From: Rheinheimera sediminis
Lineage (GTDB): Bacteria; Pseudomonadota; Gammaproteobacteria; Enterobacterales; Alteromonadaceae
Length of the DNA: 38,486 bases
Assembly: GCF_004005375.1 (NCBI RefSeq)
Contig: NZ_RZUF01000030.1
Span: forward strand, 1 to 38,486
Reading direction: 5' to 3'
Below, in pieces: positions 1 through 38,486 of the stretch (its first letter is position 1; each line of letters begins with the position of its first letter). The notes under the pieces were generated by a model, which was not told the DNA's origin, ran no database searches, and saw only the letters and a program-made list of their open reading frames with translations. The position numbers were made by a program, and so were the translations under genes.

Positions 1-20
1 TGTGGATCACTTTTAGACTG

Positions 21-278
21 TTGTTGACAAAAGCGTTTAAATACATGTTTATGACAGGCTCTATTAACCGCTACGAAGCTGATCGGCTTGGTATTTGCCA
101 CCTTGCCGCACGTGTACAGGACTTAGAACAAAAAGGGTTTAGATACCGTTATCAGGACGAAAATGGCGTTGCTGATTTTCACGGCATAACGCACGACAAG
201 ATCCGGCGCTATTTTATCGACTGGCAGAATATGTCAGCAGAAACAAGGGCTTACTTTGTGGGGTGGATTTATGACTAA
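21..278 (+). CDS. Small helix-turn-helix protein of the integrated element
   Basis: An 85-residue protein, probably DNA-binding. The stretch GSINRYEADRLGICHLAARVQDL followed by a QKGFRYRY-like segment resembles the winged-helix proteins common in prophages and islands, where a GSI-x(3)-EA start is followed by a recognition helix containing LAARV-x-DL. The start is uncertain: an in-frame stop lies at 15-17, so the gene must begin after it, at TTG 21, TTG 24, ATG 45 or ATG 51. No start has a convincing ribosome site. Its last 8 bases overlap the primase-helicase start, so the two are probably translated together. It may regulate or assist replication of the element; that role is inferred from position only. 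Confidence 0.6.
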   Translation: MLTKAFKYMFMTGSINRYEADRLGICHLAARVQDLEQKGFRYRYQDENGVADFHGITHDKIRRYFIDWQNMSAETRAYFVGWIYD

Positions 279-2754
279 TCGCACAAAACAAAGCCCCGCA
301 ACCGGACAAGTTAACGAGGCATTTGATACAACAATCGAACACGAGTTTAGCAGTACAAAACTTAACCTGTCCAGAACTGTGACAGGGGGAGTACGCAATA
401 CCCAATTACAACCGTTTGACCTAACACTATCTGAACTGATCGCCATGTTCCAGCCACAGAATGTCAAAGCGGGGCCTAAAGACGGCCCTTACTTTGTCCG
501 GGGCCATAGCGAAGGAAACAGAAGCGATAAGGCTATGCTTCAGGCTAAACACCTGCTGATCATTATCGATGGTGATAGTTCAGTCACGGAAGACGGTGAA
601 ATTATAGAAGGTGCGCCCGATCCTAAGTTGACGCATGAAGCTATGAAACAGGCTGGTATTGAACACCTGATTTACACCAGCCACAGTCACCACAAGCACG
701 GCCAAAGTTTTAACAAATGGCGTTTATTAGTGCCTAGTGATGCCACAGCGCAGACATTAGAAAGCGGTGTTGATGCCATTTTAGACATATTGCATTTATC
801 CGGGGTGAAAGTAGCGCCCGTATGTGAAAACAATAGCCTGTCACAGCCTTGGTTTTTCCCAAGGGTTGAAGCTGGCCGGGCTGAGGGTTATTACAGCGCA
901 AGCTTTGAAACAGGCAAGCCGTTTACAGTGCCTGAAGCAATGCCAGAGCCTACAACAGCACCAGCCATTACAAAGCCTAAGCAAAGAGGTGAAAGTGTTG
1001 TACAGGCTTACTGTGATCGTTATCCGTTGAGCCAGCAAGTTGAGACAATGGGATTTAAACGAATCAGGGAAAACCGCTATCTGCCGCCAGAAAGTAAAAG
1101 TGGTGTTGCTGGTGCTAAGGTACTAATCGGGGAGCGAGACGGACGCGAACGGCTATACATTCACAACACAAGTCACAAACAGCACGGTAGAGGCTTAGAT
1201 TCCTTTGATCTGTACTGTGAGCAAGAACACAATGGCGACTTTAAAGCCGCTGTAAAGGCCGCTGCTGAGTTGTTAGGGCTTGCTGGTACTGATGATGCCT
1301 TTGCACTGTTTATTGATGCTGAAGATCAAACAGAAGCGGTAAAACCAGAGCCGTTGCCCGTAGATGTATCTGGATTACGTATTGAAACACCGCCGGGGTT
1401 AGCTGGTGCTATATGCGAGTATTTGAACCGAACCGCAAAACGCCCTATACCGCTAATTTATCCTATTGTTGCTTTGCAAATGCTGTCACTAGCCGCAGGC
1501 AACCGCAAAGGGTTAGACAGTATTAAACTTAACCTGTTAACACTGGCTATTGCGCCCAGTGCCGCAGGCAAAGAGCACGGCCAAAGCTGGTTAGCTGAAA
1601 CAGCAGCACAGTTAAAGTTAGGTCGGCATGTTGTAGGTGGAATTTCTTCTGATGTGGATATGATCCGCAATCTTATAGAAGGTGATGGGCGCTGCTGTTA
1701 TCGGATTGATGAAATTCAGGGCATGTTTAAAGCAATTAATAGCAAAAATGCGAGTACCTATGAAAGCAAGATAGGTGACTTAATTTTGACGCTCGCAACT
1801 TCAAAAGTTTACCTGTTTGCGGGCAATCATCGCCGCCAGTTTTTTAAAGAAATAGATCATGATATTGACCAGCTAAAAAAGAAAATTACCAAAGCCGAAG
1901 AAGGGCAAAAGCCTGAAGCTGAAGAAGTGCCAGACCTTGAAAAACTGAACCGGGCTTTGCGTTGGTTATTCAAAAAGCGCGACTTTATAGAAAATGGCTG
2001 GCCTGATCCTGTGGTCTCAATAATGGGCCATTCTACCCCCGGCGGCCTTGATAGTCTGATCACTGAGGAAAACATAGGTAGTGGGTTAATAGGCCGCTGT
2101 CTGGTTATTAGGTGCGCTGAAGAAAGGGAAAAGCTACAACAGGTAAAGGAAACGCCTTTTTTCGGTGATGTGGATATTCTTAACCGTTTGCACCTTATCA
2201 ACAATGGCAGCCTGCAACCATTAAAAGTAAACCCCAAAGCCCGGCAAATGTTGGACGAGATCCAAAGCTACTATGATCAAGACCAGCGATTGAACGCGCC
2301 TGTAATGGGGGCAATTTATGCGCGGGTAATGGAGCAAGTTAACAAAGTAGCAAGCCTGCTGGCGCTGGAAGTTGGAGAAGTACAGTCAGAGCACGTTAGT
2401 TATGCCTTTGCTTTGGTTGCCCGTTGTATTGATGACGTTGGTTATTTACTGCAAAAGGACGCAGCACAAAAGGCTAATGCAACTATTGCTGATATTGCCT
2501 TGCACACCAGAGCAGAAGTGAAGCGCAGACTTAAAACAAAAACTGAAGGTATTGCACCCAGCACCTTAAAGCAGGCTGTCTTAAAATGCTTTGCAAAGTT
2601 AAAGCAGATAACTGACCAGCACAACAAGAGCCCGCAAACTAAGGACAAAACCGACCTATACGAGCAAATTATTAAGCGTATGGAAGAAGTCGGGGATATT
2701 GAGCTAAAACAGTCTGGCAAAACGAAGCGTTACGTTTTAACAGGGGGCCTATAA
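271..2754 (+). CDS. Primase-helicase (archaeo-eukaryotic-type primase plus DUF3987-like ATPase)
   Basis: An 827-residue replication protein of the element. The N-terminal third has the signature order of archaeo-eukaryotic primases: a hydrophobic strand with an acidic pair (LLIIIDGD, about residues 94-101), an S-x-H type motif (TSHSHH, about 136) and a basic strand (KWRLLVP). The middle has a P-loop-like APSAAGKE (about 428) and a Walker B-like CYRIDEIQ (about 475), as in DUF3987 and primase-associated helicases. The C-terminus looks like a winged helix. ATG 271 is preferred over TTG 256: it has GGTGGA about 5 bases upstream and overlaps the preceding gene by 8 bases. A structured AT-rich region follows directly and may be its origin. 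Domain assignments are by motif reading and the exact family is unverified. Confidence 0.75.
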   Translation: MTNRTKQSPATGQVNEAFDTTIEHEFSSTKLNLSRTVTGGVRNTQLQPFDLTLSELIAMFQPQNVKAGPKDGPYFVRGHSEGNRSDKAMLQAKHLLIIIDGDSSVTEDGEIIEGAPDPKLTHEAMKQAGIEHLIYTSHSHHKHGQSFNKWRLLVPSDATAQTLESGVDAILDILHLSGVKVAPVCENNSLSQPWFFPRVEAGRAEGYYSASFETGKPFTVPEAMPEPTTAPAITKPKQRGESVVQAYCDRYPLSQQVETMGFKRIRENRYLPPESKSGVAGAKVLIGERDGRERLYIHNTSHKQHGRGLDSFDLYCEQEHNGDFKAAVKAAAELLGLAGTDDAFALFIDAEDQTEAVKPEPLPVDVSGLRIETPPGLAGAICEYLNRTAKRPIPLIYPIVALQMLSLAAGNRKGLDSIKLNLLTLAIAPSAAGKEHGQSWLAETAAQLKLGRHVVGGISSDVDMIRNLIEGDGRCCYRIDEIQGMFKAINSKNASTYESKIGDLILTLATSKVYLFAGNHRRQFFKEIDHDIDQLKKKITKAEEGQKPEAEEVPDLEKLNRALRWLFKKRDFIENGWPDPVVSIMGHSTPGGLDSLITEENIGSGLIGRCLVIRCAEEREKLQQVKETPFFGDVDILNRLHLINNGSLQPLKVNPKARQMLDEIQSYYDQDQRLNAPVMGAIYARVMEQVNKVASLLALEVGEVQSEHVSYAFALVARCIDDVGYLLQKDAAQKANATIADIALHTRAEVKRRLKTKTEGIAPSTLKQAVLKCFAKLKQITDQHNKSPQTKDKTDLYEQIIKRMEEVGDIELKQSGKTKRYVLTGGL

Positions 2755-3068
2755 ATGGCCCTTCTGTTTAGCTGGCCGGGCTTTTGTTTTATCTGCTTTA
2801 TACCTTCTTTATACCATTGGAGGTATAAGGCAAAGCCCTTTATTTACAAGGCTTAGAGAGAACTTTATACCTTTATACCATTATTTCTATGTTTTGATTT
2901 ATTTTGATTCTTTACCAGTTCCCATACTTTTAAAACAGAATATCTATATTTATGGGGATTTTCGGTATAAAGGTATAAAGCAGCCTACACACCAAGCCCG
3001 GCAAGGCTTTTACCTTATACCCGCCAAAGTATAACGAACCGATAAAGGTTTAATGTTAGGGTAAGAGC
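2755..3068. other. Iteron-rich, AT-rich non-coding region; candidate replication origin
   Basis: There is no gene here. The 9-mer CTTTATACC occurs at 2796-2804, 2807-2815, 2863-2871 and 2871-2879. Its reverse complement GGTATAAAG is at 2964-2972 and 2972-2980. The doubled copies at 2863-2879 and 2964-2980 are exact 17-bp reverse complements flanking 84 bp of mostly A+T sequence. Shorter relatives (GGTATAAG 2822-2829, CTTATACC 3014-3021) lie outside. This architecture, directly downstream of a primase-helicase gene, resembles iteron origins of phage satellites and plasmids. It could instead be an operator for the small downstream gene. Confidence 0.55.
2863..2980. repeat. 17-bp perfect inverted repeat of doubled iterons
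   Basis: The left arm CTTTATACCTTTATACC (2863-2879) and right arm GGTATAAAGGTATAAAG (2964-2980) are perfect reverse complements. Each arm is two 9-mers sharing one base, so the period is 8. The spacer 2880-2963 is AT-rich. Confidence 0.9.
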
Positions 3069-3338
3069 ATGACCAGAGAGCAGCAACTTCAGCACCGCCA
3101 GCAAGTTTTAACAGTGGTTCACTTGTTTATAGCTGGTAAGTGGACTCCCCCCAGTTACAAAGCCACTACCGCTTTACTGAACAAACAAAACATTAGCACC
3201 AGCAGGGGCAATCATTGGACAGAAAAAAGGCTGTTCAGATTCCTGCAAAACGCTGGTTATTCTGGGCTGTGGGGGTTATCAAAAGAAACACGTAAGCCAA
3301 AAGTGAAGCCAGCTTGTAGGCTGACTACCCCTATATAA
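3069..3338 (+). CDS. Small basic protein resembling a recombinase-type DNA-binding segment
   Basis: An 89-residue basic protein. The middle reads TTALLNKQNISTSRGNHWTEKRLFRFLQNAGY, which resembles the helix-loop-helix found in serine-recombinase "recombinase" domains (an A-x-x-LN-x-x-GI-x-T-x-RG-x-x-W motif), but there is no catalytic domain. It is probably a DNA-binding accessory protein. The start ATG 3069 has a modest AGGGTAAG-type ribosome site. It is transcribed in the same direction as the primase, just beyond the iteron region, so it could bind or be regulated by those repeats. The function is not known. Confidence 0.55.
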   Translation: MTREQQLQHRQQVLTVVHLFIAGKWTPPSYKATTALLNKQNISTSRGNHWTEKRLFRFLQNAGYSGLWGLSKETRKPKVKPACRLTTPI

Positions 3339-3352
3339 CCCTGATAATTGCC

Positions 3353-3396
3353 CTAAGGTTACACTAAGGGTTTAGTAAGGTTACAGTAAGGATTAG
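3353..3396. repeat. Four tandem 11-bp iterons
   Basis: The consensus is STAAGGNTTAN, starting at 3353, 3364, 3375 and 3386, with TAAGG exactly every 11 bp (3354, 3365, 3376, 3387). Copies 1 and 3 share TAAGGTTACA. An inverted CCTTACC and another CCTAAGGGTAA (3411-3421) follow. Spacing of about one helical turn puts all copies on one DNA face, as for a cooperatively binding Rep, excisionase or repressor. Confidence 0.8.
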
Positions 3397-3459
3397 CCTT
3401 ACCTAGATCGCCTAAGGGTAATTAAAGACCAGTACGCGAACGCAGCAAAAGGGTATTTT

Positions 3460-3548
3460 CTTACCCCCTAAAAAGGGTAAGTTTCCCGTCTATAAAAAGG
3501 GAATTTTTGATAGCTTTAAAAAGCTAACGAATAAGGGGAGAGAGCCCC
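3460..3548. other. Run of four short inverted repeats, one terminator-like
   Basis: The hairpins are CTTACCC/GGGTAAG (3460-3466, 3475-3481), TTCCC/GGGAA (3483-3487, 3499-3503) followed by TTTTT at 3504-3508, TAGCTTT/AAAGCTA (3511-3517, 3520-3526) and GGGG/CCCC (3535-3538, 3545-3548). The second looks like a weak rho-independent terminator for rightward transcription. The rest are unexplained. Confidence 0.55.
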
Positions 3549-3587
3549 AAAGAGTAAATTTTCTGACTATGAAAAGTCATACTTTGA

Positions 3588-3926
3588 TTAGCCAAATTTA
3601 TGAGGAGGATAAGCGTCCCAGCTATCGAAAAGCTCAAACTTAGTTTTTTTATCATTCGCAAAATCGCAACGGTAAACTTTATTACTCCAAGCTCCAAATC
3701 CATTTTGAAACTTCGCTTTGCCAAAAATCACTGTATCTACAGAATTACGCTTTAAAACTTCAGTATTTACAATTTCAGCCGTGTATTTTGCTTCAGCCTG
3801 AACAGCATCATGGCAAATACTTATGGCTCCATCGTTATCGTTTCTAGTCATGAGAAGCAGAAAGGCCATAAATACACAGAAGCTAAAAATAGCCATGAAA
3901 AAAATTATAAAAACTGACTGACGCAT
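3588..3926 (-). CDS. Small membrane-anchored hypothetical protein
   Basis: A 112-residue protein of unknown function. Residues 5-27 form one strong hydrophobic segment (an anchor or uncleaved signal), after which an ICHDAVQAEAKYTAE segment begins a small polar domain with two cysteines (around 38 and 85) that would lie outside the cytoplasm and could form a disulfide. The start ATG at 3926 has AGGA 6 bases upstream (AAAGGACTATT). It faces against the rest of the element and sits nearest the tRNA attachment site, the usual position of cargo genes. I recognise no family. Confidence 0.6.
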   Translation of the reverse strand: MRQSVFIIFFMAIFSFCVFMAFLLLMTRNDNDGAISICHDAVQAEAKYTAEIVNTEVLKRNSVDTVIFGKAKFQNGFGAWSNKVYRCDFANDKKTKFELFDSWDAYPPHKFG

Positions 3927-4190
3927 AATAGTCCTTTATCATTTTCAGTATTGCGTTAACAAGCAAGGGTAGAATATTTTTAAATAGATGTCTTCAACTA
4001 ATCTTTAGCACTGAAAAAAAACAGCAGGGCAAGACTTATCAAAGTTAAAAATAGAAATTGTATTTTTTTGATGTGTTACGTGAAGGCAGTAGGAAATATC
4101 AATTTTTTTACTAATTCCGATCCGCCACCGATCCGCAGCACAGAAAAATTCAGAATGTTAGTAGGTGTTAACTATGGAAGTCTTCAAAAA
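3927..4190. other. Intergenic end of the element next to the tRNA
   Basis: No credible gene is seen. It holds the upstream region of the 3588-3926 gene, an A+T-rich stretch and, near the tRNA, the direct repeat at 4117-4136. The element-chromosome junction is expected at or just inside the tRNA 3' end, but the other att copy is outside the window, so the exact crossover cannot be placed. Confidence 0.5.
4117..4136. repeat. 11-bp-period direct repeat near the tRNA attachment site
   Basis: CCGATCCGC occurs at 4117-4125 and again at 4128-4136, an 11-bp period, about 55 bp from the tRNA 3' end. Paired short direct repeats at this distance are typical of arm-type binding sites of tyrosine integrases; that function is inferred. 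Confidence 0.6.
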
Positions 4191-4267
4191 TGGTGGCCCC
4201 ACCTGGACTTGAACCAGGGACCTGCCGATTATGAGTCGGATGCTCTAACCAACTGAGCTATAGGGCC
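4191..4267 (-). tRNA. ileX: tRNA-Ile(CAU), ileX-like
   Basis: This is a 77-base cloverleaf read leftwards. The acceptor 5' arm GGCCCTA pairs with TGGGGCC before the discriminator A, and CCA is encoded (4191-4193). The D-arm AGCTCAGTTGGTTAGAGC and T-loop GGTTCAAGTCC are standard. The anticodon is CAT in context CTCATAA. It could be elongator Met, but similarity to E. coli ileX and the same location downstream of rpoD favour the isoleucine tRNA whose C34 is converted to lysidine by TilS. Its 3' end faces the integrated element and probably served as the attachment site. Confidence 0.9.
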
Positions 4268-4318
4268 ATTTGAGAAGCGTCTTTAGGTTTTACTATTGCA
4301 AGCCTGAAGAGCGCAGGC

Positions 4319-4347
4319 AGTATAAGAAGTTTTTCTGCTGTTGTCAC
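4319..4347 (-). promoter_or_regulatory. Promoter of tRNA-Ile2
   Basis: On the minus strand, GTGACA (-35, 4342-4347) and TATACT (-10, 4319-4324) are separated by exactly 17 bp and followed by a GC-rich GCCTGCGC discriminator, as usual for stable-RNA promoters. It predicts a leader of roughly 45 bases. Confidence 0.75.
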
Positions 4348-4400
4348 CGCTTGATAACACAGAGTTTGTATCGATTGCTTGTTTTTTATCCGCTTCAATG

Positions 4401-4427
4401 AAAAAGACACCCGAAGGTGCCTTTTTT
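4401..4427 (-). terminator. Rho-independent terminator of rpoD operon
   Basis: The stem GGCACC / GGTGTC with a TTCG tetraloop (4406-4421) is flanked by A and T runs on both sides, so it could work in both directions. It lies 60 bp beyond the rpoD stop. Confidence 0.85.
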
Positions 4428-4487
4428 ATGTCCATAGATGGACGGTAGGTCGCAAATGCAGGAGCACATTTGCGACGAAAAACAAAT

Positions 4488-6338
4488 CTACTCGTCGAGG
4501 AAGCTTTTCAATACTTCTGAACGGGAAGGGTGGCGCAGTTTACGCAGCGCTTTGGCTTCGATTTGACGGATACGTTCCCGTGTTACGTCAAACTGTTTGC
4601 CCACTTCTTCCAATGTATGGTCAGTATTCATATCGATGCCAAAACGCATACGCAGAACTTTTGCTTCACGGGCTGTTAAACCAGCCAACACTTCGTTAGT
4701 GGCTGCTTTTAAGCTTTCCATGGTGGCTGAATCCAGTGGCGACTCTGAAGAGCTGTCTTCAATAAAATCGCCCAGATGCGAATCTTCATCATCACCTATT
4801 GGTGTTTCCATGGAGATTGGCTCTTTAGCTATTTTCAGTACTTTACGGATCTTGTCTTCCGGCATGCCCATACGTTCGGACAATTCTTCAGGAGACGGCT
4901 CACGACCCATTTCCTGCAACATCTGACGTGAAATACGGTTCAGTTTGTTGATGGTTTCAATCATATGCACAGGGATCCGGATAGTCCGGGCCTGATCAGC
5001 GATAGAACGGGTAATAGCCTGACGGATCCACCATGTAGCGTAAGTTGAAAACTTATAACCACGACGGTATTCGAACTTGTCGACAGCCTTCATCAAACCG
5101 ATGTTACCTTCCTGAATTAAATCAAGGAATTGTAATCCACGGTTGGTGTATTTTTTCGCGATAGAAATAACCAGACGTAAGTTCGCCTCAACCATTTCTT
5201 TTTTCGCACGACGGGCCTTGGCTTCACCAATCGACATGCGACGGTTGATGTCTTTAATTTTAAAGATCGAAAGACCAGTCTCTTCTTCAATTTTTTTCAG
5301 CTTCTCAACGCTGCGATACAAATCCTCACGCATCTCACCCAGCTTGGCTGAATAAGGTTTACCTGCGGCAATTTCGGCGTCTATCCAAGCCGTTGAGTTT
5401 TCGTTGCCACTGAAAGCCTTCATAAAGTTTTTCTTTGGCATTTTTGCGTACTCAACGCAGTTCTTCATCACAATACGTTCCTGGACGCGCACGCGGTCCA
5501 TCATTTCACGCATGTTTTTGACCAGACGGTCGAACTGTTTTGGTACTAAGCGGAAGCAACGGAACACTTCGCTCAGTTTTTCAATTTCTTCTTTGGTGGT
5601 TGGGTGCTCGCGACCATTTTTGACAATAGAAGCTCGCGTCACTTCGTACTGAGTGCGCAACTCACCAAACTTCTCGCGGGCCATTTCCGGATCCGGACCT
5701 GTATCCGCTTCTTCGTCAGAATCTTCAGACTCTTCGTCATCACCTGATATATCAGCATCTTCATCGGCCAGTTCTTCTTCTGGCACATCAGAACCAATAT
5801 GAGTGGCTGTTGGCGGTAAGTCGTCGGCTTCGTTAGGGTCGATAAAAGCGGTGACAATGTCACTTAAGCGGATTTCTTCAGCTTCGAATTTATCCCACTG
5901 TTCTAACAGGTAGGTGATGGCTTCAGGGTATTCAGCCACAGAGGTCTGAACCTGATTTATACCATCTTCAATCCGTTTGGCGATGTCGATTTCGCCCTCA
6001 CGGGTTAACAGCTCTACAGTGCCCATTTCACGCATATACATGCGGACTGGATCTGTAGTGCGACCTAACTCTTTATCCACACTGACTAAAGCCTGAGCGG
6101 CTTCTTCTGCGGCGTCTTCATCCGGCGCAGCGTCAGACATGATCAGGTCATCGGCATCTGGTGCTGTTTCAAACACCTGAATACCCATGTCATTGATCAT
6201 ACGGATAATGTCTTCGATCTGATCGGAGTCAATAATATCTTGTGGAAGATGATCATTCACTTCAGCAAAGGTCAAATAACCTTGCTCTTTACCCTTTAAG
6301 ATCAGGAGTTTTAGTTGCGACTGAGGATTATGCTCCAT
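4488..6338 (-). CDS. rpoD: RNA polymerase primary sigma factor sigma-70
   Basis: A 616-residue housekeeping sigma factor that directs RNA polymerase to most promoters. All regions are present: 1.1 at the N-terminus ([20 protein letters not shown]), 1.2 ([22 protein letters not shown], about 95-120), an acidic non-conserved insert (about 185-215), region 2 with [20 protein letters not shown] and [10 protein letters not shown] (about 400-440), region 3, and region 4 ending in the helix-turn-helix [20 protein letters not shown]. The start is set at ATG 6338 by homology with E. coli MEQNPQSQL; an upstream TTG would add seven unlikely residues. It is the last gene of the rpsU-yqeY-dnaG-rpoD operon and has its own possible internal promoter. 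Confidence 0.98.
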
Positions 6339-6387
6339 AGAGGCTGTTCTTCCACCCAAATAGTTAGTTCAAAAATGCGAATTAGCG

Positions 6388-6393
6388 ATTATA
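6388..6393 (-). promoter_or_regulatory. Possible internal rpoD promoter (-10)
   Basis: A perfect TATAAT lies on the minus strand about 50 bp before the rpoD start. The best -35 with 17-bp spacing is a poor TGGCTA. Internal promoters between dnaG and rpoD are known in enterobacteria. Confidence 0.4.
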
Positions 6394-6441
6394 ACAAAGC
6401 GCGGCTTTTCTAGCCACCGCACAATGACGGCTTACTCACGG

Positions 6442-8166
6442 TTATTTGCTTTTAAAAGCTTTTAACAGCAACACAAATTCGTGTTTTTCCGCCGTGGTTA
6501 GTTGCTGCAACGTATCTTTGCGTTGCAATTCTTCCAGGCGTTGCCCCAGATACTGATCTTCAATAGACCTGAAGGTATCCAGGAATTCCTTAGTTAACTG
6601 TTCTTCTGCGACCTGATGATCCCACAAAGCCAGCTTCACCACTATGTTGTATTCAGGCGTATCTCGCCAATGTTCCAGCAATTGCGCTGTAGTCAATTCT
6701 GGCTGGGCTAGTAAGGTATTTTGTACTGTCAGTAATAACTGAATACCTGGTAAATTCGCTTCTGCCAACTCCGGAGCCAGTGGCATTACTTTAGCCAGAG
6801 CTGGGTATTGCAGTAATAGTGCAATAGCACGGCGCATCGGCGTAATTTTTGTCGCTGCAGGCGCTTTACTCTGTACTTTGTTCTGGCCTCTGGCTGTCGT
6901 ATTTTGCTGCGACGATTTACCTACCAGCGATCCCAGGGTTTCAAACAAGGCATCGCGATAAAATTCACTTGGAATTTGTTTAATCAGCTCGTTACCTTTA
7001 ACCCATAAGGCGGACTTGCCAGCATCGCTGTTTAAATCTAGCTCCTTGGCCAGATGGTCAAATAAATACTGACCTAAAGGCATGGCCTGTTCCAGACGCT
7101 TTAAAAAGGTCTCTTTACCTTCTTTTTGTACTAGCGAATCAGGGTCTTCGCCGTCCGGTAAAAATACAAAATTCAGTTCAACGCCGTCTTTCAAATGCGG
7201 TAAAGCGCTTTGTAAGGCACGCCATGCGGCGTCGCGGCCCGCTCTGTCGCCGTCGTAACAGCAAGTCACAGTGCTGGTCAGGCGGAATAACGTATGCATA
7301 TGATCTGGGGTCGTAGCGGTGCCTAAACAAGCCACTGCGAAAGATATTCCTTGCTCGGCTAAGCCCACCACGTCCATATAACCTTCAACAATCAGCACAC
7401 GACTCAGTCTGTCCTGACTTTGTCTGGCTTCATATAAGCCATAAAGTTCACGGCCTTTATGGAAAAGTCGGGTCTCAGGTGAGTTTAGATACTTTGGTGT
7501 ACCTTCACCTATCACCCTGCCGCCAAAACCTATCACTCTGCCGCGTTTATCCCGAATGGGAAACATCAGCCGGTCACGGAAAAAATCGTATTCACGGCCC
7601 TGATCATTGCGGCTGATCAGTTTAATTTCAAACAGCTGATCGCGCGCTGAACGTGAAGCGCCTAACTGCTTTAACACAAAATCCCAGCTGTCAGGTGCGT
7701 AGCCTATGCTGTATTTTGTTGCTGTGGCTTCTGAAATACCACGTTTTTGCAAATAAGTGGCAGCATGAACCTGTTGCTTCAGCTGTTGCTGATACAAATC
7801 TGCCGCTTTTTGCATCTGGCTGTAATCGTCGGCCTGAGCCTGCGGATACTGCTTACCACTGCCTTGTTCGCGTGGTATCTCTAAATGATGCTGCTTCGCC
7901 AGTTCTTCAATGGCTTCTACAAATTCAAGCTGTTCATACGCCATCATAAAACTAATGGCATTGCCGTGAGCGCCACAACCAAAGCAATGATAAAACTGTT
8001 TGTCGCTACTTACGGTAAAAGAAGGGGATTTTTCGTTATGGAAAGGGCAACACGCCTGGTAATTCTTACCGGCCTTTTTTAACGGAACTCTATGATCGAT
8101 CAGTTCCACTATATCTGTACGAGCTAACAAATCGTCGATAAAGTGTCTGGGGATTTGTCCTGCCAC
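6442..8166 (-). CDS. dnaG: DNA primase
   Basis: A 574-residue primase that lays RNA primers at the replication fork. The zinc ribbon has C40, H43, C61 and C64 in the same positions as E. coli. The TOPRIM core follows with the acidic VLIVEGYMDVV motif and the YDGDRAGRDAA motif. The C-terminal DnaB-binding helicase-interaction domain fills the last 150 or so residues. GTG 8166 is preferred because GAGG lies about 6 bases upstream and VAGQIPRHF aligns with E. coli MAGRIPRVF; ATG 8178 would add four residues. It lies 103 bp upstream of rpoD in the macromolecular-synthesis operon. Confidence 0.97.
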   Translation of the reverse strand: MAGQIPRHFIDDLLARTDIVELIDHRVPLKKAGKNYQACCPFHNEKSPSFTVSSDKQFYHCFGCGAHGNAISFMMAYEQLEFVEAIEELAKQHHLEIPREQGSGKQYPQAQADDYSQMQKAADLYQQQLKQQVHAATYLQKRGISEATATKYSIGYAPDSWDFVLKQLGASRSARDQLFEIKLISRNDQGREYDFFRDRLMFPIRDKRGRVIGFGGRVIGEGTPKYLNSPETRLFHKGRELYGLYEARQSQDRLSRVLIVEGYMDVVGLAEQGISFAVACLGTATTPDHMHTLFRLTSTVTCCYDGDRAGRDAAWRALQSALPHLKDGVELNFVFLPDGEDPDSLVQKEGKETFLKRLEQAMPLGQYLFDHLAKELDLNSDAGKSALWVKGNELIKQIPSEFYRDALFETLGSLVGKSSQQNTTARGQNKVQSKAPAATKITPMRRAIALLLQYPALAKVMPLAPELAEANLPGIQLLLTVQNTLLAQPELTTAQLLEHWRDTPEYNIVVKLALWDHQVAEEQLTKEFLDTFRSIEDQYLGQRLEELQRKDTLQQLTTAEKHEFVLLLKAFKSK

Positions 8167-8187
8167 CTTTTTCCTCATCTACTGATA

Positions 8188-8314
8188 TATACCCAAGCAA
8201 CTTGACGTTGCAGGGAGGCGACAAGCTCGTGAGACCCAGGAGCATAGATACACTATGTGACCGGGGCGAATGAGCGCAGTCAACAAAGCTGCAGCTGCAA
8301 GTACGACGGGTATA
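8188..8314 (+). repeat. ERIC-like palindromic repeat, copy 1
   Basis: A 127-bp element with ends TATACCC / GGGTATA and a central palindrome CATAG-ATACA-CTATG, between yqeY and dnaG. Length, ends and the core GACCCAGGAGCAT...GTGACCGGGGCGA...GAGCGCAG match the ERIC/IRU family as I recall its consensus. It is transcribed within the operon, so it can affect message folding or decay upstream of dnaG. Confidence 0.8.
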
Positions 8315-8368
8315 CAGAAAAAGACAAGCCGTGCTAAGGGCACGGCGTGCAGTAGTTCAGCTAGAAGC

Positions 8369-8812
8369 TTAACTCAAACGAGCTTTAATAACCTGACTTA
8401 AAACGGCCATATCGGTACGGCCTTGAACCTGTGGTTTTAAGTGGGCCATGACTTTCGCCATATCCTGCATCCCAGAGGCTGCAACAGCAGTAATAGCGTG
8501 TTGCACTAAATCATCCAGCTCAGCCTGAGATAAGGCTTGTGGCAAAAACTGTTCTACGATTACGATTTCTGCTAATTCAATATCAGCTAAATCTTGCCGA
8601 CCTGCTGCACTGTATTGACTGGCAGATTCTTTCCGCTGTTTCACCATTTTGGTCAACACAGGAAGAATATTGGTGTCATCAGGCACCATCTGCGAGTCAA
8701 TTTGACGTTGTTTGATTTCAGCTAAAGCTAGACGAATAGTGCCGAGACGCAACTTGTCTTTGGCACGCATTGCGTCTTTTTGAGCTTCTTGCAGCTGTTC
8801 TAACAATGCCAT
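8369..8812 (-). CDS. yqeY: GatB/YqeY domain protein
   Basis: A 147-residue protein made of the YqeY / GatB C-terminal helical domain alone, the domain that touches tRNA in the GatCAB amidotransferase. Visible features are the start LLEQLQEAQKDAMRAKDKLRL, the QRKES segment in the middle and IVEQFLPQALSQAELDDLV near 90-115. The biochemical role of the stand-alone form is unsettled. It sits 16 bp after rpsU in the operon, a position common in many gammaproteobacteria though absent in E. coli. The ribosome site is weak, so translation may be coupled to rpsU. Confidence 0.9.
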   Translation of the reverse strand: MALLEQLQEAQKDAMRAKDKLRLGTIRLALAEIKQRQIDSQMVPDDTNILPVLTKMVKQRKESASQYSAAGRQDLADIELAEIVIVEQFLPQALSQAELDDLVQHAITAVAASGMQDMAKVMAHLKPQVQGRTDMAVLSQVIKARLS

Positions 8813-8828
8813 AGGTCAGGCAATAATC

Positions 8829-9044
8829 TTAGTAAAGCTTGATGCGACGAGCGTTTTCGCGAGAAAGCTTTTTCATGTGACGCTTAACAGCGGCAGCTTT
8901 CTTACGCTTACGAACCCAAGTTGGCTTCTCGAAAAACTCTTTAGAGCGTACATCAGCTAATACGCCAGCTTTTTCACAAGAGCGCTTGAAACGACGTAAA
9001 GCTACGTCAAATGGTTCGTTTTCTTTTACTTTAACAACAGGCAT
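8829..9044 (-). CDS. rpsU: 30S ribosomal protein S21
   Basis: A 71-residue, very basic protein, the same length as E. coli S21 and nearly identical to it in style ([27 protein letters not shown] at the N-terminus, [10 protein letters not shown] at the end). It binds the 30S platform near the anti-Shine-Dalgarno region and helps initiation. The ATG has a strong AGGTGAG ribosome site. It is the first gene of the operon that makes S21, YqeY, primase and sigma-70. Confidence 0.98.
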
Positions 9045-9106
9045 TAAATTCTCACCTCGGTCAACTCTGGTTAGTGTCTAACCAATACGATTAAAAATGG
9101 TGCGGC

Positions 9107-9136
9107 ATTTTACTCAAAAGCCAGCCCCAATGTAAA
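9107..9136 (-). promoter_or_regulatory. Main promoter of the rpsU-yqeY-dnaG-rpoD operon
   Basis: On the minus strand, TTTACA (-35, 9131-9136) and TAAAAT (-10, 9107-9112) have an 18-bp spacer, each matching 5 of 6 consensus bases. The predicted start near 9100 gives a leader of about 55 bases before rpsU. Confidence 0.65.
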
Positions 9137-9146
9137 GCAATAAGTG

Positions 9147-9180
9147 TTGTACTGGTGATGATGCTCAGATCCCAGTACAA
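9147..9180. promoter_or_regulatory. Inverted repeat between rpsU and tsaD
   Basis: TTGTACTGG (9147-9155) and CCAGTACAA (9172-9180) are perfect inverted arms separated by 16 bp. The pair lies upstream of the rpsU -35 box and just before tsaD, so it could serve as a shared operator; no protein can be named. Confidence 0.4.
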
Positions 9181-9213
9181 TTCGCCGCGTAGCATATAGG
9201 TAAGGGGAGTAAA

Positions 9214-10227
9214 ATGCGAGTACTTGGCATAGAAACATCGTGTGATGAAACAGGCATCGCTGTGTACGATGAAGAGCGGGGTCTGCTAAGTCATGTGTTA
9301 TACAGCCAGATCCCTTTGCATGCAGATTATGGTGGGGTAGTGCCTGAACTGGCCTCACGTGACCATATCCGTAAAACATTACCTTTAATTCAACAAGCAT
9401 TGAAAGAAGCGGGTTGCGAGGCATCCGACATAGACGGTGTGGCTTACACTGCTGGCCCTGGTTTAGCTGGTGCTTTGTTAGTGGGAGCTTCAATAGGCCG
9501 AAGTTTAGCCTTCGCCTGGGGCAAACCAGCCCTTGCAGTGCATCATATGGAAGGCCATTTGCTGGCGCCTATGCTGGAAGAAAACCCGCCGGAGTTTCCT
9601 TTTATTGCTTTGTTAGTCTCTGGTGGACATACCCAGTTAGTTCGGGTGGACGGCATAGGCCAGTATCAGTTATTAGGCGAATCTGTCGATGATGCTGCGG
9701 GCGAAGCTTTTGATAAAACAGCCAAATTAATGGGGTTGGAGTATCCGGGCGGACCTTTGCTTGCCAAATTAGCCACACAAGGCCAAGCCGATAAATATGC
9801 CTTTCCACGTCCTATGACTGACAGACCAGGCTTAAATTTCAGTTTCAGCGGCTTAAAAACCGCTGCTGCTAATGTGATTGCAGCCGAAGGCAAAAGCCCT
9901 GAAGTGCAGGCAGATATAGCCGCTTCATTTCAGCAAGCTGTAGTCGATACCCTGGTGTTAAAGTGTCGTCGTGCCTTAAAAGAGCAGCGCTTAAAACGTT
10001 TAGTGGTGGCAGGTGGTGTTAGTGCCAATACGTCGTTGCGTGAACAGCTGGAAGTTTTACTGAAAAGCTTAAAAGGCGAAGTCTATTACCCACGCAAAGA
10101 ATTCTGCACCGATAACGGTGCTATGATTGCTTTTGCTGGCTTTCAGCGTTTAAGAGCAGGGCAGCAGCAAGATTTAACTATAGGTGTTACACCGCGCTGG
10201 CCTATGGAGCAGTTACCTGCCCTTTAA
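9214..10227 (+). CDS. tsaD: tRNA N6-adenosine threonylcarbamoyltransferase
   Basis: A 337-residue TsaD (Gcp/YgjD), which with TsaB and TsaE transfers threonylcarbamoyl to A37 of ANN-decoding tRNAs. The ASKHA fold is recognisable from [14 protein letters not shown] at the start. The metal ligands H111 and H115 lie in [10 protein letters not shown], and the C-terminal metal/substrate motif is [12 protein letters not shown]. The length equals E. coli TsaD. The ATG has a good AGGGGAG ribosome site. It is divergent from rpsU, as in E. coli, and its stop abuts that of plsY with no bases between. Confidence 0.98.
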
Positions 10228-10851
10228 TTATTCCTGTTCAGGATTCTCTGGTTTGGTTTTGCGGTTTTTATGCCAAACCTTAGTTTCCTGATGGTTCCAC
10301 AGCCGGATGATATTGTCTTTGTGACGGATAATAATCAAAAGGCTCAGCATAGACACAGGGATCGTATACAAAGGTTTGATAAACCAAGTGAAAATGGGAG
10401 CCAGGCTTACAGTAACAATAGCTGCCAGTGATGAGTAACCCGTAGCGCCTATCAGCATCATCCAGGTGGAAATTAATAAACCCGCTAAATCTAAGCCTAT
10501 CGGCATCATGCTACCAAAGGCTGTAGCCACAGCTTTTCCGCCTTTAAAACCAAAAAAGACTGGGAATATATGCCCCAGGCAAGCGCAAACTGCAATCATG
10601 CCCAGATAAAAGGCTTCTACGCCTAAAAAATAAGAACCCCAGACCGGAATGGTTCCTTTGAGTACATCAAATACCAACACCATTGAGGCTGGAACAGCGC
10701 CGCCCAGCCGTAATACGTTGGTTGCGCCCGGATTACCAGAACCATGAGTGCGCGGATCGGGCAGCCTGAAAATACGGCTGACCAGAATGGCAGACGAAAT
10801 TGAGCCGCTCAAATAAGCTACGAGCATCAATATCGCTATGGTAAGGGTCAT
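10228..10851 (-). CDS. plsY: Glycerol-3-phosphate acyltransferase PlsY
   Basis: A 207-residue integral membrane enzyme that transfers the acyl group from acyl-phosphate to glycerol-3-phosphate, the first step of phospholipid synthesis. Conserved PlsY motifs are visible: [12 protein letters not shown] (about 36-47), [21 protein letters not shown] (about 92-112) and several hydrophobic helices. The C-terminus is a highly charged tail ([13 protein letters not shown]). It is convergent with tsaD and the two stop codons are directly adjacent, so no separate terminator exists between them. Confidence 0.96.
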
Positions 10852-10988
10852 GGATTAAGGTTCCTCAGTCCAGCAAAGTAAGATAAAATCGGCTTCTATT
10901 GAATAAGGTGCTCAGAGTATAGGCTTTTTTAATCTTTGCCTATCCGACCAGCCTACCTGAAACAAGTCTTTAACAAAAGCGGAAATCT

Positions 10989-11342
10989 ATGACAGATATA
11001 GTTTTTATCAGGCAATTCAAGGTTCAGACAGTGATAGGTGTATATGACTGGGAAAAAGCTATACAGCAAACACTGGAGTTTGATTTAGAACTGGCCACTG
11101 ATATTCGCCAAGCTGCGGCAACGGACGATCTGCAATATACGTTGGATTATAGCGCTGTTTGTGACGCTATTGTTGAGCTTTGTCAGCAACCTCACGAATT
11201 GATTGAAACAGTGGCTGAAAAAGTTGCAGCTATGGTGCTGGATAAATTTCCGACTACAGCGGTGAAAGTGACAATAGCTAAGCCTGCCGCAGTTCCTGCT
11301 GCGGCCAGTGTGGGTGTGTCTATTTCGCGTGGCACTTGGTAA
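10989..11342 (+). CDS. folB: Dihydroneopterin aldolase
   Basis: A 117-residue FolB that cleaves dihydroneopterin to 6-hydroxymethyl-dihydropterin and glycolaldehyde in folate synthesis. The catalytic glutamate region GVYDWEKAIQQ (about 17-27) and the lysine region TIAKPAAVPAAASVGVSISR near the end are present; the length matches the family (about 120). The stop codon shares one base with the folK start (TAATG at 11340-11344), so the next two folate enzymes are translationally coupled. Confidence 0.95.
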   Translation: MTDIVFIRQFKVQTVIGVYDWEKAIQQTLEFDLELATDIRQAAATDDLQYTLDYSAVCDAIVELCQQPHELIETVAEKVAAMVLDKFPTTAVKVTIAKPAAVPAAASVGVSISRGTW

Positions 11343-11851
11343 TGGCGCTGATTTATATCAGTATTGGCAGCAATATAGAGCGCGATTTGCATATCAGTGC
11401 TGCTTATCTGGAGCTGTCTGCATTATTTGGTGAAATTCGTTGCTCTGCAGTGTACGAAAGTGAAGCTGTAGGTTTTGACGGTGATACCTTTTACAACCTG
11501 GTGGCTGAAGCAACGACTGATTTATCTGTAGCTGACTGTGTTGCTGCTTTTAAGGCGATAGAGCAAAAATATGGTCGTCCTGCCAAATCACCTAAGTTTT
11601 GTGGCAAACGGCTGGATCTGGATTTATTGACCTATGAGCAACTGGTGTGCAAAACGCCTGTCGAATTACCACGCGATGAAATAAGCAAAAATGCCTTTGT
11701 GTTGTTGCCTTTATCCGAACTGGCACCAGAACAAATTCATCCGCTGACAGGTTTTAGCTATCAGCAGATGTGGCGAGATTACAAGGCAAACCAAAAGCTG
11801 TGGCCCATAGAGTTTAACTGGCCTGATGTTGCTCCTGCCAGTACCCTTTAG
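11342..11851 (+). CDS. folK: 2-amino-4-hydroxy-6-hydroxymethyldihydropteridine pyrophosphokinase
   Basis: A 169-residue HPPK that pyrophosphorylates the pterin made by Fol[13 protein letters not shown] opens the fold, and the ATP/Mg site is in the [15 protein letters not shown] segment (two aspartates). [20 protein letters not shown] matches the conserved PHP-x(5)-R-x-FVL region, although the first part is diverged. ATG 11342 is chosen because it forms the TAATG overlap with folB; a TTG six bases earlier is unlikely. Its last 38 bases overlap the 3' end of convergent cca. Confidence 0.93.
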
Positions 11852-13058
11852 CGGCGCTGATAGCTTCAAGCCGTGCTTTAGCAACTTCCAGTTTAATAGC
11901 TTCACCTTTTAAACCCAAAGCCACAATAGACTTCACATCAATAGCACGAGCTGCTGATGCGAGCTGACGTAAATACTCGGCTTGCGGGTAAGCAGCCTGT
12001 TCAAAGCCGGTCCGACCGCGTAAATCGGCTATGGCGCACTGCAGCAACAAATCCAGGCGCTCCGGTTTACGCCATACATCTATACCATCAAAGAGTTTTT
12101 GCACTGTCAAAGGACGAAGCTCAAAAGCTTTGTGCAGCAATTGATGATATTCACAGGCCAATAACGCTAAATCACGACAGTCGTTGGGCACCCGAATACG
12201 GCTGCAAAGCTCCTGCACTAAAGGCAAACCGCTGTGCTCATGACCATGATGTTTGGGCCATAAAGCCGGGTCTGTGATGCCTTTGCCCAGATCGTGGCAA
12301 AGTGCGGCAAAACGCACATCCAGCCGCTCAGACAATAAAGCAGCTTGCTTGAGCACTAACATGCAGTGGACGCCTGTGTCTATTTCCGGATGCCATTTTT
12401 CTGGGTTTGGCACTCCCCACAGCTGATCCAGTTCAGGCATTAATACTTTTAAGGCACCACAGCTGTGCAGTAACTCAAAATAAGCTTGTGGGTCTTGTTC
12501 TGTTAAAGCGCGAGCTGTTTCCTGCCAAACCCGCTCTGCGGTTAAATGCTGCAGCTCACCACTGTTGCTCAGTTCAGTCATTAACTGCAAAGTTTCAGCT
12601 GCAACAGTAAAACCTTTATGGAAGTAACGGGCATAAAAACGGGCAACTCTTAATACCCGCAGTGGGTCTTCACTAAAAGCAGGGGAGACATGACGCAGAA
12701 TTTTTGCCTTGATATCCGCCACTCCCCCATAAGGGTCGTGCATTTGGCCTGATTCATCTTTGGCTATGGCATTGATGGTTAAATCACGACGCTGTAAGTC
12801 CTGCTCTAAGCTAACGTCTTGTGCGAAATAACAGGCAAAGCCTGTGTAGCCTTGGCCTTGCTTGCGCTCTGTGCGAGCTAAAGCATATTCCTGCTTGGTT
12901 TTGGGATGTAAAAATACCGGGAAATCTTTACCCACAGCCTGATAACCCAAAGCCAGTAATTGTTCAGGTGTAGCGCCGACCACTAGCCAGTCCTGGTCCA
13001 ATGCCGGGTAGCCTAACAACTCGTCGCGAACAGCTCCGCCCACTAGATAAATTTTCAA
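11814..13058 (-). CDS. cca: Multifunctional CCA tRNA nucleotidyltransferase
   Basis: A 414-residue class II CCA-adding enzyme with an HD domain, close to the 412 residues of E. coli Cca. The nucleotidyltransferase core is seen in [18 protein letters not shown] and the acidic DQDWLVVGA motif, then [10 protein letters not shown] and the template-like region [16 protein letters not shown] (about 140-155). The HD motif [11 protein letters not shown] (about 250) supports phosphatase or phosphodiesterase activity. It repairs or builds 3' CCA ends. It converges on folK and overlaps its coding end by 38 bp. Confidence 0.97.
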
Positions 13059-13171
13059 TGTATTCCCTCTCCAACTACAAGATAAGTTTTCAAAGCTTTC
13101 CTACCTACCTATTTTTTGCCATTATAACGCCTTGCTTACGATTGTCGCCCAAACTCAGCATCAGGAAGCTT

Positions 13172-14080
13172 ATGTACACCGGATTTTTCGGTTTAACCAG
13201 TCAGCCTTTTTCTATAGCGCCTAACCCTGACTTTTTATTTTTAAGTCCTCGTCATGCCGAAGCACTAGCGCATTTACGTTATGGTTTAGGTGAAGCTGGT
13301 GGTTTTGTCTTGTTAACAGGTGAAGTGGGAACGGGCAAAACCACAGTATCCCGTTGTTTATTGCAGGAACTGACCGATAAAACCGAAGTAGCTTTTATCT
13401 TAAACCCAACTCTAAATGAGCTGGAGCTGCTGGCCGCTATTTGTGATCAGCTAAAAATTCGCTACAAAAAATCTGATGCCAGCTTAAAAATGCTGACGGA
13501 TAAAATTACCAACCGCCTGATGAAAAATCATCAGGGGGGTAAAAATACCATTTTAATCATTGACGAAGCCCAGCATTTACAGCCTGCTGTGCTGGAGCAA
13601 CTGCGCTTGTTGACCAATTTGGAAACTAATACGAAGAAGCTATTGCAGGTCATTTTAATAGGTCAGCCTGAATTGCAGCAGTTGTTGCAGCGCCAGGATT
13701 TAAGGCAGTTGGCACAACGAATTACTGCCCGTTATCACTTAATGCCTTTAACCGAACAAGAGGTGCAGCAGTATATTAGTTACCGTTTACAGGTGGCGGG
13801 TTGCACTAGGCCTGTATTTACGGCTTCCGCGGTAAAAAAATTATTTTTGTTATCAGGTGGTATTCCTCGTCTACTCAATTTAATCTGCGACCGCGCTATG
13901 TTGGGGGGCTATAGTCAGCAAAAGGCATTGATAGATGCGGGTCTGGTTAGTCAGGCGGCTTCTGAGGTGCTGGCAATAAAACCTCAGCCTGTAAAAGCGG
14001 CCTGGCCTGTCTGGTTATGGCCTCTGTTAACGCTGGTAGCCTTAGGTATAGGCGCAGGGCTGTCAGCATTCATTTGGTAG
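13172..14080 (+). CDS. gspA: ExeA/GspA-type AAA ATPase
   Basis: A 302-residue ATPase of the ExeA/GspA family, which in Aeromonas works with ExeB/GspB to install the type II secretin through the peptidoglycan. MYTGFFGLTSQPFSIAPNPDFLF is the typical N-terminus; Walker A GEVGTGKTT is at about 50-58 and Walker B ILIIDEAQH at about 127-135. One C-terminal transmembrane segment (about 275-297) is present, but the periplasmic peptidoglycan-binding domain of full-length ExeA is missing. ATG 13172 has AGGA 6 bases upstream; the longer open frame starting at 13001 is overlap with cca. It pairs with the next gene at a 9-bp gap. Confidence 0.85.
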   Translation: MYTGFFGLTSQPFSIAPNPDFLFLSPRHAEALAHLRYGLGEAGGFVLLTGEVGTGKTTVSRCLLQELTDKTEVAFILNPTLNELELLAAICDQLKIRYKKSDASLKMLTDKITNRLMKNHQGGKNTILIIDEAQHLQPAVLEQLRLLTNLETNTKKLLQVILIGQPELQQLLQRQDLRQLAQRITARYHLMPLTEQEVQQYISYRLQVAGCTRPVFTASAVKKLFLLSGGIPRLLNLICDRAMLGGYSQQKALIDAGLVSQAASEVLAIKPQPVKAAWPVWLWPLLTLVALGIGAGLSAFIW

Positions 14081-14089
14081 GAACCCATC

Positions 14090-14917
14090 ATGTCATTGTT
14101 AATGGATGCGTTAAAGCAACAGCAGCAAGTACCGGTGACCGCAGTCAATACTGCGTCAGGTCATGGCTGGCGTATTGTCGCTTTAACATTATTAGTGGTT
14201 TTAGGTTTGTTATTGGGCTTTTTTATTGGCCAGTATCAATTCGTGAAAGAACAGCCTGTCTCTGAAGTGATGGTTGCCCCTGTTCAGGCTACACCTGTTA
14301 TTGCCAATGCGGCTGATATTGCCATGGAACTGCAGCTGGCGGCTGATTTATTAAAACCAACAGAGCCTGTGCAACTGGAAGAAGTGCCGGAAGATGATAT
14401 GCAATTAGTTGTATCAGCCAAACGCGGTGAAAAAGTGTTAGGTCGCGCCTTGGAGAATGACAGTGAAGAGGATTTTATCGATTTTGAACAAATGCAGGAA
14501 GCAGATGCAGAGGCAGAGTTGACACCTGTTGAGGAATTATTACCTGCAGCAGAGATTGAACAATCCGATGTATCTGCTGAATTGCGTGGTAAATTTGAGT
14601 CAGCTTTAGCCGCTGCTGATGGTTCGCAACTGCGAAAACAACAAATTAACTTTCACGATGCTCCAGCGCAAGATATTAATCAGTTGGATACCTTATTGCA
14701 GCGCCAAATACCTTCGCTGCGTTTTGAAGCTCATGTTTACGCCACAGACCCAAAACAACGTTGGATTAAGGTGAATGGCAAAGACTTACAACAAGGCCAG
14801 TGGGTCACTGCAGATATTCAGGTGAAAGAAATTTTGCCGCAATACGTGGTATTGCAGCTTAATCAGACAACCTTCAGTGTGGAAGCATTAGCAGATTGGA
14901 GTTTCGGTTCTAGATGA
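14090..14917 (+). CDS. gspB: GspB-type general secretion pathway protein
   Basis: A 275-residue inner-membrane protein. The start MSLLMDALKQQQQ matches GspB-type N-termini; a single transmembrane helix spans about 26-46. A long acidic, low-complexity periplasmic linker follows (about 60-175). The C-terminal GspB domain contains IPSLRFEAHVYATDP, RWIKVNGKDLQQGQWV and VVLQLNQTTFSVE. It probably acts with GspA in secretin assembly. No other type II secretion genes are nearby, which is common for this pair. The ATG has a strong AGGA ribosome site. Confidence 0.85.
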   Translation: MSLLMDALKQQQQVPVTAVNTASGHGWRIVALTLLVVLGLLLGFFIGQYQFVKEQPVSEVMVAPVQATPVIANAADIAMELQLAADLLKPTEPVQLEEVPEDDMQLVVSAKRGEKVLGRALENDSEEDFIDFEQMQEADAEAELTPVEELLPAAEIEQSDVSAELRGKFESALAAADGSQLRKQQINFHDAPAQDINQLDTLLQRQIPSLRFEAHVYATDPKQRWIKVNGKDLQQGQWVTADIQVKEILPQYVVLQLNQTTFSVEALADWSFGSR

Positions 14918-14930
14918 CCTCACTCTAGAA
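14908..14930. terminator. Hairpin across the convergent stops of gspB and the HD-GYP gene
   Basis: TTCTAGA (14908-14914) and TCTAGAA (14924-14930) form a perfect 7-bp stem with a 9-base loop that contains both stop codons. There is no U-run, so termination is uncertain; it may protect both 3' ends. Confidence 0.4.
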
Positions 14931-16134
14931 TGGATTGGCGGAAAAAACGAGGCATATCAATGCCATAATCTTCTGGCATTACTGGTCCTTCGATCTCAAT
15001 ATCTACTTTGCTACTGGCCAGGTCAATGATAGAAATATCTATATATCGCTTGAATTTACAATTATAAAAGACTTTTAGCACAGGACGCAGTGGGTCCTGT
15101 GCATTGGCTTTGATCACTACGGCAAGTTTTTCATTGCTTAGTTTCACCAGGCTACCCACAGGGTGTATACCTATGGCTTTAATAAACTGAGCTACGAGTA
15201 CTGGATCAAAACTCTGTGGAGATTCGCGCTTTAGGATCTTCAGTGCAGCAATACCGGTTTGGCCTTCTTTGTAACAACGATGTGCAGTAATAGCATCGTA
15301 AGTGTCTACAATAGAAATCATCCGGCCGTATACAGAGATATGTTGCTCGGTCAAGCCAAGCGGATAACCTTTGCCATCCAGTCGTTCATGATGCACTGCA
15401 GCAACTTCAACACTGATCGGGCTTAATCCTGGCGTTTTTTCCAGAATCTCCCTGCTATACACCACGTGACTGCGCATCTCGGTGAACTCTTCAGCTGTCA
15501 GTTTGCCGGGTTTATTCAATATGCTATCTGGAATCAGTATTTTACCTATATCGTGTAACAGAGCCCCTGTGGCGAGTTGTTGGATCAGGTCTTCATCAAA
15601 CTGCATTTGTTTGGCAAAAATGGTCATCAGAATAGATACATTAACCGAATGCTCCAACAAATAAGCATCTTTTTCCCGAATACGGCTGATACAAAGCAGG
15701 GCATCCTGATTGCGAAATACCGAGTCAATAAAACCTGTAGCACAATCCTGAAATTGTTGCAGATTAAGCTCACGGCCTGCCTCAATATCGGAAAAGGCTT
15801 TCTTCTGCAAACCTTTTGCATGTTGGTACAATATATTCGCTTGCCTGAGCTCTTGCTCAAAGCTGACTTTTTCACGTATTTTGCCCCCGGCAACTGCGGG
15901 TTTCGGCTCAGATGGTGGCACAACTTCCGCTTTGGGTTCTGTCAGAGTTTTACTTAAATCCACCACCAACTCTAACACGCCTTTGATCTTCAGTTGCTCT
16001 ATGACGGCTACAGTTCTGGCCCAGCCCTGAGTTTTAATTTCCAGGTTGCCTTTTTGCTTATGCACTGACACCACATACATGCCTGGTTGCAATTCGTGAA
16101 TAGCAATAATTTTTAGCTGAGCTGGATCTGTCAT
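14920..16134 (-). CDS. HD-GYP domain cyclic-di-GMP phosphodiesterase
   Basis: A 404-residue cytoplasmic protein. The N-terminal 120 or so residues form a DUF3391-type domain (AIHELQPGMYVVSVHK). The HD-GYP domain follows: ALLHDIGKILIPDSILNKPG (about 190-210), RSHVVYSREIL, VHHERLDGKGYP (about 245-257) and ISIVDTYDAITAHRCYK. All metal-site and GYP residues are present, so it should hydrolyse c-di-GMP. It is a single gene, converging on gspB with stops 3 bp apart. The input signal is unknown. Confidence 0.92.
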   Translation of the reverse strand: MTDPAQLKIIAIHELQPGMYVVSVHKQKGNLEIKTQGWARTVAVIEQLKIKGVLELVVDLSKTLTEPKAEVVPPSEPKPAVAGGKIREKVSFEQELRQANILYQHAKGLQKKAFSDIEAGRELNLQQFQDCATGFIDSVFRNQDALLCISRIREKDAYLLEHSVNVSILMTIFAKQMQFDEDLIQQLATGALLHDIGKILIPDSILNKPGKLTAEEFTEMRSHVVYSREILEKTPGLSPISVEVAAVHHERLDGKGYPLGLTEQHISVYGRMISIVDTYDAITAHRCYKEGQTGIAALKILKRESPQSFDPVLVAQFIKAIGIHPVGSLVKLSNEKLAVVIKANAQDPLRPVLKVFYNCKFKRYIDISIIDLASSKVDIEIEGPVMPEDYGIDMPRFFRQSILE

Positions 16135-16217
16135 GGGCGACTCTGTATAAATTGCCGTCTTGCGGAAATCTACCGATAAGTGAAAATACGATAAAAATGA
16201 TAGCTTATTTCGAAGTT

Positions 16218-16244
16218 AAAAAAAAGCCCGCAGCAAAGCGGGCT
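16218..16244 (-). terminator. Rho-independent terminator of putA
   Basis: A perfect 7-bp stem AGCCCGC / GCGGGCT (16225-16231, 16238-16244) with a 6-base loop is followed on the minus strand by an 8-base T run. It lies about 30 bp after the putA stop. Confidence 0.92.
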
Positions 16245-16272
16245 TCAAATTTAATTAGATTTCTATGAAATA

Positions 16273-19200
16273 CTAAGTTAAGTCGTCTGTCATTGTCATC
16301 AAAGACGCGTTACCACCAGCAGCAGTCGTATTGATAGTGACGGTTTTTTCTGTCACTAAACGGTGCAGCAACTGATGATCCGCAGGGCTGGTGACTAAAG
16401 CACTGATAGCGCCATCACGGGCCGCCATCCACTGCGCTGATAAGGCTTTCAGCGGGTTGGTGCCTTCAATCACAGCTGTCGCCAGAGCTGGATGAGCTAA
16501 CACTGCTTTTAAGGCTGGCAGCTTGACCCAATGGAACAGGTTGGCTGGTAGACCGGCTTGCAGTAACAACTTACGGCAGGTATCCATTTCTGCATACTGA
16601 GCCTCACCTGCAGTACTGACTACTGCATTACCAGAGACCAGAGCCGTGATTAACGCCAGCATCCAGTGTTGGAAGCTGCTGTGTTCGCTACGAATAAGCG
16701 CCACTACACCTTTGGCTTCCAGATGCAATTGGTTCGATTCACCTGTAGGTCCTGGCAGAGTGATAGGCTGAGCCAGCTCTTTTTCGATAAACTGCAGCTG
16801 TTCACGGGCCGCTGTGATCACCTCGTTTAAGTCGTGTTCTTGCTCTGATACCAGCTTGTTACCAGCCAGCTGAGCGATGAAACGACGTAATACAGAACCC
16901 CGATTCGTCACGTTTTGATTCAGCCATGCCACCTGAGCCACAGCCATTTGTTGCAGTTGAGTATTGAGCTGAGCATCAAAACCGCTGGCCGCTTCCAACT
17001 GCTGTTGTACAGCTGTATCCAAAGCAGGAGCTTGTAATTCATGTTCTTTCACCAGACGGCTTAAGTAGAACGGGCCACCGGCTTTAGGGCCAGTACCAGA
17101 TAAACCACGACCACCAAATGGCTGCACGCCGACCACAGCACCAATCATATTGCGGTTAATATAAATATTACCTGCTTTGATTTCGCTGGCTACTTTCATA
17201 GTGGTTTGCGCAATACGGCTATGGATCCCCATAGTCAGGCCATAACCTGTGGCATTAATTTGCTGAATGACTTTATCCAGCTCTTCGGCTTTAAAGCGGA
17301 TGATATGCACTACAGGGCCAAATACTTCACGTTCCAGCAGATTCAGGCTGCTGATTTCATATAAGCGTGGTGCGAAGAAGTAGTGATCGCCTGCAGCTGG
17401 TGCATCACAGACATAATGCAAGGTGGCTTTGCCTTCCAGATATTGCACATGCTGGTTTAAACGTTCTAACGCTTTGCTGTCAATCACAGGACCTAAGTCA
17501 GTGCTTAACCAGGCCGGATCGCCGACATGCAGCTCTTTCATCGCGCCTTTGATCATGGTGATGATCTTATCTGCCACATCTTCTTGCAGGAATAGCACAC
17601 GAAGGGCTGAACAACGTTGACCAGCGCTTTGGTAACCGGAAGAAATCACATCGTCCACCACTTGCTCAGGCAGAGCGGTAGAGTCAACAATCATGCAGTT
17701 CTGACCACCGGTTTCGGCTATTAGTGGTACTGGCTCGCCACCACGTTCGGCCAGTTTACGGGCAATCCAGGCTCCTGTTTCTGTTGAACCTGTAAACATC
17801 ACCGCCTGAATACGGCTGTCCGGTACTACATGTTCACCAACCTCTCGGCCAGGAGCTATCACCAGCTGCACCACATTGTCCGGGAAACCTGCGGCTTTCA
17901 TCAGCTCCAGACTACGCACAGCAATTAAGCTGGTTTGTTCTGCAGGCTTAGCTACTACTGTATTGCCGGCCACTAAAGCGGCGCTGACCTGACCTAAGAA
18001 AATAGCTAATGGGAAGTTCCACGGGCTGATACAAAGCACGACACCACGAGCTTGGGATTTTTGCAGATTCTTGGTCGCTTCAGTGGCGTAATAACGGCAG
18101 AAATCCACAGCTTCACGCACTTCGGCCATGCTATCGCCCACTGTTTTACCTGCTTCTTTAATACATAAAGCCAGTAATTCGTCGCGGTGTAATTCCAGCT
18201 GATCCGCCAGTTTATTTAAAAGCGCAGCGCGTTCAGTTACAGCAGTCGCTGACCAGGCTGGGAATGCAGCTTCAGCGTTAGTTACCGTCTGTTCCATCTG
18301 AGCACTGTTGCTGTGATGATGGAAACCTATCACTTCTTTGGTGTTGGCCGGGTTCGTCACAGCAACAGCACCTGCTGGTACTTCAATCTGGCTGACAGAC
18401 GCGAGCCATGTATCCATAGCTTCGCGCATAGCCGTCACTTGATCGACATCGGTAAAGTCCTGACCTTTAGAGTTCAGGCGGGCCGAACCGTACAGCTGAT
18501 CTGGTAACGGAATAGAGTTATTACGTTTTTTGCTCCAGGCACGTACTGTTTCTACCGGATCTTTTAATAAAGACTCGACCGGAATATTTTCATCCACAAT
18601 GTTGTTTACGAAGGAGCTGTTAGCACCGTTTTCTAATAAACGACGCACCAAATAAGCCAGCAGGTCAGAGTGTTCACCAACAGGGGCATAAATACGACAA
18701 GGAACTTTGTCATCCGCCACCACCTGGTCGAACAATGCATCGCCCATACCATGTAAACGCTGGAACTCATACCCAGTGCGATCCGGTGCCATTTCTAAAA
18801 TAGTGGCAACTGTGTAAGCGTTGTGAGTAGCGAACATAGGGTAAATGCTATCGCGGTATTCCAGCATCTTTTTGGCGCACGCCTGATAAGACACATCGGT
18901 CGATGGCTTACGGCTGAACACCGGGAAGTCGCTTAAACCTTCGGTCTGGCTGACTTTTACTTCCGTATCCCAGTACGCGCCTTTGACCAGACGCACCATC
19001 ATTTTACGGCCGACTTTTACTGTCAGCTCGCGCAGCCATTCAATGACGAACAAACCACGTTTGGAGTAGGCCTGAACTGCTAAACCAAAACCTTCCCAGC
19101 CGTTTAATTCAGGATCTGAGAATACAGCTTCGATAATATCCAAAGACAAATCTAAACGGTCGGCTTCTTCAGCATCGACAGTAAAGCTGATGTCATAAGC

Positions 19201-20046
19201 TTTGGCAGCAACAGCCAGTTGCTTTAAGCGTGGCACTAATTCATTGATCACACGGTCACGATGGGTAAATTCGTAGCGTGGGTGAATGGCCGACAATTTC
19301 ACTGAAATACCAGGGCTTTTTAATGGGCCTCGTTTTTTCGCTGCGGTGCCTATGACTTTAATTGCCATCATGTAGCTGTCGAAATAACGGTTGGCGTCGT
19401 CCATAGTACGGGCGCCTTCACCCAGCATATCGTACGAATAAGTAAAACCTTTGCTTTCCAGCTCTACGGCACGTTCTACCGCTTTTTCAATGCTGGTGCC
19501 CATCACAAACTGGGTGCCCATAATTTGCATGGCATAACGCACGGCCTGACGGATCACTGGCTCGCCCATACGACCACAAGTGCGTTTTAATAAACCAAAC
19601 TGAGCTTTTTTCTGGTCGTCGCTGTAATTCACCAGCTTGCCGGTTAGCAATAAACCCCAGGCCGAAATATTTACAAATATAGATTCGCTATTGCCTAAAT
19701 GCGAGCTCCAATCGCCGTTGGATAACTTGTCGCGGATCAGCAAGTCAGCCGTATGTTTGTCTGGCACCCGCAACAAGGCTTCAGCTAAACACATCAGCAC
19801 TAAACCTTCTTCGGTCGACAACGAAAACTCGTTCAGCAATGCGTCTACACCACCTTTACCCACCTGAGCTTCACGGATATTCACCACCAACTGGCGGGCT
19901 TTTTCCCAGGCACGGCTGCGCGCCGCAGGGCCAATATCAGCAATAGGCAATAAGTTGTTAAGTACCTGATCTTCATCAGCGCGGTAATGGTCGCGCATGG
20001 TTTGACGAATAGCGTGACTAGTGGTCAGTTGGCCTTGGAATAACAT
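16273..20046 (-). CDS. putA: Bifunctional proline dehydrogenase / P5C dehydrogenase
   Basis: A 1257-residue enzyme that oxidises proline to glutamate in two steps with substrate channelling. The flavin-dependent proline dehydrogenase barrel spans about 130-480 (GISVKLSAIHPRYEF, DAEEADRLDLSLDI, RLVKGAYWDTEVK, RIYAPVGEHSDLLAYLVRRLLENGANSSFV). The NAD-dependent aldehyde dehydrogenase domain follows, with AETGGQNCMIV and the catalytic cysteine in GQRCSA (about 812). A C-terminal aldehyde-dehydrogenase-like domain fills the last 200 residues. The N-terminal ribbon-helix-helix of E. coli PutA (1320 aa) is absent, so it should not repress its own gene; the divergent Lrp-type gene is the likely regulator. 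Confidence 0.97.
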   Translation of the reverse strand: MLFQGQLTTSHAIRQTMRDHYRADEDQVLNNLLPIADIGPAARSRAWEKARQLVVNIREAQVGKGGVDALLNEFSLSTEEGLVLMCLAEALLRVPDKHTADLLIRDKLSNGDWSSHLGNSESIFVNISAWGLLLTGKLVNYSDDQKKAQFGLLKRTCGRMGEPVIRQAVRYAMQIMGTQFVMGTSIEKAVERAVELESKGFTYSYDMLGEGARTMDDANRYFDSYMMAIKVIGTAAKKRGPLKSPGISVKLSAIHPRYEFTHRDRVINELVPRLKQLAVAAKAYDISFTVDAEEADRLDLSLDIIEAVFSDPELNGWEGFGLAVQAYSKRGLFVIEWLRELTVKVGRKMMVRLVKGAYWDTEVKVSQTEGLSDFPVFSRKPSTDVSYQACAKKMLEYRDSIYPMFATHNAYTVATILEMAPDRTGYEFQRLHGMGDALFDQVVADDKVPCRIYAPVGEHSDLLAYLVRRLLENGANSSFVNNIVDENIPVESLLKDPVETVRAWSKKRNNSIPLPDQLYGSARLNSKGQDFTDVDQVTAMREAMDTWLASVSQIEVPAGAVAVTNPANTKEVIGFHHHSNSAQMEQTVTNAEAAFPAWSATAVTERAALLNKLADQLELHRDELLALCIKEAGKTVGDSMAEVREAVDFCRYYATEATKNLQKSQARGVVLCISPWNFPLAIFLGQVSAALVAGNTVVAKPAEQTSLIAVRSLELMKAAGFPDNVVQLVIAPGREVGEHVVPDSRIQAVMFTGSTETGAWIARKLAERGGEPVPLIAETGGQNCMIVDSTALPEQVVDDVISSGYQSAGQRCSALRVLFLQEDVADKIITMIKGAMKELHVGDPAWLSTDLGPVIDSKALERLNQHVQYLEGKATLHYVCDAPAAGDHYFFAPRLYEISSLNLLEREVFGPVVHIIRFKAEELDKVIQQINATGYGLTMGIHSRIAQTTMKVASEIKAGNIYINRNMIGAVVGVQPFGGRGLSGTGPKAGGPFYLSRLVKEHELQAPALDTAVQQQLEAASGFDAQLNTQLQQMAVAQVAWLNQNVTNRGSVLRRFIAQLAGNKLVSEQEHDLNEVITAAREQLQFIEKELAQPITLPGPTGESNQLHLEAKGVVALIRSEHSSFQHWMLALITALVSGNAVVSTAGEAQYAEMDTCRKLLLQAGLPANLFHWVKLPALKAVLAHPALATAVIEGTNPLKALSAQWMAARDGAISALVTSPADHQLLHRLVTEKTVTINTTAAGGNASLMTMTDDLT

Positions 20047-20180
20047 AGGGTTTTAATCCAGTGAATTGAAAAAAATTATGCTGCATTTTAGTGAAAGCGC
20101 AGCCCTATTTGGTGGTTTCTTTTTTAAACTAACCTTATATAATTCGGTTTATAAATCATAAAACCAGAAAAAATACTGCC
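20047..20180. promoter_or_regulatory. putA / Lrp-type regulator divergent control region
   Basis: A 134-bp A+T-rich intergenic region. A perfect TATAAT at 20138-20143 points toward the regulator but has no good -35 (GTTTCT). A CATAAT lies upstream of putA on the minus strand. Weak core promoters suggest activator control, and Lrp-family proteins favour such A+T-rich DNA. Exact sites cannot be called. Confidence 0.4.
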
Positions 20181-20690
20181 ATGACTCAAAGCGCCAAAGG
20201 CCGGTTACCGGACCGTATCGACATGACAATTCTAGACACGCTGCAAAAAGATGGACGTATTTCTAATGTCGAACTGGCAAAAAAGGTCAACTTAAGCCCA
20301 AGCCCTTGCATAGACAGGGTTCGCAAGCTGGAGCAGGACGGTTTTATTGAAGGCTATGGTGCCCGTTTAAATGCCAGCAAGTTGGGTTTTGGTACTGCCG
20401 CTTTTATTCAGGTGACGCTGGATAGAACCACAGGCGCGGTGTTTGATCAGTTTCGTGATGCGGTGGTGAAAATCCCTCAAGTGGCTGAATGCCATATGGT
20501 GGCCGGTGGTTTTGATTATCTGCTGAAGTTGCGCTTATCCAGTATGGAGGCGTATCGCGGTGTATTGGGCTTGATTGTGGATTTGCCAGGCGTGTTACAG
20601 ACTCATACTTATGTGGTGATAGAGCAGGTCAAGCAGGATGCGGGTTTGCCTTTGAAGTTTGCTGCGGCGCCGGAGGGGAAGGCTGAATAA
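20181..20690 (+). CDS. putR: Lrp/AsnC-family regulator, probable proline-responsive PutR
   Basis: A 169-residue Lrp/AsnC protein. The N-terminal helix-turn-helix is clear (DMTILDTLQKDGRISNVELAKKVNLSPSPCIDRVRKLEQDGFIEGY, about 14-58), followed by the RAM effector domain (IQVTLDR..., VAECHMVAGGFDYLLKL, LPGVLQTHTYVVIEQVK). It is divergent from putA, which lacks its own DNA-binding domain, so a role as proline-responsive activator like PutR is inferred. It resembles Lrp closely enough that a broader leucine-type regulator cannot be excluded. The symbol is given on context. Confidence 0.8.
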   Translation: MTQSAKGRLPDRIDMTILDTLQKDGRISNVELAKKVNLSPSPCIDRVRKLEQDGFIEGYGARLNASKLGFGTAAFIQVTLDRTTGAVFDQFRDAVVKIPQVAECHMVAGGFDYLLKLRLSSMEAYRGVLGLIVDLPGVLQTHTYVVIEQVKQDAGLPLKFAAAPEGKAE

Positions 20691-20756
20691 CTTTTGTTAA
20701 TTGGCATGGTGCAGCGGTGCTTGTATCTGCTTACCGTGGTTTTGAGTCAATTGTAG

Positions 20757-20777
20757 GGGCGGGTCTTGTACCCGCCC
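20757..20777. repeat. REP-like GC hairpin
   Basis: GGGCGGGT / ACCCGCCC (20757-20764, 20770-20777) is a perfect 8-bp stem with loop CTTGT, about 65 bp after the regulator stop. It resembles common intergenic repeats and could stop its transcription, although no U-run follows. Confidence 0.6.
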
Positions 20778-20868
20778 GTCTATTTGTATTCAGCGATCAC
20801 TGATAGCGAATGGTTGGCAGCAGTCAATAATGCAATGTTCTGAGTTCAAAGCGTTTCGCCGCTGGCGA

Positions 20869-21057
20869 GATACTTTCTTTTGCTTCGCCAAAAGAAAGTA
20901 TCCAAAGCAAGAAAGTGCAGGAAGCACTTTCTAACAGCCGAAGGCTGGCCCGTAGGGTGAATTACATGGATGTAATTCATAAAAGGCGACCCCAGGTCGC
21001 AGCGACAACGCTTGCGTTGAACAGCTTTAGCTGGCCCCGAAGGGGTACGAACGAAGT
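20869..21057. repeat. String of perfect short hairpins (structured intergenic repeat)
   Basis: Successive palindromes: GATACTTTCTTTTG / CAAAAGAAAGTATC (20869-20902), AGAAAGTGC / GCACTTTCT (around 20910-20932), CAGCC / GGCTG just after, GAATTACAT / ATGTAATTC (around 20960-20979), GCGACC / GGTCGC (around 20986-21001) and CCCC / GGGG around a CGAA type loop (around 21034-21045). This density of hairpins is typical of mosaic intergenic repeats in Pseudomonas and Shewanella-type genomes. Confidence 0.65.
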
Positions 21058-21178
21058 GAGTATAAAGCCCGGCCCAAAATCGTGCGTCCAAGGCGGCTGG
21101 GTAACTCGCTCGTCGCTACCGGCTCCTCACTCAAACACTCCCAGCCTTAAAACCTTGGCCACCCAATTTTTCTGGGTT

Positions 21179-21218
21179 CATTCGGCGGCAAGCCAATAGC
21201 TTGGCTTGCCGCCGAATG
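21179..21218. repeat. 18-bp perfect hairpin with tetraloop
   Basis: Arms 21179-21196 and 21201-21218 are exact reverse complements (CATTCGGCGGCAAGCCAA and its complement) around the loop TAGC. No U-run follows on either strand, so it is not a standard terminator. Confidence 0.9.
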
Positions 21219-21255
21219 GACGTACTGAGCTCAGCGAAGTACCGGAACCGCGCCC

Positions 21256-21564
21256 CAATGGGGATTTGGTGCCAGTAGTTGGTCTTTTCTCTGATTGGAT
21301 GCAATGAGCTAAAAACGGAAATGACGCACACCGCAAGACTTGACCCCACTGGTGGGCACAATGGGGATTTGGTGCCAGTAGTTGGTCTTTTCTCTGATTG
21401 GATGCAATGAGCTAAAAACGGAAATGACGCACACCGCAAGACTTGACCCCACTGGTGGGCACAATGGGGATTTGGTGCCAGTAGTTGGTCTTTTCTCTGA
21501 TTGGATGCAATGAGCTAAAAACGGAAATGACGCACACCGCAAGACTTGACCCCACTGGTGGGCA
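21256..21564. repeat. Three identical 103-bp tandem repeats
   Basis: Copies lie at 21256-21358, 21359-21461 and 21462-21564 with no differences between them. The unit begins CAATGGGGATTTGGTGCC and ends CCACTGGTGGGCA. Since 103 is not a multiple of 3, the reading frame rotates in each copy and the array does not encode a repeated peptide. Full identity suggests recent amplification or ongoing homogenisation. Confidence 0.95.
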
Positions 21565-21887
21565 ACGTGGTCCCTGTGAGTAATCTCGGCTCGAAGGTCC
21601 TTTAATAGCTCAGAGTCTGCACATGTTTTCGAAAAGACTTTGAGCAGTGTTCCCAATGCCGCATTGCTGTAATCTTGGCCTTCAAATCCGAAGTGTAAGT
21701 CATTGCCAATCCGATATTTCACTATTTCAAAGTAGTCGTGGAAATATGTTTTAATACGAGCCTCGATCAACTGGTAGCCGCTAAGCGTTATAGTGACTAT
21801 TTCTTTGTAACTCGATTCTTGGGTAACTTTATCCATAGAAATTTCACCTAACAATCCAGCTTCTAAGCCTGCCCGCAAATCGAACAT
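21555..21887 (-). pseudogene. Truncated HEPN-like gene
   Basis: From ATG 21887 the minus strand encodes about 110 plausible residues: helical, charged, with ALGTLLKVFSK and ELLKDLRAEITHRDHVAH. The last segment fits the HEPN R-x(4-6)-H motif (R-DHVA-H), and the layout resembles HEPN-type helical proteins with an RN-x-x-AH ending. After this the frame enters the 103-bp repeats, where reading continues through unrelated sequence to about 192 residues. It is therefore a fragment whose 3' part was lost or replaced. The exact family is unverified, and the final A-H codons already lie in the repeat edge. Confidence 0.6.
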
Positions 21888-22195
21888 ATTTTGGCCGCAC
21901 TTTGATAATTTCTGGTGATACCAAGCTAGTGCTGATGTAACTTTATTTCAATATGTTTTTCTGAAACCACAAAAATTAATGGTGGGAAATTTTGCGTAGG
22001 TAGTACAGAAGTTGTTCAGATTTTTACGGTACTAATTGAAGTAATTTAAGTCACTACTGCTCTATATATTTATGGCCAAAAAAAGCGGAAGCAGAAAAAA
22101 TTTAAACCAGACGCTGAGCCTTTATAACCAACTCAGCACCTGATTTTTCAACAATAAATAGCGGTATTTCAGAGGGTAAGGCTAACAGCCTTCAA
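21888..22195. other. Gene-free stretch between the truncated gene and ygiM
   Basis: A+T-rich, with no gene seen. A 6-bp stem GCTGAG / CTCAGC (22113-22118, 22132-22137) and a short hairpin AAGGCT / AGCCTT (22178-22192) lie downstream of the ygiM stop; neither has a proper U-run. Confidence 0.5.
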
Positions 22196-22819
22196 TCACA
22201 TCCAGCGTTCTTTGCGGCGGCGGCCCGGGATTAGGGATGGAACCACTAAACCAAATATCAAACCGGCGAAACCCAGGATGGAACCTAATACCATTTTGTC
22301 TTGCCAGAAGGCGGATGGTTTTTCCTGCAGTTGTGTGGTCAGCAGTGCAATAGTTTGCTGCGCAGTAGCTGTGGCTTTTTCTGCTTGTTGCACTGCGGCG
22401 TCGGTTTCATTCAGTTGTTGTTGCAGTTGCTCTTTTTCCTGCTGTAACTGGGCAACTATAGTTTGTTGTTGTTGCAGTTGTTGTTGCAACTCAACAGTCT
22501 GACCACCAAATACCGGAGTTAAGCTAACGTACTGTTTTAAAATCCAGCCAGTGCGGCCTTTGCTGTCGGTCAGTTGCCAGTAATCTGAAGTGCTATCTTC
22601 TGCCAGTAGTTTAATTTCTTCGCCAGCGGCAATGCTGCCAATAATTTTAAAGTCGCGGCCTGGGCCGTTGTACAGATAAGTGATCAGCCTATCGCTGATA
22701 TAGGCATTTTGTGGGCTGACCGGAGTGCCTGTTATTTCTTGTTGTGCAGTGACGCTTGTGCTTAGCAACACTGTGGCTAGTAGCATTCCTGCTCGCCATG
22801 TTCTTGAGGTGATCAACAT
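22196..22819 (-). CDS. ygiM: SH3-domain and membrane-anchor protein (YgiM type)
   Basis: A 208-residue envelope protein, like E. coli YgiM (206 aa). Residues 1-26 look like a signal peptide (ending STSVTA before QQE). A bacterial SH3 domain follows (about 30-98: YLYNGPGRDFKIIGSIAAGEEIKLL ... GRTGWILKQYVS), then a glutamine-rich coiled coil (about 105-165), a transmembrane helix (about 178-196) and a basic tail RRRKERW. ATG 22819 is chosen because AGGA lies 6 bases before it and it restores the signal peptide; an upstream start at 22960 would read through the ERIC-like repeat. The function is not established. The position beside ygiF is the same as in E. coli. Confidence 0.88.
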   Translation of the reverse strand: MLITSRTWRAGMLLATVLLSTSVTAQQEITGTPVSPQNAYISDRLITYLYNGPGRDFKIIGSIAAGEEIKLLAEDSTSDYWQLTDSKGRTGWILKQYVSLTPVFGGQTVELQQQLQQQQTIVAQLQQEKEQLQQQLNETDAAVQQAEKATATAQQTIALLTTQLQEKPSAFWQDKMVLGSILGFAGLIFGLVVPSLIPGRRRKERWM

Positions 22820-22906
22820 AAAAATCCTAAAAAAACCGACCAACATCTGGCCAAAATGGAGAATTGAGCCGATCATAGGCCAGATAGTTATCAATTGACA
22901 AGAGCT

Positions 22907-23034
22907 TAAATCCGTTGTACTTGAAGTTGCAGTTTTGTTGGCTAGGTTCTCTCGCTCCAATCACATAGTTTACCTATGTTCATGGGGATTTATTCGCTTG
23001 CCGCCGCATTGCAACACCAATTACTTAGGGTATA
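22907..23034 (-). repeat. ERIC-like palindromic repeat, copy 2
   Basis: Read on the minus strand it starts TATACCC and aligns along its length with copy 1 (8188-8314), including ATCCCCATGAACAT, the palindrome ACATAG-GTAAA-CTATGT and CAACAAAACTGCA. The far end is worn (GGATTTA instead of GGGTATA). It fills most of the ygiM-ygiF intergenic space, so both promoters must lie in or beside it. Confidence 0.75.
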
Positions 23035-23066
23035 AAAAGCCTTTACAGAACAGGAAATAAGCCGCT

Positions 23067-23942
23067 ATGGCGATGGAAGCTGAACTTAAATTTTTACTTA
23101 CCCAAAGCATGCTACCTGCTTTGGACTCTGTATGGCAGCAGCTGGCAGTCACTGTATTGAAGCATGAAAGCGTACAGTTACTGAATGCGTATTATGAAAC
23201 TGACGATCTGTGGTTTCGCCGTTTTGACGCTGGTTTACGAACCCGGCTGAAAAAAGGTCAGTTTGAACAAACCATCAAGTTAGCAGGGCAGCAGCATGGT
23301 GGTTTGCATCTGCGGCCTGAGTACAACCTGCCTTGTACTTCGGTTTGGCCTGAACTCAATGCTTTTCCTGCTGAAATCTGGCCTCAGGGTACAGATTTAA
23401 CACAGCTGCAAAGTCAATTAAAACAGCTGTTTCGCACTGACTTTGTTCGTCAAAGTTGGTTGTTAACGCTAGCGGATGGCAGCACAGTCGAAGCTGTGTT
23501 GGATCAGGGCGAAGTAGTGTCAGGCGAGCAGCGCGAAGCGATATTTGAGCTGGAACTGGAGCTGCAACAAGGTGATGTAAAAGCTTTGTTTGAGTTATCA
23601 CGTCAGTTAGTCCAATTGTTGCCGCTGCGGTTGGGCTGGCAGTCCAAGGCTGAGCGCGGTTATCGCTTGGTGCAGAATCAGCCTTTGGTTTTTACGCCAG
23701 CCGACAACAGTAGTACAGCGGCTTTATTAAAATCGTTGCAGTATCACGAAAGCTATTTTTTACGTAGTCAGGATTCAGAGTCATGGCAGGTGATCGAGCA
23801 ATGTATTAAGGCCTTATCTGTGATCTCGGCAGACTTCGCCGCTTTGACGCTGCCTGATGTGACACAAGCCTTGAGTTTTTTCAGCAGTGCAGCTTATAAC
23901 TGTGCGCTGTTAAATTGTTCTGAATCTTTGTTTTCTGCCTGA
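23067..23942 (+). CDS. ygiF: CYTH-domain inorganic triphosphatase, YgiF type, short form
   Basis: A 291-residue protein whose N-terminal 200 residues form a CYTH triphosphate tunnel domain with the E-x-E-x-K signature (E4, E6, K8) and basic strand residues such as LRTRLKKGQFEQTIKL. E. coli YgiF (433 aa) hydrolyses inorganic triphosphate and carries a C-terminal CHAD domain. Here only about 85 helical residues follow CYTH, so CHAD is missing or reduced. Position next to glnE (7-bp gap) is conserved. The ribosome site AGGA is rather far (11 bases) from the ATG. Confidence 0.88.
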   Translation: MAMEAELKFLLTQSMLPALDSVWQQLAVTVLKHESVQLLNAYYETDDLWFRRFDAGLRTRLKKGQFEQTIKLAGQQHGGLHLRPEYNLPCTSVWPELNAFPAEIWPQGTDLTQLQSQLKQLFRTDFVRQSWLLTLADGSTVEAVLDQGEVVSGEQREAIFELELELQQGDVKALFELSRQLVQLLPLRLGWQSKAERGYRLVQNQPLVFTPADNSSTAALLKSLQYHESYFLRSQDSESWQVIEQCIKALSVISADFAALTLPDVTQALSFFSSAAYNCALLNCSESLFSA

Positions 23943-23949
23943 GGTACTG

Positions 23950-26775
23950 ATGAGCCCATTAACCACCCGGTTAGCCGCTGTATTGCCGTTTGAGTTACAG
24001 CATGAAGTCGATCTGGTATTACCCACTGTGGTGATGCCTGATTTAAGCACTGCACAGCTACAAGAGTTCAAACTCTTGCTGGCGGTCAGTCCGTTTTTAA
24101 GCCGGGTGATGCAACAACAGCCAGAACTTATTGCTGTGCTTTTGAATAAAGAGCTGCTCGCTTTGCCTTTGGCTCATCACAACCCTTTGCTCGTTCTTAG
24201 CGAGCAAACCGAAGCCGCCGTATTTAAAGCTTTGCGCCGTTGCCGTAATGCGCAGCTGGCCCAAATTCTGGCAGCCGATATTCTTGAGGTCAAATCAACG
24301 GAGCAGTGCTTGCTGGATATCTCAGGCATGGCAAATAATCTGATTAACAGCGCTTATCAGTGGGCTTATCAGGATGTGGCCACTCAGTGGGGCCAGCCTT
24401 TGGATCAACAAGGCAAGCCTATGCCTTTACTGATTTTAGGTATGGGTAAACTGGGTGGCGGTGAGCTGAACTTCTCGTCCGACATCGACCTGATTTTTAC
24501 CTATCCACACAACGGCGAAACCAGCGGTGGGCGCAGAGCCGTTGAAAATCAGCAGTTTTTTACCAAGTTAGGCCAGAAGCTGATTTCAGCTCTGCATCAG
24601 GTCACTGCCGATGGTTTTGTCTTTAGAGTCGATATGCGCTTACGGCCTTTTGGCGACAGCGGCCCGCTGGTGCTGAGTTTTGCCGCTATGGAGGATTATT
24701 ATCAGGCACAGGGCAGGGAGTGGGAGCGTTACGCTATGCTCAAAGCCCGTATTCTAAACCCAGACCCAGTGCATGCGGTGGAGCTGAATCAGCTACTAAA
24801 ACCTTTTGTTTACCGCCGTTACATCGATTACTCAGCGCTGGAATCTCTGCGCCGGATGAAACAGCTCATCGAGCAGGAAAACCGTCGTCGCAACCGCGTG
24901 GATAATATAAAGCTAGGTGCTGGCGGTATTCGTGAAGTCGAGTTTGTGGTGCAAACTCTGCAGCTGATCCGTGGTGGCCGTATTCCAGAGTTGCAGCAAG
25001 TGTCGATTTTTAAAGCCTTAGACGCTTTGCAAAGTCAGGGTTTATTAGACACGGAGCAACAGCAACAACTGCGGCAGGATTATCTGTGGTTGCGTAAAGT
25101 AGAGCAGTTATTACAAGGCCTCGACGATCAACAAACTCAAACTTTACCGGCCGATGAGCTGAACCGGCAACGCATGGTCTTGGGGCTTGGCTTTGAAAAC
25201 TGGCAGCAACTAATTGATACCACAGTACAGGCCATGGGGCGTATTCATCAGCATTTTAAACTGGTGATTGATCAAGGCGATAACCCTGAACCGGAAGAAA
25301 TGATACTGGGCCGTCTATGTTGGGACAGCGAATTATCCTCTGACGATTTAGCCGAACATCTGGAGTGGTTAGCTGCTGAAGAAGCCACAGAGCTGTTGGA
25401 TCATCTGAAGCAATTCAAACAAGACTGTCAAAAGCGCAGCGTGGGTCCTCGAGGTCGGGAGTTGCTGGAAAAACTTATTCCGGTGTTATTGCATCAACTG
25501 GCCAAACAGCAAGGCTCGGCTTTGGTCTTGCAACGAGTCCTCGGTGTATTTAGGCAGATAGTCAGCCGTACCGCTTATCTGGAGCTATTATCCGAAAACC
25601 CGCCTGCGCTGCAGCAACTGGTGATGTTATGTCATAAAAGTGGCTGGCTGGCCGAACATCTGGCCCGTTATCCCTTGTTGCTGGATGAACTGATAGACCC
25701 TGCTCAGCTATATCAGGTACCTGACTCCACAGATTATCAGGACAAACTGCGCCAGGTGATGCTTCGAGTGCCAACCGACGATTTGGAGCTGCAAATGGAA
25801 GTGCTGCGCCAGTTTAAGCAGGCACAACAACTTCGTATTGCCGCTGCTGATATCACAGGTATTTTGCCTCTGATGAAGGTGAGTGATCATCTGACCTTTT
25901 TAGCTGAAGCTATTATTGCTGCCGTAGTCGAACTAGCCTGGCAACAAATGGCAGAAAAATATGGTTTACCAGCAGGTTTAAAACCAGAAGATGCCAAAGC
26001 TTTTGCTGTGCTGGCTTATGGCAAATTGGGTGGGCTGGAGCTGGGGTATGGCTCGGATTTAGATCTGGTCTTTGTGCATCAGTGCGATAATCTGGCACCG
26101 ACTCAAGGTGATAAAGCCATTGATTCCCGTCAGTTTTACATCAAGTTGGTGCAGCGTATAGTACATATGTTTACCACCAGAACACCAAGTGGTGTTTTGT
26201 ACGATATTGACACCCGTTTACGTCCGGCTGGCAATGCCGGGCTATTGGCTGTGCATATTGATACCTATGCTGATTATCTGGAAAAAGAAGCCTGGACCTG
26301 GGAACACCAGGCCTTAGTGCGCAGTCGTCTGGTCTATGGCGACAGCAAAATTGCCCAACGTTTTCATCAAATACGCAGTGAAATCTTAGCCAAACCGCGG
26401 GATTTAGTAGTGCTAAATGCCGAAGTGACTGAAATGCGGCAAAAGCTGCGACAGCATCACGGCGAGCAGTCAACTGAAGTGAAACATGCTTCCGGTGGCA
26501 TAGTGGACCTGGAGTTTATCAGTCAGTATCTGGTATTGGGCTACGGCCATCAGTATGCGGATTTGTATTTCTACAGTGACAACATTCGTATTCTGGATGC
26601 GGCTGCAGCTGTGGGTTTACTGCACACTGAGCAAACACAAGCATTGCAGCAGGCTTATCAGCAGTTAAGAGGAGTAAGCCACCGGCAAACTCTGGCTCCA
26701 GCCACTGAAAGCGCGCAGCAGTTAGAAAATGCGATGGAACAAGTACGCGAAGTGTGGGAGCAGTTGTTTGGCTAA
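23950..26775 (+). CDS. glnE: Glutamine synthetase adenylyltransferase / deadenylase
   Basis: A 941-residue bifunctional enzyme that adenylylates glutamine synthetase when nitrogen is plentiful and removes AMP when it is scarce, under PII control. Two nucleotidyltransferase domains are obvious: GMGKLGGGELNFSSDIDLIF (about 164-183, deadenylase half) and AYGKLGGLELGYGSDLDLVF (about 687-706, adenylylase half), separated by a helical regulatory region. Each carries the G-S/x-D-x-D metal site. The length matches E. coli GlnE (946). GAGGT precedes the ATG, 7 bp after ygiF, so the two are probably one transcript. Confidence 0.98.
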   Translation: MSPLTTRLAAVLPFELQHEVDLVLPTVVMPDLSTAQLQEFKLLLAVSPFLSRVMQQQPELIAVLLNKELLALPLAHHNPLLVLSEQTEAAVFKALRRCRNAQLAQILAADILEVKSTEQCLLDISGMANNLINSAYQWAYQDVATQWGQPLDQQGKPMPLLILGMGKLGGGELNFSSDIDLIFTYPHNGETSGGRRAVENQQFFTKLGQKLISALHQVTADGFVFRVDMRLRPFGDSGPLVLSFAAMEDYYQAQGREWERYAMLKARILNPDPVHAVELNQLLKPFVYRRYIDYSALESLRRMKQLIEQENRRRNRVDNIKLGAGGIREVEFVVQTLQLIRGGRIPELQQVSIFKALDALQSQGLLDTEQQQQLRQDYLWLRKVEQLLQGLDDQQTQTLPADELNRQRMVLGLGFENWQQLIDTTVQAMGRIHQHFKLVIDQGDNPEPEEMILGRLCWDSELSSDDLAEHLEWLAAEEATELLDHLKQFKQDCQKRSVGPRGRELLEKLIPVLLHQLAKQQGSALVLQRVLGVFRQIVSRTAYLELLSENPPALQQLVMLCHKSGWLAEHLARYPLLLDELIDPAQLYQVPDSTDYQDKLRQVMLRVPTDDLELQMEVLRQFKQAQQLRIAAADITGILPLMKVSDHLTFLAEAIIAAVVELAWQQMAEKYGLPAGLKPEDAKAFAVLAYGKLGGLELGYGSDLDLVFVHQCDNLAPTQGDKAIDSRQFYIKLVQRIVHMFTTRTPSGVLYDIDTRLRPAGNAGLLAVHIDTYADYLEKEAWTWEHQALVRSRLVYGDSKIAQRFHQIRSEILAKPRDLVVLNAEVTEMRQKLRQHHGEQSTEVKHASGGIVDLEFISQYLVLGYGHQYADLYFYSDNIRILDAAAAVGLLHTEQTQALQQAYQQLRGVSHRQTLAPATESAQQLENAMEQVREVWEQLFG

Positions 26776-26801
26776 AAACGCACGCATACGCCAGGCAGAA
26801 G

Positions 26802-27440
26802 TTATTTGACTCTGCGGCGTGGTGCGTTGATGTTGATGCAATTTTGTTGCAGGAATGGAATGATCTTATCTGTCAGCACCACAGCTCTGGACAGGTTGCA
26901 GAAGTACGCCTGGACTGGCTGTTCAAAGTCTGAAGAAATGGCCTGCGATGTTTCCTGAATAGCACTGATATAGCTGAACTCAGTCTGGAAATAGTGCTTT
27001 ACTTTGTAATCTTTAGAGAGAACCCAAAACAGTTCAACCCCTTCTTTGCGCCCTTGCATGGTCAACACTGTTTTTAGGGTGTCACCTACTCTGAAACGTC
27101 TGTCGGTTGCTTTGCCTTTCCAGTTTTCTGGTAAGGCGACCATGCGGTTGGCTCGCTCGCGCAGTAGAACCACCAGGTTGCTGTGATCCTCAGACAACTC
27201 AATGACAAAGTCAGCTGATCCATCGTTTTTTTCTTCAAAGGAACTACGAATATTACTATAAAAGTTAGTGAATCCTTTGACTGCATCTGAGCTTTTTTCT
27301 GACAGAGTTTCCGGTTTGAAATACAGCAACTCCGGCTTAAACATCACAATAGCAGCAAGTATCAGTAATAAAGCTGCAAGCAACAAGTGCTTGATCCAAA
27401 ACCACATAGCTTTTATCCAAGGCCAGCATACCCGCATCAT
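26802..27440 (-). CDS. Membrane-anchored hypothetical protein
   Basis: A 212-residue protein of unknown function. A strong hydrophobic helix at about 12-34 anchors it, followed by a polar domain of about 170 residues that should be periplasmic, rich in charged residues, with two late cysteines (in YFCNL and QQNCIN), and a basic tail APRRRVK. The start is chosen at ATG 27440 because AAGGCAGG lies 5-10 bases upstream; TTG 27458 and ATG 27407 are alternatives. It converges on glnE and lies downstream of lpxL, with a MITE in between. I recognise no family. Confidence 0.7.
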   Translation of the reverse strand: MMRVCWPWIKAMWFWIKHLLLAALLLILAAIVMFKPELLYFKPETLSEKSSDAVKGFTNFYSNIRSSFEEKNDGSADFVIELSEDHSNLVVLLRERANRMVALPENWKGKATDRRFRVGDTLKTVLTMQGRKEGVELFWVLSKDYKVKHYFQTEFSYISAIQETSQAISSDFEQPVQAYFCNLSRAVVLTDKIIPFLQQNCININAPRRRVK

Positions 27441-27732
27441 AGCCTGCCTTTGCGCCAAGCTGCAACTTCAGTTCGTTTCTGCTGCAACTGCCTTTGGCTA
27501 ATATAACCTGAACTCGGGATAATGAGTGTCGACTTTTTTCGATTTAATGAATTAAATCAACGAAGTAAAATTATTGCGTCAAGCAACCAAAGTCTTTGCT
27601 GACTGAATGCACAGATTTTTCTGGATCTCAAGGCGCCTTGTCGTACGCCATAGCAAGCTATGGCTAGACGGAGCAACGCAGAGAGGCGCGAAAAGATGTT
27701 TATTCAGTGGCACGGCTTATCCCGAGTTCAGG
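27441..27732. other. Intergenic region occupied by a MITE
   Basis: Most of this gap between lpxL and the hypothetical membrane protein is the 228-bp element at 27506-27733. The remaining 65 bp before the downstream gene show no clear promoter. Confidence 0.7.
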
Positions 27733-27733
27733 T
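27506..27733. mobile_element. 228-bp MITE-like element with 17-bp terminal inverted repeats
   Basis: The ends are ACCTGAACTCGGGATAA (27506-27522) and its exact reverse complement (27717-27733). Identical TAATATA flanks at 27499-27505 and 27734-27740 form a 7-bp target duplication. There is no transposase gene. Inside are the palindromes GATTTAAT/ATTAAATC (27541-27558) and GCCATAGC/GCTATGGC (27647-27664), plus imperfect inner arms around ACTGAAT...TTCAGT, so the whole element can fold into one long hairpin. The last base of the lpxL stop codon is the first base of the element. Confidence 0.85.
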
Positions 27734-28656
27734 TAATATAAGCTTGGGTCGTCCGGATTGGGCCGGGTTTTAAAGCGGCGGTGCAACCACATATATTGTT
27801 CCGGGTGCGCCAATATGCCTTGTTCCAGCCACTGATTGACCCTGGTGACATCAGCTTTGTTATCGCCACTTGGAAAGTTGTCAAAGGCGGGTAAGGCTTC
27901 AACCTGATAGCCTTTGTTATCAGGTAAACGATAGCAGTGAATAGGGACAGCGGCACAGTTGGCGCTGTTGGCAAACAACAAGGTGCCCGTGGTAGTGGCG
28001 GTTTCCTTGACAGCAAAAAAAGGCACAAACTCAGCCTTGGTGCGGCCATAATCCTGATCCGGCAGATAAAAACAAACTTCTTTGCTGTTTAGCGCATTGA
28101 TCAGCTCACGTACATCCCGTTTACCAATCAGGTATTTGTTGGACTGAACCCGGCCATGGTACTGAAAATACTCCATCACTTCGTTATCATTCGGTCGGTA
28201 AAATCCTACTGATGGATGAGTGTTGCCAAAGGCGCGGCCAATCATTTCCAGCGATAAAAAGTGGCCCGATAGTAATAACACACCTTTGCCCTGATCCAGC
28301 ACTGCTTTGATGTGTTCATAGCCACTGAAATGGCACAAAGAGCGGACACGCCATTCCGGCCACCACCAGGCCATAAAGGTTTCAAAGGCGGCTTTACCGG
28401 TTTCTTTAAAGTTTTGTCGGACCAGCGCTTCACGTTCCGCTACTGGCATATCGGGGAAGCATAGCTCCAGATTGCGGCGTGTTACTTTGACGCGGGATTT
28501 CAGAGTTTTCATCAACAGCACACCCAAAGCGTCGCCCAGTTTCATCAGCACTGGGTAAGGCAGCCAGAGTAAAATCCACATCAGGCCAAGGCCAAGCCAC
28601 AAAGGCCAGTGTTTAGGGTGCAAAAAACTCAGACGAAAACGCGGGACATGAACCAC
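27733..28656 (-). CDS. lpxL: Lipid A lauroyl acyltransferase, LpxL family
   Basis: A 307-residue inner-membrane acyltransferase that adds a secondary acyl chain to Kdo2-lipid IVA. The H-x(4)-E catalytic motif HFLSLE is near residue 132, as in E. coli LpxL (306 aa). Other shared blocks are LHPKHWPLWLGLG at the N-terminus, RRNLELCFPDM, YRPNDNEVM, LPDQDYGRTK and the end PEQYMWLHRRFKTRP. LpxL is favoured over LpxM or LpxP by these matches. GTG 28656 is chosen because GAGG is about 7 bases upstream; TTG 28662 would be too close. The stop codon touches a MITE. Confidence 0.92.
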   Translation of the reverse strand: MVHVPRFRLSFLHPKHWPLWLGLGLMWILLWLPYPVLMKLGDALGVLLMKTLKSRVKVTRRNLELCFPDMPVAEREALVRQNFKETGKAAFETFMAWWWPEWRVRSLCHFSGYEHIKAVLDQGKGVLLLSGHFLSLEMIGRAFGNTHPSVGFYRPNDNEVMEYFQYHGRVQSNKYLIGKRDVRELINALNSKEVCFYLPDQDYGRTKAEFVPFFAVKETATTTGTLLFANSANCAAVPIHCYRLPDNKGYQVEALPAFDNFPSGDNKADVTRVNQWLEQGILAHPEQYMWLHRRFKTRPNPDDPSLY

Positions 28657-28786
28657 AACCAATCCTCGGGCAAAAAAAGTGCGGCTATTGTAACGAAAAA
28701 AAGCGGGGATAAAAGCGCTAACTGGTAGGAACAGGCCGGACTGAAACTACAATGGCAGTTTCAGTCTGGCTGCTGTGAAAAGAGTA

Positions 28787-30133
28787 TTAGTTACCTAAAG
28801 CTCTGTTTACAGTGAATAAATCTTCTTCAGTTAAAGTACCTGCTGCTTGTTTTAGCGCCAAAACAGACAAAATATAGTCGTAACGGGCTTTCGACAAATT
28901 ACGGCGGGCATCAAACAGGTTACGGGTACTTTGCAGTACGTCAACAATAGTACGGGTACCTACTTCAAAGCCTGCTTCAGTGGCTTTTAATGCGCTTTCT
29001 GCTGAAATGACGGCCTGCTCCAGTGCTTTGGTACTGGAGATCAAAGCACCTACATTGTTGTAGTTGCTGCGAACCTGACGGATCACGCTGCGGTGACTCA
29101 GTTCTAAATCTTCAGCGGCTTCCACATAGTTAGCACGTACTACTTCTTCGTTAGCCACAGTACCGCCACCGGAGTAAATAGGTACTACCAGATTGATACC
29201 AATGGAGCTAGTGTCAGTACGAGGAGAATTCGAACCCACACCTGTATCTTTATTTCTACCGTTACTGTTTTGAAGACCAGTAGATGCCTGCAAATCCAAG
29301 GTTGGGTAATGGCCTGAGCGGGCAATCTGAACATTGTGCTCGGCGATATCTAATGACAGTTTACGGATTTTCAGCTCCAGATTATTATCCTGAGCTGTTT
29401 GTACCCAATCCTGTGGGTTATTTGGTGTCGGCTGACTGGTGCTGAACCGTGATGTATTTAACGGATCCAGTTGAGCATGGTATTCACCGGTAATTTCGCG
29501 TAAAAACTCACGGGCTGTTTCCAGATTGTTTTGTGCACTGATTTCACGTGCAACTGCACTATCAAACTGAGCCTGAGCTTCATGTACGTCGGTAATGGCA
29601 GTTAAACCTACCGCAAAACGTTGTTTGGTTTGTTCAAGTTGACGTTCAATGGCACGCTTTTCGGCAACCACAAAACTTAAGTTGTCTTCAGCTGTTAATA
29701 CATCAAAATAAGTTTGAGAGACACGAACTATCAAAGTCTGTAATGCGGAATCATAAGCGGTTTGACCCTGCAAGGCCGCTTTTTCAGCGATAGACAAGTT
29801 CTCATAACGGCTCCAGTCAAATAAAGACTGGGTTAAGTTAATACCTGCTCTGACTGTATTGCTTTCGGCATCATACAGAGCACCAGTGGTATTGTTCATG
29901 TTGTCGCCAAAAGAGTGGGTTGCCCCTGCAGTAAAATTTACTTGTGGTAACAAGCTGGCTTTGGATACATCAATGCGCGCTTTGGCTGCATCACGGGTAG
30001 CGGCCGCTTTTAATACTTGCGGGTCTTTTTTAGTCGCCAACTGATAAATGGTTTGCAAGTTTTCGGCATTTGCCTGCACACTCAGGAGAGCCAGTGCCGA
30101 GCCTATCAACGTGCCTAACAAGGTTTTTTTCAT
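28787..30133 (-). CDS. tolC: Outer-membrane efflux channel TolC
   Basis: A 448-residue TolC-type channel through which drug pumps and type I secretion systems export. A signal peptide covers about 1-23 (MKKTLLGTLIGSALALLSVQANA before ENL). Two repeated helical halves are visible, each with long coiled helices and a strand segment (QTYFDVLTAEDNLSF...QRFAVGLTAITDVHEAQAQFD, and the later GFEVGTRTIVDVLQSTRNLF), typical of the internal duplication. The start is ATG 30133, which gives a proper signal peptide; an upstream start would put eight polar residues first. Divergent from nudF as in E. coli. Confidence 0.95.
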   Translation of the reverse strand: MKKTLLGTLIGSALALLSVQANAENLQTIYQLATKKDPQVLKAAATRDAAKARIDVSKASLLPQVNFTAGATHSFGDNMNNTTGALYDAESNTVRAGINLTQSLFDWSRYENLSIAEKAALQGQTAYDSALQTLIVRVSQTYFDVLTAEDNLSFVVAEKRAIERQLEQTKQRFAVGLTAITDVHEAQAQFDSAVAREISAQNNLETAREFLREITGEYHAQLDPLNTSRFSTSQPTPNNPQDWVQTAQDNNLELKIRKLSLDIAEHNVQIARSGHYPTLDLQASTGLQNSNGRNKDTGVGSNSPRTDTSSIGINLVVPIYSGGGTVANEEVVRANYVEAAEDLELSHRSVIRQVRSNYNNVGALISSTKALEQAVISAESALKATEAGFEVGTRTIVDVLQSTRNLFDARRNLSKARYDYILSVLALKQAAGTLTEEDLFTVNRALGN

Positions 30134-30169
30134 AACCGAAAGTCCATAATTGTGCAAAAGTGGTCCAAT

Positions 30170-30186
30170 AATACCTTGTTGGTATT
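30170..30186. promoter_or_regulatory. Palindrome in the tolC-nudF intergenic region
   Basis: AATACC-TTGTT-GGTATT is a perfect 6-bp palindrome, 37 bp upstream of tolC and 52 bp upstream of nudF. It may be an operator; no regulator can be named. Confidence 0.35.
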
Positions 30187-30237
30187 AACTAAGTAATGAC
30201 TAAAGCGTAAACAGCATAGGTTCAAGTGTAACAGAAT

Positions 30238-30885
30238 GTGAGTCTTCAAATGCCTGATTTCAAGCCAGAAAATTATCCATCTTTTCATTCCTCTGATGTA
30301 AAAATACTCGACCAGAACACAGTTTTTCAGGGTTTTTTCCGGATCGACAGCTACACAGTAGCGCATAAACTATTTAATGGGGGCTGGAGTAGTGAAGTAA
30401 AACGCGAATTATTTGAGCGCGGTCATGCGGTGATAGTACTGCCTTACGATGTTAAAAACGACAGTCTGGTGCTGATTGAGCAATTTCGTATTGGCGCTTT
30501 GCAGAATCCCAATGGTCCCTGGTTGCTGGAAGCTATAGCCGGCATGATTGAGCAGGGCGAGACTGTGGAGCAGGTGGCGCAACGCGAATCAGAGGAAGAA
30601 GCCGGCCTGAAGCTGACAGAGTTTTGGCCTATGCTTAGCTATCAAAGCAGTCCTGGTGGCAGTACTGAGCGTATTTACTTAGTGCTGGCCAGGCTGCAGC
30701 ATCAGGTCGCAAGCGGGGTTTATGGCTTGGCATCTGAGCAGGAAGATATTAAAGTTCACAGCCTGCCGCGCCTTATGGCAATGCAGTTATTGCAGCAAGG
30801 AAAAATTGATAATGCGGCTACTGTCATAGCCCTGCAATGGTTAGCCTTGAATCTGGAGCAGGTTAAAGCGCGCTGGTTAGATTAA
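30238..30885 (+). CDS. nudF: ADP-ribose pyrophosphatase
   Basis: A 215-residue Nudix hydrolase that cleaves ADP-ribose to AMP and ribose-5-phosphate. The Nudix box is complete: GMIEQGETVEQVAQRESEEE followed by AGL. The context WLLEAIAGMIEQGE and YQSSPGGSTERIYLVLA match NudF/AspP (E. coli 209 aa). The start may be GTG 30238 or ATG 30250. It begins the conserved cluster nudF-yqiB-cpdA-yqiA-parE. Confidence 0.95.
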   Translation: MSLQMPDFKPENYPSFHSSDVKILDQNTVFQGFFRIDSYTVAHKLFNGGWSSEVKRELFERGHAVIVLPYDVKNDSLVLIEQFRIGALQNPNGPWLLEAIAGMIEQGETVEQVAQRESEEEAGLKLTEFWPMLSYQSSPGGSTERIYLVLARLQHQVASGVYGLASEQEDIKVHSLPRLMAMQLLQQGKIDNAATVIALQWLALNLEQVKARWLD

Positions 30886-30929
30886 ATATTCATCATCACC
30901 ACAAGAGTTAAAGAGGTTAAGTAGCTGGT

Positions 30930-31373
30930 ATGCCAAATCTGGCCAGAAAACGTTATGTGCCTTATCTGCCTGATTTTCTCAGTTTATGTGAGCGAAATTA
31001 TGCGCAGCTGCGTTTTTTCCTGCCTGGTAATCAGCGCCAGGGCCAACGTTGCCTTATTCATATCAATGCCAGCGAAAGTTATCAGGTGGAATTACTTGAG
31101 TTGTGTAAATACACAACGACCGTCAGTATCGAGCTGATTGGTCAGTCGATGACAGGCTGGATAAAACCCCGTTTCGAAGTGCGTTTGTACCACGATGCCC
31201 GTCTTGCTGAGGTGTTGGCTTGTCAGCAAGTGCGGCAGTTTAAAGCTGTCTACAGTTACCCCAATGTGGATATGTTGTTGCCCGATGAAAAGCGGCAGAT
31301 TAACTTGCTGCTGCGCGACTGGCTGAATCTGTGTTCACGTCGTGGTTATCAGAATAGCGGGTTAATGGCCTGA
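30930..31373 (+). CDS. yqiB: DUF1249 family protein YqiB
   Basis: A 147-residue cytoplasmic protein of the DUF1249 family, with YVPYLPDFLSLCERNYAQLRFFLPG at the start and EVRLYHDARLAEVLACQQVRQF in the middle. The function is unknown but its place between nudF and cpdA is conserved. The stop codon overlaps the cpdA start (TGATG at 31371-31375), so translation is coupled. Confidence 0.93.
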   Translation: MPNLARKRYVPYLPDFLSLCERNYAQLRFFLPGNQRQGQRCLIHINASESYQVELLELCKYTTTVSIELIGQSMTGWIKPRFEVRLYHDARLAEVLACQQVRQFKAVYSYPNVDMLLPDEKRQINLLLRDWLNLCSRRGYQNSGLMA

Positions 31374-32143
31374 TGGCATTTGTGTTTGCGCAGCAAGATT
31401 CTTATCGTTTGCTACAGATTTCTGATTGTCATTTAGTGGCTGAAGCTGATGGCTGCTTTTGTGCCGTGCAGCCTTATCGTCAACTAGAGCTGCTGTTCGC
31501 CAGGGTGCAATCCAACCGACCTGATGCGGTGATCCTGACCGGGGATTTAACTCAGGATCATAGTCTGGCGTCTTATCAGCTGATCGCCGACTTGTTCAGT
31601 CATCTGACTTGTCCGGTGTTTTATCTGCCAGGCAATCATGATGACATAGAGCTGATGCAGCAGGCTTTTGCGGCCAGACCTTTTTGTGCTGAGACTGAAT
31701 TACATCTTGGCGACTGGCATTTGTGTTTGCTCAATAGCAAAGGGCCAACACCTGCAGGTTATTTTGATCAACTCAGACAGCAGCAGTTACAGCAGCTGTT
31801 ATCGTCTTATCGGGCTGATGCAGCCGTTTGGTTGTTTTGTCATCATCATATCAGCCCTATGGGCAGTTTTATTGATGAACATATTCAGCTTGATGCCGCT
31901 GCATTATGGCAGATTATGGCGGCTGATCCACGCATCCGGGGTTTTGCCCATGGTCATTGCCATTATGCTTATGACAGAATACAACAAGGTATCCAACTGG
32001 TGGGTTGTCCTGCCAGTTCAGTGCAGTTTTTGTTGACACCAGACTATCAGCCTGTGGCCAGGCGTCCTGGTTATATTGAATGGATTTTTAATGCCAATGC
32101 TTCTGCTGATCCCGCAGTGCGCTGGCAATTTATGGAAGGGTAA
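31373..32143 (+). CDS. cpdA: 3',5'-cyclic-AMP phosphodiesterase
   Basis: A 256-residue class III phosphodiesterase that lowers cyclic AMP. The calcineurin-type metal motifs appear in order: ISDCHL (D-x-H, about 17-22), GDLTQD (about 60), GNHDD (about 86), CHHHIS (about 155) and GHCHY (about 197). E. coli CpdA has 275 residues. It overlaps yqiB by one base (TGATG) and its stop abuts the yqiA start with no gap. Confidence 0.94.
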   Translation: MAFVFAQQDSYRLLQISDCHLVAEADGCFCAVQPYRQLELLFARVQSNRPDAVILTGDLTQDHSLASYQLIADLFSHLTCPVFYLPGNHDDIELMQQAFAARPFCAETELHLGDWHLCLLNSKGPTPAGYFDQLRQQQLQQLLSSYRADAAVWLFCHHHISPMGSFIDEHIQLDAAALWQIMAADPRIRGFAHGHCHYAYDRIQQGIQLVGCPASSVQFLLTPDYQPVARRPGYIEWIFNANASADPAVRWQFMEG

Positions 32144-32713
32144 ATGTCTAAACTTGTTGTCTATTTACATGGCTTTGCCAGCTCGTCGCAATCCGAAAAA
32201 GCTTTAATCACCAAGGCCTTTTTCCAACAGCAGTTGCCTGATGTTGAATTGTTGTTGCCGGATTTACCTTATACGCCAAAAGAGGCAGTTGCCGCTATTG
32301 AGCAGGCATTGAATGGTCGTCGTCCTGATGCAGTGATAGGCAGTTCTCTGGGGGGCTTTTTGGGCACCTATCTTGCCGAACAAACAGGCTGTTATGCCGC
32401 GTTGATTAACCCTGCAGTGGCACCTTATGAGTTATTGAGCCAGCATTTTGGTACTTATCATCATCAGGTACTAAAACAGGATTTTAAAGTGGAACCACAG
32501 CATATGCCGCTGTTGGCGGAACTTGAGCGTAAGCCCTCTGTTTTGGAGCGTTATCTGGTGTTGCTGCAAGAAGGGGATGAAGTGCTGGATTATCAAAAGG
32601 CGGTGCAGTTTTATGCAGGTTGTACAGTGGATGTGCAATCAGGTGGTGATCACAGTTATCAGGGCTATGCCAATTGCCTGCCCGCTATTGTCAAGTTTTG
32701 CCAAATAGCGTAA
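32144..32713 (+). CDS. yqiA: YqiA-type alpha/beta-fold esterase
   Basis: A 189-residue alpha/beta hydrolase. The oxyanion region YLHGFASSSQSEKA lies near the start, the nucleophile elbow G-x-S-x-G is GSSLGGF (about 66-72), an aspartate occurs in EGDEVLDY (about 145) and the catalytic histidine in GGDHSYQGY (about 168-176). YqiA of E. coli (193 aa) has esterase activity on short acyl esters; its role in the cell is unclear. It starts immediately after the cpdA stop, so the genes are coupled. Confidence 0.93.
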   Translation: MSKLVVYLHGFASSSQSEKALITKAFFQQQLPDVELLLPDLPYTPKEAVAAIEQALNGRRPDAVIGSSLGGFLGTYLAEQTGCYAALINPAVAPYELLSQHFGTYHHQVLKQDFKVEPQHMPLLAELERKPSVLERYLVLLQEGDEVLDYQKAVQFYAGCTVDVQSGGDHSYQGYANCLPAIVKFCQIA

Positions 32714-32768
32714 AACAACTGGTTGTTAATACAGTAAACGAGTTATTTAGAGAAGTGATGTTTGCCTT

Positions 32769-34664
32769 ATGACAGACCAGCAATACAACGCCGATTCCAT
32801 TGAGGTGCTGACCGGCCTTGAGCCAGTGCAGCGCCGTCCAGGTATGTATACAGATACCACCCGCCCTAACCACTTAGGTCAGGAAGTGATAGATAACAGC
32901 GTCGATGAAGCTTTGGCTGGTCATGCCGATTTAGTGCATGTGATTTTGCATGAAGATCAATCGCTGGAAGTGATAGATAACGGCCGTGGTATGCCGGTGG
33001 ATATTCACCCTGAAGAAGGGGTATCAGGTGTTGAGCTGATCCTCTGCCGTCTGCATGCTGGTGGTAAATTCTCCAATAAAAACTACCAGTTCTCAGGTGG
33101 TTTACACGGTGTGGGTATTTCTGTCGTCAACGCCTTATCCAGCCGGGTCGATGTAGCAGTACGCCGTGATGGCAATATCTATGAAATAGCGTTTGAGCAT
33201 GGCAATAAAGTGTCTGAGCTGGCGATTACCGGCACAGTAGGTAAACGCAATACAGGCACAAGAGTGCGCTTCTGGCCTGCGCCTGATTATTTCGATTCGC
33301 CTAAGTTTTCTGTCAGCCGCATGCTGCATGTACTGAAAGCCAAAGCTGTGTTGTGTCCGGGCTTGACGATCAAGTTTGACGACAAGGTGAACAACCAGAG
33401 TTATCAGTGGTGTTATCAGGCCGGTATCCGTGATTATTTAATGGATGCGGTCAAGGACATGATAGCTCTGCCGGAGCAGCCTTTTGTTGGCAGCTTAAGC
33501 GCCAGCCACGAAGCTGTGGAATGGGCCGTGCTCTGGTTGCCCGAAGGTGGCGAGCTGGTGACAGAAAGTTATGTCAACCTGATCCCAACAGCTCAGGGTG
33601 GTACTCACGTCAACGGTTTACGTCAGGGCTTGTTAGAAGCACTGCGCGATTTTTGTGAATTCCGTAATTTATTGCCTCGTGGCATTAAGTTAACGCCTGA
33701 AGATGTCTGGGACCGCTGTAGTTATATCCTGTCGTTAAAAATGCAGGAGCCTCAGTTTGCTGGCCAGACTAAAGAGAAACTGTCATCCCGTCAGGCCGTG
33801 GCTTTTATCAGCGGCGTAGTGAAAGACGCCTTTAGTTTATGGCTGAACGAACATACGGATATTGCCGAGCAACTGGCTGAGTTTTGTATCAACAACGCGC
33901 AAAAACGTTTGCGTGCTGCCAAGAAAATTATCCGTAAAAAAGTCACAGCTGGCCCGGCTTTGCCAGGCAAGTTATCCGACTGTTCATCGCAGGATTTAAA
34001 CCGCACTGAGCTGTTTTTTGTCGAAGGGGACTCTGCAGGTGGTTCAGCCAAGCAAGCGCGGGATCGTGAGTTTCAGGCCGTGATGCCACTGCGCGGTAAA
34101 ATTCTCAATACCTGGGAAGTGGAATCTGAACAAATTCTCGGCTCGCAGGAAGTACATGATATTTCGGTAGCCATAGGCATGGATCCGAATTCAGCAGACT
34201 TAAGCCAGCTGCGCTATGGCAAAATTTGTATTCTGGCCGACGCCGACTCGGACGGTTTACACATTGCCACTTTGCTTTGTGCCTTGTTTATGCGCCATTT
34301 CCGCCCGCTGGTGGAAGCGGGTCACATTTATGTGGCTATGCCGCCTTTGTACCGTATCGATTGTGGCAAAGAAGTGTTTTACGCACTGGATGAAGACGAG
34401 AAAAAAGGCATTCTTGATCGCTTAGAAGCTGAGAAAAAGCGTAGCAAAATCAACGTGCAACGTTTTAAAGGTTTGGGTGAAATGAACCCATTGCAGCTGC
34501 GCGAAACCACTATAGATCCAAACACCAGACGTTTAGTGCAGCTGACCATTGATGACTTGGTTCAAACCATGGAAATGATGGATATGTTGCTGGCGAAGAA
34601 GCGGGCAACAGACAGAAAAGACTGGCTGGAGATGAAAGGCGATCGTGCTATTGTAGCTGTGTAG
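32769..34664 (+). CDS. parE: DNA topoisomerase IV subunit B
   Basis: A 631-residue ATPase subunit of topoisomerase IV, which with ParC unlinks daughter chromosomes. Matching segments are RRPGMYTDTTRPNHLGQEVIDNSVDEALAGH (ATP site with the catalytic E and N), GGLHGVGISVVNALS, HVNGLRQGL, the TOPRIM motifs VEGDSAGGSAKQARDREFQA (about 417-436) and ILADADSDGLHIATLL (about 488-503), and KGLGEMNP near the end. The length is the same as the family (E. coli 630). No mutation is evident in the usual quinolone-resistance positions of this motif region. It ends the nudF cluster. Confidence 0.98.
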   Translation: MTDQQYNADSIEVLTGLEPVQRRPGMYTDTTRPNHLGQEVIDNSVDEALAGHADLVHVILHEDQSLEVIDNGRGMPVDIHPEEGVSGVELILCRLHAGGKFSNKNYQFSGGLHGVGISVVNALSSRVDVAVRRDGNIYEIAFEHGNKVSELAITGTVGKRNTGTRVRFWPAPDYFDSPKFSVSRMLHVLKAKAVLCPGLTIKFDDKVNNQSYQWCYQAGIRDYLMDAVKDMIALPEQPFVGSLSASHEAVEWAVLWLPEGGELVTESYVNLIPTAQGGTHVNGLRQGLLEALRDFCEFRNLLPRGIKLTPEDVWDRCSYILSLKMQEPQFAGQTKEKLSSRQAVAFISGVVKDAFSLWLNEHTDIAEQLAEFCINNAQKRLRAAKKIIRKKVTAGPALPGKLSDCSSQDLNRTELFFVEGDSAGGSAKQARDREFQAVMPLRGKILNTWEVESEQILGSQEVHDISVAIGMDPNSADLSQLRYGKICILADADSDGLHIATLLCALFMRHFRPLVEAGHIYVAMPPLYRIDCGKEVFYALDEDEKKGILDRLEAEKKRSKINVQRFKGLGEMNPLQLRETTIDPNTRRLVQLTIDDLVQTMEMMDMLLAKKRATDRKDWLEMKGDRAIVAV

Positions 34665-34692
34665 CTTTTGCTGTTCGCTTGAAGGACTACAG

Positions 34693-36126
34693 ATGAAACA
34701 AAAACAATACCTGCGGTCATGGGGAGCATTGCTGTGTCTGGGCCTCGGTTTTGCCTTTGGGCCACAGGCCAGTGAAGCCCTATTGCCTGAGTGGCTGCAA
34801 CAAGTTCAACAGCAAAAAGCCATACAGCCAGAGCAAATGCTTCAGGTGTTGGAGCAGCAGCAAGCTAGCTTCGGCGACTGGGACAATGAGTTGCAAGTAG
34901 AGTTTTTATTGCAACTGTCTGACGTGTATGAAAGTTTAGGCAAGCATCAGCAGCAGTTTGAAGTCGCAGAACGTGGCCTGGCGTTGCTGGGTGAGCGCCG
35001 TACTATAACGACTATAGATTTTTGGAATAACTTAGGTTTTTCGCTGGAGATGCAAGGCCAGTATCAGCAGGCGTTGCACTATTATCTGCAGGCTTCAGAT
35101 CTGGCTGCGCAGTTAAAAGCCGAAAAAATGCATATTGAAGCTGATATCAATATTGCAGCTATTTACAGCATGCAGGATAAAACTCAGGAAGCATTGGTTC
35201 TGCTGAAAAGTAGTTACGACAGAGCTGTACAGCTAAGAGACCCGGAAAGTTTGGCTTATGTCAATGCAGAGCTTGGGTTGCTTTACGTTGGTTTGGGTTT
35301 CGACAAAGAAGCCATTGAGTTTATGGAGCAGGCTCTTAAGGCTTATGAAACTTTAGGCTGGCAGAAAGACAAAATGGATGTACTGTTTAACCTGGCTCGA
35401 AGTTACAGTTACACTGAGCGCTATGACGAAGCGATGCAAAGTTATGATCAATTACTGCAATTGGCTATGGCACAGCAGGATCAGGCGAATTTATATTTTG
35501 CTTACCTTGGCCTGGCATCCACCAGCAAAGATAACGGAAAATTAGAGGGTGCTCTAGCCTATATAGAGAAAGCCGAGCAGTATCTGCCTGGCTTACAGTC
35601 CACTTACCAAAACTCGACGCATCACTATGAAAAAGCATTGATCTATCGTGAATTAGGCCAGATTTCTTTGGCCAGTCAGCAATTGGCTCAGGCAGAACAA
35701 AGTTTAAGTAAAGAAGAGAACAATGCCAGCCAGTCCAGTGTGCTATGGATACTGCATTTGAAAGCAGCGCTGGAAGCTGATTCGGGTCGCTACCAAAAAG
35801 CCTATGAATATTTGGACCAGTTTTTTCGTGGCTATCACAAGTTACGCAATAAAGAGCATGAGCTGTCAGTGGAAAAACTGCGCTTAGGTTTTGATGCCGA
35901 GCGCCAGCAAGCCAAAAATGAATTGCTGGCCAAAGACAATGAATTACAAGCCCTGCGTTTGCAGGAAGCTGAACGCAAGAGACAAAACCAATGGTTATGG
36001 ATAGGTCTGTTTGGCTGCACCAGTTTAGTCTTACTGGTGTTACTGCTGTGGCAACTGGCACGCCGTCAGGCTCAGATGCAGGTGCAGTTGCTCGCGCAGT
36101 CAGAATCAAAAGAGCTTGAAAAATAA
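34693..36126 (+). CDS. TPR-repeat periplasmic protein with C-terminal membrane anchor
   Basis: A 477-residue protein of unknown function between parE and parC. A signal peptide covers about 1-26 (MKQKQYLRSWGALLCLGLGF...ASEA). At least five tetratricopeptide units follow (for example ALHYYLQASDLAAQLK, AIEFMEQALKAYETLG, AMQSYDQLLQLAM, ALAYIEKAEQYLPG). A coiled-coil region precedes one transmembrane helix (about 433-453) and a short charged tail. The layout is that of the sensor half of TPR-type diguanylate cyclases or kinases, but no output domain follows. GAAGGA precedes the ATG at good spacing. The gap to parE is 28 bp and to parC 30 bp, so all three may be co-transcribed. Confidence 0.85.
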   Translation: MKQKQYLRSWGALLCLGLGFAFGPQASEALLPEWLQQVQQQKAIQPEQMLQVLEQQQASFGDWDNELQVEFLLQLSDVYESLGKHQQQFEVAERGLALLGERRTITTIDFWNNLGFSLEMQGQYQQALHYYLQASDLAAQLKAEKMHIEADINIAAIYSMQDKTQEALVLLKSSYDRAVQLRDPESLAYVNAELGLLYVGLGFDKEAIEFMEQALKAYETLGWQKDKMDVLFNLARSYSYTERYDEAMQSYDQLLQLAMAQQDQANLYFAYLGLASTSKDNGKLEGALAYIEKAEQYLPGLQSTYQNSTHHYEKALIYRELGQISLASQQLAQAEQSLSKEENNASQSSVLWILHLKAALEADSGRYQKAYEYLDQFFRGYHKLRNKEHELSVEKLRLGFDAERQQAKNELLAKDNELQALRLQEAERKRQNQWLWIGLFGCTSLVLLVLLLWQLARRQAQMQVQLLAQSESKELEK

Positions 36127-36156
36127 CAGAATCAGGTTGGTTAACGGAAACGAAAA

Positions 36157-38427
36157 ATGACAGATATTATGATATCCAATGAGGGTACTGAGCAGTTACC
36201 GCTGCGCCGCTTTACAGAAGAAGCCTACCTGAATTATTCGATGTACGTCATTATGGACCGGGCTTTGCCCTTTATTGGCGACGGTTTAAAACCAGTACAA
36301 CGTCGTATTATTTATGCGATGTCAGAACTGGGTTTATCGCATCTGGCGAAGTACAAAAAATCTGCCCGCACTGTGGGTGACGTGTTAGGTAAGTTCCATC
36401 CTCATGGTGACAGCGCCTGTTACGAAGCTATGGTGCTGATGGCTCAGCCCTTTTCTTACCGTTACCCGCTCGTCGATGGTCAGGGCAACTGGGGTGCGCC
36501 GGATGATCCGAAGTCCTTCGCGGCCATGCGTTATACCGAAGCTAAGTTATCCCGTTTCAGTGAAGTGTTGTTAAACGAGTTGGGACAGGGCACAGTCGAC
36601 TGGGTGCCAAACTTTGACGGCACTATGGACGAGCCCCGCACTTTACCTGCACGTTTGCCGCATATCCTGCTGAATGGCGTGACAGGTATAGCCGTAGGTA
36701 TGGCAACAGATATTCCGCCGCATAACGCCCGTGAAGTAGCCAACGCTACTGCCTTTTTACTGGATAACCCTCAAGCGACTATACCGGATTTGATGCAGTA
36801 TATTCAGGGGCCGGATTATCCGACAGACGCTGAAATTATTAGCCCGGCGCATGAGCTGCAAGCCATTTATGAAACAGGCCGCGGCAGTGTCAAAATGCGG
36901 GCTTTGTATCAGCTGGAAGATGGCGACATAATTATCACTGCTTTGCCGCACCAGACTTCAGGCTCCAAAGTGCTGGAGCAGATAGCGGCTCAAATGAACG
37001 CGAAAAAACTGCCTATGGTCAGTGATTTGCGTGACGAATCTGATCACGAAAACCCAACCCGTATCGTGATAGTGCCGCGTTCAAACCGCATTGATGTGGA
37101 ACAGCTGATGGCGCATTTGTTTGCCACTACAGATCTGGAAAAAAGCTATCGCGTGAACTTAAACATTCTGGGCCTGGATCAGCGGCCACGAGTGAAAAAC
37201 TTATTGGAAATTTTATCTGAATGGCTGGTGTTCCGTCGCGACACAGTGCGTCGCCGTCTGCAGTTCCGCTTGGATAAAGTGCTGGATCGTTTGCATGTGT
37301 TAGAGGCGTTGTTGATCGCGTTTTTAAACATCGACGAAGTGATTAAAATTATTCGTGAAAACGATCAGCCAAAACCTGTGTTAATGGCGCATTTCGGTAT
37401 TACCGAGCGTCAGGCCGAAGCCATACTGGAATTAAAGTTACGTCACTTAGCTAAGCTGGAAGAGATGAAAATCCGCGGCGAACAAGCCGAGCTGGAAAAA
37501 GAGCGTGACTACTTAGAAGGCATTTTAGGCTCAGAGAAAAAGCTGACCAAGCTTATTCGCGAAGAGCTGCTGTCGGATGCTGAAAAATATGGCGACAACC
37601 GCAGAAGCCCAATAGTAATGCGTGAAGAAGCCAAAGCCTTAAGCGAAAAAGAATTACTGCCAAGCGAGCCTGTGACCGTTGTGCTGTCGGAAAAAGGCTG
37701 GGTGCGCTGTGCCAAAGGCCATGATGTTGACGGCAATAGTCTGCAATACAAAGCAGGGGATGGTTTTAAAGCGGCGGCTTCTGGCAGAAGTAATAGATAC
37801 GCCGCCTTTATCGATTCATCAGGTCGTGCTTTTGCTGCTGAAGCACACGATTTACCTTCAGCCCGTGGTCAGGGCGAGCCTTTAACAGGACGCTTCACGC
37901 TAGTCGCTGGGGAAAACTTCGAGCATGTATTGATGGCGGAAGACAGCCAGAAGTTATTACTGGCCAGCGACGCAGGTTATGGTTTTGTCGGCACCTTCGC
38001 CGATTTAGTCAGCCGTAATAAAGCCGGTAAAGCAGTGCTCACTCTGCCGACCGGCGCTAAAGTATTACAGCCAATTCCTATTAAAAATCCGGAAACGGAT
38101 TTAGTGGTGGCTATCAGTACTGAAGGCCGCATGCTGGTGTTCCCTGTGGCCGATTTACCACAGCTGAGCAAAGGCAAAGGCAATAAGATTTTATCTATTC
38201 CATCGGCCCGCGCCGCCAGCCGTGAAGAGTATCTGAAACTTTTAACCGTAGTGCCTGCAGCTACAGCTGTGACTTTAGTAGCCGGTAAACGCAAAATGAC
38301 CATCAAGGCCGATGATTTAGCCCATTATATTGGTGAGCGTGGCCGTCGTGGTAACAAGTTACCTCGTGGTTTGCAGCGTATCGATGAGCTGTTAACAGGT
38401 GAAGTGGTTGGCGATACCTCGGAATAG
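36157..38427 (+). CDS. parC: DNA topoisomerase IV subunit A
   Basis: A 756-residue DNA-cleaving subunit of topoisomerase IV. The N-terminal block [29 protein letters not shown] is typical; the catalytic tyrosine in RYTEAKLS is Y126 (E. coli Y120). The quinolone-resistance region [11 protein letters not shown] keeps the wild-type serine (86) and glutamate (90), equal to E. coli S80 and E84. The C-terminal beta-pinwheel domain follows (E[10 protein letters not shown], [31 protein letters not shown]). The length is like E. coli (752). Confidence 0.98.
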
Positions 38428-38446
38428 CCCCTTGGGCTTGCTTAGC

Positions 38447-38467
38447 GGGCGACCATAAAGGTCGCCC
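38447..38467 (+). terminator. Probable parC terminator hairpin
   Basis: GGGCGACC / GGTCGCCC (38447-38454, 38460-38467) is a perfect 8-bp stem with loop ATAAA, 20 bp after the parC stop. The following CTTATATGG has only a weak T run. Confidence 0.6.
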
Positions 38468-38486
38468 CTTATATGGACTCCCCTGA

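What the first reader, a model, noticed from the sequence alone, without database searches (positions are those of the whole stretch)
2755..3021. Symmetric iteron structure after a primase gene: candidate origin of an unrecognised replicating island
CTTTATACC occurs four times to the left and its complement GGTATAAAG twice to the right of an 84-bp A+T-rich core, with the inner doubled copies forming an exact 17-bp inverted repeat (2863-2879, 2964-2980). It directly follows a primase-helicase gene. Iteron arms flanking an AT-rich core resemble phage-satellite and plasmid origins, but I know no described element with this 9-mer.
Basis: partly seen in the sequence, partly recalled or inferred. 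Interest (0 to 1): 0.78.

Follow-up and report, generated by a model that had tools for sequence, protein, structure and literature searches.

The report
Replication origin of a minimal satellite
The repeats next to the primase gene are very probably the DNA replication origin of a tiny phage-satellite-like island; the same mirror-image layout recurs in related islands even where the repeat word itself has changed.

Summary
The repeats are real and larger than reported: a mirror-symmetric array of about ten iterons (window 2796-3047), A(++-) B(++), AT-rich core, B'(--) A'(+--), in a small tRNA-integrated island: integrase, ORF overlapping it, AlpA-like regulator, primase-helicase, array. All six primase relatives alignable over their whole length (33-94% identity, window included) have the array, with 11-bp and 42-43-bp spacings; more distant partial relatives do not. 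In Arsukibacterium the iteron word has changed throughout (TATAC to TRTAG). A 5.1-kb Vibrionaceae island has the same layout with an unrelated word (TGGTCAA). Only 0.3% of island windows are less stable than the core. The tested origin of E. coli PICI EcCICFT073 has the same signed order by eye, with other spacings. Best explanation: origin of a PICI/PICMI-like satellite, bound by its own primase-helicase. New here are the tRNA-site lineage in Rheinheimera and relatives, the phased ten-site layout and the word change. Binding and replication were not tested. In this strain an apparent IS interrupts a neighbouring gene, so activity is uncertain.

The parts
271..2754 (+). primase-helicase (putative Rep), 827 aa; predicted iteron binder
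   Evidence: PHROG 3022 'DNA primase' E 3.2e-53; PF13148 E 3.9e-6, 26.7 bits, just under the cut-off of 27; relatives 94, 80, 79, 62 and 33% identical
3..278 (+). 3' part of a small winged-helix gene (HTH_39), apparently interrupted by an IS at the contig end
   Evidence: PF14090 E 5.1e-7; the first 28-31 bases recur at or near ends of contigs C45, C38, C22, C16 and C43; IS inferred, family not searched
2796..2830 (.). outer left iteron cluster A (+ + -): CTTTATACC 2796+, 2807+, CCTTATACC 2822-
2863..2879 (+). inner left iteron pair B (+ +), left arm of the exact inverted repeat
2880..2963 (.). 84-bp AT-rich core, putative DNA-unwinding element
   Evidence: mean stacking energy -1.109; 0.32% of equal windows in window 1-4190 are less stable
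2964..2980 (-). inner right iteron pair B' (- -), right arm
3013..3047 (.). outer right iteron cluster A' (+ - -): CCTTATACC, CGTTATACT, CTTTATCGG; the last two decayed here, better kept in R. soli
3069..3338 (+). small Recombinase-domain protein, 89 aa
   Evidence: PF07508 E 6.9e-6
3588..3926 (-). cargo gene of unknown function
   Evidence: phrog_13160 E 1.7e-10; no PADLOC match at E 0.01
4187..4238 (.). right attachment site, 3' half of tRNA-Met(cat) 4191-4267(-)
   Evidence: the other copy is at C9:2725-2786 (L023), beside integrase L023:1145-2500(-)

Best explanation
Window 2796-3047 is the replication origin (ori) of a PICI/PICMI-like phage-satellite island (relatives 7.0-7.9 kb) integrated in a tRNA-Met(cat) gene. 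Inferred mechanism: when the island is switched on (AlpA-like protein plus integrase; by analogy with PICI/PICMI work) it excises as a circle. Copies of its own primase-helicase bind the helically phased iterons A and B on the left and their mirror images on the right, melt the AT-rich core, and load two helicases head to head for theta replication. Copies are then presumably packaged by a helper phage. Shown here: the array, its conservation and phasing, the coordinated change of the iteron word, the melting-prone core, and the gene and att context. Inferred: binding by the primase-helicase, origin activity, helper dependence.
For: All 6 of 6 primase-family members alignable over their whole length (window included) have the array after the primase. 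Spacing: A1-A2 11 bp in 6 of 6; A3-B1 42-43 bp in 6 of 6, mirrored on the right at 42-43 bp in the 5 scored there. Layout scan of 58 loci: window 18, L161 18, L020 18, L022 16, L024 15, L025 14, L021 12, the 51 others 9 or less; 232 shuffles reach at most 8, 572 real control regions at most 9. L021: TTTRTAGN 8 times in the array and 2 outside, TTATACC 1 and 0; for TTATACC the window has 8 and 0, L020 10 and 0. Independent case L161: same layout with TGGTCAA, in a 5.1-kb island between 40-bp tRNA-Arg repeats. EcCICFT073, whose pri-ori plasmid was maintained significantly better than plasmids lacking ori or pri (PMC6092414, Fig. 2 legend), has the same signed order by eye. The array stays when neighbours change: reverse-strand cargo gene before it in L024, extra ORF after it in L020, Recombinase ORF cut to five codons in L022, none listed in L161.
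Against: No replication or binding data. By the simple inverted-repeat score only the window and L020 exceed their shuffles; L021 (11 against a maximum of 12), L022 (10, 13), L024 (10, 12) and L025 (9, 11) do not. More distant or partial relatives lack the layout: L107 and L109 score 5, L026 5, L031, L033 and L034 5, L017 7; also L162, 5. EcCICFT073 scores 9, the level of the best control. The full-length AlphaFold model is poor (pLDDT 40) and the C-terminal model has no PDB match at E<=0.001, so the DNA-binding domain is unproven. PF13148 is not detected in the L021 or L025 primase. The window's outer right cluster is decayed and an apparent IS interrupts the winged-helix gene, so this copy may be inactive. 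No helper phage is known.
Confidence: 0.82

Rival explanations
1. The array is an operator: a regulator (AlpA-like, winged-helix or Recombinase-domain protein) binds it to control neighbouring genes.
For: Short inverted repeats between genes; three kinds of small putative DNA-binding protein are encoded nearby.
Against: About ten phased sites around a melting-prone core is more than an operator needs (judgement). Flanking genes change while the array stays (L024, L020, L022, L161). The iterons are rare elsewhere in the islands: TTATACC 8 in/0 out window, 10/0 L020, 8/1 L022, 6/1 L024, 5/2 L025. The AlpA-like protein is nearly identical between L020 and L021 although the word changed.
Confidence: 0.08
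2. The array is the origin, but is bound by the initiator of a helper phage; the island copies its helper's iterons.
For: Satellites depend on helpers; the word change in L021 could track a different helper. PLE replicated only in ICP1-infected cells even when its own RepA was expressed (PMC7145576, passages).
Against: The island carries its own primase-helicase beside the array, and the EcCICFT073 pri-ori plasmid was maintained in DH5alpha (PMC6092414). An exact-pattern scan of viral contigs for the doubled arms found 0. tblastn of the primase in phage genomes matched 192 records, none covering 80% of it; the 30 listed match about half (residues 362-772) at about 32%.
Confidence: 0.06
3. It is a packaging (pac/cos) or partition site.
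For: Satellites need a packaging site; iterons also occur in centromeres (recalled).
Against: Position after the primase, mirror symmetry around some of the least stable DNA of the island, and the same signed order as a tested PICI origin.
Confidence: 0.04

Closest known systems
PICI replication origin (EcCICFT073 of E. coli; SaPI type)
   Same: Directly 3' of the primase gene; two sets of oppositely oriented iterons around AT-rich DNA; signed order ++, -, +++, --, +, -- read by eye in L170 against (++-)(++)(--)(+--) here
   Different: Different iteron (TCTACC) and spacings (scan score 9); primase not detectably related by hhalign; EcCICFT073 carries capsid-type genes; the SaPI origin papers are not held, so the SaPI comparison is recalled
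PICMI (Vibrionaceae minimalist satellites)
   Same: Gene order int, ORF overlapping int, AlpA-like, small ORF, primase, cargo; about 5-8 kb; DUF3987-type primase in most members here
   Different: tRNA site instead of fis; found in Rheinheimera, Arsukibacterium and a Paraglaciecola MAG; the PICMI main text has 0 occurrences of 'iteron'. Its authors' relaxed model (fis optional) gave 135 elements, 67 of them in Vibrionaceae; whether the other 68 include this lineage I could not check
P4-like satellites
   Same: Primase and helicase fused in one protein (PMC7145576 passage); tRNA integration (recalled)
   Different: No Pfam match to capsid or terminase families in the island proteins scanned; P4 was not compared directly

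Membership tests
PICI (Gram-negative) | Origin immediately 3' of the primase gene with two iteron sets flanking an AT-rich region | tested here: met
   in L024 a cargo gene lies between; definition from PMC6092414
PICI (Gram-negative) | int and AlpA-type activator, core genes in one direction | tested here: met
   int PF00589 in L020, L022, L023, L024, L025 (L021 int not scanned); AlpA-like HTH_17 below Pfam cut-off in L020, L021, L022, L024, over it (with Phage_AlpA) in L025; the window strain's copy was read only as DNA; orientation
PICI (Gram-negative) | Interference, capsid or terS genes (present in many PICIs, not all) | tested here: not met
   no such Pfam match in the island proteins scanned; not every ORF was scanned
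PICI (Gram-negative) | Helper-phage induction and packaging | not testable with these tools
   needs experiments
PICMI | int, alpA and primase core; most subfamilies have an ORF overlapping int by 1, 4 or 13 nt | tested here: met
   overlap 1 nt in L020 and L023, 4 nt in L021, L022 and L025; L024 start uncertain; definition
PICMI | Small genome without capsid genes | tested here: met
   att to att 7.8 (L020), 7.4 (L021), 7.0 (L024) and 7.9 kb (L025); no capsid Pfam match in the proteins scanned
PICMI | Integration next to fis (called a hallmark) | tested here: not met
   tRNA-Met(cat) in window, L020, L021, L024; tRNA-Pro in L025
PICMI | Vibrionaceae host | tested here: not met
   L020-L022 record titles; L024 and L025 are in the window's own family, f1
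Iteron plasmid | Free replicon with a plasmid Rep | tested here: not met
   att-flanked chromosomal island; tblastn of the primase in 72,556 plasmid records: no match

The most novel reading that the evidence does not exclude
A single origin class, the phased mirror array A(++-) B(++) core B'(--) A'(+--), unites minimal satellites of Alteromonadales and Vibrionales and perhaps enterobacterial PICIs. The scaffold (signs and helical spacing) stays fixed while the iteron word and its reader change together across all sites, giving each satellite a private origin loaded head to head by its own primase-helicase.
Probability: 0.45. Interest if true: 0.66.

Novelty: new variant of a known kind. Interest (0 to 1): 0.5.

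Why it matters
It describes PICI/PICMI-like satellites at a tRNA site in Rheinheimera and relatives, predicts where a PICMI origin should be sought, and gives a testable rule (sign order plus 11-bp and 42-43-bp spacing) for finding such origins whatever their iteron word. The Arsukibacterium element, with the word changed throughout the array, is a natural experiment on how an initiator and its origin change specificity together.

Tried and rejected
Plasmid origin: no primase match in the plasmid collection. Host DnaA-driven origin: no TTATNCACA within 120 bp of the six cores. General abundance: TTTATACC-N60-90-GGTATAAA hits 27 of 196 related genomes, of which only G000 and G001 are known members of this primase family, so the short pattern alone is not diagnostic.

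Canonical PICMIs at fis: none recognised among the 30 Vibrionaceae DUF3987 loci scanned (29 fetched plus L108); two (L151, L152) gave a loose fis-like motif hit that I did not follow. So I could not test whether true PICMIs have this layout. L162, whose primase is 33% identical to L161's over part of its length, does not show it (score 5). L171 and L172 score 6 and 4. One matched locus (G462, two stops inside) was not fetched.

Distant relatives of the window's primase: L107 (G249) and L109 (G698) score 5; L026 (G017), L031, L033, L034 score 5 and L017 7. L016, L018, L019 (G111, E 1e-3), L032 and L037-L041 were not tested.

Which protein reads the iterons: L021-only changes at positions conserved in the other four close relatives include Q768G, K772N and F774S near the primase C-terminus. 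But L021 and L022 each have 31 such changes, so this is only a hint. AlphaFold on the full protein failed (pLDDT 40); the C-terminal fragment (pLDDT 62; helices then a hairpin) found no PDB fold at E<=0.001. PDB sequence search: one match, E 0.73.

Empty-site test: three same-genus genomes show one att match in the 3.7-4.0 kb fetched, but the left chromosomal flank did not align beyond att, so no clean empty site. Cargo as defence genes: 0 of 10 proteins matched PADLOC at E 0.01.

Caveats on the counts: the layout windows were drawn from this family, so its members score high partly by construction; L161 and the controls are the independent cases. One site could be counted for both A2' and A1' (window, L161, L021). 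For L024 the scan start was set by hand after its cargo gene; from its primase stop it scores 4, and its 7-mer test is p=1.0 for the same reason. In one search, 9 of 55 loci reach the floor p=0.005: five family members, and L096, L141, L161, L166. Core limits were set by me.

Full report
Observation. The structure is larger than described. Written in the CTTTATACC direction, the window has A1 2796+, A2 2807+, A3 2822-, B1 2863+, B2 2871+, core 2880-2963, B2' 2964-, B1' 2972-, A3' 3013+, A2' 3028-, A1' 3039-. The last two are decayed here and better kept in R. soli (L020). The order is a mirror image about the core.

Context. The first 28-31 bases recur at or near ends of contigs C45, C38, C22, C16 and C43, as expected of an IS end. 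The island continues on C9 (L023), which carries the integrase, the next ORF, an AlpA-like ORF and the start of the winged-helix gene. The island lies at a tRNA-Met(cat) gene beside a gene I take for rpoD (recalled from its sequence), with an att repeat of about 51 bp. Complete relatives, att to att: L020 Rheinheimera soli 7.8 kb, L021 Arsukibacterium ikkense 7.4 kb, L024 7.0 kb, L025 7.9 kb at a tRNA-Pro. L022, a Paraglaciecola MAG, is cut by its contig end. Gene order in these five: integrase (L021's not scanned with Pfam), an ORF overlapping it by 1-4 nt (L024: start uncertain), an AlpA-like HTH_17 protein, one or more small ORFs (HTH_39 in L020, L022, L024, L025), primase-helicase (825-831 aa as aligned), array. 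A Recombinase-domain ORF follows in window, L020, L021, L024 and L025; in L022 it stops after five codons.

Conservation. All 6 of 6 primase relatives alignable over their whole length keep the array. A1-A2 is 11 bp in all six; A2-B1 is 56 bp in five and 57 in L021; A3-B1 is 42-43 bp, and the mirrored distance on the right is 42-43 bp in the five where it was scored. Eleven and 43 bp are about one and four helical turns, so A and B sites would lie on one face of the helix (inference). Not all ten sites are intact everywhere: L025 lacks B2 and B2', L022 and L024 have a degenerate B2'. As plain inverted repeats only the window and L020 beat their shuffles; the others stand out by copy number (L021, L022, L025) or layout. 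Partial or distant primase relatives do not show the layout: L107, L109, L026, L031, L033 and L034 score 5, L017 7.

Coordinated change. In L021 the printed array reads T(A/G)TAG at all ten sites where the others read TATAC at nearly all. By pattern, TTTRTAGN occurs 8 times in the 278-bp array and 2 times in the other 7,105 bp; TTATACC occurs once (inside the core) and 0 times outside. In the window and L020 the TTATACC counts are 8 and 0, and 10 and 0. A change of this kind across both arms is what an evolving binding specificity would give, and is hard to explain by drift.

Survey. I collected DUF3987 primase genes found in the order (19 of 384 genomes; 18 of these fetched) and in Vibrionaceae (29 of 329 genomes; family recognised by RctB_central), plus G698, EcCICFT073 and two viral contigs. 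Of 58 regions scanned, the six family members score 12-18, L161 scores 18, and the other 51 score 9 or less; shuffles reach 8 (232) and real control regions 9 (1 of 572). L161 is a 5.1-kb Vibrionaceae element between 40-bp repeats of a tRNA-Arg end: integrase, ORF overlapping by 4 nt, AlpA-like HTH_17 (below cut-off), small ORF, 468-aa DUF3987 primase (E 1.5e-32), TGGTCAA array. Its primase is not detectably related to the window's in pairwise tests, although both match PF13148 (the window's just under cut-off). So the layout was kept, or reached again, with another word and a very distant primase. It is rare: 1 of 30 Vibrionaceae loci scanned.

Known origins. [quoted passage not shown] I fetched EcCICFT073: its TCTACC iterons run ++, -, +++, --, +, -- by eye, the same signed order, though with different spacings (score 9, no better than the best control). 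PMC10803314 (abstract, outline, passages, sections 10 and 12) describes PICMIs: the same core genes and order, integration at fis as a hallmark, complete elements only in Vibrio genomes, no mention of iterons. Its relaxed model, with fis optional, gave 135 elements of which 67 were in Vibrionaceae, so similar gene sets outside that family had been seen. [quoted passage not shown] A library search for satellites, Alteromonas, PICI, integrase and phage together found 0 papers; one for Rheinheimera with phage satellite found one SGI1 paper, of which I saw the listing.

Mechanism. The core is among the least stable DNA of each island: 0.3, 0.3, 0.4, 0.6, 1.5 and 2.1% of equal windows are less stable in window, L020, L021, L022, L024 and L025, and 1.3% in L161. 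No DnaA box lies within 120 bp of the six cores. The array does not depend on either neighbour: L024 has a cargo gene between primase and array, L020 an extra ORF after it, and in L161 one search lists no same-strand ORF of 55 aa or more between array and tRNA. I therefore take it as an origin bound by the island's primase-helicase. That step is inferred; the structure predictions did not help. The N-terminal half looks like an archaeo-eukaryotic-type primase from recalled motifs only; no library confirmed it.

Verdict. Origin of a PICI/PICMI-like minimal satellite: likely. A PICMI by definition: no, since fis and Vibrionaceae are not met. A PICI-type origin: yes by architecture. This strain's own copy may be inactive, because an apparent IS sits in the winged-helix gene and the outer right iterons are decayed.

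Noticed in passing
window 1-31; L023:1-28: Apparent IS ends at the contig boundary, inside the winged-helix gene of the island; the same end recurs on contigs C45, C38, C22, C16 and C43.
   Followed up: partly
L193 (G012), L194 (G005): The same tRNA-Met att site holds other islands (about 5.9 and 13.5 kb between att copies) with different genes, so it is an integration hotspot.
   Followed up: partly
L035:3035-3300; L036:6081-6350: Viral contigs with a primase-like ORF followed by TGTCCTAAA iterons in both orientations (layout score 8).
   Followed up: partly
L166, L096, L141: Other DUF3987 primases followed by strong iteron sets (ATATCCC, TCCGCCA, TGTCGCC) that do not pass the mirror-layout scan.
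   Followed up: partly
window 3588-3926: Reverse-strand cargo gene at the right end matches phrog_13160 (unknown function); the genes at this place differ between relatives.
   Followed up: no
L111 (G128): A weak RctB_central match (E 8.6e-13) outside f21, in family f12.
   Followed up: no
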